From: an uncultured Roseicyclus sp.
GTDB taxonomy: Bacteria > Pseudomonadota > Alphaproteobacteria > Rhodobacterales > Rhodobacteraceae
Direction: 5' to 3'
NCBI GenBank assembly: GCA_947489665.1
Contig: CANLEH010000004.1
Span: 186,001-250,000, forward strand
DNA length: 64,000 nucleotides
Shown: piece after piece, positions 1 through 64,000 of the stretch
How positions within the stretch are numbered: position 1 is the first letter of the stretch
How the letters are laid out: each line of letters begins with the position of its first letter
Translations under genes and position numbers: made by a program
Notes under the pieces: model-generated
What the model saw: the letters and a program-made list of their open reading frames with translations, nothing else
Database searches by the model: none
Told to the model about the DNA's origin: nothing

Positions 1-258
1 GATTTGAGGCGGGGCTTTTTTGTTTTTGAGAGGGCGGCGGGATGGCGCGCCGCCCATCCGCCCGCCCCGTCGCACCATCCCGCCTTGCGAAAAGATCCTC
101 GTGTTGTGTCGGAGGTGAGGGAGTGAATTCTGCTGAGAAGCGCTTGAGGGGCAGGTCTGCCCCGTCAAGGCGCGGTTGCGATGGTCTGGGCGAGTCGTCT
201 GGGCCTCAAGGATTGCCCGCTCGCGCGGCGGCTTCGCCGTCCTTGACCCCCAGAAGAC
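1..258. other. Intergenic region with terminator remnant and inverted repeat
   Basis: No convincing gene is seen here. Bases 10-21 read GCGGGGC followed by a run of T, which looks like the 3' half of an intrinsic terminator whose 5' arm lies outside the window. Bases 36-45 and 75-84 are a perfect 10-base inverted repeat (GGCGGGATGG / CCATCCCGCC) around a 29-base GC-rich loop. The rest, downstream of the S58 peptidase gene, shows nothing recognisable. Confidence 0.45.
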
Positions 259-1239
259 TCACCCGTGTTTTGCGGAATAGGTCGGGAGCAGATCGTCCTG
301 CGCTGCTGTCGCGGCATAAACGCCGCGCGCGATGGCGCGGGCGAGGCAGAGGGCGGCGAGGTGGCCGAGCATGAGGGGGTCAGCCTGCGCATCGGCGGTG
401 CCGGTCGCCGCGGCGAAGACCAGATCGCCGTCCATTGGCGTGTGGCTGGGATAGATCGCGCGGGCCATGCCGTCATGGGAAGCGGTGGCCATGCGGGTGG
501 CTTGTGCTTGCGTGAGTGCGGCGTCGGTGGCGACGATGGCGATCGTGGTGTTCTGCGCGTCGCCGCCTTTGACAGGGGGGATGGCGTGTGGGTCGAACGA
601 TTGAGCGGGGCCATGGCCGCCGAATTCAGCCTGCATCTCAAACGGGGCCGCCCAGAAGTGTTTTGTGTCGCCTATTGTCACGCGGCCCAAGGCGTTAACA
701 GCGACCAGCGCGCCAACGGTGATGCCATTTAAGGTGGCGGAGGCGGAGCCGAGACCGCCCTTGAGATCGGCGATGAGCGTGCCGGTACCTGCGCCATGGC
801 TGCCGAGTTGGAAGGCGTCGGAGGCGTTTGCGAGCGCCTCCGCGCCGAGGGCCTTATAGGGGTTCTCGGGCCAGTTCTTGTCGCCGCCGTTGATCAGGTC
901 GAACAGGATCGCACCAGGGACAATCGGCACGGTCTGATCCCCCACTGCAAAGCCGCGCCCCTGCGCGCGGAGGGCATCGGCAACGCCGGATGCGGCATCA
1001 AGGCCGAAGGCAGAGCCGCCGGAGAGGACCAGCGCGTCGGCCTCCTGCACCAGTTTGTCAGGCGCCAGCAGGTCGGTTTCGCGGGTGCCGGGCGCGCCGC
1101 CCATGACGTGAACGGCCGCGGTGAAGGGACGGTCGCCGACAAGGACGGTGGTTCCGGTTTTAATATCGGCGTCCTGCGCATTGCCGACACGGAGGCCCGC
1201 GACATCTGTGATGAGGTTTCGGGGGCCGGGTTGGATCAT
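259..1239 (-). CDS. P1/S58 family peptidase (DmpA-like)
   Basis: Predicted cytoplasmic self-processing aminopeptidase or amidase of MEROPS family S58. Members are made as one chain, cleave themselves into two subunits and then remove N-terminal residues from small peptides or amides. The 326-residue length fits. Typical blocks are ITDVAGLRVG (residues 10-19), LSGGSAFGLDAASG (72-85) and GGLGSAS followed by TVGALVAVN (161-182). The start ATG overlaps the stop of the preceding gene by four bases, so it is the last gene of an operon that runs down from the ABC transporter. The natural substrate is not visible; peptide or amide cleavage would fit the transporter context. Confidence 0.85.
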   Translation of the reverse strand: MIQPGPRNLITDVAGLRVGNAQDADIKTGTTVLVGDRPFTAAVHVMGGAPGTRETDLLAPDKLVQEADALVLSGGSAFGLDAASGVADALRAQGRGFAVGDQTVPIVPGAILFDLINGGDKNWPENPYKALGAEALANASDAFQLGSHGAGTGTLIADLKGGLGSASATLNGITVGALVAVNALGRVTIGDTKHFWAAPFEMQAEFGGHGPAQSFDPHAIPPVKGGDAQNTTIAIVATDAALTQAQATRMATASHDGMARAIYPSHTPMDGDLVFAAATGTADAQADPLMLGHLAALCLARAIARGVYAATAAQDDLLPTYSAKHG

Positions 1240-1559
1240 GGGGCTTCCGTAAGGTGCGGGATCGTACCACGGAACGTGCCAAGCGAGCGGAGATGGGCGG
1301 TTTCACCGATTGGGCAGGCAAGGCCCGGATGGGCAGCGGGCAGGATCAGGACAAGGGTTTGATCCTTGGGGAGTTCGGGCACTGGGTTGAAATAAGTCGC
1401 CAAGCGGGCGGCATGGTTGGACTGGATAACTTCCACATGGGTGAGGTCGAGGTCGGGTGCTTCGTCGAGCAGGTGCGCGAAGACAAGGGGCTGACTGGCG
1501 AACTCGCCCGCAAAGACTGCAATGTCGGCCGGCTGGTCGTGGCGGGTGTAATTGGTCAA
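1236..1559 (-). CDS. Hypothetical protein, 107 aa
   Basis: Small soluble protein that I do not recognise. No signal peptide or membrane segment is apparent; the middle contains a hydrophobic strand-like stretch (TLVLILPAAHPGL, about residues 68-80). The only sensible start is a TTG at 1559 that overlaps the cupin stop (TTGA), and the gene in turn overlaps the S58 gene start. This close packing between two recognised enzymes is the main evidence that it is real and belongs to the same operon. Confidence 0.6.
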   Translation of the reverse strand: MTNYTRHDQPADIAVFAGEFASQPLVFAHLLDEAPDLDLTHVEVIQSNHAARLATYFNPVPELPKDQTLVLILPAAHPGLACPIGETAHLRSLGTFRGTIPHLTEAP

Positions 1560-1906
1560 ATCGTGACCTGTTTGGCGGCGGTGTTCGGGTCGCCCGTGTT
1601 CGGTGTGCCAGCGGGTTCGATCAGCAGCAGATGCACTTCGGATCGCGCGACGGGGCGGTGTTCGACGCCTTTGGGGACGACGAAAAGCTCCCCTTCGCGG
1701 AGGGTCACGGTCCGGTCGCGCATCTCGATGTCGATCTCACCTTTCAGGACGAGGAAAAGGTCGTCTGTTTCGGGGTGGGAGTGCCAGACAAATTCGCCTT
1801 CCACCTTCACCACCATCAGGTCATGGCCGTTGAATTGACCGATGGTCTTGGGGCTCCAATGGTCAGAGAAAAGGCTGAGCTTTTCGGTGAGGTTGATGGC
1901 CTTCAT
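1556..1906 (-). CDS. Cupin domain protein
   Basis: Single-domain cupin of 116 residues. The first cupin motif is visible as EFVWHSHPETDDLFLVLKGE (about residues 37-56) and the second as GELFVVPKGVEHRP (about 71-84), with the His/Glu residues that normally bind a metal. Small cupins of this kind serve as isomerases, dioxygenases or ligand-binding proteins, so the reaction cannot be named. It overlaps the SDR gene upstream and the 107-residue gene downstream by four bases each, so it is co-translated with them. Confidence 0.8.
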   Translation of the reverse strand: MKAINLTEKLSLFSDHWSPKTIGQFNGHDLMVVKVEGEFVWHSHPETDDLFLVLKGEIDIEMRDRTVTLREGELFVVPKGVEHRPVARSEVHLLLIEPAGTPNTGDPNTAAKQVTI

Positions 1907-2646
1907 ATGCAGCGGCCTCCGTCGACTTCCAATGCGACGCCGGTGATCATCGAGGCCGCGTCCGAGCAGAGGAAGGCCGCGGCTTCACCCATATCTTCCG
2001 GCTGGCTGAAGCGGCCAATGGGGATCGTGGCGAGGAACTTTTCGCGCATTTCGGGCGTGTCTTCGCCCATGAAGCTGGCCAGAAGCGGCGTTTCACCGGC
2101 AACCGGGCAGATCGCGTTCACGCGGATGCCCGATGGCGCGAGTTCGACGGCCATGGTCTTGGTCGCCGTGATCATCCAGCCCTTCGACGCATTGTACCAA
2201 TTGAGCTGCGGGCGGGGGGAGAGGCCAGCGGTTGAGGCGACGTTGAGGATTGCGCCGGTGCCTGCTTCCTTCATGTGCGGCACGATTTCGCGGGCTGTGA
2301 GGTAGACAGACTTGGCGTTCACGGCCAGGACGCGGTCGAATTCATCCTCGCTGACATTCTCCAGATTGCCTTTTTGGTGCGTAATCCCGGCGTTGTTGAC
2401 CACGATGTCGATCTGGCCCCATTGATCGAGCGCCGCTTGTGTCATGGCCTTGACCGATGCGCCGTCTGCCACGTCCGTCCTGATCGCGGCTCCGCCGATT
2501 TCATCGGCTATTGCAACGGCGGCTTCCTCGTTCAGGTCGGCCACCATCACCGACGCGCCTTCGCGCGAAAAGACCCGTGCGATGCCTGCGCCAAAGCCAG
2601 AGGCGGCACCGGTAACGATGGCGGTCTTACCCTCAAGTCGCAGCAT
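1903..2646 (-). CDS. SDR family oxidoreductase
   Basis: Classical short-chain dehydrogenase of 247 residues. It shows the N-terminal TGAASGFGAGI cofactor loop, the NNAG motif, and the catalytic YNASK motif (usually YxxxK) in the middle of the chain. An acidic residue after beta-2 (VADLNE) suggests NAD(H) rather than NADP(H). The start chosen is the ATG at 2646 because AGGAGG lies seven bases upstream; a longer in-frame start at 2715 would overlap the upstream membrane protein more deeply. The C-terminus GVALEVDGGRCI is typical. Its substrate is unknown, but with the aldehyde dehydrogenase and transporter nearby it probably oxidises an alcohol or hydroxy acid intermediate. Confidence 0.85.
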   Translation of the reverse strand: MLRLEGKTAIVTGAASGFGAGIARVFSREGASVMVADLNEEAAVAIADEIGGAAIRTDVADGASVKAMTQAALDQWGQIDIVVNNAGITHQKGNLENVSEDEFDRVLAVNAKSVYLTAREIVPHMKEAGTGAILNVASTAGLSPRPQLNWYNASKGWMITATKTMAVELAPSGIRVNAICPVAGETPLLASFMGEDTPEMREKFLATIPIGRFSQPEDMGEAAAFLCSDAASMITGVALEVDGGRCI

Positions 2647-3193
2647 TCTGGGCCTCCTGACTTGCAGTGTGATGGTCAATCTTGCGCGCGCGCCGCATCG
2701 GGAAGAAGGCGGCAATCAGGCCGAGCGCGCCGCCAAGGTAACTGGCGTCGTGCATGAAGCCTGCGCGCAGGAAGTCCGAGCGCGTGGGGCCGTCGCGGAA
2801 GGTCAGATAGGGGTCGAGGAGGCCAGTATTGTCGGCCACGAGGCCGCCGATCAGGCCGGTGAGCGCCCCGAAGGTCGTCAGCAGCACGACAAGGAAGATC
2901 GCGCCGAGACCGGCTGCGAGGTAGGTGCGCGCCTTGGGCACGGCGATGAGGCCGTAGAGGAACGCAGGCAACCCGATGAGCGGACCCATCCACCAGCTGG
3001 CCAGCACGCCGACCATGGACGCACCAAGGCGGTTTGGCGTGTCTTCCGCGATCTGGAACTGGTCGAATTTGAATTCGGTGAAATAGGTCGGGCCCACGGA
3101 ATAGCTGAGTTGGTTGTGCGCGGCGCCGAACAGGGCGGCGGCCAAGGCCGCCAGGAACAGCAGCAGAAAGAAGATTGGAAATTTGCCCATCAT
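2633..3193 (-). CDS. Predicted integral membrane protein, 186 aa
   Basis: Unrecognised membrane protein with about four hydrophobic segments (roughly residues 5-25, 58-85, 92-118 and 150-167). It begins MMGKFPIFFLLLFLAALAAAL, which acts as an uncleaved signal or first helix. The C-terminal tail is short and basic (MRRARKIDHH). It lies 77 bases downstream of the aldehyde dehydrogenase gene and overlaps the SDR gene by 14 bases, so it is probably in the same transcript. No function can be assigned. Confidence 0.65.
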   Translation of the reverse strand: MMGKFPIFFLLLFLAALAAALFGAAHNQLSYSVGPTYFTEFKFDQFQIAEDTPNRLGASMVGVLASWWMGPLIGLPAFLYGLIAVPKARTYLAAGLGAIFLVVLLTTFGALTGLIGGLVADNTGLLDPYLTFRDGPTRSDFLRAGFMHDASYLGGALGLIAAFFPMRRARKIDHHTASQEAQNAAT

Positions 3194-3270
3194 GCGGCCC
3201 TCAGCTTCCGGTTGAACGCTACCCCGGTGCCGGGCGTCCGTCCATGGGGAAGCCCTTGCAGGTGACAGGG

Positions 3271-4725
3271 TCAGCCGTGATGCGCCGCGACGGTCTTCAG
3301 GCTAGTGAAGGCATAGAGTGCCTCGAACCCCTTTTCGCGGCCATGGCCGGAGTGACCGACACCTCCAAAGGGCAACTCCACGCCGCCAGCGGCCCCGTAG
3401 TTATTGAGGAAGACCTGGCCCGCGTGGAGCCGTTTGGCGAGACGCATTTGGCGGCCACCATCGGCGGACCAGACGGAGGCGACGAGGCCATATTTCGTGC
3501 CATTGGCGATGCGGACGGCATCCTCTTCATCGTCGAAGGGGATCAAAGTCTGAACCGGGCCGAAGATTTCGTCCTGGGCTAGGGAATGATCGGCAGAGAG
3601 ATTGCCGAGCAGCGTTGGGGGCACGTAGTTGCCGCCTTCGGGCAGGCCACCTGGCAACGTGGCTTGGGTCAGGATTTGATCCGGCGTGGCTTGCGCGAGG
3701 AAGCCATCGACGATGCTTTTCTGCCGGGTGGAGACGAGGGGACCTACATCGGCATCTGCCATGGCGGGGGCGACTTTGAGGGCGGAGATGGCCCCGGCCA
3801 GCCGGGCAGCCAGTTCATCGTGGATCGAACGCTGCACCAGAATGCGCGACCCGGCCGAGCAGGTTTGGCCCGCGTTCTGAATGCCCGCGTTCACAAGGAT
3901 GGGTAGTGCCTTTTCGAGGTCTGCATCTTCGAACACAACTTGCGGGGATTTGCCGCCCAATTCCAGCGTGACGGGCACGATGTTTTCGGCCGCCGCGATC
4001 TGGACCTTCTTGCCTGTGGCGACCGAGCCTGTGAACGACAAGTGCCGTATGCGGGCATCGGATGTGAGCGCTGCGCCTGCTTCGATCCCAAGGCCCGGCA
4101 CAACGTTCAGCGCGCCTTCCGGGAGGCCTGCCTGCCGCGCGAGGTCGGCGAAGGCCAGTGCCGTCAGGCACGCTTCCTCGGCCGGTTTCAGGACGCAGGC
4201 ATTGCCGGTGGCAAGCGCCGCGCCGATGGAACGCCCGATGATCTGCATCGGGTAGTTCCACGGGATGATATGGCCTGTCACGCCATGGGGTTCGCGTAGG
4301 GTGTAGACCGTGAAGCCTGCGTTGAAGGGGATCGTCTCACCGGTCAGCTTATCTGCTGCGCCGCCATAAAATTCACAGTAGCGGGCGAGGGCCACGACGT
4401 CGTTCTTCGCCTGTTTCAGGGGTTTGCCGACGTCGATGGCCTCCAACGTTGCCAGCGCATCGGCGTTTTGAAGAACAAGATCGCCGAGTTTGAACAGGAT
4501 ACGCCCCCGTTCGGCGGCGGTCAGGGCACCCCAGTCGCTGCCGAGGGCGGCTTGGGCTGCATCGACAGCGGCGCTGATGTCGGCCTTAGTCCCGCGCGCG
4601 ATGCGGGCGATTTCCGCGCCGGTGGACGGGTCCACAACTGGCAGCGTGTCGCCACCTGTGGGCGGGCGCCATTCACCACCAATGAAGACGAGAGATGGGT
4701 CAAACCAGAGGGGCAGGTCGGTCAT
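3271..4725 (-). CDS. Aldehyde dehydrogenase family protein
   Basis: NAD(P)-dependent aldehyde dehydrogenase of 484 residues, the standard length. The chain contains the general-base motif ELGGKSP (about residue 255), the catalytic cysteine in GQTCSAGS (about residue 289), and the late EIFGPV motif. It would oxidise an aldehyde to its acid in the cytoplasm. The ATG overlaps the stop of the ABC ATPase gene by four bases, so it is translationally coupled to the transporter; the imported compound is therefore likely to give rise to its aldehyde substrate. The specific substrate (for example gamma-aminobutyraldehyde or betaine aldehyde) cannot be decided from the sequence. Confidence 0.9.
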   Translation of the reverse strand: MTDLPLWFDPSLVFIGGEWRPPTGGDTLPVVDPSTGAEIARIARGTKADISAAVDAAQAALGSDWGALTAAERGRILFKLGDLVLQNADALATLEAIDVGKPLKQAKNDVVALARYCEFYGGAADKLTGETIPFNAGFTVYTLREPHGVTGHIIPWNYPMQIIGRSIGAALATGNACVLKPAEEACLTALAFADLARQAGLPEGALNVVPGLGIEAGAALTSDARIRHLSFTGSVATGKKVQIAAAENIVPVTLELGGKSPQVVFEDADLEKALPILVNAGIQNAGQTCSAGSRILVQRSIHDELAARLAGAISALKVAPAMADADVGPLVSTRQKSIVDGFLAQATPDQILTQATLPGGLPEGGNYVPPTLLGNLSADHSLAQDEIFGPVQTLIPFDDEEDAVRIANGTKYGLVASVWSADGGRQMRLAKRLHAGQVFLNNYGAAGGVELPFGGVGHSGHGREKGFEALYAFTSLKTVAAHHG

Positions 4726-6275
4726 GCGGGGATCTCCAGCGTTGGGGCCGAGGCGAGGAGGTTTTGGGTATAAGGATGGGTGGGCGCGGTGAAGACTTGT
4801 TGGGTCGCGCCCTGTTCCACGATCTCACCGGCCTGCATCACCAGCACGCGGTCGGTGATGGAGCGCACGACGGTCAGATCATGGGAGATGAACAGGTAGG
4901 ACAGGTCGAAGCGGTTTTGCAGGTCGGCCAGCAGGTCGAGGATTTGGGCGCGGACCGAGACGTCCAGCGCGCTGACGGCTTCATCCAGCACCAGCAGCTT
5001 CGGCCGTGTAATGAGCGCGCGGGCGATGGCGATGCGCTGGCGTTGTCCGCCGGAGAATTCGTGCGGGTATTTGAGGGCGTCATCGGGGGAGAGGCGGACC
5101 GCGTCGAGGGCCTCGGCGATGTCGGAGGGCTCGGGCTTGCGGGCGAGCAGATGGAAGGGCTCGGCGATAATCCGGTCGACGCGCCAGCGGGGATTGAAGC
5201 TGCCATAAGGGTCTTGGAATACGACCTGCATGTCGGCGCGTTGGGCGCGGGGCATGAATGGCGAGACGGCGTTGCCGTTCAGGGTGATGGCGCCGGATGT
5301 GACCGGATCGAGGCCGAGGATCGTGCGGGTCAGCGTGGACTTTCCGCAGCCCGACTCGCCCACGAGGCCAAGGCTCTCGCCGCGTTGAATTTCGAAACTG
5401 ACGCCGTTCACGGCCGTCACGGGCGGGCCGCGCCGAAAGCCTTCACGCGCGCCGGGATAGTGGCGGTGGACATCCGAGACGTTGAGGATGGCGTCGGAGG
5501 CTGCGTCGCCATCGCGGTCAGGTTGGTGAGAGGACGCTGCGAAGAGTTTGCGGGTATAGGGGTGGGATTGATCTCGCAGGACTTGTGCGGTGTCACCCTG
5601 TTCGACGATCACGCCGCGCTCCATCACCGCGATGCGGTCGGCCATTTCCGAGACCACGGCGAGGTCGTGGGTGATGAGCAGGAGGGACATGTTTTCCTCG
5701 GCCACCAAGTCGCGCAGGAGGTCGAGGATTTGCGCTTGCGTGGTGACGTCGAGGGCGGTTGTGGGTTCATCCGCGATCAGGATGCGCGGGTGGAGTGCGA
5801 TGGCGGCGGCGATGCAGACGCGCTGGCGCTGGCCGCCGGAAAGCTCGTGAGGGTAGCGGTCGAGGCCGATATGGGACAGGCCCACGCGGTCGAGGCGGTT
5901 GCGGGCGATGTCGCGGGCCTGTTGGCCGTCTGCCTTGCCATGGATCGAGAGCACTTCGGCCACCTGATTGCCGATGGTCTGGACCGGGTTGAGCGCCGTC
6001 ATCGGCTCTTGAAAGATCATCGAAATGTCGTTGCCGCGAAGGGCGCAGAGGGCGTCTTCGGGAAGGGAGATCAGGTCTGTGCCGTCCAGGGTTGCACTCC
6101 CTTCGGCCCGCATCACGCGGGGCAACAGGCCCATGAGCGAGAGCGCAGTCATGGATTTGCCCGAGCCACTTTCTCCGACAAGGCCGAAGATTTCGCCGGG
6201 GGCGATGGTCAATGATACGTCGCGCAGAATGTCGAGCGCGGCGATGCGGATGGAGAGGTTGCGGATGTCGATCAT
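4722..6275 (-). CDS. Peptide/opine-type ABC transporter, fused double ATPase
   Basis: Energy-coupling subunit that combines the two ATPases of a Dpp/Opp-type importer (DppD and DppF) in one 517-residue chain. Domain one has Walker A GESGSGKS (about residue 35), signature LSGGQRQR and Walker [13 protein letters not shown]. Domain two has GESGCGKS (about residue 313), FSGGQRQR and [12 protein letters not shown], where A replaces the usual P after DE. Each half is followed by the C-terminal extension ending in HPYT that is typical of peptide importers. It overlaps both the upstream permease gene and the downstream aldehyde dehydrogenase gene by four bases. Confidence 0.93.
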
Positions 6276-7096
6276 TCCCGCACCCTCCGCAGCCTGGGGT
6301 CGAGGGCATCGCGCAGGCCGTCGCCCAGAAGGTTGAGGCCGAGGACGAGGATGACGATGGCGAGACCCGGCAGGACGGCGAGCCAGGCATTCGAATAGAT
6401 CATCGTTTGGCTTTCACTGAGCATCCGGCCGAGCGAGGAGGTGGGGGGCTGCGCGCCGAGGCCCACATAGCTGAGGCCCGCTTCGGCCAGGATGCCGAGG
6501 GAGAACTGGATCGTGGCTTGCACGATCAGGAGGTTGGCGATGTTGGGTAGGACGTGTTCGGCGCTGATGCGGGCGCGGGATTTGCCAGCGGTGCGGGCGG
6601 CGAGGATGTAGTCGAGCGTCCAGATTGGGAGCGCGCCCCCACGGGCCACACGGGCGAAGACGGGGATGTTGAAGATGCCGATGGCGAGGATGGCATTGGT
6701 GGCCGACGGGCCCCAGATCGCGGTGATGAGGATCGCGATGACCAGCGAGGGGAAGGCGAAAATCAGATCGTTGCCGCGCATGATGATCTCATCAAGCAGG
6801 GAGCCTCGGTTCGCGGCGGCGGCGAGGCCCAGGGGGACACCGATGGCAACACCGATGCCCACAGCGACGATGGCCACGGCGATGGAGGTGCGCGCGCCTT
6901 CCATCAGCATGGAGACCATGTCGCGGCCGAACTGGTCGGTGCCAAGGAGGTGTGTCGCCGACCAGTCCTGTAGGCGGTTGGAGATTTGCAGGTTGGTGAT
7001 GTCGTAAGGTGTCCAGACCAGCGAGAGCAGCGCAACGGCGGCGTAAATCAGCGTGATGGCGGCACCGATCACGAGGGCAGGGGGCAGCCTCGTCAT
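6272..7096 (-). CDS. Peptide-type ABC transporter permease (DppC-like)
   Basis: Inner-membrane permease of 274 residues, the usual length for DppC. It has an N-terminal helix (LVIGAAITLIYAAVALLSLVW), the LLGTDQFGRD motif that is diagnostic for DppC/OppC proteins, and several further helices. The EAA-type loop that contacts the ATPase is near RTAGKSRARISAEHVLPN. The start ATG at 7096 overlaps the stop of the preceding permease gene (ATGA); the open frame continues far upstream but only in the wrong frame of that gene. It forms the channel together with the other permease. Confidence 0.92.
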   Translation of the reverse strand: MTRLPPALVIGAAITLIYAAVALLSLVWTPYDITNLQISNRLQDWSATHLLGTDQFGRDMVSMLMEGARTSIAVAIVAVGIGVAIGVPLGLAAAANRGSLLDEIIMRGNDLIFAFPSLVIAILITAIWGPSATNAILAIGIFNIPVFARVARGGALPIWTLDYILAARTAGKSRARISAEHVLPNIANLLIVQATIQFSLGILAEAGLSYVGLGAQPPTSSLGRMLSESQTMIYSNAWLAVLPGLAIVILVLGLNLLGDGLRDALDPRLRRVRE

Positions 7097-8034
7097 TTGC
7101 GGCGCAGCCTTGGGTCGGCGATGGCGTAGGCGATATCGACGAGGAAAGTGACGACGATCACCGCGAAGACCAGCAGCATGGTGACGGATTCCACGACCAC
7201 CAGATCGCGCTGCGTGATGCCCTGGAACACCAGCCGTCCAAGGCCGGGCAGGAAGAAGACGTTTTCGATGATGATTGCGCCCGCCAGAAGGAAGCTGAAT
7301 TGCAGGCCGATGATGGTGAGCACCGGGATCAGCGCATTGCGCAGCGCGTGGCGGCGGATCGTTTGGCCGCGCGTGAGGCCCCGGGCGCGGGCGGTGCGGA
7401 TATAGTCCTGATCGAGTGTCTCGATCAGGGCGGAGCGCATGACACGGGCGAGGATGGAGGCCTGTGGGAGCGCGAGTGCGATGGCGGGCAGGACGAGGGA
7501 TTTCAGGGCGGGGCCGGGATTGTCCCACCCCGGAAAGCCACCGGCGGAGAACCACGGCAATGTCACCGCGAAAAGCAGGACCAGCAACATGGCGAACCAG
7601 AAGTTCGGGATCGCAATGCCAAGCTGTGTGAGACCCATGATGGAAAAGTCGCCCGCGCCGCCCCGATTGGTGGCCGCAATGATGCCCACTGGAATGGCGA
7701 TAAGGGTGGAGAGGATGAGGGCGAAGATTGCCAATGGCAAGGAGACCCAGATGCGGTCGGCGATCAGCTCGGCCACCGGCACACGGTAGGTGTAGGAGGT
7801 GCCGAAATCGCCCTGAAGCATCCCGGTGATCCAGCTCGCATAGCGCTCCACCAGTGATCCACCCAGGCCAAGTTCCGCGCGAAGATTGGCAATGGCCTCG
7901 TCCGTGGCGTTCAGGCCCAACATGAACGCGGCAGGATCGCCGGGAATGACCTCGATCACCGCAAAGATCACGATGCTGGCCACGATCAGGCTGAGCGAAA
8001 GCGACAGGGCGCGGATGAGGAGGTAACGCAGCAT
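7093..8034 (-). CDS. Peptide-type ABC transporter permease (DppB-like)
   Basis: Inner-membrane permease of 313 residues with about six helices. The N-terminal MLRYLLIRALSLSLSLIV helix, the EVIPGDPAAFMLG motif and the RTARARGLTRGQTIRRHALRN coupling loop are all typical of DppB/OppB. It is the first gene of the minus-strand operon; the creatinase gene is divergent with 164 bases between the two starts. The operon does not include a binding protein. The nearest candidate is the family-5 solute-binding protein at 13.2-14.7 kb. Confidence 0.92.
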   Translation of the reverse strand: MLRYLLIRALSLSLSLIVASIVIFAVIEVIPGDPAAFMLGLNATDEAIANLRAELGLGGSLVERYASWITGMLQGDFGTSYTYRVPVAELIADRIWVSLPLAIFALILSTLIAIPVGIIAATNRGGAGDFSIMGLTQLGIAIPNFWFAMLLVLLFAVTLPWFSAGGFPGWDNPGPALKSLVLPAIALALPQASILARVMRSALIETLDQDYIRTARARGLTRGQTIRRHALRNALIPVLTIIGLQFSFLLAGAIIIENVFFLPGLGRLVFQGITQRDLVVVESVTMLLVFAVIVVTFLVDIAYAIADPRLRRK

Positions 8035-8198
8035 TGCCGCGCAGGTTAAGGTGCCGGCGCAGCCGGGGCCAGAGGGGACTTGACCGAACGCGCATTGGCA
8101 GTTTACCGAACCGGCACGGCTTGGGTGATGGCGTCACCCCCCATAGGCCATACTGCCCTGAACGCCGGGGTCTTCTTGTAAAAGGGAGGGTCGGCGTC

Positions 8199-9413
8199 AT
8201 GCTAACATCTGCCACACGCCCCCAGTTTCATTCCTTCGAAAACGGCGAAAAGGCTGCGTTGCCATTTGCGCAATCTGAATACGAGGCGCGCTTAGCCGGG
8301 TTGCGGGACATCCTTGAGGCGGAGGGCGCGGAGGTTGCCGTTCTGACCTCAATGCACAACGTCGCCTATTATTCCGGCTTCCTCTATTGTGCGTTCGGTC
8401 GGCCCTACGCGCTGGTTGTCACCGCAGATCGGGCTGTTGTGGTCAGCGCCGGCATTGATGCGGGTCAGCCCTGGCGCCGGTCCGCGTTCGAGGCGATCAC
8501 TTACACGGATTGGGAGCGCGACAATTTCTGGCGCGCGGTGGCACATGTGGCCGGTCGCGGGCGGCGCGTGGCGTTTGAGGGCGACCACCTGACCTTGGCG
8601 CAGCATCAAGGGATGCAGACGTTTTTGGCCGCGTCCGGGACGGTTGATATCGCCGCCGCGACGATGCAGCAGCGCATGGTGAAATCGCCCGCCGAACGGG
8701 ATCTGATCCGCGCAGGCGCAAAGGCCGCTGATGTGGGCGGGTATGCGATCCGCGAGGCGATCAAGGTTGGTGCGCGGGAAATCGACGTGGCCATGGCAGG
8801 ACGTGACGCGATGGAGCGGCATATCGCAGACACCTTCCCCGATGCGGAATACCGCGACACGTGGGTCTGGTTTCAATCCGGTCTTAACACGGACGGGGCG
8901 CACAACCCGGTGACGGGCCGCGCGATTGAGCGGGGCGATGTGCTGAGCCTGAACGCTTTTCCGATGATTTCAGGATACTATACCGCGCTTGAGCGGACGC
9001 TTTTTGCGCAAGATGTCGACGCGGCCTCGCTGGCCATATGGCAGGCCAATATCGGTGCGCATGAATTGGGGTTATCCCTGATCCGTCCCGGCGTCAGCTG
9101 TGCTGAGATCACACATCAGATCAACGCTTTCTTCGCTGAACGGGACCTGCTGCAATATCGCAGCTTTGGGTACGGTCATTCCTTCGGTGTGTTGAGCCAT
9201 TATTACGGGCGCGAGGCCGGGCTGGAGTTGCGCGAAGATATCCATACGGTCCTCGAGCCCGGCATGGTCATCTCGATGGAGCCGATGCTGACCATCCCCC
9301 ATGGTCACTCCGGCGCGGGCGGCTACCGCGAGCATGACATTCTGATCGTCACGGACGACGGCGCGGAGAACATTACGGGCTATCCGTATGGCCCGGAGTT
9401 CAACGTGATCTGA
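8199..9413 (+). CDS. Creatinase (creatine amidinohydrolase)
   Basis: Enzyme that hydrolyses creatine to sarcosine and urea (EC 3.5.3.3). It has the pita-bread fold of M24 peptidases but acts without metal. The 404-residue length matches Pseudomonas creatinase (about 403). From memory of that enzyme, long stretches are nearly identical, including FGRPYALVVT, NTDGAHNPVT, GYYTALERTLF and GYGHSFG. The catalytic set maps with a constant offset of three: His235, Glu265, His327, Glu361 and His379. The start at 8199 is chosen for the AAAGGGAGGG ribosome site at 8181-8190; the open frame extends upstream without such a site. It is divergent from the ABC transporter operon, which may import its substrate or related compounds. 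Confidence 0.93.
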   Translation: MLTSATRPQFHSFENGEKAALPFAQSEYEARLAGLRDILEAEGAEVAVLTSMHNVAYYSGFLYCAFGRPYALVVTADRAVVVSAGIDAGQPWRRSAFEAITYTDWERDNFWRAVAHVAGRGRRVAFEGDHLTLAQHQGMQTFLAASGTVDIAAATMQQRMVKSPAERDLIRAGAKAADVGGYAIREAIKVGAREIDVAMAGRDAMERHIADTFPDAEYRDTWVWFQSGLNTDGAHNPVTGRAIERGDVLSLNAFPMISGYYTALERTLFAQDVDAASLAIWQANIGAHELGLSLIRPGVSCAEITHQINAFFAERDLLQYRSFGYGHSFGVLSHYYGREAGLELREDIHTVLEPGMVISMEPMLTIPHGHSGAGGYREHDILIVTDDGAENITGYPYGPEFNVI

Positions 9414-9421
9414 GATCAAGT

Positions 9422-9446
9422 ACCCCGATCCTGTCAGGGTCGGGGT
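9422..9446. terminator. Hairpin between convergent genes
   Basis: ACCCCGA (9422-9428) pairs with TCGGGGT (9440-9446), with a small inner CCT/AGG stem. It lies between the converging ends of the creatinase and beta-helix genes. No T-run follows on either strand, so a terminator role is only suggested by position. Confidence 0.4.
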
Positions 9447-9453
9447 CCCCGGA

Positions 9454-10857
9454 TCAGTCCGGGTCGATCTGTGCGCCGTCAACTTCGATGCCATCGGCAA
9501 CTTCGGTGTCGATGACGGACACGAAGCCATCCCCCTCCCCGTCCTGCACGGCCTCTATGCCAAGCGCCCCGCCGTCATTGCCAACAGTGGCAGAGCGCAG
9601 GATGACAAGGTGTAGATCGCCGTCATCGTCTTCCTCGAAGACAATGCCGACGCCGCCATTGCTGATGGCTTCGGTTGTCGTCACCGTACCAACCACGTCG
9701 CCCGGGCCTTCCTCGGAAATCTTGATGGCGTCGTCCACATTGTCTGCGGCGAAGACGGCGACGAAACTTGCCTCGACATCTCCCATGCCTGCTTCGTCAA
9801 AGTCGAAGCCTTCATCGAAATTGCCGGTCATGGCCGTGCCGTGAAAGGTGGCGAGGATGTCGCCCGGTCCATCTTCGTCAATGTCGAAGCCGTCGTCCAC
9901 GTCGATCCCGAATTCATAGGCCTCGACGGTGCCATCGTCGTAGAGGTCCACCTCACGCTCGAAGCAGCCATCGTCGGGTGAGCCGGTGATCGGGCCGGGG
10001 ATTGCGTCGGCGGCTGTGGTGCCTTCGAAAAATTCGCCTTCATCCTCGGCGGGCAGGAAGCCGGCCAGCATTCCGGGGTCGCAATACGCCCCATTTCCAA
10101 CGTAACTGCCGCCCGCAGCGGTCACGATCACATCACCGGCTTGTCCTTCATCAAGCTCCACGCCATCGGCGCCGACGCCTTCGACGACAAGGTCGATGGC
10201 ATTGAAATGGATACTGCCGGGGCCGCGTTCATCGACGCGGATGCCGTCGGCATCGAAGCGCCCGTTTGCGCTGTTTCGGACGGTCACTTGCGTCAAAGTC
10301 AGCGCAATGGAGGCATCCGAGCCTTCGCCAGCCCCGCCTTCACCGCTGCCGCAGGCCTCAGCCAGCGTGCAGTCGGAGACATGGATGCCGTGCCCGGCTG
10401 TGCCGGACACCTCGACGCTATTGAGGAATAGCTGAACGAGGCCGGACGCATTTTCTGGCACGTCCACGAGTAGCCCAGGGGCGCCCGTTTCTCCCTGCGC
10501 TTCAATGGAATAGCCGCCCGTTCCTGCAAGGTGCAGGCGATTGAGGGTCAGGCTGGTTGTGCGGGTTGTGGTCAGGATGGCAAAATCGCCGGATGCCTGA
10601 AGGATATGGCCATGGCCGGTGATCTCCAGCGGGTCTTCCCCGTCGTAGAGAAGGGGCGCGTCCAGCGTGATGTCATCATCGGTTGTAATGTGGATGAAAT
10701 CGACGCCGTCCGTATTTGCCGCGGCATCGGCCAAGACCTGGCGCAAAGTGCCGCCGCCGCTGTCGCCGGGGTTTGTCACAATGAAAGTGTCCGCCAGGCC
10801 GGGCGAGGCAAAGGAAAGGGTCAGCGCGGTTGCGCCCAGAAAACGGGTCAAAGTCAT
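9454..10857 (-). CDS. Exported acidic beta-helix repeat protein
   Basis: Secreted or periplasmic protein of 467 residues with a Sec signal peptide (MTLTRFLGATALTLSFASPGLA, cleavage near residue 22). The opening TFIVTNPGDSGGGTLRQVLADA is the start seen in many right-handed beta-helix adhesin-like proteins. The body repeats an acidic unit about six times, roughly DG-hydrophobic-x-hydrophobic-DE-x-G-x-GD-hydrophobic (for example DGFDIDEDGPGDILATF, EGFDFDEAGMGDVEASF and DAIKISEEGPGDVVGTV). Each unit would put Asp/Glu pairs on one face of a solenoid, which could bind calcium or other cations. No catalytic residues were recognised. It is a single-gene unit. Confidence 0.75.
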   Translation of the reverse strand: MTLTRFLGATALTLSFASPGLADTFIVTNPGDSGGGTLRQVLADAAANTDGVDFIHITTDDDITLDAPLLYDGEDPLEITGHGHILQASGDFAILTTTRTTSLTLNRLHLAGTGGYSIEAQGETGAPGLLVDVPENASGLVQLFLNSVEVSGTAGHGIHVSDCTLAEACGSGEGGAGEGSDASIALTLTQVTVRNSANGRFDADGIRVDERGPGSIHFNAIDLVVEGVGADGVELDEGQAGDVIVTAAGGSYVGNGAYCDPGMLAGFLPAEDEGEFFEGTTAADAIPGPITGSPDDGCFEREVDLYDDGTVEAYEFGIDVDDGFDIDEDGPGDILATFHGTAMTGNFDEGFDFDEAGMGDVEASFVAVFAADNVDDAIKISEEGPGDVVGTVTTTEAISNGGVGIVFEEDDDGDLHLVILRSATVGNDGGALGIEAVQDGEGDGFVSVIDTEVADGIEVDGAQIDPD

Positions 10858-10884
10858 TGCGTGTCATCCCCCAATCGTTCGGTT

Positions 10885-10905
10885 CGCGCGTGGTCTAGAC
10901 GCGCG
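10885..10905. promoter_or_regulatory. Inverted repeat upstream of the beta-helix gene
   Basis: CGCGCGT (10885-10891) and ACGCGCG (10899-10905) form a 7-base inverted repeat around GGTCTAG, 28-48 bases upstream of the beta-helix gene start. It could be an operator or an mRNA leader hairpin. Confidence 0.3.
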
Positions 10906-10941
10906 ACATGACAGCACCATGACATGATCGGGACCGTGGGG

Positions 10942-11340
10942 TCAGCTATTGTTTGCGTGGTCGTAGAGAGCGCGGGATTTGGCGATGGGATCACGGTGGT
11001 TGAGCGCCCATTCCGCCAGCGGGGCAAGTGTGCCGACCAGCGATTTACCCAGATCCGTTAGCTCATAATCGACCCGCGCAGGCACTGTTGGCGTGACCTC
11101 CCGGCTTACAAAGCCGTCGCGTTCCAGCTTGCGCAGTGTCACGGTCAGCATGCGTTGCGAGATATCGGCAATTGCCCTGCGCAGCTCCGAAAACCGCATG
11201 GGCCCGGATTTCAGCGCCGTCAGCACCAGAATGGTCCACTTGTCGCCAATCCCGTTCAGGACATGGCGCACCGGGCAGATTTGCGGGTCGTATTCGATCA
11301 GATGACCATAGGCATCCGGGACGGTGGGCTTGGTTACCAA
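10942..11340 (-). CDS. HxlR family transcriptional regulator
   Basis: Winged helix-turn-helix DNA-binding protein of 132 residues. The family signature is clear: CPVRHVLNGIGDKWTILVL (about residues 22-40), MRFSELRRAIADISQRMLT and the wing DGFVSREVTPTVPARVDYELT. The Cys at the start of the first motif is the residue often involved in sensing electrophiles or oxidants. It is divergent from the metallo-hydrolase gene with 81 bases between starts, so it probably controls that gene and itself from the shared promoter. Confidence 0.9.
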   Translation of the reverse strand: MVTKPTVPDAYGHLIEYDPQICPVRHVLNGIGDKWTILVLTALKSGPMRFSELRRAIADISQRMLTVTLRKLERDGFVSREVTPTVPARVDYELTDLGKSLVGTLAPLAEWALNHRDPIAKSRALYDHANNS

Positions 11341-11382
11341 AAAGTGCCTCCTTCACGGATCAAATCGGTTCCGTATGTAGTG

Positions 11383-11403
11383 TTGGTATTGATTCGTAAC
11401 CAA
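11383..11403. promoter_or_regulatory. Candidate HxlR operator
   Basis: TTGGT (11383-11387) and ACCAA (11399-11403) form an inverted repeat with an 11-base spacer. It lies in the 81-base gap between the divergent hxlR-type and metallo-hydrolase genes and ends just before the AAGGAG ribosome site of the latter. The assignment rests on position and symmetry only. Confidence 0.4.
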
Positions 11404-11421
11404 CCTTGCAAGGAGAACCAG

Positions 11422-12246
11422 ATGTTCCTGCTTGATCGCCGCACCTTCGTTCAACTGACCGCCGCCAGTGCCGGGGCCGCAGCCCTTTGGCCCGCCTCTG
11501 CCAATGCCGCACCTACGGGCGCTGAGGTCTTCACCGGGGACGCCATGGGCGGCAATGTCGACAGCGTCGTTTTGATGGGGGATAGCAATGCGCTGCTCGT
11601 CGACACGCAATTCACTCCGGAAAACGCGACACGTCTGGCCGATGTGATCGAGGTCACTGGCCGCACGCTGGAGACGGTGTTCATCACCCATGCCCATCCC
11701 GATCACTATTCCGGCCTGCCGATCATCCGCGAACGCTTCCCTGATCTGCGCGCCGTGGCGCACCCGGACGTGCTGGCCCTGCTGCCCGTCGCCGATATTG
11801 GTGCGGTCGAAGCGCTGGATGGCCCGCTGATGCTGGAGGCCGAAGAGATCGAGGTTTTGGGCCCGATGCACGGCGATACAGACGTGATCACGCCACTCTA
11901 CGTGGCCTCGCTCGATACACTGATCGCGGCGGATATGGCCTATGCCGATTGCCATGTCTGGGTGGCGGAGAACACGAGTGTTGAACGGCTGGACCTTTGG
12001 CGCGCGAACCTTGACGCGTTGGAGGCTATGGGCGCGGCGACGGTGATCCCGGGCCACCGGCTGGAGAGTTCCGCCAACGACGCCAGTGTCTTAGCCTTCA
12101 CGCGTGCCTATCTGGATGTCTGGCAACAGGCACTGGAAGAGACCTCGTCAGCGGAGGAATTGACCGCCCGCATGATGGACGGGCGCGAGGATCTGGGCCT
12201 TGGCTTTGCCGTACAGATGGCCGTGGGTGCGGTTTACCCGGAATGA
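11422..12246 (+). CDS. Tat-exported MBL-fold metallo-hydrolase
   Basis: Metallo-beta-lactamase-fold hydrolase of 274 residues. The zinc motif HAHPDH is at residues 90-95, a second His is in PMHGDTD (about 154) and the last in PGHRLE near residue 212. The N-terminus has a twin-arginine signal (DRRTFVQLTAASAGAAAL) with an alanine-rich cleavage region near residue 29, so the enzyme should be exported folded to the periplasm. The start at 11422 is set by the AAGGAG site just upstream. Divergent from the HxlR regulator, it may detoxify a reactive thioester, lactone or similar compound. Confidence 0.85.
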   Translation: MFLLDRRTFVQLTAASAGAAALWPASANAAPTGAEVFTGDAMGGNVDSVVLMGDSNALLVDTQFTPENATRLADVIEVTGRTLETVFITHAHPDHYSGLPIIRERFPDLRAVAHPDVLALLPVADIGAVEALDGPLMLEAEEIEVLGPMHGDTDVITPLYVASLDTLIAADMAYADCHVWVAENTSVERLDLWRANLDALEAMGAATVIPGHRLESSANDASVLAFTRAYLDVWQQALEETSSAEELTARMMDGREDLGLGFAVQMAVGAVYPE

Positions 12247-12265
12247 ACCCGTCGCGGCGCGGGGC

Positions 12266-13240
12266 TTAACCGCCCTGCGCTGCGAGAAAGCCAAAGCTGG
12301 GGTCGCCGCACGCGGCCTCTGCCGTCGGTTGCGCGCCGCTTGTCCGCAGATGAGTCAGGAAGCCGACCAGAGGCTCAAGCTCCGACCCAAAGCCCGCGAC
12401 CGCCTCGTCAAACGCCTGCCGATCATTGTTGAACATCGCGGCACCTGGGCCATCGGTCCAAAGCGCCTCCACCCGCGGCTCCAGCGGGCCTGGGTCGGTG
12501 GCGAAGGCCAGCATTTGTGGGAGGCTTGCGATGCGGTTGAGCCGCGACGCGCGTTGTTCATCCTCCGCACTGACATCGCGGGTGATCGGTGCAAGCGCGT
12601 CGGCCTCGCGCACCAGATCGTGCACCCGTGTTGCGGCCAGAAGCGCATCGGTGAAGGCCGTGCCGCCGGCCTCAAATTGCGGGGCGATTGCAGCAACTTC
12701 GCAGCCGCCAAGCGTCCGGATCGACATTTCCATCATGAACGGGAACACCATGATCGCTTGCTGTGCTTGCGTCGTCGCGCGGTAGAACGGCAGGGATGTG
12801 CCGTTTGCGGTTAGGGTGAATCCCGTATCGGTGGGCGTGAATTGTGTCTTCTCCAGCACCTCCACCAGCGGCTCGGTGATCAACGTGTAAAGGGGTGCGT
12901 CGTGGCGGAATTGCTCTTCGATCACCGCATCGGTTTGGATTGCGACGTCCTGTAGTTGAAGCTCTCCGCCGTCCAGTGCGGCCCGTGCAGTGGCTGCGAT
13001 CTGGCGGTAAACACAGGCTAATTGATCCTGCATGCAGGCCTCGTAGTCCAGCGGCAGGCGCGAGGACAGGATCACATCGATCCGATCCCCTTCGATTGCA
13101 AGCGTCACATAACGGGCAAGAAATTCGTCCGGCACGATTTGCGCGGCCAGAAGGAATTCACCCTGCGGAAGGTCATCGGCCGCAGACGGAAAGGCCCCCG
13201 CACATGCGAGGGCCAAAGCAATGATAAAGGAGCGTATCAC
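12266..13240 (-). CDS. Exported hypothetical protein, 324 aa
   Basis: Unrecognised secreted protein. A GTG at 13240 overlaps the stop of the binding-protein gene (GTGA) and gives a good signal peptide (MIRSFIIALALACAGAFPSAA). The mature part is rich in helices and contains six or more cysteines spread along the chain (for example EACMQDQLACVYRQ and TAEAACGDPSFG), as expected for a disulfide-bonded periplasmic protein. Co-translation with the substrate-binding protein suggests a related extracytoplasmic role, but none can be named. Confidence 0.7.
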   Translation of the reverse strand: MIRSFIIALALACAGAFPSAADDLPQGEFLLAAQIVPDEFLARYVTLAIEGDRIDVILSSRLPLDYEACMQDQLACVYRQIAATARAALDGGELQLQDVAIQTDAVIEEQFRHDAPLYTLITEPLVEVLEKTQFTPTDTGFTLTANGTSLPFYRATTQAQQAIMVFPFMMEMSIRTLGGCEVAAIAPQFEAGGTAFTDALLAATRVHDLVREADALAPITRDVSAEDEQRASRLNRIASLPQMLAFATDPGPLEPRVEALWTDGPGAAMFNNDRQAFDEAVAGFGSELEPLVGFLTHLRTSGAQPTAEAACGDPSFGFLAAQGG

Positions 13241-14709
13241 TGGGTCCAGCTGACGCCTGTCAGGTCGTTGGCCTGTGTGGGTGAGTTTTCCCAAAGCCCC
13301 ACGATATTGGCGTTGGCGACACCGGTTTTGGCGAGCTGGAACAGGTACGCGTTGACGTAGTTTTCCGAGATCATCGCCTGCGCCGCCTGGTTGATGCGGG
13401 TGCGCTCTGCCGGGTCTGAGGTGACGGAAAGTTCGTCCATAAGGGCTTGGAACTCAGCGCTGTCGTATTGGAAGTAGTATTCCGGCCGCGCATAGATGTT
13501 GATGTCGGCGGGTTCCGTATGGCTGACGATGGTCAGATCATAGTCATAGCCGCGGAACACCTGTTCCAGCCACTGCGCCCATTCGAGGTTGGTGATCTCG
13601 GTCTCGATGCCGACATCGCGCAGTTGGCTGGCGATGATTTCTCCACCGCGCCGGGCGTAGGAGGGCGGCGGCAGCATCATGCGCAGGGTCAGGTTCTCAA
13701 CACCCGCCTCCGCCAGCAGTTCGCGGGCGCGGTCCGGGTTGAATTCGGAATTTCCAGTCAGGTCCACGTAGTCGGGGTTATGCGGCGCAAAGTGGGTGCC
13801 AATAGGCGTACCGTAGCCGAACATGGCGCCGTCGATGATATCCTGGCGGTTGATCGCATGGGTGATGGCTTGGCGAACGCGCACATCCATGAGCGCTTCG
13901 GCGCCGTTGTTCATGGCAAGGATCGTCTCACCCTCGGTGGAGCCGACGATGACGTTGAATTGCGGGTTGCCGTCGAACTGCGCCAACGTCTCCGGCGCGG
14001 GGAAGACAGGGAAGGCATCCACGTCACCCGCCATCATTGCGGCGAAAGCGGCGTTGGGGTCGGAGATGAAACGGAAGGTCGCGGCTTCAAGCGCCACGGC
14101 CTCCCCCCAATAGTCATCGTTGCGGGCCAACTCGATGCTGTCGCCCTGCCGCCATTCGACAAAGCGGAAGGGGCCAGTGCCGATGGGGTTGGTGGCGTTG
14201 TTATCGGCGGAGGCCGGGTCGACGATCACGGCGTCCCCCCAAGCCATATCGAACAGGAATGCGCCGTCGGGGCCGTCGAGGGTGATAACAACGGTGGTGT
14301 CATCCACCGCCTCGGCGCTGACGATGTTGGCGAAAAGCGCGGCTTGCGCGTTGGTCGTATCCTCGGCCCGCGCACGGTCGAGCGAGAAGACGACATCTTC
14401 GGCCGTCATCGCTTCGCCGTCGTGGAAGGTGACGCCTGAGCGCAGGGTGAAGGTGTAGGTGGTACCATCCTCGGAAATCTCCCACGACTCAGCCAGGCCG
14501 GGGATGATGGAGCCGTCGGCGGCAAAGCGGGTCAGCCCTTCGAAGACATTCGCATAGACGACCTCATCAATCGCGGCGGCGGCCCCGCCGGTAGGGTCGA
14601 GCATGGGCGGCTCAAGCTGCATTCCGATGGTGATGTCGGTTTGCTGCGCGAAAGCAGCACCTGCGGTCAGTGCCAGCATGGCGGCGGACAGGCGAAGGTG
14701 ACGGGTCAT
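13237..14709 (-). CDS. ABC transporter substrate-binding protein, family 5
   Basis: Periplasmic solute-binding protein of the peptide/nickel/opine family (SBP family 5), 490 residues. It has a Sec signal peptide (MTRHLRLSAAMLALTAGAAFAQ) and the family segments VVYANVFEGLTRF, YTFTLRSGVTFHDGE, NPIGTGPFRFVEW and VRQAITHAINRQDIIDG. The ATG at 14709 is chosen because AGGGAG lies just upstream and the signal peptide then begins correctly. It has no permease or ATPase beside it. The DppBC-DF-type transporter at 4.7-8.0 kb lacks a binding protein, so the two may form one system. Confidence 0.9.
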   Translation of the reverse strand: MTRHLRLSAAMLALTAGAAFAQQTDITIGMQLEPPMLDPTGGAAAAIDEVVYANVFEGLTRFAADGSIIPGLAESWEISEDGTTYTFTLRSGVTFHDGEAMTAEDVVFSLDRARAEDTTNAQAALFANIVSAEAVDDTTVVITLDGPDGAFLFDMAWGDAVIVDPASADNNATNPIGTGPFRFVEWRQGDSIELARNDDYWGEAVALEAATFRFISDPNAAFAAMMAGDVDAFPVFPAPETLAQFDGNPQFNVIVGSTEGETILAMNNGAEALMDVRVRQAITHAINRQDIIDGAMFGYGTPIGTHFAPHNPDYVDLTGNSEFNPDRARELLAEAGVENLTLRMMLPPPSYARRGGEIIASQLRDVGIETEITNLEWAQWLEQVFRGYDYDLTIVSHTEPADINIYARPEYYFQYDSAEFQALMDELSVTSDPAERTRINQAAQAMISENYVNAYLFQLAKTGVANANIVGLWENSPTQANDLTGVSWTQ

Positions 14710-14941
14710 GGTATGATCTCCCTGAGGTCGTGTTTTTCCCATTGTGGCGCAGGGTTGGGGCGGAATCCTACTGAAAAGTGCGAAACGCGGCGTCAGAGTG
14801 CGCTGCTGCGAGATTGGGCAAGGCGAAAATTTTCTGTGGATAGAAGTGTCACATGGGTCGTTTTTGGCATCTCGCCTGATGCGAATCCCTCTAGCGTGGG
14901 TGTGCGAACGGTCAACGAAACGCGCATTGGGGGGACGCCAA

Positions 14942-15133
14942 ATGCCAAGTTCGGAAGATATTCTGGCGCTGGGACGCGATCAGATCGCAAAATTCATCCA
15001 GGATCAGGCCAGCGCGAAAACGCTGACAGACCTGATCAAGCGCCTGAACGAGGATCTGATTGCCGGAGACGCTGCCGCGCGGGACCTTGCAAGTCGCGCA
15101 TTGCGTCATCTTGGGTTCGTCGAATACGCCTGA
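14942..15133 (+). CDS. Small hypothetical protein, 63 aa
   Basis: Short soluble, helix-rich protein (starts MPSSEDILALGRDQIAKFIQ, contains KTLTDLIKRLNEDLIAGDAAARD and ends GFVEYA). The ATG at 14942 follows a GGGGGGACG ribosome site. It is isolated between two minus-strand genes and converges with the M20 gene, leaving six bases between stops. No family is recognised; the clean start and amino-acid composition support it being real. Confidence 0.6.
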   Translation: MPSSEDILALGRDQIAKFIQDQASAKTLTDLIKRLNEDLIAGDAAARDLASRALRHLGFVEYA

Positions 15134-15139
15134 GCGCCA

Positions 15140-16411
15140 CTAAAGCAGCAACTCTGCTAGCGTCAGCGCCATGACCTTGGCGCTGTCCTCCATATCCTGC
15201 ACGCCCACCCATTCGTCTGGCTGGTGGGCAAGGTCAAGGATCCCTGGCCCGTAGGCGATGCAGTTTTTCAATTTGCCGATCCGGTCGATGTGCTTTTGGT
15301 CGTAGGTGCCGGGTGAGACCACGAAATCAGCTTGGGTGTCGAGGACCTTGGCAATTGCGGCCTCGACCGTTTTCACAACCGGCGCATCGCGCTCTGTCAT
15401 GGTGGGGGAGACGGACCAGAGCTCTTTCAGTTCGTAGCGGAAGTTGGGGCGTGCAGCCTTTACCTTCTCCAGCACAGCTTCGATTTCGGCCCGCACTTCG
15501 CCTTCGTTTTCCTCGATCAGGTAGCGGCGGTCGATCGTGATCTTGCAGCGATCCGGCACACAGGCAGAGGGAAAGCCGGTGTAGTCCGCGTCCTGCACAG
15601 GCTCGCCGCCATGGATGGCATTGATGTTCATCGTGGATTGCCGTGCGCCTTCGGGCACCACGGGCATCTCAGTGTGTTTGGTGGCCAGAAGCGGGAAGAG
15701 CGAGCGCTCCATCTCTTCCAGCACCGCACCCATATGGCGGACGGCGCAGTCACCAAGGAAGGGCATGGAGCCATGGGCGATCCGGCCATGGGTCTCGATC
15801 TCGGCCCACCAAACCCCGCGATGGCCGAGACAGATGCGATCCTTGTTGAGTGGTTCCGGGATGATGACGTGCTGCACCCGGTCCGGGTCGAAATAGCCCT
15901 GCTCCGCCAGATAAGCGACGCCGCCATAGCCGCCGGATTCTTCGTCGGCTGTGGCGCTGATCTCAACCGATCCGTTGAAGCTTGGGTGCGTGTCGACGAA
16001 GGCCTCGGCCGCGATGATGGAGGCGGCGAGCCCGCCCTTCATGTCACACGCCCCGCGCCCGAAGATCTTGCCGTCTTCGAGTTCGCCGCCGAAGGGGTCC
16101 TTCGTCCAGCCATGGCCCACGGCCACGACATCATGGTGGCTGTTGAAATGCACACACTCGCCCGGTCCGCCCTTATACCGCGCGACAAGGTTCCAGCGGG
16201 GATAGGTGGTGCTGTCAGCTGGCGCCCCTTCGGCGCGGATCAGTTCAACCTCAAAGCCGAGCGGGCCGAGCCGGTCGGCTAGGTAGCCGCAAATCTCGCG
16301 GTAATTCCGGCCGGGCGGGTTCAGCGTTGGAATGCGGATCAGGTCTTGGGTCAGCGCGATCAGGTCGTCGCGGCGGGCCGTGATGGCGTTCAGAAGGGCG
16401 TGCTCAGACAT
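15140..16411 (-). CDS. M20 family deacylase/peptidase (ArgE/DapE-like)
   Basis: Zinc-dependent cytoplasmic amidohydrolase of 423 residues, like N-acetylornithine deacetylase or succinyl-diaminopimelate desuccinylase. Metal-site motifs visible are HFNSHHDVV (about residues 89-97), GRGACDMKGG, the catalytic pair ATADEESGG and, later, IIPEP and the C-terminal His region. The ATG at 16411 gives a normal N-terminus (MSEHALLNAITARRDDLIAL); the open frame runs upstream into non-homologous sequence. It stands alone. In a locus rich in peptide and amide genes it more likely cleaves an N-acyl amino acid than serves arginine or lysine synthesis. Confidence 0.87.
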   Translation of the reverse strand: MSEHALLNAITARRDDLIALTQDLIRIPTLNPPGRNYREICGYLADRLGPLGFEVELIRAEGAPADSTTYPRWNLVARYKGGPGECVHFNSHHDVVAVGHGWTKDPFGGELEDGKIFGRGACDMKGGLAASIIAAEAFVDTHPSFNGSVEISATADEESGGYGGVAYLAEQGYFDPDRVQHVIIPEPLNKDRICLGHRGVWWAEIETHGRIAHGSMPFLGDCAVRHMGAVLEEMERSLFPLLATKHTEMPVVPEGARQSTMNINAIHGGEPVQDADYTGFPSACVPDRCKITIDRRYLIEENEGEVRAEIEAVLEKVKAARPNFRYELKELWSVSPTMTERDAPVVKTVEAAIAKVLDTQADFVVSPGTYDQKHIDRIGKLKNCIAYGPGILDLAHQPDEWVGVQDMEDSAKVMALTLAELLL

Positions 16412-16508
16412 GGGCCAAATCTGCGCCGCGCGTGATCTGGCCGCAAGCCCTGCCATTCGACCGGGTTTCGCCCTATATCTGTTGGGACCCATACTGACGG
16501 AGGACGGA

Positions 16509-16769
16509 ATGCTTGGACTGGGCCGCATTGCCATTGTGATGATGATCGGGCTGACCGTCGTTTACGTTTGCATGTTCTTCTACCTCCGTTCGGGCGCGCG
16601 CATGCGGCTGGAAGAGGAATGGGTGCAGGCCGGACGACCTGACACGCGCGAGGCCTGGGTCGATGCCCGGATCGGGGAGGCCGCATCGCGCATTCGGGTG
16701 TGGCTTGTCCTGTTTGTCTATGTCATTCCGGTCGTTGGATTGTTCGCCTTTGTGGCGCTGACCAACTGA
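16509..16769 (+). CDS. Small membrane protein, 86 aa
   Basis: Two-helix membrane protein (about residues 5-26 and 62-83) joined by an acidic/basic linker (SGARMRLEEEWVQAGRPDTREAW). The ATG at 16509 has GGAGGAC just upstream. It lies 10 bases before the DUF1523 gene in the same direction, so the two are probably co-transcribed. Function unknown; proteins of this size and layout are common beside DUF1523 genes in Rhodobacteraceae, to my knowledge. Confidence 0.7.
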   Translation: MLGLGRIAIVMMIGLTVVYVCMFFYLRSGARMRLEEEWVQAGRPDTREAWVDARIGEAASRIRVWLVLFVYVIPVVGLFAFVALTN

Positions 16770-16779
16770 AGGACGTCTC

Positions 16780-17391
16780 ATGCGTTGGGCCCGGATCATC
16801 TTTCTGCTGTGTGTGTTCGCGGTCTTCGGGGCGTTCCTGCACTACACACTGCCGCAGCGCGATGTCGTGCGGATCGTGGACACGCAGCTGCAGTTGACCG
16901 AGATTTCCGGTTGGACGGCGTGGTTCTACGCGCAATCCGACAGCGGCGTTGAGGGCACATCCGTGCAGCGAGATGTGCGCATCATCAGCGCCGTACGGCC
17001 CGACGATACGCCGATTGATTACCGCAACGAAGATACCGGTATCTTTGGCTGGCCGCCTTATTTCAAGATCGACAGCCAGGATTTGCAGACTGAGGCGCAG
17101 GATCTCCGCTCAACCCGGGATGCGCCAGTCTGGGTGGCGATCACGCACTACGGATGGCGGAACAACCTTTTGTCGTCCTACCCCAATGCCCTGTCGATTG
17201 AACGGGTCGATGGCCCAGATGTTACCCTGATCCCGTGGATGCCCATCGTGATCCTGCTGGTGTTTGCTCTGATCCTGTTCATGATCTGGCGCATTTGGGA
17301 GCGCTTTGAAGATCGGGTGATCCTGCCCATCGTGGATGCCGCATCGGTCAGGTGGGCGAAGATCAGAGATCGGCTCTCCGGTCGCGGCTGA
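16780..17391 (+). CDS. DUF1523 family membrane protein
   Basis: Membrane-anchored protein of 203 residues with an N-terminal helix (IIFLLCVFAVFGAFLHYTL), an extracytoplasmic domain of about 120 residues containing the conserved DVVRIVDTQ and YWxY-like region (THYGWRNNLLSSYPNALSIE), and a second helix (IVILLVFALILFMIWRIW). This matches DUF1523, whose function is unknown. It ends 80 bases before the converging ALDH16 gene. Confidence 0.8.
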   Translation: MRWARIIFLLCVFAVFGAFLHYTLPQRDVVRIVDTQLQLTEISGWTAWFYAQSDSGVEGTSVQRDVRIISAVRPDDTPIDYRNEDTGIFGWPPYFKIDSQDLQTEAQDLRSTRDAPVWVAITHYGWRNNLLSSYPNALSIERVDGPDVTLIPWMPIVILLVFALILFMIWRIWERFEDRVILPIVDAASVRWAKIRDRLSGRG

Positions 17392-17442
17392 GCCATCCTT
17401 CTCCGCCCCAATTTTGTTCCCCGAAAATGCCCGCCGGAGGCA

Positions 17443-17460
17443 TTGCTTGCGTGCAAGCAA
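17443..17460. terminator. Palindromic hairpin between convergent genes
   Basis: TTGCTTGC (17443-17450) and GCAAGCAA (17453-17460) form a perfect 8-base stem with a 2-base centre. It lies between the converging ends of the DUF1523 and ALDH16 genes. No T-run follows, so a bidirectional terminator or mRNA 3' end stabiliser is inferred from position. Confidence 0.4.
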
Positions 17461-17470
17461 ATCTGGTGGA

Positions 17471-19810
17471 TCACTCGCCGTAAGGCACCCAGATCGTCTT
17501 GGTCTCGGTCGCCTGTGCGAGGGCCAGCTTTGGATCAAGCGTCGCCCAATCCGGATTGCCGCCGTGGTTCACCCAGGTCCGTTTCAGGTTCAAGGCGCTT
17601 GCACGCTCCAGCTCGGCCAAATCCACATGCGGGGTGAAGGACCACAATGCGTCCACGTTGGCATGTGCCGCCAAAGTTGCTGCCATATCGCCATGCAGAC
17701 CCGTGACGATATTCGCGACGCCCGCCGGAACGTCTGAGGTTTCCAGCACTTGATAGAGGTCCGTCGCGACCAGCGGGGCCGCCTGACTTGGCACAAGAAC
17801 CAGCCGGTTGCCCATCGTCATGGCCGCGGCAAGGAGGGTCGCAGACCCGAGGAGGGGCGCGTCATCGGGCGCGAGCGCGCCGATCACACCGACCGGCTCG
17901 TGCATGGCCAAAGCTATGCCGCGGATCGGAACGCCGTTGGCCGCGCCGTCATATTTGTCAGCGAAGGCGGCATAGGTGAAAAGCGCGTTGATCGTGGCAT
18001 CGACTTCGGCCCGTGCCTTCGCGGCGGAGGTGTTCGTCGTGTCGCGGATCCGGTCGGCGAATTCCGTCGCGCGGGCCGATAGGTTCTCGCCCAGATAGTA
18101 CAGGATTTGCGCGCGCAGATGGCCTGTGGTCTTGGACCAGCCTTTGGCGGCCGCAGCGGCTTCCACGGCGTTGCGAATATCCTTGCGATTGCCCAGACCC
18201 GTATGGCCCCAAAGCGCCCCCGATTTACTGTAGTGGGCTTGGCTGTAGCCGCCATCAGGCCGGACCTGCTTGCCGCCGACATACATCTTCGCGGTGCGGT
18301 CCATCCCCTCGGCTGTCGGAGCCTCGGGTGCGTTCGGCACAGGCAGCGCCTTTGCGGGGGACAGTTTCGAGGTCGGTTTGAGATAGGCTTGCAGCCCCTC
18401 CCACCCGCCTTCGCGGCCAAACCCGCTTTCGCGCACGCCGCCGAAGGGGGCCGCGGCGTCAAACAGGTTCGTGGCATTCACCCAGACCACGCCTGCCACC
18501 AGCTTCGGCGCGATGTCGAGGGCAAGGTTCAGGTTTTCCGTCCACAGCGTCGCGGCCAGCCCGTATCGGGTGTTGTTGGCGACCTCCACGGCCTCCGCCG
18601 GCGTGCGGAAAGTGGTGGAGACAAGCACCGGCCCAAAGATCTCTTCCTGCATCAGGGGGGCTGCCGTATGCAGGCCCGTGATCAGCGTGGGCGGATAGAA
18701 GCAGCCGGTCTCCGGCACAGGGATCGGCGCTTGGTAGACCTTGCCGTCCGTTTCGCTGACCATCTTGGTGATGGTGGCATGTTGCACCGGGTCGACGATG
18801 GCGCCCACATCGATGCACTTGTCCATCGGATCGCCGATGCGCAGGTTCGCCATGCGGGCCTTGAGGCGGGCATGGAAATCTTCGGCGATGCCTTCTTGCA
18901 CCAGAAGGCGAGAGCCTGCGCAGCACACCTGGCCCTGATTGAACCAGATCGCATCCACCAGCCCTTCGATGGCGCTGTCGATATCGGCGTCCTCGAACAC
19001 GATGTAGGGGGACTTGCCGCCAAGCTCCAACGTCAGGCTTTTGCCGGTGCCTGCAGTCTGTTCCCGGATACGACGGCCTACGGCGGTGGAGCCGGTGAAG
19101 GCGATCTTGTCGACGTCCGCGTCGACCAACGCGGCCCCGGTTTCCCCGTCCCCGGTGACGATGTTCACAACGCCAGGCGGCACGCCCGCCTCCTGACAGA
19201 TCTCCGCAAAGACCATGGCCGAAAGTGACGTGTATTCGGCGGGTTTCAGGACCACCGTGTTCCCGGCGGCCAGAGCAGGCGCGATCTTCCAGGCCAGCAT
19301 CAAAAGCGGGAAGTTCCACGGGATGATCTGGCCGCATACGCCGATGGGGGCAAAGCCGGGCATCTCAGCATCGACCAGCTGCGCAAGGCCCGCGTGGTAA
19401 TAGAAATGTCGGATCGCAAGCGGCACGTCGATGTCGCGGGACTCGCGGATCGGTTTGCCGTTGTCGAGCGTCTCCATCGTCGCCAGCAGGCGCGAATGCT
19501 TCTGCATCAACCGCGCGATGGCATAAAGGACGCGGGCACGTGCGGAGGCATCCTTGGCCCATTTCGGTTGCGCCTTGCGGGCGGCGGCAACGGCCTTGGT
19601 AACCTCTTCAGGACTGCCCTTGGTCACGCCCGCCAATTTCTCGCCGGTTGCGGGGTTGTTCGACGCGAAATCATCGCGCAGAGGGCCCCATTTGCCGCCG
19701 ATGAAATGGCCTGCGATGCCACCGCGATCGGCCAGCCATCCAATGGCTTCGGCAGACGATTCAGGGGCCGGGCCGTACTCCATGCTTTCGAAGATATCGC
19801 GGGTGTTCAT
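17471..19810 (-). CDS. ALDH16-type two-domain aldehyde dehydrogenase
   Basis: Protein of 779 residues. Residues 1 to about 490 are a complete aldehyde dehydrogenase with ELGGKSP (general base) and GQVCCAGS (catalytic Cys). Residues from about 510 to the end form a second, shorter ALDH-like domain (YVGGKQVRPDGG, GVIGALAPDDAPLLG) that lacks both catalytic motifs. This layout is that of ALDH16, known from human ALDH16A1 and from a structurally studied Loktanella enzyme, where the pseudo-ALDH domain is structural. It is last in the deoC operon, two bases after a small membrane-protein gene, so acetaldehyde made by DeoC is a likely substrate. The ATG at 19810 is chosen over an upstream one inside the neighbouring gene. 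Confidence 0.9.
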   Translation of the reverse strand: MNTRDIFESMEYGPAPESSAEAIGWLADRGGIAGHFIGGKWGPLRDDFASNNPATGEKLAGVTKGSPEEVTKAVAAARKAQPKWAKDASARARVLYAIARLMQKHSRLLATMETLDNGKPIRESRDIDVPLAIRHFYYHAGLAQLVDAEMPGFAPIGVCGQIIPWNFPLLMLAWKIAPALAAGNTVVLKPAEYTSLSAMVFAEICQEAGVPPGVVNIVTGDGETGAALVDADVDKIAFTGSTAVGRRIREQTAGTGKSLTLELGGKSPYIVFEDADIDSAIEGLVDAIWFNQGQVCCAGSRLLVQEGIAEDFHARLKARMANLRIGDPMDKCIDVGAIVDPVQHATITKMVSETDGKVYQAPIPVPETGCFYPPTLITGLHTAAPLMQEEIFGPVLVSTTFRTPAEAVEVANNTRYGLAATLWTENLNLALDIAPKLVAGVVWVNATNLFDAAAPFGGVRESGFGREGGWEGLQAYLKPTSKLSPAKALPVPNAPEAPTAEGMDRTAKMYVGGKQVRPDGGYSQAHYSKSGALWGHTGLGNRKDIRNAVEAAAAAKGWSKTTGHLRAQILYYLGENLSARATEFADRIRDTTNTSAAKARAEVDATINALFTYAAFADKYDGAANGVPIRGIALAMHEPVGVIGALAPDDAPLLGSATLLAAAMTMGNRLVLVPSQAAPLVATDLYQVLETSDVPAGVANIVTGLHGDMAATLAAHANVDALWSFTPHVDLAELERASALNLKRTWVNHGGNPDWATLDPKLALAQATETKTIWVPYGE

Positions 19811-19811
19811 A

Positions 19812-20093
19812 TCAAAGACCCCTGAAAAGGATGAGGGCAGCCACCGCCACAAGCAGGATCAACGCCACTGCTTTTCGGATCCGTGCGCGTTGCGCAATGG
19901 CTGCGTGAGGTTGCAAGTCGGCGTCGTATTCTGCGGCGGGTTGGGCAAAGGCATAAGCTGCGTTGAAGCGCGCCTGTTGTTCGGGCGTCAGCGTCGCGGT
20001 TGAAGCGGTTTCCTTGCGATGCTCCGAATAGCCCATCCAGATGACGTAAAGGACAAGGCAGAGAATGATGATTGCGTTGAAACTCAGGTGCAT
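19812..20093 (-). CDS. Small membrane protein, 93 aa
   Basis: Protein with an N-terminal helix (FNAIIILCLVLYVIWMGY), a polar middle rich in Ala/Gln (TPEQQARFNAAYAFAQPAA) and a C-terminal helix (AVALILLVAVAALILFRGL). It sits between another small membrane protein and ALDH16 with gaps of only a few bases. It resembles its upstream neighbour in size and layout (helix - polar region with QAR-F - helix), so the two may be distant paralogues. No function is recognised. Confidence 0.65.
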   Translation of the reverse strand: MHLSFNAIIILCLVLYVIWMGYSEHRKETASTATLTPEQQARFNAAYAFAQPAAEYDADLQPHAAIAQRARIRKAVALILLVAVAALILFRGL

Positions 20094-20096
20094 CGA

Positions 20097-20378
20097 TCAC
20101 GCCCCAATCAGGATGTAGGCGGCAAGGGACGCGGTCATGGTAAGGGCTGCAGCAATGGTCACGGGGCGCGCACGGTCTGCGGCGTCGGCCACGGCGCGGA
20201 ACTCCGCGGGCATGTCGGCGCGATTGGCCTTGTTGCGGTACTTCTTGTTGAAGGTACGTGCCTGATCGACCGTTAGCTTCAGCGCTTCTTCCTTGAGCGG
20301 TCGATTGACGCGCATCATCAGCCAAAGGCTGACGCCAATCACGATGAGCAGGAGGATGAAGTTGAAGTCTATTGGCAT
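20097..20378 (-). CDS. Small membrane protein, 93 aa
   Basis: Protein with an N-terminal helix (FNFILLLIVIGVSLWLMM), a basic middle (VDQARTFNKKYRNKANRAD) and a C-terminal helix (VTIAAALTMTASLAAYILIGA). The ATG at 20378 starts four bases after the deoC stop; an earlier in-frame ATG would lie inside deoC. Its size and pattern match the following gene. Position in the deoC-ALDH16 operon suggests a role linked to deoxynucleoside use, but this is inference only. Confidence 0.65.
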   Translation of the reverse strand: MPIDFNFILLLIVIGVSLWLMMRVNRPLKEEALKLTVDQARTFNKKYRNKANRADMPAEFRAVADAADRARPVTIAAALTMTASLAAYILIGA

Positions 20379-20382
20379 GGCC

Positions 20383-21384
20383 TCACCCAATCGGATGCCG
20401 CCAACCGGCGGAATAGGCGCCGGTGACATGGTGCTCAAGTTGCCGTTCGATATCGCCCAAAAGCGAAGACGCTCCGAACCGGAACAGATCCGGTTGCAGC
20501 CAACGATTGCCCAATTCCTCTTTCATCAGGCTCAGGTAAACGAGGCTGTCCTTCGCCTTTGAAATTCCGCCTGCCGGTTTGTAGCCGACCTTGTAGCCAG
20601 TCCGCGCCTCGAACGCGCGGATGGCGCGGATCATGGTGAGGCTGACGGGAAGCGTAGCGTTCACGCTTTCCTTGCCGGTGGAAGTCTTGATGAAATCGGC
20701 ACCGGCCATCATGCACACAAGCGATGCTTTGGCGACGTTGCGCAACGTGCCGAGTTCGCCGGTGGCCAGGATCGCCTTCACATGCGCCGCGCCGCAGGCT
20801 TCGCGGAATGCCTTCATTTCATCGTAAAGGGCCTGCCAGTTCCCGGTCAGCGCGTGACGACGGGAGATGACGATGTCGATTTCCTTCGCACCGGCGGCGA
20901 CCGACATCTCTATCTCTTTCACGCGGAGTTCGAACGGGCTGAGGCCAGCGGGAAAGCCGGTGGAGACGGCGGCGACGGGGATATTCGTGCCCTGCAGCGC
21001 CTCAACGGCGGTCTCGATCATGTCATGATAGACGCACACTGCACCGGTGGTGATTGGCGGCAGGCCAAGCGCCTCCAGCAGATCGGCGCGGACCGGTTGG
21101 CGCGCCTTGGCGCACAGACGGCGCACCCGGCCTTCTGTGTCATCGCCCGACAATGTCGTCAGGTCGATCAGAGTGATCGCCTTGGCCAGCCACGCGGCCT
21201 GATGCGTTTTCTTGACGGAGCGCCGACCCGGCAAGGTCGCTGCACGGCGTTCGATGGCCGAGGTATTGGCCTGAACCGAGGCAACCCAGTCGAGGTCCAG
21301 CTCCATGCCATCGTTTCGAGGCAGGTGAACCTGTGGCAGTTGGTCGGTGGTGGTTGTGGTGGCGTGGTGAAGCGTGTCGGTCAT
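20383..21384 (-). CDS. deoC: Deoxyribose-phosphate aldolase
   Basis: Class I aldolase that splits 2-deoxyribose 5-phosphate into glyceraldehyde 3-phosphate and acetaldehyde (EC 4.1.2.4). The Schiff-base lysine is in DFIKTSTGK, the second lysine in HVKAILATGEL, and the catalytic Asp in KEIDIVIS. At 333 residues it is longer than the E. coli enzyme (259) and close to the eukaryotic DERA type, with an N-terminal extension of about 60 residues. It heads an operon with two small membrane proteins and ALDH16. A TTGACC-N4-GGTCAA palindrome lies 59-74 bases upstream and may be its operator. Confidence 0.93.
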   Translation of the reverse strand: MTDTLHHATTTTTDQLPQVHLPRNDGMELDLDWVASVQANTSAIERRAATLPGRRSVKKTHQAAWLAKAITLIDLTTLSGDDTEGRVRRLCAKARQPVRADLLEALGLPPITTGAVCVYHDMIETAVEALQGTNIPVAAVSTGFPAGLSPFELRVKEIEMSVAAGAKEIDIVISRRHALTGNWQALYDEMKAFREACGAAHVKAILATGELGTLRNVAKASLVCMMAGADFIKTSTGKESVNATLPVSLTMIRAIRAFEARTGYKVGYKPAGGISKAKDSLVYLSLMKEELGNRWLQPDLFRFGASSLLGDIERQLEHHVTGAYSAGWRHPIG

Positions 21385-21442
21385 GGGACGGCCCTGATGC
21401 GCGTTGTCCCTAAGGTCTCACGCGGGGGCATGGAAGGCAAGG

Positions 21443-21458
21443 TTGACCAAACGGTCAA
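21443..21458. promoter_or_regulatory. TTGACC-AAAC-GGTCAA palindrome upstream of deoC
   Basis: Perfect 6-base arms with a 4-base centre, located 59-74 bases upstream of the deoC start and just 3' of the YdcZ-like gene end. It matches the core TGACC-N4-GGTCA found five times at 34.2 kb and once at 24.7 kb, so it may be a binding site of the same TetR-like dimeric regulator. Confidence 0.5.
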
Positions 21459-21461
21459 AAA

Positions 21462-21908
21462 TCAGATGCGGGACAGAACAAGACCTGCGGCGACCAGCCC
21501 AATGGCGGCGATACGTGTCCAACTGACCTCTCGCACCTGCAAGCCAAACGCGCCGATCGCATCCAGCACAAGGGCCGCGGCAAGCTGGCCGAAAATCAAG
21601 GCGGCGACCAGAGTCACCACCCCAAGAGTGCCGACTGACCAGACTGCAGCCCAAACATAAACGGCGCCAAGTGCACCACCCACCCAGGCCCACCAGGGGG
21701 CAGCGGCCACTTGGCCGACACTGGGCACCGCTCCGCGCAGAACCACAATGATGGACAAGACAATGGCCCCCACGATGAAGCTAATCGCAGCCGCCACGAC
21801 CGGATCGCCCGCATGGCTGCCTAACCGAGCGTTGATGGGGGCCTGCGTAGAAATACACGCCCCGCCCACGGCGACGGCTATCAGGGCGAAGATGTATTGG
21901 CTGGACAT
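21462..21908 (-). CDS. DMT superfamily transporter, YdcZ/DUF606-like
   Basis: Small membrane protein of 148 residues with five predicted helices, the typical size of the half-length YdcZ (DUF606) members of the drug/metabolite transporter superfamily. Family features include the opening CISTQAPINARLG, PWWAWVGGALGAVYV and LGVVTLVAALIFGQL segments. The ATG at 21908 is preceded by GGAGG. These short proteins are thought to act as homo- or hetero-dimers; the substrate is unknown. Confidence 0.85.
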   Translation of the reverse strand: MSSQYIFALIAVAVGGACISTQAPINARLGSHAGDPVVAAAISFIVGAIVLSIIVVLRGAVPSVGQVAAAPWWAWVGGALGAVYVWAAVWSVGTLGVVTLVAALIFGQLAAALVLDAIGAFGLQVREVSWTRIAAIGLVAAGLVLSRI

Positions 21909-22008
21909 GGCGCGCCTCCGGCAGAGTGGAGTGTGACGATGCGCCGACCAACCGGAATTGCCAAGAGTGCACGCGCAAGCTAGGACCGCGATAACCGGAG
22001 GGAAGCCC

Positions 22009-22686
22009 ATGTCGTTTGACCGTTCCATCAAGATCGCGCCGTCGATCCTTGCCGCCGACTTCGCCAATTTTGGCGCTGAAGTTCAGGCGGTCGAGGCGCA
22101 GGGGGCAGACTGGATCCACATTGACGTGATGGACGGGCATTTCGTGCCAAACCTCACATTCGGCCCGCCGATGGTCAAAGCGTTGCGCCGCCATGTGTCG
22201 ACGGTGATGGATGTTCATTTGATGATCGCACCCGTCGATCCGTATATCGAGGCCTATGCAGATGCGGGCGCGGACGTTTTGACCGCGCACGTGGAGGCCG
22301 GGCCGCACATCCACAGAACGCTCCAGGCCATTCGTGGGACGGGGATGAAGGCGGGCGTTGCGCTCAATCCCGGCACACCTGCCAGCGCCATAGCGCATGT
22401 TCTGGACCTGTGTGATCTGATCTGCGTGATGACCGTGAACCCGGGCTTCGGGGGGCAAAGCTTTATCGACATGTCCGGCAAGATTGCCCAGTTACGCGCC
22501 ATGATCGGGGACCGTGAGGTGCACATCGAGATTGACGGTGGTGTTGACGTGAACACCGCGCCGATTGTGGCGGGGGCAGGCGCGGACGTGCTGGTCGCTG
22601 GCTCTGCCGTGTTCCGGGGCGGCTCGGTCGAAACCCCTGGTCCTTACGGTGAGAATATCCGGGCCATCAGGGCCGCCGCCGGATGA
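22009..22686 (+). CDS. rpe: Ribulose-phosphate 3-epimerase
   Basis: Metal-dependent TIM-barrel epimerase that interconverts ribulose 5-phosphate and xylulose 5-phosphate in the pentose phosphate pathway (EC 5.1.3.1). The 225-residue chain has IAPSILAADFANFG, the metal-site HIDVMDGHFVPN, MTVNPGFGGQ and EIDGGV motifs. The ATG at 22009 is preceded by GGAGGG. The stop overlaps the next gene's ATG by four bases. Confidence 0.95.
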   Translation: MSFDRSIKIAPSILAADFANFGAEVQAVEAQGADWIHIDVMDGHFVPNLTFGPPMVKALRRHVSTVMDVHLMIAPVDPYIEAYADAGADVLTAHVEAGPHIHRTLQAIRGTGMKAGVALNPGTPASAIAHVLDLCDLICVMTVNPGFGGQSFIDMSGKIAQLRAMIGDREVHIEIDGGVDVNTAPIVAGAGADVLVAGSAVFRGGSVETPGPYGENIRAIRAAAG

Positions 22687-23612
22687 ATGGGCACACCACC
22701 CACGACGCGCTGGAAGACCCACGCAATGCCGATATCGGCATTTATGTGAATGGCGAGATCGTGCACCGGGATGACGCGAAAGTCTCGGTTTATGACAGCG
22801 GTTTCATGCTGGGGGATGGCATGTGGGAGGGGTTGCGGCTCTACGATGGGGTCTGGGCCTTTTTCGATGAGCACATGGATCGGTTCTTCGACAGTTGCAA
22901 AGCCGTGAGCCTTGATGTCGGGATGGACCGGCAGGGCATCTTTGATGCTTTGGAGATGACCCGCGCTGCGAATGGGATGGAAACAGATGTGCATTGCCGC
23001 TTGATGCTGACGCGCGGCGTGAAGGTGCGGCCGTTTCAGCATCCGTCGCTCAGCCAATCGGGGCCGACGCTTGTGATCATCATGGAGCATTCGAAGCCTG
23101 TCGACCGTTTGCAGGGCGCGGGCATTCGGCTGGCCACCGTTCCGCAGGTGCGCGGGCTGCCGATGAGCCAGGATCCGAAGTACAATTCCCACTCGAAGCT
23201 GAATTGCGTGATCGCCTGTTTGCAGGCCGAACAGGCGGGTGCGGATGAGGGGTTGATGTTGGACCCGCATGGGTTCGTGAACACAACGAATGCGTGCAAC
23301 TTCTTCATCGTGAAGCGGGGCGAGGTTTGGACCTCGACCGGCGATTACTGCATGAACGGCGTCACACGGGCGAAGGTCATCGAATTGTGTCGCCACGATG
23401 GGATCCCGGTGTTCGAGCGGAATTTTTCGCTGGTCGATGTGCACGGCGCGGAGGAGGCGTTTCTCACTGGCACCTTCGGCGCGCAGACGCCGGTTGCGTC
23501 GCTGGATGGGAAACCGGTGGGGACGGGTCAACGGCCTGTGACGGCGCGGATACAGGCGCTGTACAAGGAAGCCGTCGCCGAGCATGTGGCGGCGGTGAAG
23601 GCGGGGGGCTGA
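22683..23612 (+). CDS. Class IV aminotransferase
   Basis: PLP-dependent fold-type IV enzyme of 309 residues, like branched-chain or D-amino acid aminotransferases or aminodeoxychorismate lyase. It has VYDSGFMLGDGMWEG near the N-terminus, the PLP lysine in YNSHSKLNC (about residue 170), and EEAFLTGTFGAQTPV near the C-terminus. It starts inside the end of rpe (ATGA), so it is translated with it, although the pathways are not obviously linked. The exact amino-acid substrate cannot be told from the sequence; the ilvE-like length makes a branched-chain or related substrate plausible. Confidence 0.87.
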   Translation: MNGHTTHDALEDPRNADIGIYVNGEIVHRDDAKVSVYDSGFMLGDGMWEGLRLYDGVWAFFDEHMDRFFDSCKAVSLDVGMDRQGIFDALEMTRAANGMETDVHCRLMLTRGVKVRPFQHPSLSQSGPTLVIIMEHSKPVDRLQGAGIRLATVPQVRGLPMSQDPKYNSHSKLNCVIACLQAEQAGADEGLMLDPHGFVNTTNACNFFIVKRGEVWTSTGDYCMNGVTRAKVIELCRHDGIPVFERNFSLVDVHGAEEAFLTGTFGAQTPVASLDGKPVGTGQRPVTARIQALYKEAVAEHVAAVKAGG

Positions 23613-23618
23613 TCGGGT

Positions 23619-23636
23619 TTGCTCACGCGTGAGCAA
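23619..23636. terminator. Perfect 18-base palindrome between convergent genes
   Basis: TTGCTCACG followed by CGTGAGCAA is a perfect palindrome with no loop, seven bases after the aminotransferase stop and 70 before the end of the converging nuclease gene. It resembles the hairpin at 17443-17460 (13 of 18 positions the same), also in a convergent gap. It could be a bidirectional terminator or a protein site. Confidence 0.4.
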
Positions 23637-23705
23637 GGCACTTAGATGTCTGTTTCAAAACGAAATATCGTTCCTTCTTAAAATCCTGTTTACCCAAGAA
23701 TCGGC

Positions 23706-24419
23706 TCATTTCGCGCCTTGCTGTTGACGGGCTTCGAACGCCTCCCAGACATGCATCCGGCCTTTCTGTCGGGCATCGGCGAGCCAAAGCTTCTTGCGTA
23801 CACCCGGCACCTCAAGCGCGGTATAGAGTCCGCCAGAGAACTTCGGCCAATCAATCGCCATTCCTGCCTTCACCATCTCGGCCGACAGGTCGCGACCATC
23901 GGGCAGGGTGCATTTGGCGACGGTGCGGCCATGGGCGTCTTTTTCAAGAATCTCTGCCCGGACATGTTGCCCTTTGCACAAATGGACCAGCGCCCACTTT
24001 GCTTTCTTGCCAAAGGGATGGTTCATCTCAGGCGCATCGATGCCGAAGAGCCTGATTTGCGTCTTCTTGATCCGGATGGTGTCGCCATCGACGATGTAGG
24101 CGGGCCCGGAAAGGATCTGGGGCGTGCGAACTTGGGCAGCCGTCGCCGCCGAAAACCGCCCTTGCGCCCCGGCTGGGGTGGGCTGACTGTCATAGCTAGA
24201 CGCCGGGCGTTCCGGTCGACGGCTTTCGCGCCATTTCTCAGCAGGCGGTGCGGGATTTTGGAGGGTGCTTGGCCTGACCGGGTTCGGTGGCCGCCGGTCG
24301 GCCCGATTTGCAGTGTCCCGGTCGTCGATCAGGTCGGGTGCACGAAACGCGGAAACCCCGATGCGATACACAAGCCAGATAATCCCACAAAGAAGAAAGA
24401 ACGCGATCAATACATCCAT
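23706..24419 (-). CDS. Membrane-anchored thermonuclease (SNase-like) protein
   Basis: Staphylococcal-nuclease-like protein of 237 residues. The N-terminus (MDVLIAFFLLCGIIWLVYRIG) is a membrane anchor or signal, followed by a Pro/Arg-rich low-complexity linker to about residue 115. The nuclease fold then shows VVDGDT-like IVDGDTIRI, LFGIDAPEMNHPFG and GRTVAKCTLPDGRDLSAEMVKAG. The catalytic Arg/Asp/Glu pattern of SNase is largely present, so extracytoplasmic nucleic acid cleavage is plausible. The ATG at 24419 is preferred because the hydrophobic segment follows it directly, but its ribosome site is weak; 24458 is the alternative. Confidence 0.8.
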   Translation of the reverse strand: MDVLIAFFLLCGIIWLVYRIGVSAFRAPDLIDDRDTANRADRRPPNPVRPSTLQNPAPPAEKWRESRRPERPASSYDSQPTPAGAQGRFSAATAAQVRTPQILSGPAYIVDGDTIRIKKTQIRLFGIDAPEMNHPFGKKAKWALVHLCKGQHVRAEILEKDAHGRTVAKCTLPDGRDLSAEMVKAGMAIDWPKFSGGLYTALEVPGVRKKLWLADARQKGRMHVWEAFEARQQQGAK

Positions 24420-24727
24420 ACCGGAATTTCGAACGCAAATACGTTCAGAAGCAAGCACTTACCTGCGGAGCGAACCGTATGCCGTCAGGTTTTGCGGAAT
24501 TTTGACGCGTGACGCGCGGTGCGAGGGAGGCAGAGGCGCTCCCTCGCGTTACGTTGTCGATCTCAAGGGACCCTCGCACGCGTGCGGGTTGTGCGGGGTC
24601 GGTAGATGAATTCAACTGGACTGGTCACGCGAGCCGCTACATGCGGCAACACAACTCGAAAGCCGCGGGGCCTGAAATCGGGCCACCGGTATGCAATATA
24701 TGCCATCATTTCACAGCCCACGGCTAC

Positions 24728-24743
24728 TTGACCAAAAGGTCAT
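24728..24743. promoter_or_regulatory. TTGACC-AAAA-GGTCAT palindrome
   Basis: Single copy of the TGACC-N4-GGTCA pattern in the intergenic region between the nuclease gene and the end of ccrA. It does not lie directly before a recognised gene, which fits either an uncatalogued transcript on the plus strand or a site scattered for another reason. Confidence 0.4.
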
Positions 24744-24862
24744 GTCCATGGTCAGCGGCGGAACAAGTCCTCCGGCCTGCCGGTCATTGTTTCCGCAAGA
24801 GCGCTGGATTGCGTTTTTTTGATGGCGGCTCTGTTTCTCGCCAGAATCGTGGGCCACACCAC

Positions 24863-24896
24863 AAAAAGCCCCACGCCGGTTTCTCCGACGCGGGGC
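24863..24896 (-). terminator. Intrinsic terminator of ccrA
   Basis: Read on the minus strand, GCCCCGCGTCGG pairs with CCGGCGTGGGGC around a GAGAAA-type loop and is followed by TTTTTG. It lies 29 bases after the ccrA stop. Confidence 0.8.
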
Positions 24897-24924
24897 GCGT
24901 AGTCTTGGGGTGCATTCTATTGGG

Positions 24925-26235
24925 TCAGGTGGCGGTGGGTCCGGCTTCCAGCACATCCTCCAAAGTCCGCAGGCCAGTGCGTGGGGCCTGAACGAGCACC
25001 GACATGTTGCCGGGCTTGTGTTCGTTGCGGAGCATTTTCATGTGCGCCTCGGGCAGTTCGGCCCAAGGGAAGACTTCGGACATGCAGGGATCAAGACGCT
25101 GTTCGCACATCAGCTTGTTGGCGGCTGACGCTTGCTTGAGATGGGCGAAGTGGCTGCCCTGCAGGCGCTTCTGGTGCATCCACATGTAGCGGACATCGAA
25201 GGTGCAGTTGAAGCCGGAGGTGCCCGCGCAGATCACGACCATGCCGCCCTTTTTGCAGACGAATGTGGAGACGGGGAAGGTTGCCTCACCCGGGTGCTCG
25301 AAGACCATGTCGACATTGTTGCCCTTGCCGGTGATATCCCAGATCGCCTTGCCGAACTTGCGGGCTTCCTTGAACCATTCGGCATATTCGGGCGTGTTCA
25401 CCGTGGGAAGCTGGCCCCAGCAGTTGAAATCACGTCGGTTGATGGCGCCTTTTGCGCCGAGGGACATGACGAAGTCGCGTTTGCTCTCGTCCGAGATGAC
25501 GGCGATGGCGTTGGCACCCGCCGTATTCGCCAGCTGGATCGCGTAGGAGCCGAGACCACCCGACGCGCCCCAAACCAGCACGTTCTGGCCGGGCTTGAGG
25601 TCGTGGGGTTCGTGGCCAAACAGCATCCGGTAAGCGGTGGCCAGCGTCAGCGTGTAGCACGCGGCCTCTTCCCAGGTCAGGTGCTTGGGGCGCGGCATGA
25701 GCTGCTGCGATTGCACGTTGGTGAACTGCGCGAAGGAGCCGTCGGGCGTCTCATAGCCCCAGATCCGCTGGCTGTTGGAATACATCGGGTCGCCGCCGTT
25801 ACATTCCTCATCATCGCCGTCGTCCTGGTTGCAGTGGATCACCACTTCGTCGCCAACCTTCCAGCGCTTCACCTTCTCGCCCACGGCCCAGACGATGCCC
25901 GAAGCATCAGAACCCGCGATATGGTACGGCGCACCGTGGCCGTCAAAGGGGCTGATCGGCTGGCCGAGACCGGCCCAGACGCCGTTGTAGTTCACGCCTG
26001 CGGCCATCACGAGGACGAGGACTTCGTTGCTGTCGAGCGTGGGGGTGTCGACAACTTCGACCTCAAACGCCTTGTCCGGTTCGCCATGGCGCTCGCGGCG
26101 GATGGTCCACGCGTACATCTTGGGCGGCACGTAGCCCATGGGGGGCATTTCGCCCATCTCGTAGAGGTCCTTCATAGGCGCGTCGTAGGGGGCATCTTGC
26201 GTGGGGGCGTCGAGGGCCATGGCTGTCTCCGTCAT
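24925..26235 (-). CDS. ccrA: Crotonyl-CoA carboxylase/reductase
   Basis: Key enzyme of the ethylmalonyl-CoA pathway: NADPH-dependent reductive carboxylation of crotonyl-CoA to ethylmalonyl-CoA (EC 1.3.1.85). It is a 436-residue MDR-superfamily protein with the long family-specific N-terminus (MKDLYEMGEMPPMGYVPPKMYAW), a proton-relay/CO2 pocket near EHPGEATFP and GSHFAHL, and the nucleotide-binding VLVWGASGGLGSYA. The ATG at 26235 has GGAGG seven bases upstream. ecm lies 2.2 kb away, and mch and mcl2 are in the same window, so the pathway for acetyl-CoA assimilation is well represented. The gene ends in a clear terminator. Confidence 0.96.
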   Translation of the reverse strand: MTETAMALDAPTQDAPYDAPMKDLYEMGEMPPMGYVPPKMYAWTIRRERHGEPDKAFEVEVVDTPTLDSNEVLVLVMAAGVNYNGVWAGLGQPISPFDGHGAPYHIAGSDASGIVWAVGEKVKRWKVGDEVVIHCNQDDGDDEECNGGDPMYSNSQRIWGYETPDGSFAQFTNVQSQQLMPRPKHLTWEEAACYTLTLATAYRMLFGHEPHDLKPGQNVLVWGASGGLGSYAIQLANTAGANAIAVISDESKRDFVMSLGAKGAINRRDFNCWGQLPTVNTPEYAEWFKEARKFGKAIWDITGKGNNVDMVFEHPGEATFPVSTFVCKKGGMVVICAGTSGFNCTFDVRYMWMHQKRLQGSHFAHLKQASAANKLMCEQRLDPCMSEVFPWAELPEAHMKMLRNEHKPGNMSVLVQAPRTGLRTLEDVLEAGPTAT

Positions 26236-26437
26236 CAGGTACCTCCGGGCGGGCATGCCGCACTGCGGAATCATTTGCTGCTGATGCGAGGGATATTTGT
26301 GGACACGCAAGAAAGCAACACGAAAGTGTACTTTTGGGTAATTTTATGTCGTCACGGATCATCAGATGTGCCGAGGCGAGCTGACGGAGGAGGGACCTTC
26401 GTCATTGCGGGCTGGCCAGAAGCAGACGGCAGTGGAG

Positions 26438-27832
26438 CTATTCTGCCGCATCCTCCAACCGCTCCGCATCCAATAGATGCGCGACACTGGCGGCGTAGTA
26501 GTCGACCACGGGTTTGCCGCGGTCGGGGATCGTGATCCGCTCGGGGTCTTCGTCGCGATCGATGAAGCCACGCTCCTCAAGGGCACGCAGGCCGGCCTCG
26601 ACGGTGTATTGCAAATCGTCGCGGGCGAGGTGGATGCCGACGCCCTTGGTCTCGGCGCGCGTGATGCGGGCGGCGATGGCGGTATCCAGCGCCTCGGCCG
26701 TGACGTTGCCGTCGCGGAGTGCGTGGGCAACGAGGGGGACGGGCACAACGGGCGTGACGGCTGCGATGCGGTCCATCAGGGCATCACCCAGGGCAGCAGG
26801 TTGGTCGGTGCGGTCGGTCGCGAGGAAGTCGGTGAGGGACAGCGGATCGCCAAAGCTGACCGCGGCATAACCGTAGCGGTGGAACTTCCCAGTGATGCGG
26901 TGCCAGATCTGGCGGCGGAGGTAGCGGAAGATAGGGGTGAGGGAAAACTTGAACCCGGCTGTGCCGCCTGTCTGTGCCTCGATCAGGTTCCGGTCTTCCA
27001 TGACGCGATCGTAGTTCAGCGCGACAGGAACAAACACGACATCGCGGGAGGTGCCGGGGCTGAAGCCGTCAAGAATGTAGGAGATGAGGCCTAGCTTGGG
27101 TTTGCCTAAGCCGCCGGTGCGTGAGAGCCCGCCTTCGGGGAAAACAGCTTGGGTGACCCCCTCGTCGGTCGCGATCTGCACATAGCGGGCAAGGACTTTG
27201 CGGTAGAGCGGGTTATTGTGGCGGCGGCGAATGAAATAGCCGCCCATGGCGCGCACCAGGCTACGCAGCGGCCAGACCCGCGCCCATTCGCCGACCGCAT
27301 AGGCCAACGTGGAACGCTCGGCGACGATCCACGTGACCAGCACGTAATCCATGTTGGAGCGGTGGTTCATCACGAAGATGACCGTGCTGTCTTCGGGAAC
27401 CTGTTCCAGCGCGTCATCATTGGGGTTGGTTAGCCGCACACGGTAGAGCGATTGACTTAGCCAGCGGGCGGCACGGGTGCCGAACGAGAAATAGGTGAAG
27501 GCAGAGAAGCCCGGCACGATTTCGCGCGCATAGCGCTCGGCCTTTTCGGCAGCCACATCGACACGGATGTTGTTCTCACGCGCATGGTCGGCGATGGCTT
27601 GGGCGACTTGTGGGTCAAACAGGAGACGCCGGACGGTGTCGGCGCGGCGCGCCAGTTTGAAGGGCTGGATCGGGCGTTTGAGGCGGGTGTTGAGGCGCGA
27701 GACGGCCCGTTCGAGCCTACGGCGGAGGAACCAGCGGACCGACGGAAACAGGAAATGCGATGCGAAGGTGAAGGCCGCAAACAAGACAATCAGGACAAAA
27801 AGCCAGAGGGGAAGTGTTACGGGCGCCGTCAT
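26438..27832 (-). CDS. Glycerol-phosphate/lysophospholipid acyltransferase-like protein
   Basis: Membrane-associated acyltransferase of 464 residues of the PlsB/PlsC superfamily. The catalytic NHRSNMDYVL (HX4D block, about residue 160) and the substrate-binding FPEGGLSRTGG are present. An N-terminal helix (LWLFVLIVLFAAFTFASHFLF) anchors it. The long N- and C-terminal regions are more like glycerol-3-phosphate acyltransferase than the short PlsC enzymes. It lies 202 bases upstream of ccrA in the same direction; in Rhodobacteraceae such a gene is often found next to ccrA, as far as I recall, but a functional link is not established. Confidence 0.8.
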   Translation of the reverse strand: MTAPVTLPLWLFVLIVLFAAFTFASHFLFPSVRWFLRRRLERAVSRLNTRLKRPIQPFKLARRADTVRRLLFDPQVAQAIADHARENNIRVDVAAEKAERYAREIVPGFSAFTYFSFGTRAARWLSQSLYRVRLTNPNDDALEQVPEDSTVIFVMNHRSNMDYVLVTWIVAERSTLAYAVGEWARVWPLRSLVRAMGGYFIRRRHNNPLYRKVLARYVQIATDEGVTQAVFPEGGLSRTGGLGKPKLGLISYILDGFSPGTSRDVVFVPVALNYDRVMEDRNLIEAQTGGTAGFKFSLTPIFRYLRRQIWHRITGKFHRYGYAAVSFGDPLSLTDFLATDRTDQPAALGDALMDRIAAVTPVVPVPLVAHALRDGNVTAEALDTAIAARITRAETKGVGIHLARDDLQYTVEAGLRALEERGFIDRDEDPERITIPDRGKPVVDYYAASVAHLLDAERLEDAAE

Positions 27833-27931
27833 GGGCGGAAGGTGTCAGGAATCCGTCCGTGGTGCAATCTGGCGCGTTCGTGATGCGCCGTTGCTTGTGC
27901 CCGAAGCGAGACCGGTGACGATGCTGCGGTG

Positions 27932-28327
27932 ATGTACGAATTTGATTCCTTCTTCACGCTGACCCAATGGGAACGTGTGGGGCTTGTGGCCCTCTCCTGC
28001 GTGATGGCGGCGGCCTGCCTGTGCGGTCTGTGGTTGGTGGCGCGAGGGCGTGTTTGGGCGGTTCGCGTCGTCGTCGCGGTTTTGGTGTTCTGGGCGTTCG
28101 TCTGGATGTCACCGCAGGCCTACTATGCCTATTACCGTGTGATCTTTGAGGATTTGCCGCCGCGCTGGGTGATCCCGCAAGCCCCGAGTGTGGCCGAGTT
28201 GTGGGGGCATTTGAGCTTCACTGGCCGCAGTACGTTGTCGTCGCACGGCAAGGGAGTGTTGGGGTGGTGCCTTTTGGCTGTTGGCCTTCTGGCGCCGCAT
28301 TTGCGGATGGGCCGGGGGAGACGCTGA
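27932..28327 (+). CDS. Small membrane protein, 131 aa
   Basis: Unrecognised protein with three hydrophobic segments (about residues 14-38, 44-62 and 105-122). The aromatic stretch SPQAYYAYYRVIFEDLPPRW lies between helices two and three. Start may be ATG 27932 or the GTG just before it. It is divergent from the acyltransferase gene and upstream of ecm on the same strand, and its final codons overlap the left end of an intergenic repeat element. Confidence 0.6.
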   Translation: MYEFDSFFTLTQWERVGLVALSCVMAAACLCGLWLVARGRVWAVRVVVAVLVFWAFVWMSPQAYYAYYRVIFEDLPPRWVIPQAPSVAELWGHLSFTGRSTLSSHGKGVLGWCLLAVGLLAPHLRMGRGRR

Positions 28328-28364
28328 TGCGGTCAAGCCGCATCTCGCCCCTCCCACCGTCCCG
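28315..28364. repeat. Two-part intergenic repeat, copy A
   Basis: Left flank GGGGAGACGCTG (28315-28326) and right flank TCGCCCCTCCCACCGTCCCG (28345-28364) enclose a hairpin GATGCGG-TCAAG-CCGCATC (28326-28344). The same flanks, 12 of 12 and 19 of 20 bases, surround a different hairpin at 32723-32789. The flanks themselves are roughly inverted to each other, so the whole element can fold. It begins in the last codons of the small membrane-protein gene. Confidence 0.6.
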
Positions 28365-28409
28365 CAATTGTCCGACCGCGCCGCAGTGCAGCTTTGCGTG
28401 TGCAGCGAA

Positions 28410-28438
28410 TTGACAGGGATATTTTGTTCCGTCTAGAT
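28410..28438 (+). promoter_or_regulatory. Possible ecm promoter
   Basis: A perfect -35 hexamer TTGACA (28410-28415) is followed after 17 bases by CTAGAT (28433-28438), a weak -10 match, 46 bases upstream of the ecm start. Only the -35 box is convincing. Confidence 0.35.
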
Positions 28439-28483
28439 GCGGCCTGACGAAATGATGTTGCTTGGATCGAGTCGGAGAATGCC

Positions 28484-30481
28484 ATGTCGGATGTGAAGAA
28501 GGACCGCATAGCTGGTGACGCCACGCGGCAAGCCGACCGGCCCTGGTTGATCCGGACCTATGCCGGCCATTCCACGGCGCAGGCATCCAACGCGCTCTAT
28601 CGGGGTAATCTGGCGAAAGGCCAGACAGGGCTTTCGGTGGCCTTCGATCTGCCAACGCAAACGGGCTATGACAGCGACCATGTTCTGGCGCGGGGTGAGG
28701 TCGGAAAGGTCGGCGTGCCAATCAGCCACCTTGGCGATATGCGGACACTCTTTGACGAGATCCCGCTTGAGCAGATGAACACCTCCATGACGATCAACGC
28801 GACCGCGCCCTGGCTTCTGGCGCTTTATATCGCGGTGGCGGAGGAGCAGGGCGCGGATATCAGCAAGCTGCAAGGCACGGTCCAGAACGATCTGATGAAG
28901 GAATACCTGTCGCGGGGGACCTATATCTGCCCGCCCAAGCCGAGCCTGGCGATGATCGCGGATGTGGCCGAGTATTGTTACAAAGAGGTTCCGAAATGGA
29001 ACCCGATGAATGTGTGTTCCTATCACCTGCAAGAGGCCGGTGCGACGCCGGAGCAGGAATTGGCCTTTGCATTGGCCACAGCGATTTCGGTTCTGGATGA
29101 ATTGCGCCCCCGCGTTCCAGCAGCGGATTTCCCAACGTTGGTGGGGCGCATTTCCTTCTTCGTGAATGCGGGCATTCGGTTCGTGACCGAGATGTGCAAG
29201 ATGCGCGCCTTTGTCGATCTGTGGGATGAGATTTGCGAAGCGCGCTATGGCGTGAGCGATCCGAAAATGCGGCGCTTCCGCTACGGAGTGCAGGTCAATT
29301 CGTTAGGGCTGACGGAACAGCAGCCAGAGAATAACGTCTATCGTATTCTGATAGAAATGCTTGCGGTGACGCTTTCGAAAAAGGCACGCGCGCGCGCGGT
29401 ACAATTGCCGGCGTGGAATGAAGCGCTTGGTCTTCCGCGGCCCTGGGATCAGCAATGGTCGATGCGGATGCAGCAGATCATGGCGTTTGAGACGGACCTT
29501 CTGGAATACGATGACCTGTTTGATGGAAATCCCGTGGTCGATGGCAAGGTCGAAGCCCTGAAAGAAGGCGCACGGGCAGAGTTGGCGAACCTTGAGTCAA
29601 TGGGCGGGGCAATTGCTGCGATTGATTACATGAAGGGCCGCTTGGTTGAATCGAATGCCGATCGTGTGAATGCCATTGAACGGGGCGAGACGGTCGTGGT
29701 CGGTGTGAATAAATACACAGCCTCCGAGCCGTCGCCGTTGATGGGCGAAGATGGCGGGATCATGGTTGTCGACCCTGCGGTGGAGCAAGACCAGATTACG
29801 CGGCTGGACGCGTGGCGTGCAGAGCGCGACCCGGAGGCGGTTGCAGCGGCATTGGCGGATTTGCGGGCTGCGGCAAAAGACGGAAAGAATGTCATGCCGG
29901 CCTCGATCCGGGCCGCAAAGGTCGGTGTCACGACGGGCGAATGGGCCGGTGTGATGCGCGCCGTGCATGGTGAATATCGCGGGCCAACGGGAGTGTCTGG
30001 CGCGGTGTCGAACAAGACCGAAGGGCTTGATGATATTCGTGAGGCGGTTGATGCGGTGTCAGACAAGCTCGGCCGTCGCCTGAAATTCCTTGTCGGAAAG
30101 CCGGGGCTTGATGGCCATTCGAATGGCGCCGAACAAATTGCATTCCGCGCGCGGGATTGCGGCATGGATATTTCCTATGAAGGAATTCGCCTGACGCCTG
30201 CCGAAATCGTGGAGGCCGCCAAAGCGGACAATGCCCATGTTATCGGGCTTTCTATCCTGTCCGGAAGCCACGTGCCGTTGATCAAGGATGTGATGGAGCG
30301 ACTGCACGCCGAAGGGCTCGATATCCCTGTCATGGTTGGCGGCATTATTCCTGACGAGGATCGCGCAACCCTTTTGGGATATGGCGTTGCACGGGTTTAT
30401 ACGCCTAAGGATTTCGAGTTGAATCGCATCATGATGGACATCGTGACACTCGTTGATCCGGCTCCAATCGCCGCTGAATAA
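28484..30481 (+). CDS. ecm: Ethylmalonyl-CoA mutase
   Basis: Coenzyme-B12-dependent mutase that converts (2R)-ethylmalonyl-CoA to (2S)-methylsuccinyl-CoA in the ethylmalonyl-CoA pathway (called MeaA in Methylobacterium). The 665-residue chain has the TIM-barrel substrate domain (RTYAGHSTAQASN, GQTGLSVAFDLPTQTGYDSDH, MNTSMTINATAPWLLALY) and a C-terminal B12 domain from about residue 525 with the DGHSNGAEQ (DxHxxG) cobalt-ligand motif and GLSILSGSH. Length and the HSNGAEQIA wording fit Ecm rather than methylmalonyl-CoA mutase. It lies near ccrA but in the opposite direction. The H-NS-like gene follows. Confidence 0.94.
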   Translation: MSDVKKDRIAGDATRQADRPWLIRTYAGHSTAQASNALYRGNLAKGQTGLSVAFDLPTQTGYDSDHVLARGEVGKVGVPISHLGDMRTLFDEIPLEQMNTSMTINATAPWLLALYIAVAEEQGADISKLQGTVQNDLMKEYLSRGTYICPPKPSLAMIADVAEYCYKEVPKWNPMNVCSYHLQEAGATPEQELAFALATAISVLDELRPRVPAADFPTLVGRISFFVNAGIRFVTEMCKMRAFVDLWDEICEARYGVSDPKMRRFRYGVQVNSLGLTEQQPENNVYRILIEMLAVTLSKKARARAVQLPAWNEALGLPRPWDQQWSMRMQQIMAFETDLLEYDDLFDGNPVVDGKVEALKEGARAELANLESMGGAIAAIDYMKGRLVESNADRVNAIERGETVVVGVNKYTASEPSPLMGEDGGIMVVDPAVEQDQITRLDAWRAERDPEAVAAALADLRAAAKDGKNVMPASIRAAKVGVTTGEWAGVMRAVHGEYRGPTGVSGAVSNKTEGLDDIREAVDAVSDKLGRRLKFLVGKPGLDGHSNGAEQIAFRARDCGMDISYEGIRLTPAEIVEAAKADNAHVIGLSILSGSHVPLIKDVMERLHAEGLDIPVMVGGIIPDEDRATLLGYGVARVYTPKDFELNRIMMDIVTLVDPAPIAAE

Positions 30482-30593
30482 CGCCTTCGGCGCTTTCCGC
30501 TCAAAAAAGGACATGTCTAAAAGTTTGCTTGCCATTGGCATGTCATTCCTGCATGCGCGAATTGCAGACTGCCTAAAAAGAAGGAAGACCAAA

Positions 30594-30911
30594 ATGGCAA
30601 AAGCATTGGACAAAATGACCTTGGAAGAACTGGAAGTCCATCAAAAGGAAGTCGCAGCCACCATTAAGGGCTACGAGAAAAAGCGGCGTTCCGAATGCCT
30701 CAGCGAACTGAAAGCAGTGGCCAAGAAATATGGTTTCTCGCTGGAAGACGTTGTTGGTGGCAAAGCAAAAGGCGGAGCGAAACCCAAGGGCGTGGCTAAA
30801 TATGCCAACCCTGCGGATAGCTCGCAAACATGGACCGGACGCGGACGTCAGCCCAATTGGGTGAAAGAGGCGCTGGCAAAGGGCAAAACGCTCGACTCCA
30901 TGGCGATCTGA
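30594..30911 (+). CDS. H-NS family nucleoid-associated regulator (HvrA/Spb-like)
   Basis: Small histone-like DNA-binding protein of 105 residues. The N-terminal part (MTLEELEVHQKEVAATIKGYEKKRR) is a coiled-coil oligomerisation region. The C-terminal KYANPADSSQTWTGRGRQPNWVKEAL is the H-NS DNA-binding signature with the minor-groove TWTGRGRQP loop. In Rhodobacter the relatives HvrA and Spb regulate photosynthesis and nitrogen-fixation genes. The ATG at 30594 has AAGGAAG upstream. The gene is followed by a strong terminator and is preceded by 112 bases after ecm, so it may have its own promoter. Confidence 0.92.
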   Translation: MAKALDKMTLEELEVHQKEVAATIKGYEKKRRSECLSELKAVAKKYGFSLEDVVGGKAKGGAKPKGVAKYANPADSSQTWTGRGRQPNWVKEALAKGKTLDSMAI

Positions 30912-30932
30912 ACTGCGCTTTGCGTTGATTTG

Positions 30933-30964
30933 AAAAAGGCCGTCCCATGCGGGGCGGCCTTTTT
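30933..30964 (+). terminator. Intrinsic terminator of the H-NS-like gene
   Basis: GGCCGTCCC pairs with GGGGCGGCC around a short loop (30938-30959) and is followed by TTTTT; an A-run precedes it, so it may also work on the other strand. Confidence 0.85.
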
Positions 30965-31038
30965 CGTGGGCAATTGGCTATGCGTCGCTGCCTTGGCGGG
31001 GTATCCCGTTGCAAACACATCCATCAGGGAGCGCGGCG

Positions 31039-31743
31039 ATGACGGTTCATATTGGGGCACAGCCCGGAGACATTGCGGAGACGGTTCTGATGCCAGGCGA
31101 CCCGCTGCGCGCCAAATGGGCGGCGGAGCGGTTCCTTGAGAACCCGGTTTGCGTCAATGAAGTGCGGGGCATGCTGGGGTTCACGGGCACTTGGCGTGGA
31201 AATCGCGTCACGATCCACGGCTCAGGCATGGGGATGCCGAGCCTGTCGATCTATACCAATGAATTGATCCGCGACTATGGCGCCAAGACACTGATCCGCA
31301 TCGGATCCTGTGGGGCGATGCAGAAGCATATCAAGCTGCGCGATGTGATCTTGGCGACCACCTCGTCAACTCTTTCAACCCCATCGAGCGGGTTCTTCCG
31401 GGAGTTGAATTTCGCACCGAGCGCGGATTTCGGGCTGCTCCACAAAGCGTTTCACGTCGCGGACGCGCGCAAGATGCCAGTTCACGTGGGCGGGATTTAT
31501 TCGTCCGATGTTTTCTACGATGAGCGGCCGGATCTGAATGAACAGATGGTGCGCCATGGCGTTCTGGCAGTCGAGATGGAGGCAGCGGAGCTTTACACAT
31601 TGGCGGCGCGATATGGGTGCCGGGCGCTTGCAGTATTGACCGTTTCAGATCACCTGCTGACAGAGGAGGCGCTGCCATCAGAGGATCGCCAATCCAGTTT
31701 CTCGGACATGGTGGAAATCGCGCTGGAAGCGGCCTTCGCATGA
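31039..31743 (+). CDS. deoD: Purine-nucleoside phosphorylase
   Basis: Cytoplasmic enzyme that phosphorolyses purine (deoxy)nucleosides to free base and (deoxy)ribose 1-phosphate (EC 2.4.2.1), 234 residues, the hexameric DeoD type. Motifs are [15 protein letters not shown] (phosphate site), RIGSCGAMQ, and [16 protein letters not shown] with the acidic nucleoside-contact residues, followed by VSDHLLTEE. With deoC in the same window, it gives a route for using the deoxyribose of DNA, though the two are 10 kb apart. The stop overlaps the aldo/keto reductase ATG. Confidence 0.95.
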
Positions 31744-32711
31744 GGCGCCTGGCGGGGCATCCGGTCGGGCCTGTCGGCTTGGGCTGCATGAGTTTTGGCG
31801 GCATCTACGGGGCCACGGACGTGGAGGAGAGCTTCGCGTGCATGCAGGCCGCCGTGGATCTGGGTGTAACCCATTGGGATGTGGCTGAAATCTACGGCGC
31901 GGGCGTCAGTGAGAAAGCCATTGGTCAGTTTCTGGCTGAGACGGGTGCGCAGGTGATGTTGGCCACCAAGGCCGGCATCTACACGCAACCTACACGGCAT
32001 TTCAGCAACGCAGCAGATGACCTGCGGCGTTCCCTGGAAGGGTCATTGGAGCGGTTGGAGCGGGACCGGGTCGAGTTGTTCTACGTCCACCGGCGCGAAG
32101 CAGATCGTCCGATTGAGGAGGTGACGGAAACACTTGCGCGGTTTGTCGAAGAGGGGCTTATCGGCGGCATCGGGTTTTCCGAGATTTCACCGGCCAGCTT
32201 GCGGCGTGCCCATGCGGTGCATCTGGTGGCCGCAGTTCAGTCCGAATACTCCCTATGGTCGCGCCAGCCGGAGCTTGGGATGATCCAGACCTGTGCGGAA
32301 CTGGGCGTGGCCTTTGTTGCGTTCTCACCGCTGGCCCGTGGCGTGTTAAGCGATGGCTTTCCCGGGCGAGACGCGTTTCCAGAAGGAGATTTCCGGAAGG
32401 GGCAACCAAGGTTTTTGGACCCGAATTACCAGGCGAATATGGCGTATATTCAGGGATTTAGGTCTTGGTGCGCGCAGCGGGGTTGGAGCACGGCAGCGAC
32501 GGCTTTGGCATGGGTGCTTGCGCAAGGGGAACACGTTATCCCAATCCCCGGAACGCGGTCGGCGGCGCATCTGACGGAACTGGTTAAAGGCGCGGAGATC
32601 GCATTGTCGGACGAGGATCTGGCTGAGATCGAGCGGCTGTTGCCCATCGGGTTCGCGCATGGCGCGCGTTACGCGCCGTCACAATGGGCGGCGGTCGAGA
32701 TCTACGGCTAG
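31740..32711 (+). CDS. Aldo/keto reductase
   Basis: NADPH-dependent TIM-barrel oxidoreductase of 323 residues. The catalytic residues appear as Asp and Tyr in [11 protein letters not shown], Lys in LATKAG and His in FYVHRREAD. The C-terminal [11 protein letters not shown] is the cofactor pyrophosphate motif. Subfamily wording (GLGCMSFGG) is that of AKR11/AKR13-like proteins with unknown natural substrates. It begins inside the deoD stop codon (ATGA), so it is co-translated with purine-nucleoside phosphorylase and may handle a sugar or aldehyde derived from nucleosides. Confidence 0.87.
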
Positions 32712-32722
32712 GCGGGCGCGAC

Positions 32723-32789
32723 GGGGAGACGCTGGTCCGCTTCTTTTGCTGTGCAAAAGATCGCGAACTTCGCCCCTCCCGCCGTCCCG
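32723..32789. repeat. Two-part intergenic repeat, copy B
   Basis: Left flank GGGGAGACGCTG (32723-32734), right flank TCGCCCCTCCCGCCGTCCCG (32770-32789), enclosing the hairpin TCTTTTGC-TGT-GCAAAAGA (32742-32760). It lies between the converging ends of the aldo/keto reductase and ornithine decarboxylase genes. See copy A at 28315-28364. Confidence 0.6.
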
Positions 32790-32798
32790 TAAGGTGCC

Positions 32799-33965
32799 TT
32801 ACAGGATCACGACGTCGAGTGGTGGAAAGCCGTTGAAGCCGATAGAGGCGTAAGTGGTTGTATAGGCGCCACAATTCCGGATCCAGATACGGTCGCCAGC
32901 CTTGAGGCCAAGCGGCAGGGCGACGGGGCGTTTTTCGTACAAAACGTCCGCGGAATCGCACGACGGGCCTGCGAGGATGCAGGGGCCGGTGGCCTCATGG
33001 TCGCGGTCTGTGGCGAATTGATAGCGGATGGCTTCGTCCATTGTCTCGGCAAGGCCCGAGAATTTGCCGATATCGAGATAGACCCAGCGGTGCAGGTCAT
33101 CGGGCGATTTGCGCGACACCAGAAGGACCTCGGCGGCAATCATGCCGGCCTCGGCCACAAGGCCGCGGCCCGGCTCGGCCATGATGCGGGGAACGTCGCC
33201 GAAGCGGGACTGGACCAGGTCCATGACCTTGGCGGCATAGGCTGTCGGGTGTGGAATGTCGTCACCGTAGAAGGCCGGAAAGCCACCGCCGATGTTTAAA
33301 AGGTCGAGGGTAAAGCCCTGATCTTGCGCCATTTTCCAGACCTGCGCGATGCCGTCGAGGACCGGCGCCCACATCGCGGGATCGCGGGTTTGGGAGCCGA
33401 CATGGAACGACAGACCGACGGGGCGCAGGCCAAGGGCGCGGGCGTCATGCATGAGGGAAATTGCGTTGTCGCGGGTTGTTCCGAATTTGCGCGTCAGGGG
33501 CCAATCGGCGCCGGACGCCTCGACCAGAAGGCGGATGTAGACCTGCGCGCCGGGGGCGTGTTCTGCAATTTTTTCAAGCTCTTCGACAGCATCAGCGGCG
33601 AAGACATCGACGCCGACGGAATGGGCAAACGCAATATCGGCGGGCTTTTTGACGGTGTTGCCAAAGGAGATGTGTGCAGGCGCAGCCCCGGCATCGAGGC
33701 AAATCTGGATCTCGTGGCGCGATGCGGCATCGAAGCCGGAGCCGAGCGCGACAAGGCGTTCCAAGATCTCGGGCTGCGGGTTGGCCTTGACGGCATAATG
33801 GATGTGGGCGCGGCCTAAACCGGCGCTAAGTGCTTGATATTGCTGTGCGACGCGGTCGACATCGACGATCAGCGTCGGGCGGTCAAAGCTGTGCGCGCGG
33901 GCATAGGCTTCAGTGCGGGATACGGAAACGGGCGCCCCGGAAAGGGCGGTAAACGTAGCGGTCAT
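32799..33965 (-). CDS. Ornithine/lysine decarboxylase, eukaryotic-type (PLP fold III)
   Basis: PLP-dependent alanine-racemase-fold decarboxylase of 388 residues, most like the bacterial members of the eukaryotic ornithine decarboxylase group; it makes putrescine (or cadaverine from lysine). The PLP lysine is Lys60 in YAVKANPQ, HVGSQ and GGGFPAFYGDD form the phosphate site, EPGRGLV follows, and the catalytic Cys336 is in GPSCDSAD. The ATG at 33965 has GGAGAACG upstream. Two hairpins precede the start; alphaproteobacterial ornithine decarboxylase genes are known to carry a structured leader (the speF RNA motif), so polyamine-dependent control is plausible. Ornithine versus lysine preference cannot be settled. 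Confidence 0.88.
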   Translation of the reverse strand: MTATFTALSGAPVSVSRTEAYARAHSFDRPTLIVDVDRVAQQYQALSAGLGRAHIHYAVKANPQPEILERLVALGSGFDAASRHEIQICLDAGAAPAHISFGNTVKKPADIAFAHSVGVDVFAADAVEELEKIAEHAPGAQVYIRLLVEASGADWPLTRKFGTTRDNAISLMHDARALGLRPVGLSFHVGSQTRDPAMWAPVLDGIAQVWKMAQDQGFTLDLLNIGGGFPAFYGDDIPHPTAYAAKVMDLVQSRFGDVPRIMAEPGRGLVAEAGMIAAEVLLVSRKSPDDLHRWVYLDIGKFSGLAETMDEAIRYQFATDRDHEATGPCILAGPSCDSADVLYEKRPVALPLGLKAGDRIWIRNCGAYTTTYASIGFNGFPPLDVVIL

Positions 33966-34078
33966 CACGTTCTCCAAGTGGACGGAACGCCCCATTTAAG
34001 GGGACGCGTTGCATTCAAAGGGAGACGTTACCGTCGCTACGTAACTGCGATGGTTATCCCGGCTTGGCGCGTGAGCCT
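33966..34078 (-). promoter_or_regulatory. Structured leader of the ornithine decarboxylase gene
   Basis: On the transcribed (minus) strand, two hairpins precede the start codon. The nearer one (33986-34010) has a CCCC/GGGG stem with a TTAAAT loop, extended by AACG/CGTT across a three-base bulge. The farther one (34027-34045) pairs GTTAC with GTAAC. A conserved cis-regulatory RNA called the speF motif is known before such genes in alphaproteobacteria; whether this leader matches it was not tested. Confidence 0.4.
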
Positions 34079-34211
34079 TGCGCGAAACCGACTTACCACC
34101 CGTGACAGAGGCGCGTGCGTTGGCGTCTATGGCGCGCATCTGGGGCAGATGCAGATTCGGATCAAGAGAAAACTTTTGCGCTGATTATTTTTCCGCCGAA
34201 TGCCCTGCGAA

Positions 34212-34331
34212 AACTGTGACCAGATGGTCGGACTTGTGTCCATTTGGTCAGGGTTTTCCCGAAAAATGCGTCCATTTGGTCAGGGTTTGGTGCAACCAAA
34301 CGGTCAGGGTTCAACTGTGACCAGATGGTCG
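34212..34331. repeat. Array of five TGACC-N4-GGTCA palindromes
   Basis: Five 14-base sites follow one another: TGACC-AGAT-GGTCG (34217-34230), TGTCC-ATTT-GGTCA (34237-34250), CGTCC-ATTT-GGTCA (34269-34282), CAACC-AAAC-GGTCA (34293-34306) and TGACC-AGAT-GGTCG (34318-34331). Sites 1 and 5 share the 19-mer AACTGTGACCAGATGGTCG; sites 2 and 3 share GTCCATTTGGTCAGGGTTT. Centre spacings are 20, 32, 24 and 25 bases. The array lies in the 393-base gap between the decarboxylase start and the end of the DUF1989 gene. The rest of this gap shows the decarboxylase leader and nothing else recognisable. Confidence 0.75.
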
Positions 34332-34358
34332 CACTTTTGCGGGGGTGCCCGTCGCCAA

Positions 34359-35213
34359 TCACCGACCGTGCGTGCGGTCGTATCGGTTCGGCCACGGTGC
34401 CTGGTGGGTCGGGGTGTGAGCGGTATCGAAGACCTCGATCTTGAGCGGGTAGCAGGGGGTGGTGTCGGATGAGTGTTCAGCCCCGCAATCGCCGCCGGGG
34501 CAGGCGGAGAGGGCACCGAGGAGGTCGATCTCGGCGCGGAATTCCAGCATGTCGCCGGGGCGGACGGGGGAGGCCTTCATGAAGTACTGGCCCGTGTCGC
34601 TGGTGAAGCCGGTGCACATGAAGACGTTGAGGACATCATGTACAAGAAGTTCGGCCTCGTGGAGCGTTAGGCCAGTCTCGTCGGCTAGTGCGCGGGTGAG
34701 GTTTGAGTGGCAGCAATGGTGATACTGGTCGCCGGAGTTCAGCAGCGCGTTGGTATAGGGGTCGCAGCGAGTGCCGATGACGTCGTGTACCGCGCCGCCA
34801 TATTCGTCGATGCCGTACCAGTCGAGGCTGTCATGGGTGACCGTGGCCATGGCGCGCAGGTGGGGGATGTTGGACCAGAGCGTGTCGCCGGTGGTGACAT
34901 GGGTTCCGTGGAGCGCGCGGGTTTTGCCAGAGAAGAAGCGCTCAGTCAGGTCGTCGGCGTTCCAGAGGTTGAGGTCGCCGACCTGCGGGCCGTCGACGGA
35001 GGAAATGCGGATGGTCTGGCCCGCTTTGGCGCGGAAGGCGGCGGCCTCGCGCGGTTGGGCGAGGTGCGTGGTTATCGGGCCAGCGGGTGTGGCGGGGCCC
35101 AGGTTTTGCGGTTCGGGGAGCGTTTCGGGCGGGTAGCAGATGACGGGCTCGATGGCGCGGCGGGTTTCGGCGTCGGGCGGCGGGGGAGAGAGCTTGGGGC
35201 GGCGGTTGGGCAT
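34359..35213 (-). CDS. DUF1989 family protein (urea-carboxylase-associated type)
   Basis: Cytoplasmic protein of 284 residues. The conserved DUF1989 blocks are GQTIRISSVDGPQVGDLNLWNA, TRALHGTHVTTGDTLWSN, a Cys/His cluster GDQYHHCCHSNL (about residue 167) and DVLNVFMCTGF. Homologues accompany urea carboxylase and urea amidolyase genes and have been linked to guanidine or urea metabolism, but here the gene stands alone. The ATG at 35213 fits the family; the frame runs further upstream into non-conserved sequence. A link with urea released by the creatinase in this window is possible but speculative. Confidence 0.85.
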   Translation of the reverse strand: MPNRRPKLSPPPPDAETRRAIEPVICYPPETLPEPQNLGPATPAGPITTHLAQPREAAAFRAKAGQTIRISSVDGPQVGDLNLWNADDLTERFFSGKTRALHGTHVTTGDTLWSNIPHLRAMATVTHDSLDWYGIDEYGGAVHDVIGTRCDPYTNALLNSGDQYHHCCHSNLTRALADETGLTLHEAELLVHDVLNVFMCTGFTSDTGQYFMKASPVRPGDMLEFRAEIDLLGALSACPGGDCGAEHSSDTTPCYPLKIEVFDTAHTPTHQAPWPNRYDRTHGR

Positions 35214-35278
35214 GGTGGTGATCCGGGGATGGTGGGTTGCACCCACCCTACGGGGTTCGCGCCAAGATGCGAAAGATC

Positions 35279-35318
35279 GAAAAAATGGCCCCGAGGTAAG
35301 TACAAGAACCTCGGGGCC
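35279..35318 (-). terminator. Intrinsic terminator of creD
   Basis: A perfect 11-base stem, GGCCCCGAGGT (35287-35297) with ACCTCGGGGCC (35308-35318), is followed on the minus strand by TTTTTT after one A. It lies 35 bases after the creD stop. Confidence 0.88.
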
Positions 35319-35352
35319 AGGGAGCAGAAGATATGGGGCACGTGCCTGCCGC

Positions 35353-36807
35353 TTAGGAGCTTCCGGGAGAGGCGGAGAGCTCGGGCGGCGCCTGTGCGGC
35401 GTCTTGTGCCTGGGTCTTCTGCTGGGGACGGAGTGGAGTCTGCGGATGGCCATGGCGGGGGGTGCCCCAGACGGTTTTGGAGGGGTCGCGTGGGGGGCCG
35501 TACCAATCTTCGTTCCGAGTCATGTACATCGTCAGCGCCAGGGCGAAGAAGGCGAGCGTGGAGCCTGCGAGCAGGGCGTAATCGGCCGATTGGAGGATCA
35601 GGTAGAGGACCGCGTATGTGATCGCGAGCATAAGGCCGAGGATCAGTGTGCGGATGCCGAGTTTGAGGCCTACGAGACCGAAGAGGGTCAGGAGCGCCGT
35701 CGTGGCCCCGGCGGAGAGCAGATAGGCCGCGCCGAAGCCGATCTGTTCGGCGTAGGAGACCATGAGCAGCACGAAGGTCGACTGGGCAAGGCCGATGAGG
35801 ATGTATTGCACCGGATGGGTCGGGCGTTTGGTGGCCCCTTCGATCAGCAGGACGGTCAGGAAGGTCAGCGCCACGAACAGGATGCCATAACGGGCGGCGC
35901 GGTAGGCCTTTTGGTAGAAATCGTTGGGTTGGAAATACTGCACACCGAAGGCGGCTTGTTGCCGGGCGGTGGCGTCATGGTCCTGCCGCGAGGCTTGGGG
36001 CAAGGGACGGGCGAGGTGGGGGATGTCCCATGTCGCAGTGAAGCCATCCTCGGTGATCTCACGCGTGTTGGGCAGGAAGGCCCCGGTGAAGCTGGGATGG
36101 GGCCAATCGGAGGTGATCGTCACAGTGGATTGGCGGCCCATCGGGGTGGCACGCAGGGTGTCGGCGCCGTTGAAGCCGAGGGTGAGCGTGTAGCCGTCAT
36201 GGCCACGGGGGTCGCCGAGGGCGGCAATGACACCGGCCTGGCCGTCGGCGCGGGGTTCAAGTTGGATCGTGTCGGTGCCGGTTTGAAGGTTTGCCACGCC
36301 GCGCAGCGCACGGTTGTCGGAGACCGTGAGGCGCAAGGACGCCTCGGACCAGAGGATTTCCTCGTTGGAGCGGATCAGGCCTTCGGCCGCGTCGAGGTCG
36401 TAGGTCAGGCCCATAGTGGCAAGCGCTTGGAAGACGGGCACGTCGAAAAGGCCACGGGAGCGGATCTCGGTTTCCGTGTTGAGGTTGAGGGTGAAGTTTT
36501 CGGGGAGCAGGTAGATCGGGTCGGTGCGGCGAATGCGCGGGACTTGGCGGACCTCCTCGGACTCTTCACCGGTTTCGGGGTCAGTCACTGTGAAGGTTTC
36601 GTTGACCTGGAAGGTGCCCTGGACGGGGAGGATCAGGACGGGGCCGGAGAGGAGCTGTTCCCCGCCCCATTCGCGGCCGATGTCGCGGATGGTTTGTTGG
36701 GCGAGGTAATCGCGTTCCTCGACGACGAGGGAGACGAAGAAGGTGGGGATGAACATCAGGACGGCCAGAAGGCCAACGATGAGGAAGCGGGTGCCGAGGG
36801 AGCGCAT
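35353..36807 (-). CDS. creD: CreD-like inner membrane protein
   Basis: Membrane protein of 484 residues matching the CreD (inner membrane protein, DUF4432-independent) family; E. coli CreD is about 450. An N-terminal helix (RFLIVGLLAVLMFIPTFFV) is followed by a large periplasmic domain with GREWGGEQLLSGPVLILPV and ATWDIPHLARPLPQ, then about five helices from residue 325 (RYGILFVALTFLTVLLIEG, HPVQYILIGLAQSTFVLL). The ATG at 36807 is supported by AAGGA upstream; the open frame continues far upstream without homology. CreD is connected with envelope stress in other bacteria, but no creBC genes are present here. Confidence 0.88.
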   Translation of the reverse strand: MRSLGTRFLIVGLLAVLMFIPTFFVSLVVEERDYLAQQTIRDIGREWGGEQLLSGPVLILPVQGTFQVNETFTVTDPETGEESEEVRQVPRIRRTDPIYLLPENFTLNLNTETEIRSRGLFDVPVFQALATMGLTYDLDAAEGLIRSNEEILWSEASLRLTVSDNRALRGVANLQTGTDTIQLEPRADGQAGVIAALGDPRGHDGYTLTLGFNGADTLRATPMGRQSTVTITSDWPHPSFTGAFLPNTREITEDGFTATWDIPHLARPLPQASRQDHDATARQQAAFGVQYFQPNDFYQKAYRAARYGILFVALTFLTVLLIEGATKRPTHPVQYILIGLAQSTFVLLMVSYAEQIGFGAAYLLSAGATTALLTLFGLVGLKLGIRTLILGLMLAITYAVLYLILQSADYALLAGSTLAFFALALTMYMTRNEDWYGPPRDPSKTVWGTPRHGHPQTPLRPQQKTQAQDAAQAPPELSASPGSS

Positions 36808-37105
36808 GGACGGGTCCTTGGGTTGGGGCAGATGGGCCGACCCTAGGGCGCTGTTTTCGCGGCTGTGTGCAGGAGATGTGCAGGTTTCGGGGTTGTTTTG
36901 GTCTGTCAAAAGGAGCGGCTTGCGCCGCGTTTGATTGTTTTGCGCTGGCGCGCGGCGGTCGGGCCGTTGGCCCGATTGGAGGCGCTGCCTGTCGTCCATT
37001 GGGCTTGAACCAATGGCGCACCAAAGGACGACCCACCGAGGTATTTCTGAAACAAGGAAGGGGGCGGCTGCGAGGAGGGCCGTCCGGGCCGAGGAGCGAC
37101 CGGGC
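36808..37105. repeat. Hairpin-rich intergenic region
   Basis: No gene is seen in this 298-base gap. It contains TCGGGCC-GTT-GGCCCGA (36959-36975) and CCATTGG-GCTTGAA-CCAATGG (36996-37016), the latter enclosed by GTCGTCC (36991-36997) and GGACGAC (37026-37032). The wording resembles a dispersed intergenic repeat that I believe recurs in Rhodobacteraceae genomes, but only one copy is in the window. The part next to creD is its promoter region. Confidence 0.4.
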
Positions 37106-38737
37106 TCAGAGTATTTCGCCCAGGGTTTTGCCGGAGAAAATGCAGCCGCCGAGGAACGTGCCTTCGAGCGCGTTGTGTCCGTGATAGCCACCGCCGCCGA
37201 AGCCTGCGACCTCGCCTGCTGCGTAGAGGCCGGGCAAGGGCGTGCCGTCGGGGCGGAGGCATTGGCCGGTGAGGTTGGTGTGCAAGCCACCAAGGGACTT
37301 GCGGGTGATGATGTTGAGGCGCACGGCGATCAGGGGGCCGTGGGCGGGGTCGAGGATTTTGTGCGGTTTGGCTGCGCGGATCAGCTTGTCGCCGATATAT
37401 TTGCGGGTCGCGCGGATGGCGTTGATTTGCGCGTCCTTGGAGACCTTGTTGGTGAGTTGGGCATCGCGCGCCTCGATCTGGGCGCGGATTTTTGTGGGGT
37501 CGAGGGGGGCCTGGGGGGTGATGCGGTTCATGCCGGCGATCAGGGTGTCGAGGTCGGTGGCGACGACGAAATCCTCACCCTTTTCCTTGAAGGCTTCGAC
37601 AGCTTGGGTGGCGCCTTTGCCGAGGCGTTCCTTCAAGACTGCGGACCATTTGGCGGAGGTGAGGTCGGGGTTTTGTTCGCTGCCTGAGAGCGCGAATTCC
37701 TTTTCGATGATCGATTGGGTCAGGATGAACCAGCTGTGGTCGTGGCCGGTTTGCAGGATGCGTTTGAGGGTGGAAGTGGTGTCGTGGCCGGGCAGGCAAG
37801 GGGCCTCCATCCGCGTGCCTTCCGCGTCGAACCACATGGACGAGGGCCCAGGCAGGATGCGGATGCCGTGGTTGGGCCAGATGGGATCGTAGTTTCGCAG
37901 GCCTTCGGTGTAGTGCCACATGCGGTCTTCGTTGATGGCGGCGGCGCCTTGGGCTTTGGCCTGTCCGGCCATTTGGCCGTCCACGTAATCGGGGACGCCG
38001 GAAATCATGTGGATTGGCGGCGGGCCGAGGCGTTCCACGGGCCAGTGTTCGCGAACGAGGTCGTGGTTGCCGCCGATGCCGCCGGTGGTGATGGCCGTTG
38101 TTTCTGATGTGTAGCTGAATTGGCCGGTGACGGTACGGTTGGTGGATTGGCCGCGTTCGGCCATGTCGTCGGCGAGGATCTCGCCCTCGACGCCTTTGAC
38201 GGTGCCGCCCTCGATGATCAGCGACGTGACGCGATGGCGGAAGTGGAGGGTGATGTTGGGGTGCGTTTGGACGCGCTCGGCGTAGGGCTTCACGACGCCG
38301 GTGCCGGTGCCCCAGGTGACGTGGAAGCGGGGGATGGAATTGCCATGGCCTGAGGCCAGCGCGCCGCCGCGTTCGGCCCATCCGACCACGGGGAACCAGC
38401 GCAGCCCGAGGTCGTGGAGGTAGTCGCGCATCGGGCCTGCGGCGAAGTCGAGATAGGCCTCGGCCCAGGCGCGGGGATTGGCGTCCTCAGAGCGGTCGAA
38501 CTGGGCGGAGCCGAACCAGTCGCTTGCGGCCAGATCCCGGCTGTCGCGCAGGCCGAGACGGCGTTGTTCGGGCGTGTCGACCATGAAGAGGCCCCCGAGG
38601 CTCCACCACGCCTGACCACCCAGCGATTGCGGGCCTTCCATGTCGAGAAGGGCGACTTTGCGACCGCGCTCAGCCGCGTGATAGGCGGCGACAAGGCCCG
38701 AGAGGCCCGCACCGATTATGATCGTGTCGTAATCCAT
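37106..38737 (-). CDS. FAD-binding dehydrogenase (fumarate reductase/KstD-like)
   Basis: Flavoprotein of 543 residues. The N-terminal dinucleotide motif IIIGAGLSGLVAAYHA (residues 6-21), LLDMEGPQSLGGQAWWSLGG, the HVTWGTGTG region and the C-terminal GLYAAGEVAGFGGGGYHGHNALEGTFLGGCIFSG are characteristic of the FAD-binding 2 family often annotated as 3-ketosteroid dehydrogenase-like. No secretion signal is seen, so it should act in the cytoplasm. The substrate is unknown. It forms a same-strand group with DUF1963 and the ZIP transporter upstream. Confidence 0.85.
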   Translation of the reverse strand: MDYDTIIIGAGLSGLVAAYHAAERGRKVALLDMEGPQSLGGQAWWSLGGLFMVDTPEQRRLGLRDSRDLAASDWFGSAQFDRSEDANPRAWAEAYLDFAAGPMRDYLHDLGLRWFPVVGWAERGGALASGHGNSIPRFHVTWGTGTGVVKPYAERVQTHPNITLHFRHRVTSLIIEGGTVKGVEGEILADDMAERGQSTNRTVTGQFSYTSETTAITTGGIGGNHDLVREHWPVERLGPPPIHMISGVPDYVDGQMAGQAKAQGAAAINEDRMWHYTEGLRNYDPIWPNHGIRILPGPSSMWFDAEGTRMEAPCLPGHDTTSTLKRILQTGHDHSWFILTQSIIEKEFALSGSEQNPDLTSAKWSAVLKERLGKGATQAVEAFKEKGEDFVVATDLDTLIAGMNRITPQAPLDPTKIRAQIEARDAQLTNKVSKDAQINAIRATRKYIGDKLIRAAKPHKILDPAHGPLIAVRLNIITRKSLGGLHTNLTGQCLRPDGTPLPGLYAAGEVAGFGGGGYHGHNALEGTFLGGCIFSGKTLGEIL

Positions 38738-38786
38738 GGGCGGCAGGCTACGGCGGGGATAGGCCCGTGTCGATCCGGGCGTTGCG

Positions 38787-39569
38787 TCAGTACATTTGCA
38801 GGTCTACGGCCCATTTGGTCGGGTCATCTTTGGCCCGGGCCAGAAAGAGGCTGTCCGCGCCCCAGCCGGATTTGGGTTCAGGGCCCAGTTGCAGCACGTA
38901 CTCGAAGGTGTTTGGGGTTTTCTTGTAGTCCCACCACGGCTCGGATTGGATGGTGGCGGGCCAGCCGCCGAGTTTGGACGTGTAGACGGACTTCGCCCAA
39001 TCGTATGCGTAGACATCTTTGGCGACGCGGTCGATCTCAGGCGGGGCGACGTCATTATTGGCATAATCGGGTGTCGGGGCATCCCATGCGATTTCGAATG
39101 GTTTGAACGGGTGGTCGAGGTCGGGGGTCTGGATCGTTTCGAGGCCTTCGAGGGATGCGAATGCGCGGATCAGGACCGGCGCGTCAGACGCGGGCACAGC
39201 GTGGTCGAGGATGATGCCGTGGGCGTCGATGGCGCCCGAGCGGACGAACACCTGTAGCATGGTGATGTCGCCGAGCGCGTCGGGGACGAGCGAGGGCTCG
39301 AACAGGTTCAGTTGGAACAACGGGATCATGGGCTGGCCGTTGCAGAGGGGCCAGTCGGAGTCCGGTGCGGCGACCCGGATGCCACCAAAGACCGAGGCGG
39401 TGGGGCTATTGGTTGGGCGAAAGCCACCAACGGTGAAGGGTTGGCAGGGCCGTTCGAGGGCGGCCTTCAGCGCGGATTCGGAGAGAGGCTCCGACCTGGT
39501 GGCGGCCGCGGCTTCAGGGGCGTTGCGTCGCCAGATCGAGTGGCGGAGTTTGTCCCACGGGTTCGACAT
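38787..39569 (-). CDS. DUF1963 (YwqG-like) protein
   Basis: Soluble protein of 260 residues that matches DUF1963 in its general pattern: SVFGGIRVAAPDSDWPLCNGQPMIPLFQLNL, a central acidic region, a conserved SKLGGWPATIQSE segment and a C-terminal strand GWGADSLFLARAKDDPTKWAVDLQMY. The function of the family is not established. It lies 17 bases after the ZIP gene and so is probably co-transcribed with it. Confidence 0.75.
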   Translation of the reverse strand: MSNPWDKLRHSIWRRNAPEAAAATRSEPLSESALKAALERPCQPFTVGGFRPTNSPTASVFGGIRVAAPDSDWPLCNGQPMIPLFQLNLFEPSLVPDALGDITMLQVFVRSGAIDAHGIILDHAVPASDAPVLIRAFASLEGLETIQTPDLDHPFKPFEIAWDAPTPDYANNDVAPPEIDRVAKDVYAYDWAKSVYTSKLGGWPATIQSEPWWDYKKTPNTFEYVLQLGPEPKSGWGADSLFLARAKDDPTKWAVDLQMY

Positions 39570-39586
39570 GGTTGAGGTCCTTTGGA

Positions 39587-40312
39587 TCAGCCAACGGCGA
39601 GATGGCCGGCAAGGCCCAGCGCAAAGCCAAGCACGGCGCCGAGGGCGGGGCGGGTTGACCCTTTGATCTGCGCTTCGGGGGCAATGTCCTCAAAAAGCAG
39701 GTAGAGGATGCCGCCGCCTGCGAGGGCGAGGATGGAACCGAGCATCAGGTCGGCCTCTGCAAGGATATCGCGGCCGATCCAGGCGCAGAGGGGGCCGAGG
39801 GGGACCGTCAGCGCAAAAAGCAGCCAGAGGCGGGAGGTAGGGATGGTATGGGCACGCTCCATCTCGCGCCAGGCGGAAAAGCCTTCGGGGACGTTTTGCA
39901 GGAAGATGAGGGCGGCTGTCAGCAGGGCGGCGGCGGGATTGATCATCAGGATGGCACCAAGGGCCAGCGCCTCCGGCAGGTAGTCGAGGAGCATCGCCAT
40001 GAACATCGAGCCTGCACCGCCGCGTTTTTCCAGGGCGGCGTCGATAAGGCGGAAGAGGAGGCCGCCAGCGATGAAGAGTGTCACGAGAAGGATGGCGGGC
40101 AGGCGGTCGGCGGCTTCGGGAACCAGCACGAAACAAATGGCTGAGGCCAGCGCGCCGCCGCCAAAGGCGGTGACGCCGTGGCGGTATTCTTCCGTGCTCC
40201 ATCCCGGAAGAAAAGTTGGCACGCGCGACAGGGCGGCGCCGAGCGGGATCGAGAGGCCCGCAAAAGTGGCCAGCAGGAGGCCACCGGGCAGCGTTGTGAG
40301 GAGATCAAGCAT
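39587..40312 (-). CDS. ZIP family divalent metal transporter
   Basis: Inner-membrane cation transporter of 241 residues with about eight helices. The metal-site helices IV and V carry LDYLPEALALGAILM and IFLQNVPEGFSAW, the bacterial equivalents of the HNxPEG motif. ZIP proteins import zinc, iron or manganese; the specific ion cannot be told. The ATG at 40312 gives the normal N-terminus (MLDLLTTLPGGLLLATFAGL). It is divergent from the 2H phosphoesterase gene with 128 bases between the starts. Confidence 0.87.
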   Translation of the reverse strand: MLDLLTTLPGGLLLATFAGLSIPLGAALSRVPTFLPGWSTEEYRHGVTAFGGGALASAICFVLVPEAADRLPAILLVTLFIAGGLLFRLIDAALEKRGGAGSMFMAMLLDYLPEALALGAILMINPAAALLTAALIFLQNVPEGFSAWREMERAHTIPTSRLWLLFALTVPLGPLCAWIGRDILAEADLMLGSILALAGGGILYLLFEDIAPEAQIKGSTRPALGAVLGFALGLAGHLAVG

Positions 40313-40440
40313 GGACGCGACGTTAGGCGGCTTGCCGCCGCGCGACCAGAGGGGCTGCTTCTTCAGTTTGAGATTGCACAGTGCGGTGTTCTGCCGTTGT
40401 GCATAGGCTGACTGGGCAGACATTTTTGGAGGGTGGCGAA

Positions 40441-41136
40441 ATGGAGCAGGGTGTCGGGTTTGTTGCAGCGCGCAATCGGACGGGTCCGCCGCAACGATTG
40501 GGCCAGCGGTATGACCGGCAGCGGTTTCTTCCCGATCCGGGTAACACGGTTGTGCGGCATCTGGATCTGGATACGCCCGGCGGGCAGGCGGTGGTTGCGG
40601 CGCGGGCGGCGATGATGGCGCTGCCGGGGGCGGAGCGGTTCATCTTTACGCCGGTCGAGAGCCTGCACATGACGGTGTTTGAAGGGGTCCTGGACAACCG
40701 CAGGCAGGCGGATGCCTGGCCGGATTGGATGGACGCGGATGCGTCGGTTGAGGATGTGACGGAGGCGATGCGCGCACGGCTGAGCGGGTTTGAAGGGCCG
40801 GGGGAATTTGCGGTGCGTGTGGCCACGGTACGCCCCGGGGGATTGGATCTGGTGGGTGCGACGGACGCGGATGAGGCTGTGGCGCGCGAGTGGCGGGAGG
40901 CTTTGGCCAAAGTGTTCGGGTATCGGCAGGGGGAGCATGATCGGTACGGGTTCCACATGACCTTTGCCTATTCGCTGGATTGGCTGCCGGATGAGCAGGT
41001 CGCCATCTGGGAAGAGGGATTGGCGCGCATTGAGGCTGAGTTGGTGGCAGCGGCGCCGGTTTTGCCGCTCAGGCCGCCTGCGTTTTGCGCATTTGCGGAT
41101 ATGACCTGGTTTGAGGAGTTGGTGGTGTTGGGGTGA
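40441..41136 (+). CDS. DUF1868 / 2H phosphoesterase-like protein
   Basis: Cytoplasmic protein of 231 residues with two H-x-T/S-type motifs, LHMTVFEG (about residue 77) and FHMTFAYSL (about 173), which define the 2H phosphoesterase superfamily; overall it matches DUF1868. Such enzymes act on cyclic nucleotides or 2'-5' linkages in RNA. The ATG at 40441 has GGAGGG upstream. It converges with the next membrane-protein gene. The biological substrate is unknown. Confidence 0.78.
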   Translation: MEQGVGFVAARNRTGPPQRLGQRYDRQRFLPDPGNTVVRHLDLDTPGGQAVVAARAAMMALPGAERFIFTPVESLHMTVFEGVLDNRRQADAWPDWMDADASVEDVTEAMRARLSGFEGPGEFAVRVATVRPGGLDLVGATDADEAVAREWREALAKVFGYRQGEHDRYGFHMTFAYSLDWLPDEQVAIWEEGLARIEAELVAAAPVLPLRPPAFCAFADMTWFEELVVLG

Positions 41137-41149
41137 GCAGACGCTCAGT

Positions 41150-41797
41150 TCAGGCGCCACACGCGGGGTCGCCGGAGGTCACATCCGGCCAGACAATATC
41201 GGGTACATCATACCAATCCATTTCCGCGTAGCTCCATGCGACGCGATCCTCGCCACGCAGGGCCAAGCCGTGGAGGAAGTATTCGTAGTCATTGCCGATG
41301 TTCGAGACTGACCAGCGGAATGAGTTGCGGGTGACGTTGGTGAGCCCTTGCTCGGTTGCCGTGCGGCACATGGCGTTGGCGGAAATGACCTCCCCCACGA
41401 TGAGGGTGGCGACGAGGAGGGTGGCGCTGGTCAGCGTGATGCTGAACGGGCGCAGCGGCGCGCGGGTGAGTGTGAGCGCCAGGACGACAGCCGTGAGGGG
41501 GACCGCGTAGAGGGCGATTTGCCCTGTGATCGACAGGGCGGCGATATCGGAGACAAACACAAGGAGCACCGGTGGAAACAGAACTATTCCGATGCCCCAG
41601 GTCGGGCCGAACCGAAGAAGACCTATGAGCATCGCAACCACGGAGAGTTGCGCCATCGCAGAGGCCCAGGTGCCACCAGTGCCGTTTGCCATTCGGATCA
41701 GGCCCCGGATTGCGAAAAACATCCACAGGCCGCCGCAAACCAGGACCAGAACGATCCAGAGGATCGCGAAAAGAAACGCTCCGCCGGCCGAGGGCAC
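41150..41797 (-). CDS. Membrane protein, 215 aa
   Basis: Unrecognised protein with about five helices (for example FLFAILWIVLVLVCGGLWMFFAI, ALYAVPLTAVVLALTL, ITLTSATLLVATLIVGEVI) and a C-terminal soluble tail of about 60 residues with NIGNDYEYFLHGLALRGEDRVAWSYAEMDWYDVP. A GTG at 41797 is the likely start, five bases after the sdhB stop, so it may be read through from the sdh operon. No family assignment. Confidence 0.6.
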   Translation of the reverse strand: MPSAGGAFLFAILWIVLVLVCGGLWMFFAIRGLIRMANGTGGTWASAMAQLSVVAMLIGLLRFGPTWGIGIVLFPPVLLVFVSDIAALSITGQIALYAVPLTAVVLALTLTRAPLRPFSITLTSATLLVATLIVGEVISANAMCRTATEQGLTNVTRNSFRWSVSNIGNDYEYFLHGLALRGEDRVAWSYAEMDWYDVPDIVWPDVTSGDPACGA

Positions 41798-41801
41798 TCG
41801 T

Positions 41802-42581
41802 TTAGAGCTGCCGTTCGACCATCATCTTCTTGATGGACGCAATCGCCGCCGCGGGGTTGAGGCCCTTGGGGCAGGTCTTGGTGCAGTTCATGATGGTGTG
41901 GCAGCGGTAGAGCTTGAAGGGATCTTCCAGCTCATCCAGACGCTCCCCCGTTGCCTCATCGCGGCTGTCGATGATCCAGCGATAGGCGTGCAGGAGGGCG
42001 GCTGGCCCAAGGTAGCGGTCGCCGTTCCACCAGTAGGACGGGCAGGAGGTGGAGCAGGAGGCGCACATCACGCATTCATAAAGGCCGTCGAGCTTCTTGC
42101 GATCCTCGATGGACTGGCGCCATTCCTTTTCGGGGCGTTTCGTCTTGGTCTCAAGCCACGGCATGATAGAGGCGTGCTGGGCGTAGAAATGCGTGAGGTC
42201 GGGGATAAGGTCCTTCACCACGGGCATGTGGGGAAGGGGGTAGATTTTGACGTCGCCCTTCACCTCGTCATGGCCGTAGATGCAGGCGAGCGTGTTGATG
42301 CCGTCGATGTTCATCGCACAGGACCCGCAGATGCCTTCGCGGCAGGAGCGGCGGAAGGTGAGGGTTGGGTCGATCTCATTCTTGATCTTGATGAGTGCGT
42401 CGAGAACCATTGGCCCGCAGGTGTCCATGTCGACGAAATAGGTGTCGACGGAGGGGTTTTCGCCATCATCGGGGTTCCAGCGGTAAATCTGGAACTTGCG
42501 CACATTGGTGGCGCCTTCTGGTTTGGGCCAGGTCTTGCCGGTGCGGATGCGGGAATTCTTCGGGAGGGTCAGTTCAACCAT
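41802..42581 (-). CDS. sdhB: Succinate dehydrogenase iron-sulfur subunit
   Basis: Electron-transfer subunit of respiratory complex II, 259 residues. The [2Fe-2S] cluster ligands are in [14 protein letters not shown], the [4Fe-4S] ligands in CASCSTSCP and the [3Fe-4S] ligands in [17 protein letters not shown]. It passes electrons from SdhA FAD to quinone at SdhCD. It is the last sdh gene and is unusually separated from sdhA by two small exported-protein genes. GGAG precedes the ATG. Confidence 0.97.
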
Positions 42582-42650
42582 AGTCTCAGGTCTCCACTCG
42601 GGTCATTCGGGGTCGCGCCTGTGGCGCGCGTTGTTTCAGGCAGGGGCGGA

Positions 42651-43007
42651 TCATCGCAGCAACCCCTGAAGGATGTTCTGGCCACCGCCAACGAGCGGGC
42701 CGAGGGCGCCGGACGCGGTGCATTGGATCGTCGAGGGGCGGGACAGGATGTCGCCCACCGTGCTGGAGGCCGCATCGGTGTTTCCAAGCGCAATGCCGCC
42801 CGCAATGGTGATGATTTCCTGCGCGGAGGCGTTGTTGATGACGCAATCGGTCACAAGGGTTGCATCGACGCCGGGGAAGCGGCGCTCAACCTCCTGGTTC
42901 ACGTAAGTGCGGGCCTGTTCGCGGGCGATCTGGTCGGCGGCGTCCTGGAAGCCGCCGACGCAGGCGGACGTCGCAAGAAGTGCTATGATCGCCAGAGAAC
43001 GCATCAT
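42651..43007 (-). CDS. Small lipoprotein between sdhA and sdhB
   Basis: Protein of 118 residues with a lipoprotein signal peptide (MMRSLAIIALLATSAC; lipobox ATSAC, Cys16). The rest has two conserved-looking cysteines (TDCVINN, TIQCTAS) and a C-terminal stretch GGGQNILQGLLR. It overlaps the end of the preceding small gene by four bases. I do not recognise a family. Its place inside the sdh operon suggests a role in complex II assembly or the envelope, but that is only context. Confidence 0.7.
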   Translation of the reverse strand: MMRSLAIIALLATSACVGGFQDAADQIAREQARTYVNQEVERRFPGVDATLVTDCVINNASAQEIITIAGGIALGNTDAASSTVGDILSRPSTIQCTASGALGPLVGGGQNILQGLLR

Positions 43008-43282
43008 TGGAAGGCTTCCGCGGTGCAGGCCAGCGCGAGGTCGTAGGCCCCCATCTGCGACGTCGCCATTTGCTGAGCTTCAAGACCTTCTGCGTCGAGG
43101 ATCGCTTCGGCTTCGTCTGTTGTCATGTTCTCGGTGAAGCAGTCCGCCACTGCTTGCGCAACGTCCTGTGGCACGCCGTTGTTCACGCTGTCCTCCATGA
43201 TCATCATGTTGACGTCATCGAGAACCATTTGGGCGAAGGCCGGCGTGGCCATCAGGGCAAAGGCAAGCAGGGCTGTTCGCAT
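43004..43282 (-). CDS. Small exported protein between sdhA and sdhB
   Basis: Protein of 92 residues with a Sec signal peptide ([18 protein letters not shown], cleavage after FAQ or AFA). The mature 74 residues are acidic and Met-rich (MVLDDVNMMIMEDSV) with two cysteines (VADCFTEN, LALACTAEAF) that could pair. The ATG overlaps the sdhA stop by one base (TGATG). It shares the pattern of two spaced cysteines with the next lipoprotein gene. Function unknown. Confidence 0.72.
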   Translation of the reverse strand: MRTALLAFALMATPAFAQMVLDDVNMMIMEDSVNNGVPQDVAQAVADCFTENMTTDEAEAILDAEGLEAQQMATSQMGAYDLALACTAEAFQ

Positions 43283-45102
43283 CAATATACCCGGGCCTTG
43301 GGCTTGATCTTGTCCAGATCGATGCCGCCTTCGTTGTGGCCCATCAGCGGGTTGAGGTGCACAGGACGGTATTCGAGATCGACCTTGTTGCCATCGACGC
43401 GGGAGATGGTGTGCACGCGCCAATCGTTGTCGTCGCGGTCCGGGTAATCCTCATGCGCGTGGGCGCCGCGGGATTCTTTGCGCGCCTCGGCTCCTGCGAT
43501 GGTGGCGAGCGCGTTGGGCATCAGGTTGCCTAGTTCCAGCGTCTCCATCAGGTCGGAGTTCCAGATGAGGGAGCGATCGGTGACGGCTATGTCGTCGAGT
43601 TTGCCCGCGACGTCGGTCATTTTCTCCAAGCCCTCTGCGAGCGTTTTGTCGGTGCGGAAAACGGCGGCGTCGGCCTGCATTGTTTTCTGCATCTCAAGAC
43701 GCAGCTCGGCGGTTGGGGTGCCACCGTCGGCGTAGCGGACCGCATCGAAACGGCTGAGGGCCTTGTCGATTTCCGCCTGCGAGGCACGGGGGGTGGCGGA
43801 ATTTGGATCCACCACTTCGCCCGCCTTGATCGCAGCTGCGCGGCCGAACACCACGAGGTCGATGAGGGAGTTGGAGCCAAGGCGGTTTGCGCCGTGCACG
43901 GAGGCACAGCCCGCTTCGCCAACTGCCATCAGGCCCGGCACGATCGCGTCGGGGTCCTTCTTGGTCGGGTTGAGTACCTCGCCCCAGTAGTTCGTGGGGA
44001 TGCCGCCCATGTTGTAGTGGACGGTCGGCAGGACCGGGATCGGCTCTTTCGTGAGGTCCACACCGGCGAAGATGCGGGCGGATTCCGAGATGCCCGGCAG
44101 GCGTTCGGCCAGCGTTTCGGGTGGCAGGTGGTTGAGGTGCAGGTGAATGTGGTCGCCATCGGCACCCACGCCACGGCCTTCGCGGATTTCCATGGTCATG
44201 CAACGCGAGACCACATCGCGCGAGGCGAGGTCTTTGTAGGTCGGCGCGTAGCGTTCCATGAAACGCTCGCCCTCGGAGTTCGTCAGGTAGCCGCCTTCGC
44301 CGCGCGCGCCTTCGGTGATTAGACAGCCGGAGCCGTAGATGCCAGTGGGGTGGAATTGCACGAATTCCATATCCTGAAGCGGCAGGCCCGCGCGCGCGAC
44401 CATGCCGCCGCCATCGCCGGTGCAGGTGTGCGCGGAAGTGGCCGAGAAATAGGCGCGGCCATAGCCGCCGGTGGCCAGGACCGTCATCTTGGCGTGGAAG
44501 ACGTGCATCGTGCCATCGTCGAGCTTCCAGGCCACGACGCCGACGCATTGGCCGTCATCGTCCATCAAAAGGTCGGTGGCGAAATATTCGATGTAGAACT
44601 CGGCGTCGTTCTTGAGCGATTGGCCGTAGAGCGTGTGTAGGATCGCGTGTCCGGTGCGGTCAGCGGCGGCGCAAGTGCGCTGCACCGGGGGGCCTTCGCC
44701 AAATTCTGTCGTGTGACCACCGAAGGGGCGCTGGTAGATGGTGCCGTCCTCGGTGCGCGAGAAGGGGACGCCGTAGTGCTCAAGCTCATACACGGCCTTG
44801 GGTGCTTCGCGGGCGAGATATTCCATCGCATCCGTGTCGCCGAGCCAGTCCGAGCCTTTGACGGTGTCATACATGTGCCAGTGCCAATGGTCCGGGCCCA
44901 TATTGCCGAGCGAGGCGGCGATGCCACCCTGGGCCGCCACGGTGTGCGAGCGGGTCGGGAAGACCTTAGAGATGCACGCAGTTTTCAGGCCCTGTTCGGC
45001 CATGCCGAGCGTAGCGCGGAGACCGGAGCCGCCTGCGCCCACGACTACAACGTCGTAGGTGTGATGGGTCACATCGTAGGCCGGGGAGATGGTATCTTTC
45101 AT
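43282..45102 (-). CDS. sdhA: Succinate dehydrogenase flavoprotein subunit
   Basis: Catalytic subunit of complex II (succinate to fumarate), 606 residues. The FAD-binding [15 protein letters not shown] is near the N-terminus, the covalent-FAD histidine is in SHTVAAQGG, and the active-site [10 protein letters not shown] and [24 protein letters not shown] blocks are all present. It is the third gene of the sdhCDA group, 12 bases after sdhD. Confidence 0.97.
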
Positions 45103-45114
45103 CTGAAATGCCTC

Positions 45115-45486
45115 TCAGAGAGCGATTTGAACAAGGGCCACGAGGCCGCCAAGCGCGATGCCGTAGCTAAGGATCGTCGTCACAATGATGCAGGCCTTGC
45201 GGGTCAGGCCGCGGGTGTAATCCTCAATCAGCGTTTGCATGCCGAGGCGCAGGTGGTGGCTGCCAACAATGAGGTAGGCCGCAACAATCAGCGCGGGAAT
45301 GGGGCGCGACAACGTGGCCACGACGTCGGCGTGGTCAGAGCCAAGGGCCGAGCCGATGATGCCGAGGAAGAAGGGCGTCAGGATCAAGAGCGCCACGGAG
45401 GTGACGGTCATCGTCCAGTGATGGCCGGTGCCGGAGCGGGCGGCGCCCAGGCCGGTGACACGTTTGCGGTCGGTTACGAATGCCAT
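45115..45486 (-). CDS. sdhD: Succinate dehydrogenase membrane anchor subunit
   Basis: Small membrane subunit of complex II with three helices, 123 residues. The heme/quinone region reads GSHHLRLGMQTLIEDYTRG, where the first His residues are candidate heme ligands. It starts 12 bases after sdhC. Family recognition rests on this segment and the operon position. Confidence 0.92.
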   Translation of the reverse strand: MAFVTDRKRVTGLGAARSGTGHHWTMTVTSVALLILTPFFLGIIGSALGSDHADVVATLSRPIPALIVAAYLIVGSHHLRLGMQTLIEDYTRGLTRKACIIVTTILSYGIALGGLVALVQIAL

Positions 45487-45498
45487 GTCGTGCCTCCC

Positions 45499-45882
45499 TT
45501 AGATCGCGATGAGGGTCAGGAAGGTGAGCGCGACGGAGCCGATGATCATGCCCCAGCCCATCTTGTCGGACGTGTCGACATCGAGGCCCCGCCCGGTGTC
45601 CCAGATCAGATGCCGCACGCCGCCAAGGGCGTGATACCAGAGGCCGAGGACCGAGAGCGTCATGACGAGGTCACCGAAGAAGGACGTGATCAGGCCGTCG
45701 ATTGTGGCGAAGTACTCTGGCCCGGAGGCGGCGGCCATCATCCACCAGACGACGAGGATCGCGGAGACCAGCATCGCGTTGCCGGTGATGCGCACGAAGA
45801 TCGAGGTGATCGAGTTAAGCTGCGGACGATAGATCGTCAGGTGGGGTGAAAGCGGGCGGTTGCCGCGGTTCACGTCGGCCAT
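45499..45882 (-). CDS. sdhC: Succinate dehydrogenase cytochrome b556 subunit
   Basis: Membrane subunit of complex II with three helices, 127 residues. Diagnostic segments are NRPLSPHLTIYRPQLNSITSI near the N-terminus and the heme-binding YHALGGVRHLIWDTG. It is the first gene of the sdh operon; the promoter region contains twin TGTGATCACA palindromes 144-175 bases upstream. Confidence 0.95.
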   Translation of the reverse strand: MADVNRGNRPLSPHLTIYRPQLNSITSIFVRITGNAMLVSAILVVWWMMAAASGPEYFATIDGLITSFFGDLVMTLSVLGLWYHALGGVRHLIWDTGRGLDVDTSDKMGWGMIIGSVALTFLTLIAI

Positions 45883-46025
45883 GGCTGGAGTCCCCCTATG
45901 GGTTTGCCGTCAGGTCTGGCGGATGCCGGTCGTTTCCATATCAATAGCAAGTTTCACGCAACTGTCACGCGAGCAGGTGTTGAAAATGCGGTGAATTATG
46001 GGGCTTAACGCCGCAGAATGCATGT

Positions 46026-46057
46026 GTGTGATCACACTTTGGAGTGGTGTGATCACA
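46026..46057. promoter_or_regulatory. Twin TGTGATCACA palindromes upstream of sdhC
   Basis: TGTGATCACA occurs at 46027-46036 (extended to 12 bases, GTGTGATCACAC) and at 46048-46057, with an 11-base spacer and 21 bases between centres. The pair lies between the mch stop and the sdhC start. The same pair with the same spacer is found upstream of sucC at 52974-53004. Confidence 0.75.
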
Positions 46058-46066
46058 TTGATGCCG

Positions 46067-47086
46067 CTAGCGCGGAATCAGCACCCAATAGTCCAGATCC
46101 AGCAGAACGTCGGGCAGGTATTTGCCGTCTTCGCCGCGCAGATCGCCTGCCTTGCCCTTGGTCGCCACAAGCCGCAAACGCAGCGCGCCGACATCGGGTG
46201 ACGTGGTTTCGGCGCGGTCCAGAACCTCAGACCAGGCGTAGATCGTGTCGCCCGCCATGGCCGGGTTGGCGTGGGCGCCGGCGTTGATGCCGGCGATGAG
46301 CTGCGCGTTGGCCAGCCCGTTGAACGACAGCGCGCGCGCCATGGAGATGATGTGGCCGCCATAGATCAGGCGCTTGCCATCGGGCCGCGCGGTGACGTCG
46401 AAATGCACCTTGGCGGTGTTCTGCCAGAGGCGCGTGGCCATCATGTGCTCGGGGTCGGTGAGGGTGACGCCATCGACATGGTCGATGATCTCGCCCACCT
46501 CGTAGTCGCCCCAGCGGTGCGGCTCACCCGCTGCCGCGAAATCGTAGGCGGACCAATCCAGTCCTTCGGGAACGCTGAGCGCGTCGCCTGGAACGGCCTT
46601 GGCGAGGTCAGGCACGACAGGTTCTGGTGCGGGGGCGCCGGTGTCGCGTTTGCGGACCATGACCCAACGGACGTATTCCAGCACGGGCACATCCTGGTTT
46701 TTGAAGCCGCGCGTGCGGACCCAGACAATGCCGGTATTGCCGTTGGAATTCTCTTTCAAGCCGATGATTTCGGACGTCGAGCGAATGGTATCGCCGGACT
46801 CGACGCGCGCCAGAAACCGGCCTTCGGCATAGCCGAGATTGGCGACGGCATTGAGGGAGATGTCGGGAACGGTTTTTCCGAAGACGGCGTGAAAAGTGAT
46901 CAGATCGTCGAGCGCAGCCAAACCGCCGAATGTCCGCGCGCTTTGCATCGCGAAGCGAGGGCCGTAGAGGGCCTGATACATCGCCACGTCGCCGTCCGTC
47001 AGCGTGCGCGGCGTGGCGTGATCGAGGATTTGGCCGACGCTGTAATCCTCAAAAAAGTAGCCTGGGTTGGTTTTCGTGCTGCTCAT
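46067..47086 (-). CDS. mch: Mesaconyl-CoA hydratase
   Basis: Hydratase of the ethylmalonyl-CoA pathway that converts mesaconyl-C1-CoA to beta-methylmalyl-CoA. The 339-residue protein has two MaoC-like hot-dog halves: FFEDYSVGQILDHATPRTLTDGDVAMYQALYG near the N-terminus and GDYEVGEIIDHVDGVTLTDPEHMMATRLWQNTAKVHFD in the second half, where the Asp-His catalytic pair of MaoC hydratases is expected. It is followed by sdhC and preceded, with a four-base overlap, by the DUF1737 gene. The neighbourhood agrees with what I recall of Rhodobacter sphaeroides (mch close to mcl2 and sdh). Confidence 0.93.
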   Translation of the reverse strand: MSSTKTNPGYFFEDYSVGQILDHATPRTLTDGDVAMYQALYGPRFAMQSARTFGGLAALDDLITFHAVFGKTVPDISLNAVANLGYAEGRFLARVESGDTIRSTSEIIGLKENSNGNTGIVWVRTRGFKNQDVPVLEYVRWVMVRKRDTGAPAPEPVVPDLAKAVPGDALSVPEGLDWSAYDFAAAGEPHRWGDYEVGEIIDHVDGVTLTDPEHMMATRLWQNTAKVHFDVTARPDGKRLIYGGHIISMARALSFNGLANAQLIAGINAGAHANPAMAGDTIYAWSEVLDRAETTSPDVGALRLRLVATKGKAGDLRGEDGKYLPDVLLDLDYWVLIPR

Positions 47087-47286
47087 TGCTGTCCCAGCTT
47101 CATGTCTGGCGTGTAGGGCGTGTCGATGTCCTTGGTGACGGCCTGACCGCAGCGCACGACACCGCGCGCGGCGTCGAATGTCATGGTCGGGTCGCCATGA
47201 AGCTCCCAGCCTTTTGACAGGGCCTCGGACACCTTGTGGCAGAAGGCCGAGGTGTCATCCTCGGTCAGCAAGCGGTAGATTTTCAT
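47083..47286 (-). CDS. DUF1737 protein, 67 aa
   Basis: Small soluble protein with the DUF1737 pattern (YRLLTEDDTSAFCHKVSEALSKGWELHGDPTMTFD), function unknown. It overlaps the mch start by four bases and lies three bases after the NnrU-like gene, so it is translated with the ethylmalonyl-CoA pathway genes. The fold is probably a small alpha/beta sandwich that could bind a small ligand, but nothing in the sequence shows this. Confidence 0.8.
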   Translation of the reverse strand: MKIYRLLTEDDTSAFCHKVSEALSKGWELHGDPTMTFDAARGVVRCGQAVTKDIDTPYTPDMKLGQQ

Positions 47287-47289
47287 CGT

Positions 47290-47856
47290 TTATCCCCAGG
47301 GGGTTACGCCAAGCCAGAAGTGGATGCCCATCGTCAAGATCAGCACCACGGCCCCGATCACGGCGATCCGAATTTCCGACGCACGGCCGCCCCATTCAGG
47401 TGGGGTCCATGCAGGCTCGGCCCGGTTGATCAGCATGATTTCCATGAGCGCCCAAATCAGCAAGCCGCCGAAAAGCACGAACGAGGCAAGGTCACCATTG
47501 GGGATGAGGTGCGCGAAAGCCCAGAGTGTGAAGCCGATGAGTTGCGGATGACGGAGTTTCGTGCCGAGGCGATTGCGGGGTTTGCCGGGCGGCGTGGCCC
47601 CGCTTGCATAGATGTAGAAGGCAACAATCATCAGCAGATTGTTGATGCCGACAAGCGCGCCGGACCGGCCCCACCAGACGGGACCGAAGGCGTTTCGGTA
47701 ACCGAATACCATCAATACGATCGACGCCACGACGAGAACCGCCACAATGCCTTTGCCCGGATCGCCAAAACGCTCTCGTGTGGTGGGCGAAAGCCGTTTC
47801 CAGAAATGCGCACCGTACCAGACAGCCAGGCCTGCGATCAGCAAGAACCAGCCCAT
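47290..47856 (-). CDS. NnrU family membrane protein
   Basis: Membrane protein of 188 residues with five to six helices. It matches the NnrU family by GYRNAFGPVWWGRSGALVGINNLLMIVAFYIYASG and the conserved His-rich HPQLIGFTLWAFAHLIPNGDL. NnrU was named from a role in nitrite/nitric oxide reduction in Rhodobacter, and the family is related to isoprenylcysteine methyltransferase-like proteins; here the context is mcl2-mch. Start is the ATG at 47856, sharing one base with the mcl2 stop; a GTG at 47859 is also possible. Confidence 0.85.
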   Translation of the reverse strand: MGWFLLIAGLAVWYGAHFWKRLSPTTRERFGDPGKGIVAVLVVASIVLMVFGYRNAFGPVWWGRSGALVGINNLLMIVAFYIYASGATPPGKPRNRLGTKLRHPQLIGFTLWAFAHLIPNGDLASFVLFGGLLIWALMEIMLINRAEPAWTPPEWGGRASEIRIAVIGAVVLILTMGIHFWLGVTPWG

Positions 47857-48713
47857 CACGCAGCCTCCGTCGCGGCGATTGCATTGGCCTTGGCGAGCGT
47901 TGCGCGGGCTGTCTCAACATGCAGGTTTTCAACGATCTTGCCGTCGACAACGGCCACACCCTCACCGCGCGCTTCAGCCAGTTCGAAGGCTTCAATCTGG
48001 CGGCGAGCTAGGTCGATTTCGTCCGCGCTTGGCGCGAAGATGGCGTTGGCGGTGGCGATTTGCGCCGGGTGGATCAGGGTCTTGCCATCGAAGCCGAAGT
48101 CACGGCCTTGCGCGCATTCTTGTGCCAGCCCCTCTTCATCGCGGAAGGCGTTGTAGACGCCGTCAATGCAGACAAGGCCATGGGCACGGGCGGCCAAAAG
48201 GCAAAGCTGCAGCGAAGTCAGCATCGCCTCGCGGGTGCGGGCATTCAGATCCTTGGCGAGGTCATTAGTGCCCATAACGAAACCCGCCATGCGCGGTGCG
48301 GCAGCGATCTGGGCGGCGTTCAGGATGCCTTCGGGCGTTTCCATCATCGCCCAGATTTGCGTCTCGGCGGTGTCAGGATTGGTGTCGAGCAGGGCTGCGA
48401 GCGCCTCGATATCTGCCGCCCCGTTGACCTTGGGCAGCAAGACGGCCTGCGGTTTTGCCGCCGCGATGGTGGCCAGATCATCGGCACCCCAATCGGTGTC
48501 AAAGCCGTTGATCCGCACGATTTGTGCGCGGTTCCCAAAGCCGCCTGTGACCAGTGTTTCCTGAAGCAGCGCGCGCGCATTTGCCTTTTCATCGACCGCG
48601 ACGGCGTCTTCGAGATCGAAGATGATGGCGTCGATGGGCAGGGTCTTGGCCTTTTCCATCGCACGGGCGCGCGAGGCCGGAATGTAAAGGACGGAACGAT
48701 ACGGGCGGGTCAT
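47856..48713 (-). CDS. mcl2: (3S)-malyl-CoA thioesterase / CitE-like CoA ester lyase
   Basis: TIM-barrel enzyme of the HpcH/HpaI/CitE family, 285 residues. Motifs are RSVLYIPASRARAMEKA, IIFDLEDAVAVDEK (metal-binding Asp/Glu), a metal-site MMETPEGILNA and GFDGKTLIHPAQI near the C-terminus. The shorter length (Mcl1 is about 318) and position beside mch fit Mcl2, which hydrolyses (3S)-malyl-CoA to malate in the ethylmalonyl-CoA pathway. It begins the mcl2-nnrU-DUF1737-mch transcript. A pair of TTGC...GCAA repeats lies 69-94 bases upstream. Confidence 0.85.
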   Translation of the reverse strand: MTRPYRSVLYIPASRARAMEKAKTLPIDAIIFDLEDAVAVDEKANARALLQETLVTGGFGNRAQIVRINGFDTDWGADDLATIAAAKPQAVLLPKVNGAADIEALAALLDTNPDTAETQIWAMMETPEGILNAAQIAAAPRMAGFVMGTNDLAKDLNARTREAMLTSLQLCLLAARAHGLVCIDGVYNAFRDEEGLAQECAQGRDFGFDGKTLIHPAQIATANAIFAPSADEIDLARRQIEAFELAEARGEGVAVVDGKIVENLHVETARATLAKANAIAATEAA

Positions 48714-48781
48714 GGCGCAGGTGGAATCCTTGGCTGTCGTTTCCTTTGAGGGACCATATCTACGCCGCAAGCGCAAGTCTC

Positions 48782-48807
48782 TTGCTGCAATGCAGAATGT
48801 TGCGCAA
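48782..48807. promoter_or_regulatory. Tandem TTGC/GCAA repeats upstream of mcl2
   Basis: TTGCTGCAA (48782-48790) and TTGCGCAA (48800-48807) are two near-perfect palindromes separated by nine bases, 69-94 bases upstream of the mcl2 start. Short-chain fatty acyl regulators such as PccR are reported to bind repeated TTTGCAAA-type sites, so a related regulator is possible. Confidence 0.4.
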
Positions 48808-48924
48808 TAAAGTTTCGCGCAGATTTTCGAGAATTTTGAGACGGTTCATCGGAAATTAACCCTTCCGCGCCTATGCTTTCCAAATCAAAGGCCCCAAGAG
48901 CCTTGCACATTCGGAGGTCGTTCC

Positions 48925-48993
48925 ATGAGGAACCGGGCGCCGATTTGCCAATGCTTCGGCCTGCAATCTGTCGCGCCCCTGACACGGGACTGA
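48925..48993 (+). CDS. Possible 22-residue leader peptide
   Basis: Very short frame with an ideal ribosome site (GGAGG, seven bases before the ATG). The peptide begins MRNRAPICQCFG and ends APLTRD. It stops four bases before the start of the next exported-protein gene, whose own ribosome site is poor, so it may be a leader that controls that gene by coupled translation. The CQC cysteine pair is the only notable feature. Confidence 0.45.
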   Translation: MRNRAPICQCFGLQSVAPLTRD

Positions 48994-48997
48994 CGAC

Positions 48998-49303
48998 ATG
49001 ATGAACAGATTCGCATCCATTGCCTTTGCCGGGCTGATCACAATTGTGGGCCTTCCCGCTGAGGCGCAGAACATGCTGTGCGGCCAACGCGAGATGGTCG
49101 TTGGCGAGCTTACCGGCCGCTACGGCGAAGAGGTAAGGGGCATGGGGCTGGCACACCAGAACCGCATCGTGGAGGTGTTTGTTTCAGAGGAAACAGGGAC
49201 TTGGACGATCACGGTAACCTCACCCAATGGCATGACGTGCCTTATGGCTGCGGGCCAGCATTTCGCCACGATGGAGCCTGTGGCGGCGGGTGAAGACCTC
49301 TGA
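48998..49303 (+). CDS. Small exported protein, 101 aa
   Basis: Periplasmic protein with a Sec signal peptide (MMNRFASIAFAGLITIVGLPAEAQ). The mature part has two cysteines (MLCGQREMVV and NGMTCLMAAG) that could form a disulfide, and a central strand-rich section (IVEVFVSEETGTWTITVTSP). Small proteins of this pattern are frequent in Rhodobacteraceae but I know of no function. It lies 115 bases before mdh and might share its transcript. Confidence 0.75.
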   Translation: MMNRFASIAFAGLITIVGLPAEAQNMLCGQREMVVGELTGRYGEEVRGMGLAHQNRIVEVFVSEETGTWTITVTSPNGMTCLMAAGQHFATMEPVAAGEDL

Positions 49304-49328
49304 TCTGAGGCGCTCGCCCTCTGGTTGA

Positions 49329-50381
<1,053 letters not shown>

Positions 50382-50403
50382 TAGCCGTTTGCAACGAATG
50401 AAC

Positions 50404-50431
50404 AGGCCGGGCCGTGCGCCCGGCCTTTTTT
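50404..50431 (+). terminator. Intrinsic terminator of mdh
   Basis: AGGCCGGGC pairs with GCCCGGCCT around CGTGC-type loop bases and is followed by TTTTTT, 23 bases after the mdh stop. Confidence 0.9.
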
Positions 50432-50535
50432 GTGCGCGGCGGGCAACGGTTTGGCGATAAGGCGAAACGGTGCCCTTGATCCACCCGGCGCACTGGCGTC
50501 TACTTGGGTCAAACAATGAAGGCAGAGAGCAGACC

Positions 50536-50994
50536 TTGCCCAAGCGCGTGATTACCTACGGGACATTCGATTTGTTCCACATCGGCCATGTTCGGTTGCT
50601 GCAACGGCTGGCCGGATTGGGCGACCATCTAACGGTCTGTGTTTCGACCGATGAATTCAATGCAATCAAGGGCAAAAGCTCTGTGATCCCGTATGAACAG
50701 CGCGTCGAGATCCTGACCGCCTGTCGCTACGTGGACGCGGTTTTGCCGGAGAATGATTGGGCCCAGAAGCGCAACGACATCGTGCGGGAAAAGATCGATA
50801 TTTTTGCGATGGGCAATGATTGGAGCGGGAAGTTCGATGATCTTGGGGACCTATGCGAGGTTGTTTATCTGCCCCGAACCGAGGATATCTCGACCACTTC
50901 GCTGAAAGCCTACATGGATGCGTTGCGCACCGAACAGTTGAGCGAGATCAAGCATCTGATCGAGACCCTTAGCGACAAGGCCACGTCCCTATGA
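50536..50994 (+). CDS. Glycerol-3-phosphate cytidylyltransferase-like enzyme
   Basis: Nucleotidyltransferase that resembles TagD very closely (activates glycerol 3-phosphate with CTP to CDP-glycerol). It has ITYGTFDLFHIGHVRLL (HxGH at the N-terminus), CVSTDEFNAIKGK, NDWAQKRNDI, and the C-terminal ISTTSLK (the RTEGISTT motif). The likely start is TTG at 50536 or GTG at 50548; an open frame reaches back to 50470. TagD is best known from Gram-positive teichoic acid synthesis, so its presence here with a LicD-like gene (ATGA overlap) is notable. The product would feed a surface-glycan decoration. Confidence 0.85.
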   Translation: MPKRVITYGTFDLFHIGHVRLLQRLAGLGDHLTVCVSTDEFNAIKGKSSVIPYEQRVEILTACRYVDAVLPENDWAQKRNDIVREKIDIFAMGNDWSGKFDDLGDLCEVVYLPRTEDISTTSLKAYMDALRTEQLSEIKHLIETLSDKATSL

Positions 50995-51857
50995 GCGATC
51001 TGCTTGCCGAAGTCTGGGAAAGGGCACGGGGCGACGGGTTTTCCAAAGCCGATTACAGCCGCCTGTTCGATGCGCTGGAAGCGGTACGTGATCGTAACGA
51101 CACGGACTGGATGCAGGCATGGATCGTCTTGCACTGTGCGACACGCAACAAGGCAATTGCCGCGCAGCGTCTGATTGCCCGTTTAAGCCGGGTCAGCCGC
51201 AAGAACGGGCAGGAAGCCGAGTATTACGAATTCCTGCGTCTCGTTGAGGACGATCTTGGTTTGCATCTGCCCAACGGAAGTTCCTACACGGAGAGTTTTC
51301 GGGGGGCGGATGTGGATGCCGTGCTGGCCGATTGCCACGCGCTTGCTGACCGTATGGCCGAGCTTGGGCTGGAAGTGTTTGCCAATTCCGGCACGCTTCT
51401 TGGCATCGTGCGCGAGGGCACGCTGCTGCAATACGACAACGACATTGATCTGGGCGTATTGCTTGAGGCCCGTGATGAGGCCAGTGCCGCGACGGAATGG
51501 ATTGCGTTGTGCGACCGGCTCATTGCCGAAGGCGTTGGGGTCGAACGGTCGTCGTGGAGTGGTGTGACCCTGAAACTCAACAAGATCGGGGCCTTCGGCG
51601 TTGACCTGTTTCCGGCATGGATCGATGCGGCGGAGTGCGTCTATGTCTACCCACACACATTTGGCAATCTGACCCGCGAACACTTGCTGCCGTTCAGCAA
51701 ACATGACGTGACAGGATTGAGAATTCCAGCGGATGCCAAGGCGATGCTGGCTTCGAACTATGGCGATAGCTGGCGTGTTCCCAACGAGGGCTGGACCTTC
51801 GGATGGAAGGACGCAAACGCCAAGTTTGACGGGTTCCTGAAGGCTGTGGCCACCTAG
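50991..51857 (+). CDS. LicD/fukutin-like phosphotransferase
   Basis: Protein of 288 residues with the LicD nucleotidyltransferase core: FANSGTLLGIVREGTLLQYDNDIDLGV, where the paired Asp residues bind metal, and a second block GVTLKLNKIGAFGVDLFPAW. LicD proteins transfer phosphocholine and their animal relatives FKTN/FKRP transfer ribitol phosphate or glycerol phosphate from CDP-activated donors. The gene overlaps the TagD-like gene by four bases, so CDP-glycerol is a likely donor. The N-terminal 90 residues are helical and of unknown role. No signal peptide: it probably works at the inner face of the membrane. Confidence 0.82.
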   Translation: MSDLLAEVWERARGDGFSKADYSRLFDALEAVRDRNDTDWMQAWIVLHCATRNKAIAAQRLIARLSRVSRKNGQEAEYYEFLRLVEDDLGLHLPNGSSYTESFRGADVDAVLADCHALADRMAELGLEVFANSGTLLGIVREGTLLQYDNDIDLGVLLEARDEASAATEWIALCDRLIAEGVGVERSSWSGVTLKLNKIGAFGVDLFPAWIDAAECVYVYPHTFGNLTREHLLPFSKHDVTGLRIPADAKAMLASNYGDSWRVPNEGWTFGWKDANAKFDGFLKAVAT

Positions 51858-52867
51858 AGGACTCCGTGTTTGCGAGCCGTGCGCAGCCATTGGTCGATGC
51901 GCGGGCGGAGCGCTGCATCAAACGCCTCAGGGGTCAGGTCAACATGTTGGCCGGGAAAAACGCTTTCCAAAGCCTTTGTGGGGTCGAAGACCTCGCGCAC
52001 GACGTAGCCTTCGTCTTCGAGGCGGGTCAGCTCACCCTCATCATAGGCGTTCACCTCGTCATAGAGCGTGCGCAGGGCTTGATCGTCGTGCAGGCTGGCG
52101 GCGATCTTGCGCCATTGCGCGATGCGGAAGGGGGGCAATTGTTCGAGGCGGTCGGGGGTTTTGGCCGCTTGGCGGATGAATTTCCCGGCCCAATGGAGCG
52201 GCGTGAGCCCGTCGAAATGGATCAATTCGATCTGATCCGCCGGGTAGTGGGGCGGCACGACGCGGTCTTTGATGTGGCCATAGCGGGGCACGTGAATGCC
52301 GATATTCATGCCGATCTTCGTGCGCACCATAGGCTTGCCCGCGGCATGCCCCGTAAACCCGATTGGCATGAGGTCGGAGGTGCGCAATTGCGTATCCTCG
52401 CGCCCCTGGTAGTGGACCTTGAATGCGCCATCAAAAATGGACTGTTGCGGGGCGCCGCGCACCATTGTGCGTTCGAGGTTGAAGACCTTTGTCCACGTCG
52501 CCCATTCTGGGATTTCCGCGATCTGGTCATCGACGCGAGAGCTGGGGCGCAGGAATTCATCGGCATCGCAACTGAGCAGGTAGTCGAGGTTGCAGACGGA
52601 CTGCGCATGGGTGGCATTGATGGATTGTCGGTTGTTGTGACGGCGTGGCCTGCGCGGGGCAACTGCCTGCCAATAGGATTTGTCGCATCGGGTCACGCGG
52701 ACAGGGGGCAGCCATTCGAGCGCGTCGCCCACCGGATCGTTGGGCTCATCAAGGTAGATGTGGATTTCGGACGCACCGAGCGTCAGGTGGTGGGCCACAA
52801 AGGCCAGGACCAGGGGCGCAGGTTCGGCCACGGTTGCGACGATGCCCCAGCGAGGTGTGCCTGTCAT
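51854..52867 (-). CDS. Glycosyltransferase family 2-like protein
   Basis: Protein of 337 residues with the Glyco_tranf_2_4 pattern (WGIVATVAEPAPLVLAFVAHHLTLGASEIHIYLDEPNDP and the LDYLLSCDADEFL block, whose DAD residues act as a DxD metal motif). It converges on the LicD gene and overlaps it by four bases at the 3' ends. It probably adds a sugar to a surface polysaccharide. It faces the suc promoter region at its 5' end, so its own promoter lies next to the twin palindromes. Confidence 0.82.
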   Translation of the reverse strand: MTGTPRWGIVATVAEPAPLVLAFVAHHLTLGASEIHIYLDEPNDPVGDALEWLPPVRVTRCDKSYWQAVAPRRPRRHNNRQSINATHAQSVCNLDYLLSCDADEFLRPSSRVDDQIAEIPEWATWTKVFNLERTMVRGAPQQSIFDGAFKVHYQGREDTQLRTSDLMPIGFTGHAAGKPMVRTKIGMNIGIHVPRYGHIKDRVVPPHYPADQIELIHFDGLTPLHWAGKFIRQAAKTPDRLEQLPPFRIAQWRKIAASLHDDQALRTLYDEVNAYDEGELTRLEDEGYVVREVFDPTKALESVFPGQHVDLTPEAFDAALRPRIDQWLRTARKHGVL

Positions 52868-52973
52868 GTGCCCTCTTGCCGCTCCGCCATCCCGTCGCCT
52901 GCAAGCTGCGATGGATTGCGCAATGGGGCAAGTCCCGGGGTGAGTCGATGCGAGAAGTATACAGCTTGGAATT

Positions 52974-53004
52974 TGTGATCACACTTTTTCAGACTGTGAT
53001 CACA
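52974..53004. promoter_or_regulatory. Twin TGTGATCACA palindromes upstream of sucC
   Basis: TGTGATCACA at 52974-52983 and 52995-53004, separated by 11 bases and 21 bases centre to centre, lie 111-141 bases upstream of sucC and in the gap to the divergent glycosyltransferase gene. The arrangement is the same as at 46027-46057 before sdhC. Confidence 0.75.
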
Positions 53005-53114
53005 AATGTCGGATTTTCGATGGAAACCCTGTAAAAGCTGAACTTTCCCGTTTCCTTGCACCTAAAAGTTGTGCTTATCCAGAGGGAACGTGACCTAACA
53101 GACGGACCGATCCC

Positions 53115-54308
53115 ATGAACATCCACGAGTACCAGGCGAAGGCACTTCTGCGGCAATATGGGGCTCCGGTCTCGGACGGGCGTGTGGTTCTGAAAGCGGA
53201 AGATGCCAAGACAGCCGCGGGTGAGCTGGACGGGCCGTTGTGGGTGGTGAAGGCGCAGATCCACGCAGGTGGACGCGGCAAGGGCAGCTTCAAGGAAGCC
53301 GATGCCGGCGCGGCGGGCGGTGTGCGTCTGGCCAAGTCGGTCGAAGAAGCGGCGGACGAGGCAAAGAAGATGCTCGGCCGTACGCTGGTTACGCATCAGA
53401 CCGGACCCGTCGGCAAACAGGTCAACCGCATCTACATCGAAGACGGCTCAGGCATTGAGACCGAGATGTATCTGGCGCTTTTGGTCGACCGTCAGACCAG
53501 CCGGATCAGCTTTGTCTGCTCCACCGAAGGCGGCATGGACATTGAAGAAGTCGCCGCAGCAACGCCTGAAAAGATCCTTTCGTTCAGCGTTGATCCTGCG
53601 ACGGGCTACCAGCCTTACCATGGACGCCGCGTGGCGTTCTCGCTTGGTCTGGAAGGTCAGCAGGTCAAACAATGCGTGAAGCTGATGGGCATCCTGTTTA
53701 ACGCCTTCGTCGAGAAGGATATGGAGATGCTGGAGATCAACCCGCTGATCGTGACCGATGGCGGGGACCTGAAGGTGCTGGACGCGAAAGTGGGTTTCGA
53801 CGGAAACGCCGTCTACCGCCATGCCGATATCGCCGCGCTGCGGGACGAGACGGAAGAAGACCCCAAGGAATTGGCGGCATCGAAATTCGACCTCAACTAC
53901 ATCGCGTTGGATGGCGAGATTGGCTGCATGGTCAACGGCGCGGGCCTTGCGATGGCGACGATGGATATCATCAAGCTTTACGGGGCTGAGCCTGCGAACT
54001 TCCTGGACGTGGGTGGTGGTGCGACGAAGGAGAAGGTGACGGAAGCCTTCAAGATCATCACCAGCGACCCGAACGTGAAGGGCATCCTTGTCAACATTTT
54101 CGGTGGCATCATGCGCTGTGACATCATCGCAGAAGGCGTTGTTGCCGCCGTGAAAGAGGTGGGTCTGGAAGTGCCGCTTGTCGTGCGCCTTGAGGGCACG
54201 AACGTCGAGAAGGGCAAGGAGATCATCAATACCTCCGGCCTGAACGTGATCGCGGCCGACGATTTGAAAGACGGTGCGGAAAAGATCGTGGCCGCTGTGA
54301 AGGGGTAG
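53115..54308 (+). CDS. sucC: Succinyl-CoA synthetase beta subunit
   Basis: ADP/GDP-forming succinate-CoA ligase beta subunit, 397 residues, with the ATP-grasp domain ([40 protein letters not shown]) and the C-terminal CoA-ligase part ([28 protein letters not shown]). It pairs with SucD for the reversible conversion of succinyl-CoA to succinate. Unusually sucD is not adjacent: a cassette of five other genes lies between. Confidence 0.97.
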
Positions 54309-54312
54309 GCCT

Positions 54313-54471
54313 ATGGACCGCAACCTTCAGGACGGCTCTGAGACTGTGACCTGGGCTTGCGGGGCAATGGGCACGTCACGCTCTGGCTGCGGCTTGATGG
54401 TGCGACGGACCTTGGCGCAATGCGGCCACCTGCAGTGTTGCGACGTGTTGGAGGCGCGAGAAAAGGCGTGA
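54313..54471 (+). CDS. Possible cysteine-rich small protein, 52 aa
   Basis: Frame starting four bases after the sucC stop and ending with a GTGA overlap into the next exported-protein gene, the coupling pattern seen throughout this region. The peptide begins MDRNLQDGSETV and contains five cysteines, with CGHLQCC near the C-terminus resembling a metal-binding knuckle. No family is recognised. The sequence could also be an untranslated leader, so the call is tentative. Confidence 0.4.
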   Translation: MDRNLQDGSETVTWACGAMGTSRSGCGLMVRRTLAQCGHLQCCDVLEAREKA

Positions 54472-54920
54472 GCCAGACGAAGCGTCATATCATCATGGGG
54501 TGGGTCCGCTTTGCATGTTTGAGCGGTTTGGTTGCCCTTGGCTTGGGCGGCGCGGCCGGCGCACAGGCCCCGTCCGTCGGCAGTGCCGAGGCCAATCCGG
54601 CCGTGCTGGCGCGCGTGTTCGTCGCTGCCTGCATGCAAAGCAGCAGTTTGGGGGATGCGCAACAGATGCTGGCCAATGCGAGCATGGTGCCAAACCCGGA
54701 AACGGGGACCTATTTCCATCAGCAATTCGACATGTCGGTCAACCCGGCGGGTGAGCGTTGTTCGATGGTTTTTTCGGTAGAGGATGCCAACTTGGCCGCT
54801 GACACGTTCCGCACCTCTGCCGCGACCATGATTGGTGTGCAGGCCACGGATATCGAAATCCTGCAATTGGACGGCGTGGCAGAGAATTTCTTCCGGGCCA
54901 GCGTGGAGGCGCGTTGGTGA
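54468..54920 (+). CDS. Exported hypothetical protein
   Basis: Periplasmic protein with a signal peptide (ends GLVALGLGGAAGAQA). Start is GTG at 54468, which overlaps the small frame before it (GTGA), or ATG at 54495; about 150 or 141 residues. The mature part carries two cysteines (AACMQSSS and ERCSMVFS) and the phrase VNPAGERCSMVF. It shares a pattern with the 185-residue exported gene downstream (cysteine pair, helical middle). Its stop overlaps the methyltransferase start (TGATG). Function unknown. Confidence 0.65.
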   Translation: MSQTKRHIIMGWVRFACLSGLVALGLGGAAGAQAPSVGSAEANPAVLARVFVAACMQSSSLGDAQQMLANASMVPNPETGTYFHQQFDMSVNPAGERCSMVFSVEDANLAADTFRTSAATMIGVQATDIEILQLDGVAENFFRASVEARW

Positions 54921-55732
54921 TGGCGGATGGTGTTCAAATGGAAACGCCCGTTCGCGCCTGCCCGTCCTGTGGGGCGGAAGGGCCCGCGGAGATGCCCAAA
55001 TTCCATCGCGATGAGTGGCGGATGGGGCGCTGTCGGTCGTGCGATCTGGTCTATCTGACCAACCCGCCGGGATACGAGGCCCTTGTCGACGATTTCGCCT
55101 GGGAAAAGACTTGGGCCGCCGAAAAGGCCGCACGGCTTGAGGCGCGGCCTTTTCTGCAGCGCGCTGATCTTGCCACGCGCTGGCGGCACCGGATCGGGCG
55201 CAAACCGGATGCGGTGCGCTATGCGGACTGGTTTGGCAGCGGCAATCTGTTGAATGTTGGATGCGCGGCAGCGTCGGTGCAATATCCGGGCTTCACGCAA
55301 TACGGCATCGAAATCTCCGAGGATCTGGCGGCGAAGGCCGACGAAAACCTGCGGACGCATGGCGGATATTGCGTGCACGGGCCAGGTGCAGAGGCGATCA
55401 AGGCCTTTCCGGATGCCATGTTTGATGGGGTGATCCTGCGATCCTACCTTGAGCATGAGGACCACCCGCATACGGTTCTGCAACATGTGGCGCGCATCCT
55501 GAAACCCGGTGGGCGCGCTTATGTGCGTGTGCCGAATTTCAACAGCCTTGGCCGCATGATCTTTCAGCGCAAATGGGTCGGGCTGCGTTACCCGGACCAT
55601 GTCCAGTATTTCACGTTGGATACCTTGCGCGACCTTGCGCGCCGGACCGGGTTTTCGGTGCGGTTGCTGAATCCCATCCGGCTGCCTCTGGATGACAATA
55701 TCAACGTCCTGTTCGAGCGGGAGGCAGCATGA
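54920..55732 (+). CDS. Class I SAM-dependent methyltransferase with zinc ribbon
   Basis: Protein of 270 residues. The N-terminus has a CxxC...CxxC zinc ribbon (CPSCGAEG ... CRSCDLVYL, about residues 14-45). A Rossmann methyltransferase follows, with motif I near LLNVGCAAASVQYPGF and IEISEDL, and ILRSYLEHEDHPHTVL. This layout is common among methyltransferases acting on polysaccharides or natural products. It lies in the cassette between sucC and sucD, coupled by one-base and four-base overlaps to the exported genes on both sides, so it is transcribed with the TCA genes although the role seems unrelated. Confidence 0.85.
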   Translation: MADGVQMETPVRACPSCGAEGPAEMPKFHRDEWRMGRCRSCDLVYLTNPPGYEALVDDFAWEKTWAAEKAARLEARPFLQRADLATRWRHRIGRKPDAVRYADWFGSGNLLNVGCAAASVQYPGFTQYGIEISEDLAAKADENLRTHGGYCVHGPGAEAIKAFPDAMFDGVILRSYLEHEDHPHTVLQHVARILKPGGRAYVRVPNFNSLGRMIFQRKWVGLRYPDHVQYFTLDTLRDLARRTGFSVRLLNPIRLPLDDNINVLFEREAA

Positions 55733-56286
55733 TCGGCCCGTCGCGCAAACGCAGCCTGATCTGGGCGATGCTGCATGTGGCCGGGATTGTCGGGCTGATG
55801 GCGCTTGCCACGACCACGCGGGCGCAGGGGCAGGAAGATGCAGGCCAGGTGGCCGAGGATGCCAGTGAAGCCTTTGCGCTGAACTGTTTCAGCCCCTTCA
55901 TGACCGCAGCGCGTGCGGGTGAGGTTCTTGCGGGCCCCGGTGTGCGGGTCGATTTCTACGACCTTGATCCGTTCTCCAACGCGGCGCCGTCCCCCGTGAC
56001 GGGGCGTCCTGCGACAACCGGCACTGATCGCCGGTGTGAAGTCGCGTTCGACGGAGATTACGCCGATTTGGCCGCCAGCGCCGCGATTGCCGGGTTGGAG
56101 ACGGAAGGCATTCGCACGGAGGCCCCGATCCCCGACAGGTATCAGCCGAATGAAGGCACAGCGCTTCTAGGTGCGCGCCAGTTGAACCCGCGCCGGATTG
56201 CGGTTGTTCATGTTGGCACTCGCCCGGGGCCCAATGGGATCGAGACGTTCATGTTCGTGGAGCGGCTGATGCCGATTGCGCCATGA
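55729..56286 (+). CDS. Exported hypothetical protein, 185 aa
   Basis: Unrecognised periplasmic protein whose hydrophobic N-terminal segment (SLIWAMLHVAGIVGLMALATTTRAQ) is a signal peptide. The mature part has two cysteines (LNCFSPFM and RRCEVAFD) and an acidic linker after the signal (EDAGQVAEDASEAFALNC). It overlaps both neighbours by four bases. The cysteine spacing and size recall the exported gene at 54468-54920. Confidence 0.68.
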   Translation: MIGPSRKRSLIWAMLHVAGIVGLMALATTTRAQGQEDAGQVAEDASEAFALNCFSPFMTAARAGEVLAGPGVRVDFYDLDPFSNAAPSPVTGRPATTGTDRRCEVAFDGDYADLAASAAIAGLETEGIRTEAPIPDRYQPNEGTALLGARQLNPRRIAVVHVGTRPGPNGIETFMFVERLMPIAP

Positions 56287-56831
56287 CCATTGAAGTGAAC
56301 CCCAATGAGGCCCTGACGCTCCACAGACGTGCGCTAGGCTGGAAATACATCCTAGTGGCGCTGTTTATGGTTGCGCTTGGCGGAAGCATTTTCTGGATCG
56401 GACCGGAAGAAGGTGAAACCGGCATCGTGATTGCCGCCGTGATTTGTATCGTCATCGGTGTGCTTGGCTTGGCTGCCGTCGTGGTGACAAAACGCAAGGC
56501 CGGTCAGCCCATGATCACGCTGGCACCGGACGGTGTGACCTTTGAGGTTCAAGGCGGCGGGCCGGTGGCCTGGTCGGAGGTCACGGGCCTTGGCTCGATC
56601 AACGTGAAGGGGCAATCCGGTTTGATTGTTCAGATCACGGATGCGGCGCACGCGCGTGTCGTGCCGTCGCGCGCCATGCGTTCGGCCGCGAAACTGGACC
56701 AAGCCTTGCTCGGGTCAAAGGGCCTGACGGTTTGGCACAATCAGATCGAAGGCTCGCTGGAAGAGCTGGCCGGGCTGATCGCACTTTACTCCAACGCCCA
56801 TGGCGGCCCCGATCTCAGGCAAGCCGCATGA
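56283..56831 (+). CDS. Membrane protein, STM3941-like
   Basis: Protein of 182 residues with two helices (about residues 21-42 and 46-68) and a C-terminal soluble domain with ITLAPDGVTFEVQGGGPVAWSEVTGLGSINVKGQ and a helical tail. This two-helix-plus-PH-like arrangement resembles the STM3941 family of predicted membrane proteins, whose role is unknown. It is the last gene of the cassette and is 36 bases before sucD. Confidence 0.65.
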   Translation: MTIEVNPNEALTLHRRALGWKYILVALFMVALGGSIFWIGPEEGETGIVIAAVICIVIGVLGLAAVVVTKRKAGQPMITLAPDGVTFEVQGGGPVAWSEVTGLGSINVKGQSGLIVQITDAAHARVVPSRAMRSAAKLDQALLGSKGLTVWHNQIEGSLEELAGLIALYSNAHGGPDLRQAA

Positions 56832-56867
56832 TGAATTCTCGCACTCAAACGACCACAGGAGGCCCCG

Positions 56868-57749
56868 ATGGCCGTACTCGTTGATGAAAATACCAAGGTG
56901 ATTTGCCAGGGCTTCACCGGCTCGCAGGGCACGTTCCATTCGGAACAGGCGATTGCCTATGGCACCAAGATGGTCGGCGGTGTGACGCCCGGTAAAGGGG
57001 GCATGACCCATCTGGATCTGCCCGTCTTCAATTCGGTTCATGAGGCCAAGGCCGTGACGGAGGCGAATGCGTCGGTGATCTATGTGCCGCCGCCCTTCGC
57101 AGCGGACTCGATCCTTGAGGCCATTGATGCCGAGATGGAGCTCATCTGCTGCATCACCGAAGGCATTCCGGTTCTGGACATGATGAAGGTCAAGCGTGCG
57201 CTGGAAGGGTCCAGCAGCATCCTGATCGGGCCGAACTGCCCGGGTATTATCACGCCCGACGCTTGCAAGATCGGCATCATGCCCGGCCATATCCACCGCC
57301 GCGGGTCGGTTGGCGTTGTGTCCCGTTCGGGGACGCTGACCTATGAGGCGGTCAAGCAGACCTCGGACGTCGGTTTGGGCCAATCCACCTGCGTCGGCAT
57401 CGGCGGCGACCCGATCAAAGGGACGGAGCATATCGATGTGCTGGAATGGTTCCTGGCCGACGACGAGACGCATTCGATCATTATGATCGGTGAGATCGGC
57501 GGCTCGGCCGAGGAAGAAGCCGCGCAGTTCCTGGCGGATGAAGCCAAGCGTGGCCGCAAGAAGCCGGTTGCCGGTTTCATCGCGGGTCGCACGGCCCCTC
57601 CGGGCCGGCGCATGGGCCATGCCGGTGCGATTGTTGCCGGCGGCAAGGGCGGCGCCGAGGACAAGATCGAGGCGATGAAAAGCGCCGGTATCGTTGTCGC
57701 CGATAGCCCCGCGACACTGGGTGAAGCAGTTCTGAAGGCGATTGGGTAG
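56868..57749 (+). CDS. sucD: Succinyl-CoA synthetase alpha subunit
   Basis: Catalytic alpha subunit, 293 residues. It has the CoA-binding [21 protein letters not shown], the signature GGVTPGKGG, the [14 protein letters not shown] segment, and the phosphohistidine in [17 protein letters not shown]. It acts with SucC. AGGAGG lies upstream of the start at 56868. Confidence 0.97.
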
Positions 57750-57753
57750 AGCC

Positions 57754-58383
57754 ATGACCTTCGGCGAGGCGATATCCCACAACCTTCGCAACATGTTCCG
57801 GTTCGCCGGGCGCGATCCGCGGTCGTCCTTCTGGTGGTACGTGCTGTTCGTGGTTGTCGGCTCGATTGTGGCGAATGCGATTGATGCATCCCTTCTGCTT
57901 CTGCGCGCGGACTCGTTTCTGAACATGATGGAGTCGCTGGAGGAGCCTGAGCAGATCCTTGAGCTGTTTGCCGGAGGCCCGTGGATTTATTTCACTCTGG
58001 CGCCGGTGACGATCATCTGGTCGGTGATCAATATCGTGCCGCTGTTTTCCTGCGGCATCCGGCGCAGGCATGATTGCGACAAGTCTGGCACGGCCTTCGC
58101 GATCATCTGTCTGCTGGCGCTGGTTTCAACCGTCGTGGCCACGATCTACATGTTCCAGTTCTTCAGCGTGATGATGGATTTCGCGATGACCTCGGCCCAG
58201 GATCCCAATTTCGCAACCTCTCCCTTTGAGGACGATGAGGCACTGATGTCGCTTGTGGGCTTCATGGGCATCGCGTCTGTCTTGTCGTTGGTCCAGTTCG
58301 TGGCCGGGATCATCATCCTGATAATGATGGCCTCAAAAGGCACGGATGGTCCGAACCAGTACGGCGAGGATCCTTTGGCATGA
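57754..58383 (+). CDS. DUF805 membrane protein, first of three
   Basis: Membrane protein of 209 residues with about four helices. It begins MTFGEAISHNLRNMFRFAGRDPRSSFWWYVLF, the DUF805 start, contains CGIRRRHDCDKSG and ends GPNQYGEDPLA, the conserved C-terminus. It lies four bases after sucD. Function of the family is unknown. Confidence 0.85.
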   Translation: MTFGEAISHNLRNMFRFAGRDPRSSFWWYVLFVVVGSIVANAIDASLLLLRADSFLNMMESLEEPEQILELFAGGPWIYFTLAPVTIIWSVINIVPLFSCGIRRRHDCDKSGTAFAIICLLALVSTVVATIYMFQFFSVMMDFAMTSAQDPNFATSPFEDDEALMSLVGFMGIASVLSLVQFVAGIIILIMMASKGTDGPNQYGEDPLA

Positions 58384-58970
58384 CATTCACCGAGGCTATC
58401 CGGCACAACATCGTCCACTGCACCAACTTCCGGGATCGCGACCCGCGGTCGGCCTATTGGTGGTATGTGTTGTTCGTGTTTCTTGGGTCTATCCCGGCGT
58501 TCATCCTCGACTTCGCGATTTTCTGGCCGGGGATCGGCGACGGAGAGGTCGGTCGGTTTCTGGCTGAGAACTTCCAGTCGATCACCGATTTCTACATCAA
58601 CGTGATGCCGATCACGACCTTCTGGTATTTGCTAAACTACCTTCCGATCCTGGCCTGTGGTGTGCGTCGGATGAATGATCAGAACCGGCCCGCATGGTGG
58701 TTTGTGGCCACGATTGTATTCGTTTCGGTCATGTCGGTGGTCGTCTTCAATATCACCGGCCCACAGACGGCCGAGTTGATGAGTGTGGTGTTCGACCCGA
58801 ATTCTTCGGTTTTCGAGCTGAACCAGGCTGTCGCGGATTTCGAAGAGCTGAACCGCACATCGTCGATGCTGTCGGCCATCCAGACCCTGCCGAGCATCGT
58901 GATCATCATCTGGATGGCGTCGCGCGGGACCATTGGCCCGAACCGCCATGGGGAGGATCCTGTCGCATGA
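58380..58970 (+). CDS. DUF805 membrane protein, second of three
   Basis: Membrane protein of 196 residues, clearly related to the one before: MTFTEAIRHNIVHCTNFRDRDPRSAYWWYVLF, then CGVRRMNDQNRPAWWFV and a GPNRHGEDPVA ending. It overlaps both neighbours by four bases (ATGA). Confidence 0.85.
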   Translation: MTFTEAIRHNIVHCTNFRDRDPRSAYWWYVLFVFLGSIPAFILDFAIFWPGIGDGEVGRFLAENFQSITDFYINVMPITTFWYLLNYLPILACGVRRMNDQNRPAWWFVATIVFVSVMSVVVFNITGPQTAELMSVVFDPNSSVFELNQAVADFEELNRTSSMLSAIQTLPSIVIIIWMASRGTIGPNRHGEDPVA

Positions 58971-59386
58971 GTTTCACCGAGAGCATCGCCACCTGTTTCA
59001 GCAAATATGTCGATTTCTCCGGGCGCGCGCGGCGGTCGGAGTTTTGGTGGTTTGCGCTGTTCCTTGCGATAGTCGACATCGCCTTGTCCCTCGTGTCGGA
59101 TGCGTTGTCGGGGCTTTGGAATCTTGGCACGCTTCTGCCCTATGCGGCGGTGGCCTGGCGGCGGTTGCATGACACCGACCGGACCGGTCTTTGGACCTTG
59201 GTGCCGCTGATCCCGCTTATCGTGATGTTCATTGGCATGTTCACGGGTGATCCGTTCAACCCTGCCGGTCCGTTGTTCTGGCTGGGTCTGGCCGGTGTCA
59301 TCGCCTTTTCGATTGTGAACATCGTCTTCTGGGCGTCGCGCGGCACGTCTGGCCCAAACCAATATGGGGAGGACCCGTTGGAATGA
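58967..59386 (+). CDS. DUF805 membrane protein, third of three
   Basis: Shorter copy of 139 residues (MSFTESIATCFSKYVDFSGRARRSEFWWFALF ... RRLHDTDRTGLWTLVP ... GPNQYGEDPLE). Here the second-helix HDTDRTG motif is the standard DUF805 form, while the other two copies have diverged from it. The middle region is about 60 residues shorter. It is 55 bases before sucA. Confidence 0.87.
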   Translation: MSFTESIATCFSKYVDFSGRARRSEFWWFALFLAIVDIALSLVSDALSGLWNLGTLLPYAAVAWRRLHDTDRTGLWTLVPLIPLIVMFIGMFTGDPFNPAGPLFWLGLAGVIAFSIVNIVFWASRGTSGPNQYGEDPLE

Positions 59387-59441
59387 CCTTCTCGATCCAC
59401 TCCGCAACCTTTGTTCCACGTTCAAACCGGGAGGTCTTGTG

Positions 59442-62393
59442 ATGACCGAGCAATCCCCCAACGACCAGTTCCATGCCTCCAGCTTCATGCAGGGGCACAA
59501 CGCGGAATATCTGGAGCAGTTGTACGCGCAATATGCCAAGGACCCCTCGGCGGTTGACGCGGCCTGGGCGGACTTTTTCCAGGCGCTAGGCGATGCGGAT
59601 GCGGCGCCCGCCGAGGCCGAAGGGCCATCGTGGGCGCGCCGCGATTGGCCGCCGGTTCCGGGAGATGACCTGACAGCAGCGCTGACCGGTGAATGGCCAG
59701 TGGAGGAGGCCAAATCCGCAGGCAAGAAGATTGCCGAGAAGGCGAAGGAAGCCCAGGTCGAGCTGACGGATGATCAGATCCAGCGTGCCGTTCTGGATTC
59801 GATCCGGGCGCTGATGATCATCCGCGCCTACCGGATCCGGGGCCATCTGGTCGCGGATCTCGACCCGCTTGGCATGCGGGACCAGACCCCGCACCCGGAA
59901 CTTGATCCGGCCTCCTACGGGTTTGCGGAAGGCGACATGGACCGCCCGATTTTCATCGACAATGTGCTTGGGCTTCAAATGGCCTCCATGCGGCAGATCG
60001 TCGAGATTGTGCGCCGCACCTATTGCGGCACCTTTGCGCTGCAATACATGCACATCTCTGATCCCGTTCAGGCCAGCTGGCTGAAAGAGCGGATCGAGGG
60101 TTATGGCAAGGAAATCGCCTTCACCAAGAACGGGCGCAAGGCCATCCTGAACAAGATGGTCGAGGCCGAGGGTTTCGAGAAGTTCCTGCACGTCAAGTAC
60201 ATGGGCACCAAGCGGTTCGGACTGGATGGCGGCGAAAGCCTGATCCCCGCGATGGAGCAGATCATCAAGCGCGGCGGTGCGCTGGGGCTGGAAGAAATCG
60301 TGATCGGGATGCCCCACCGGGGCCGGTTAAGCGTTCTGGCCAACGTGATGGGCAAGCCCTACCGCGCGATTTTCAACGAATTCCAGGGCGGGTCGTTCAA
60401 GCCTGAGGATGTCGATGGGTCGGGCGATGTGAAGTATCACCTTGGCGCGTCGAGTGACCGTGAATTTGACGGCAACAACGTGCACCTGTCGCTGACCGCG
60501 AACCCGTCGCACCTTGAGGCCGTGAACCCGGTGGTTCTGGGCAAAGTGCGCGCCAAGCAGGATCAGAAAGGCGATGTGGATCGCACCAAGGTCATGGGCA
60601 TTTTGCTGCATGGCGACGCGGCCTTTGCGGGCCAGGGCGTGGTGGCCGAGGGCTTTGGCCTGTCGGGCCTGCGTGGGCACAAGACCGGCGGGACGATCCA
60701 CATCGTCGTGAACAACCAGATCGGCTTTACGACAGCGCCGCATTTCAGCCGGTCCAGCCCCTATCCGACAGATATCGCGCTGATGGTTGAGGCGCCGATC
60801 TTCCACGTCAATGGGGATGACCCTGAAGCCGTGGTGCACGCCGCCCGCGTGGCGACGGAATACCGGCAGATGTTCCACAAGGACGTGGTGCTCGACATCA
60901 TCTGTTATCGCCGTTTCGGCCATAACGAAGGTGATGAGCCGATGTTCACCAATCCGATCATGTATAAGAAGATCAAGGGCCACAAAACGACCCTTGCGCT
61001 CTATACCGAGCGGCTGGTCAAGGACGGCCTCATCCCCGAGGGCGAGATCGAGGATATGAAGGCGGCGTTCCAGAGCTACCTGAATGACGAGTTCGAAGCC
61101 GGCAAGGATTACAAGCCCAACAAGGCCGATTGGCTGGATGGGCGGTGGAGCCATCTCGACCGCGAGAAGGACGAATATGATCGGGGCACGACCTCGATCA
61201 AGCCGGAAACCTTCGCAGAGATCGGCCGTGCGCTGACGACAGCGCCTGATGGGTTCAACTTGCACAAGACGGTTGGGCGTCTGCTTGAGACGAAGAAGCA
61301 GTTGTTTGAAACCGGCAAGGGCTTTGACTGGGCCACTGGCGAGGCGTTGGCGTTTGGCAGCCTGATGACTGAGGGCTACCCCGTGCGCCTGTCGGGCCAG
61401 GATTCCACGCGCGGCACGTTTAGCCAGCGACATTCGGGGTTGATCGATCAATCGACGGAAGAACGATATTATCCGCTCAACCATATCCGGGATGGACAGG
61501 CGCATTACGAGGTCATCGACTCGATGCTGTCGGAATATGCGGTGCTTGGGTTCGAGTATGGCTATTCGCTGGCCGAACCCAACGCGCTGACACTGTGGGA
61601 GGCGCAGTTTGGCGATTTCGCCAATGGTGCGCAGATCATGTTCGATCAGTTCATCTCGTCCGGTGAGCGGAAATGGCTGCGGATGTCCGGCCTGGTCATG
61701 CTGTTGCCGCACGGGTTTGAGGGCCAAGGGCCTGAGCACTCGTCCGCCCGGCTGGAGCGGTTCCTGCAGATGTCGGCAGAGGACAATTGGATTGTCGCCA
61801 ATTGCACGACGCCTGCAAACTACTTCCACATCCTGCGGCGGCAGATCCATCGCGACTTCCGCAAGCCGCTGGTTCTAATGACCCCGAAATCACTGTTGCG
61901 TCACAAGCTGGCCGTCAGCGAAGCCGAGGATTTCACCACAGGCTCCAGCTTCCATCGGTGCCTGTGGGACGATGCGCAAAAGGGCAATTCGGACACTAAG
62001 CTGGTGGCCGACGACAAGATCAAACAAGTCGTGATCTGTTCGGGCAAGGTCTACTACGACCTTCTTGAAGAGCGTGATGCGCGCGGGATCGACGACGTTT
62101 ACTTGTTGCGGTTGGAGCAATTCTATCCCTTCCCGGCCCTTGCCTTGGTCAAGGAGTTGGAGCGCTTCAAGCAGGCCAAGATCGTCTGGTGCCAGGAAGA
62201 GCCCAAGAACCAGGGCGCCTGGTCGTTCATCGAGCCGAACCTGGAATGGGTTCTGACCCGCATCGGCGCTGATACCAAACGGCCCCGGTACGCGGGTCGC
62301 AATGCCTCTGCCTCGCCCGCGACGGGCCTGGCCTCCGTCCACAAATCCCAACAAGCCGCGCTGATCGACAGCGCGCTGACCATCGAAGGATAA
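59442..62393 (+). CDS. sucA: 2-oxoglutarate dehydrogenase E1
   Basis: Thiamine-diphosphate-dependent decarboxylase of the 2-oxoglutarate dehydrogenase complex, 983 residues. Features include the N-terminal E2-binding region (SFMQGHNAEYLEQLYAQYAKDP), EEIVIGMPHRGRLSVLANV, the TPP site GDAAFAGQGVVAEG ... NNQIGFTT, and the Pyr-domain STRGTFSQRHSG. The ATG at 59442 follows GGGAGG. It is seven bases ahead of sucB, and the same transcript supplies both. Confidence 0.96.
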   Translation: MTEQSPNDQFHASSFMQGHNAEYLEQLYAQYAKDPSAVDAAWADFFQALGDADAAPAEAEGPSWARRDWPPVPGDDLTAALTGEWPVEEAKSAGKKIAEKAKEAQVELTDDQIQRAVLDSIRALMIIRAYRIRGHLVADLDPLGMRDQTPHPELDPASYGFAEGDMDRPIFIDNVLGLQMASMRQIVEIVRRTYCGTFALQYMHISDPVQASWLKERIEGYGKEIAFTKNGRKAILNKMVEAEGFEKFLHVKYMGTKRFGLDGGESLIPAMEQIIKRGGALGLEEIVIGMPHRGRLSVLANVMGKPYRAIFNEFQGGSFKPEDVDGSGDVKYHLGASSDREFDGNNVHLSLTANPSHLEAVNPVVLGKVRAKQDQKGDVDRTKVMGILLHGDAAFAGQGVVAEGFGLSGLRGHKTGGTIHIVVNNQIGFTTAPHFSRSSPYPTDIALMVEAPIFHVNGDDPEAVVHAARVATEYRQMFHKDVVLDIICYRRFGHNEGDEPMFTNPIMYKKIKGHKTTLALYTERLVKDGLIPEGEIEDMKAAFQSYLNDEFEAGKDYKPNKADWLDGRWSHLDREKDEYDRGTTSIKPETFAEIGRALTTAPDGFNLHKTVGRLLETKKQLFETGKGFDWATGEALAFGSLMTEGYPVRLSGQDSTRGTFSQRHSGLIDQSTEERYYPLNHIRDGQAHYEVIDSMLSEYAVLGFEYGYSLAEPNALTLWEAQFGDFANGAQIMFDQFISSGERKWLRMSGLVMLLPHGFEGQGPEHSSARLERFLQMSAEDNWIVANCTTPANYFHILRRQIHRDFRKPLVLMTPKSLLRHKLAVSEAEDFTTGSSFHRCLWDDAQKGNSDTKLVADDKIKQVVICSGKVYYDLLEERDARGIDDVYLLRLEQFYPFPALALVKELERFKQAKIVWCQEEPKNQGAWSFIEPNLEWVLTRIGADTKRPRYAGRNASASPATGLASVHKSQQAALIDSALTIEG

Positions 62394-62399
62394 ATAGAC

Positions 62400-63914
<1,515 letters not shown>

Positions 63915-63943
63915 CCCGTCAAAGCATTGGATCAGAATTCCAG

Positions 63944-63974
63944 AAAGCCCCCGACGCTTGTTGGGGGCTTTTTC
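63944..63974 (+). terminator. Intrinsic terminator after sucB
   Basis: AGCCCCC (63946-63952) pairs with GGGGGCT (63963-63969) and is followed by TTTTT. It lies 32 bases after the sucB stop and ends the suc transcript before the window edge. Confidence 0.88.
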
Positions 63975-64000
63975 TGTTATTCTGAGCGGGTCGTTGGATG

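Follow-up and report, generated by a model that had tools for sequence, protein, structure and literature searches.

Which regulator reads the pair of identical palindromes that precedes two TCA-cycle operons, and why do the palindromes of each pair stand at the same distance? The question arises from a 64-kb stretch of Roseicyclus sp. DNA (the whole stretch analyzed, hereafter the window), in which the twin sequence TGTGATCACA-N11-TGTGATCACA occurs without mismatch upstream of both sdhC (46027-46057) and sucC (52974-53004), each time with an 11-base spacer and a center-to-center distance of 21 bp. An initial annotation had drawn attention to these twin palindromes with their 11-base spacer and had proposed that one unrecognized regulator is common to sdh and suc. 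Our analysis strongly supports the common regulator and points to the GntR-family protein AkgR: the twins are very probably AkgR operators, at which pairs of dimers on one helix face would activate both operons.

Twin palindromes upstream of the sdh and suc operons

The sdh operon is encoded on the minus strand and begins with sdhC (45499-45882; Pfam PF01127, Sdh_cyt), followed by sdhD (45115-45486; PF01127, named from its position after sdhC), sdhA (43282-45102; FAD_binding_2 and Succ_DH_flav_C), and sdhB (41802-42581; Fer2_3 and Fer4 models). Its twin consists of a proximal palindrome TGTGATCACA at 46027-46036, 144 bp from the sdhC start, and a distal one at 46048-46057. The open reading frame (ORF) downstream of sdhB (41150-41797) was considered as a GntR gene and rejected for lack of a Pfam match. 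The suc operon on the plus strand begins with sucC (53115-54308; ATP-grasp_2 and Ligase_CoA), which is preceded by a distal palindrome at 52974-52983 and a proximal one at 52995-53004, 110 bp from the sucC start. It continues with sucD (56868-57749; CoA_binding and Ligase_CoA), the 2-oxoglutarate dehydrogenase E1 gene sucA (59364-62393, from a putative start codon; E1_dh and OxoGdeHyase_C), and sucB (62400-63914), named from its position between sucA and lpd. The lpd gene follows sucB beyond the window (about C4:251234-252622) and has a single exact palindrome upstream (C4:251114-251123); the exact-palindrome scan of the Roseicyclus sp. genome revealed no separate site before sucA. The gap between sucC and sucD (54914-56831) holds a methyltransferase-like ORF (54914-55732) and two ORFs without a Pfam match, and the gap between sucD and sucA (57742-58970) holds two DUF805 ORFs; matches to these interposed ORFs occupy the same places in some relatives (L034 and L053).

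The four exact copies of TGTGATCACA in the window all lie within the two twins, in agreement with the initial annotation, which had seen no further exact copy. It had also located the sucC twin correctly, whereas its start of the sdhC twin, 46026, was one base early. Under a second-order Markov model, 0.063 exact 10-mers and 6e-8 exact N11 twins are expected by chance per window, and the twins are excluded as a product of chance. The entire Roseicyclus sp. genome (4.13 Mb) contains eight exact palindromes versus about four expected by chance: four in the two twins, one upstream of lpd, and three inside coding sequence. The coding sites (two in a methyltransferase-like gene and one in a TPP-enzyme gene) were considered as pointers to further regulon members and rejected, as their counts fit chance. 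Exact pairs in this genome were limited to the two window twins, both for spacers of 8-14 bases and for spacers of 1-31 bases. Single palindromes with up to two mismatches were found 20 times in the window versus a mean of 21.2 in shuffled sequence; they are thus not enriched, and the signal resides in the exact, paired sites.

Probable assignment of the palindromes to AkgR

AkgR, reportedly described as a regulator in 2015, is what we take RSP_0981 to be. The available portions of the literature present AkgR as a GntR-family activator of Rhodobacter sphaeroides with sites that contain GTGATCAC (PMC6365646), and the GntR protein RSP_0981 as a predicted regulator of sucCD, sdh, and sucAB-lpd (PMC4344238). 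The same operator core, GTGATCAC, is present in both window twins. Because it had already been printed as the AkgR motif, as the accessible part of PMC6365646 demonstrates, the proposal of an unrecognized regulator was dropped; the accompanying guess at a GntR/FadR-type reader proved apt, AkgR being a GntR-family protein.

A GntR family search of the Roseicyclus sp. genome yielded 19 matches, 18 of them above the family cut-off and none inside the window. The initial annotation was right that the window itself holds no such regulator gene, as far as GntR genes are concerned, but the AkgR ortholog is encoded only 3.2 kb past the window end, on the minus strand and adjoining lpd (match at C4:253169-253840). 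By its predicted GntR (PF00392, E 1e-12) and FCD (PF07729, E 2.3e-20) domains, the lpd-linked protein belongs to the FCD subfamily of the GntR family. Its identification relies on the genome G051, which is probably that of R. sphaeroides, as its gene order (sucA, sucD, sucC, mdh, sdhCDA, sdhB, GntR) agrees with the printed RSP numbers. The GntR protein encoded beside sdhB in G051 found the lpd-linked protein as its best match in the Roseicyclus sp. genome (75% identity, E 2e-96), with the next match at E 2e-11. Provided that G051 is indeed R. sphaeroides, the lpd-linked gene is the predicted ortholog of RSP_0981. A search profile with the G051 protein at its head gave its best named match in Cereibacter ovatus (94%), and R. 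sphaeroides was absent from the named AkgR relatives covered (the best 80 of 573 confirmed). In the 4.6 Mb of G051, exact TGTGATCACA occurs three times, once in the suc twin and twice in the sdh twin; here, in what is probably R. sphaeroides, the palindrome is selective by itself, every copy being at suc or sdh. It is less selective elsewhere (8 copies in Roseicyclus sp., 29 in G125), and there the 20-21 bp pair marks the targets.

We propose that each TGTGATCACA would be read by one AkgR dimer and that two dimers, separated by about two turns, would occupy the same helix face upstream of the sdh and suc promoters; the paired dimers would switch both TCA-cycle operons on together. AkgR binding at the window twins and cooperativity between the dimers are predictions of this model, and activation in Roseicyclus sp. 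is expected because the published description of AkgR is that of an activator. Cooperative binding fits the near-fixed spacing of the palindromes. One named regulator would thereby connect two operons of the TCA cycle within a single bacterial family.

Conservation of the twin palindromes in Rhodobacteraceae

Exact pairs with a free spacer of 1-31 bases were searched in 295 Rhodobacteraceae genomes, one per genus, using the reversed motif as a control. They were detected in 188 of the 295 genomes, and the reversed motif in 0 of 295. Among 75 listed pairs, taken from a larger total, the center-to-center distance was 21 bp in 70, 20 bp in four, and 31 bp in one. We then considered 20 stretches of 20 kb fetched around listed pairs, each of which therefore has at least one pair built into it. 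Within them, a twin with up to two mismatches was located upstream of 19 of the 19 sucC genes and 14 of the 16 sdhC genes found. The two sdhC genes of these 16 relatives that had no such twin belong to L044 and L052; in the latter, where sucC is not in view, a twin was found upstream of sucA. All 34 exact pairs at 20 or 21 bp with inspected surroundings (26 in the fetched stretches, four in the G210, G055, and G294 loci, two in G125, and two in the window) precede sucC (22 pairs), sdhC (11 pairs), or sucA (one pair); G055 has two pairs at 20 bp. At the loci of the named AkgR relatives (best 80 of 573), the 21-bp twin with up to three mismatches was present at 8 of 8 sucC and 5 of 5 sdhC genes, counting genes in the flank with enough upstream sequence. 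The initial annotation had held that random scatter of the twin, or its absence before sdh and suc in close relatives, would speak against its proposal; the scans revealed a real shared site instead.

Spread of the pair outside the family was considered and rejected. In a class sample of 289 genomes, the exact pair was present in four of the five members of the family and in one of the 284 genomes from other families, and the reversed control gave one genome in 289. The single outside pair is spaced at 22 bp and lies in a 3-kb locus where none of the sdh, suc, and akgR queries matched.

A few genomes showed additional arrangements. The exact pair at 31 bp (about three helical turns) is from G136 (L072:9841-9881) and does not precede sdh or suc genes; it is located between amidase-like and transporter-like reading frames, named by eye. 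G125 has 29 exact palindromes, compared with 8 in Roseicyclus sp. and 3 in G051, and four pairs outside the 75 listed, of which the two at 21 bp are the normal twins of sdhC and sucC. G125 also has a cluster of three palindromes, set 15 and 27 bp apart, inside a 621-codon reading frame (L194:4624-4675) and not before sdhC, sucC, or sucA.

Co-occurrence of AkgR and the twin palindromes

An AkgR match at E <= 1e-20 was detected in 278 of the 295 family genomes, and the exact pair in 2 of the 17 genomes without one. With the threshold set at E <= 1e-50, the exact pair was present in 184 of 268 genomes with AkgR versus 4 of 27 without it (Fisher p 6e-8, uncorrected for relatedness). We also inspected the sucC upstream regions of AkgR-positive genomes chosen for lacking the exact pair, and a sucC twin was found in 18 of these 19, spaced at 21 bp in 16 and at 20 bp in the other two; in G054, the one without it, the AkgR match is weak (E 1.6e-49). 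In a further set of 18 genomes, 15 lacked an AkgR match at E 1e-20 and the remaining three had a weak one; three of the 18 carried a sucC twin. This comparison leaves out G021 and G172, in which sucC was unmatched or matched only by a paralog, and G037, which gave no match. The regulator is thus present where the sites are, with the exceptions of G096, G256, and G264 (completeness 77, 93, and 77%), which have a sucC twin and no AkgR match at E 1e-20, and of G019 (E 4e-40) and G273 (E 2e-47), which have an exact pair and only a weak AkgR match.

Among the named loci (best 80 of 573), 22 of 80 had a site with up to one mismatch at the start of AkgR or in the roughly 200 bp preceding it, 15 of these sites being exact, which suggests self-control in some lineages. 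No such site was found in the other 58 of these 80 loci, and no exact site precedes the akgR gene of Roseicyclus sp. Of the same 80 loci (again the best 80 of 573), 35 have lpd and 4 have sdhB no more than 3 kb from AkgR; neither gene lies that close in 41, some of which have short flanks. Two Cereibacter AkgR loci gave no sdh or suc match within the flanks searched.

These data bear on whether a protein other than AkgR could read the sites. The shape of the motif suits GntR/FadR regulators generally, and 17 other GntR-family matches of Roseicyclus sp. lie above the cut-off; yet the RSP_0981 candidate matches the lpd-linked gene clearly better than any of them, and the next-closest GntR in the Roseicyclus sp. 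genome, the sole one tested as a control, was found at E <= 1e-50 in only 15 of the 295 genomes, so that reading by another GntR-family regulator is very improbable. A CRP/FNR-family protein would be suggested by the half-site TGTGA, which is like the half-site of CRP. However, the CRP site is TGTGA-N6-TCACA, with six bases between its half-sites, whereas the half-sites of the window twins abut with zero bases between them; the initial annotation had likewise set the twins apart from the CRP consensus. The motif is moreover the one printed for AkgR in the accessible text of PMC6365646, and the twin co-occurs with a GntR gene, all of which makes a reader of the CRP/FNR family extremely unlikely.

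Spacing and anatomy of the twin palindromes

The spacing was assessed in 57 upstream regions. The 41 sucC regions comprise those of 19 relatives, 18 AkgR-positive genomes, three twin-bearing AkgR-negative genomes, and the window, leaving out L083 (no twin) and 15 AkgR-negative genomes without a twin; the 16 sdhC regions comprise 15 of the 16 relatives with sdhC and the window, leaving out L052 (no twin). When the spacing was left free between 11 and 100 bp, 53 of the 57 regions gave 21 bp or a tie including 21, three gave 20 bp, and one had no twin. Within the sucC set, which was selected for having a twin, 38 of 41 regions gave 21 bp alone, one a tie including 21, and two 20 bp; within the sdhC set, 14 of 16 gave 21 bp, one gave 20 bp, and one was without a twin. 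The spacer sequence itself is variable, and the start codon lies at distances that range from 96 to 149 for sucC and from 115 to 190 for sdhC.

The pair could also consist of two independent single operators, each read by AkgR, with a spacing that stems from common promoter descent rather than from cooperativity. The sdh and suc twins could each be an ancestral inheritance, and lpd and some akgR genes have single exact sites only. Against this stand the recovery of 21 bp in nearly all regions with free spacing (the sucC set being chosen for the twin), the variable spacer letters and drifting start-codon distance, and the identical spacing at two unrelated promoters. We therefore consider independent operators unlikely and favor paired AkgR dimers acting on one helix face.

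The base-by-base anatomy was derived from twins at 21 bp with up to three mismatches only (39 sucC and 14 sdhC twins). Across the 39 sucC twins, the 8-base core GTGATCAC is unchanged in both palindromes, apart from a single base in one row. A C or G follows the distal palindrome in 38 of the 39 and precedes the proximal palindrome in 35, the outer flanks are mostly A/T, the spacer center is A/T-rich, and a second A/T patch is located 9-12 bases beyond the proximal palindrome. The 14 sdhC twins share the A/T outer flanks and the downstream patch, but their inner C/G bases are weakly conserved (10 and 11 of 14). Downstream of the twin, sucC and sdhC have different conserved stretches, and hence we do not claim any class of activation.

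A separate GTTAGCGCTAAC-like motif, picked after looking, was noticed near sdhC in 12 of 16 regions (up to three mismatches; relatives L036-L051) versus 1 of 16 shuffled, and near sucC in 10 of 41 versus 5 shuffled; the sdhC region of the window has only a version with four mismatches. The motif resembles the printed CceR motif. The printed CceR pattern itself was found near sdhC in 3 of 16 regions versus 3 shuffled, showing no excess.

The regulator and its motif are already known; any novelty would lie in the near-fixed two-turn spacing of the pair. Paired sites were not met in the literature on AkgR, its motif, and tandem GntR operators; the primary 2015 AkgR description was outside this scope, and publication elsewhere is possible. 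A stricter rule, perhaps as yet unprinted, can be put forward tentatively, and we hold it to be possible rather than probable: at both of its main promoters, AkgR might act solely as a dimer pair on a dedicated composite operator, in which palindromes locked at 20-21 bp would be combined with outer flanks of A/T, a spacer rich in A/T, and the downstream A/T patch and, in the suc twins, with inner flanks of C/G that give the element as a whole an approximate symmetry. If true, this would be a geometric rule retained at two unrelated promoters throughout hundreds of genera in a single family, and AkgR would be a model two-dimer GntR activator. Owing to the fixed spacing, it should be simple to test whether an activator of the GntR type can depend on two dimers bound to the same face of the helix.

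Comparison with known regulatory systems

The Roseicyclus sp. system resembles the AkgR (RSP_0981) regulon in its GntR-family regulator, its core GTGATCAC, and its targets sucCD, sdh, and sucAB-lpd: twins precede sdhC and sucC, and a single exact site precedes lpd. The probable R. sphaeroides genome G051 likewise has 21-bp twins before sucC (one mismatch) and sdhC (exact). In contrast, akgR is located beside lpd in Roseicyclus sp. and beside sdhB in G051. The nearest solved structure by sequence is McbR, presumably from E. coli (PDB 4p9f; AkgR profile residues 22-209, E 5e-22).

The same core palindrome, GTGATCAC, is also used by the deoxyribonate regulator PS417_07240 of Pseudomonas simiae, which is 32% identical to AkgR (PMC6365646). 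As described in the available part of that publication, the P. simiae regulator differs in having one palindrome (-47 to -40) before a catabolic cluster and no TCA-operon twins (PMC6365646). CceR (RSP_1663) is similar to AkgR in its predicted action on sdh and central carbon genes; however, according to the accessible portion of its description, it is a LacI-family regulator with the motif GTT-N6-8-AAC and not the TGTGATCACA palindrome (PMC4344238).
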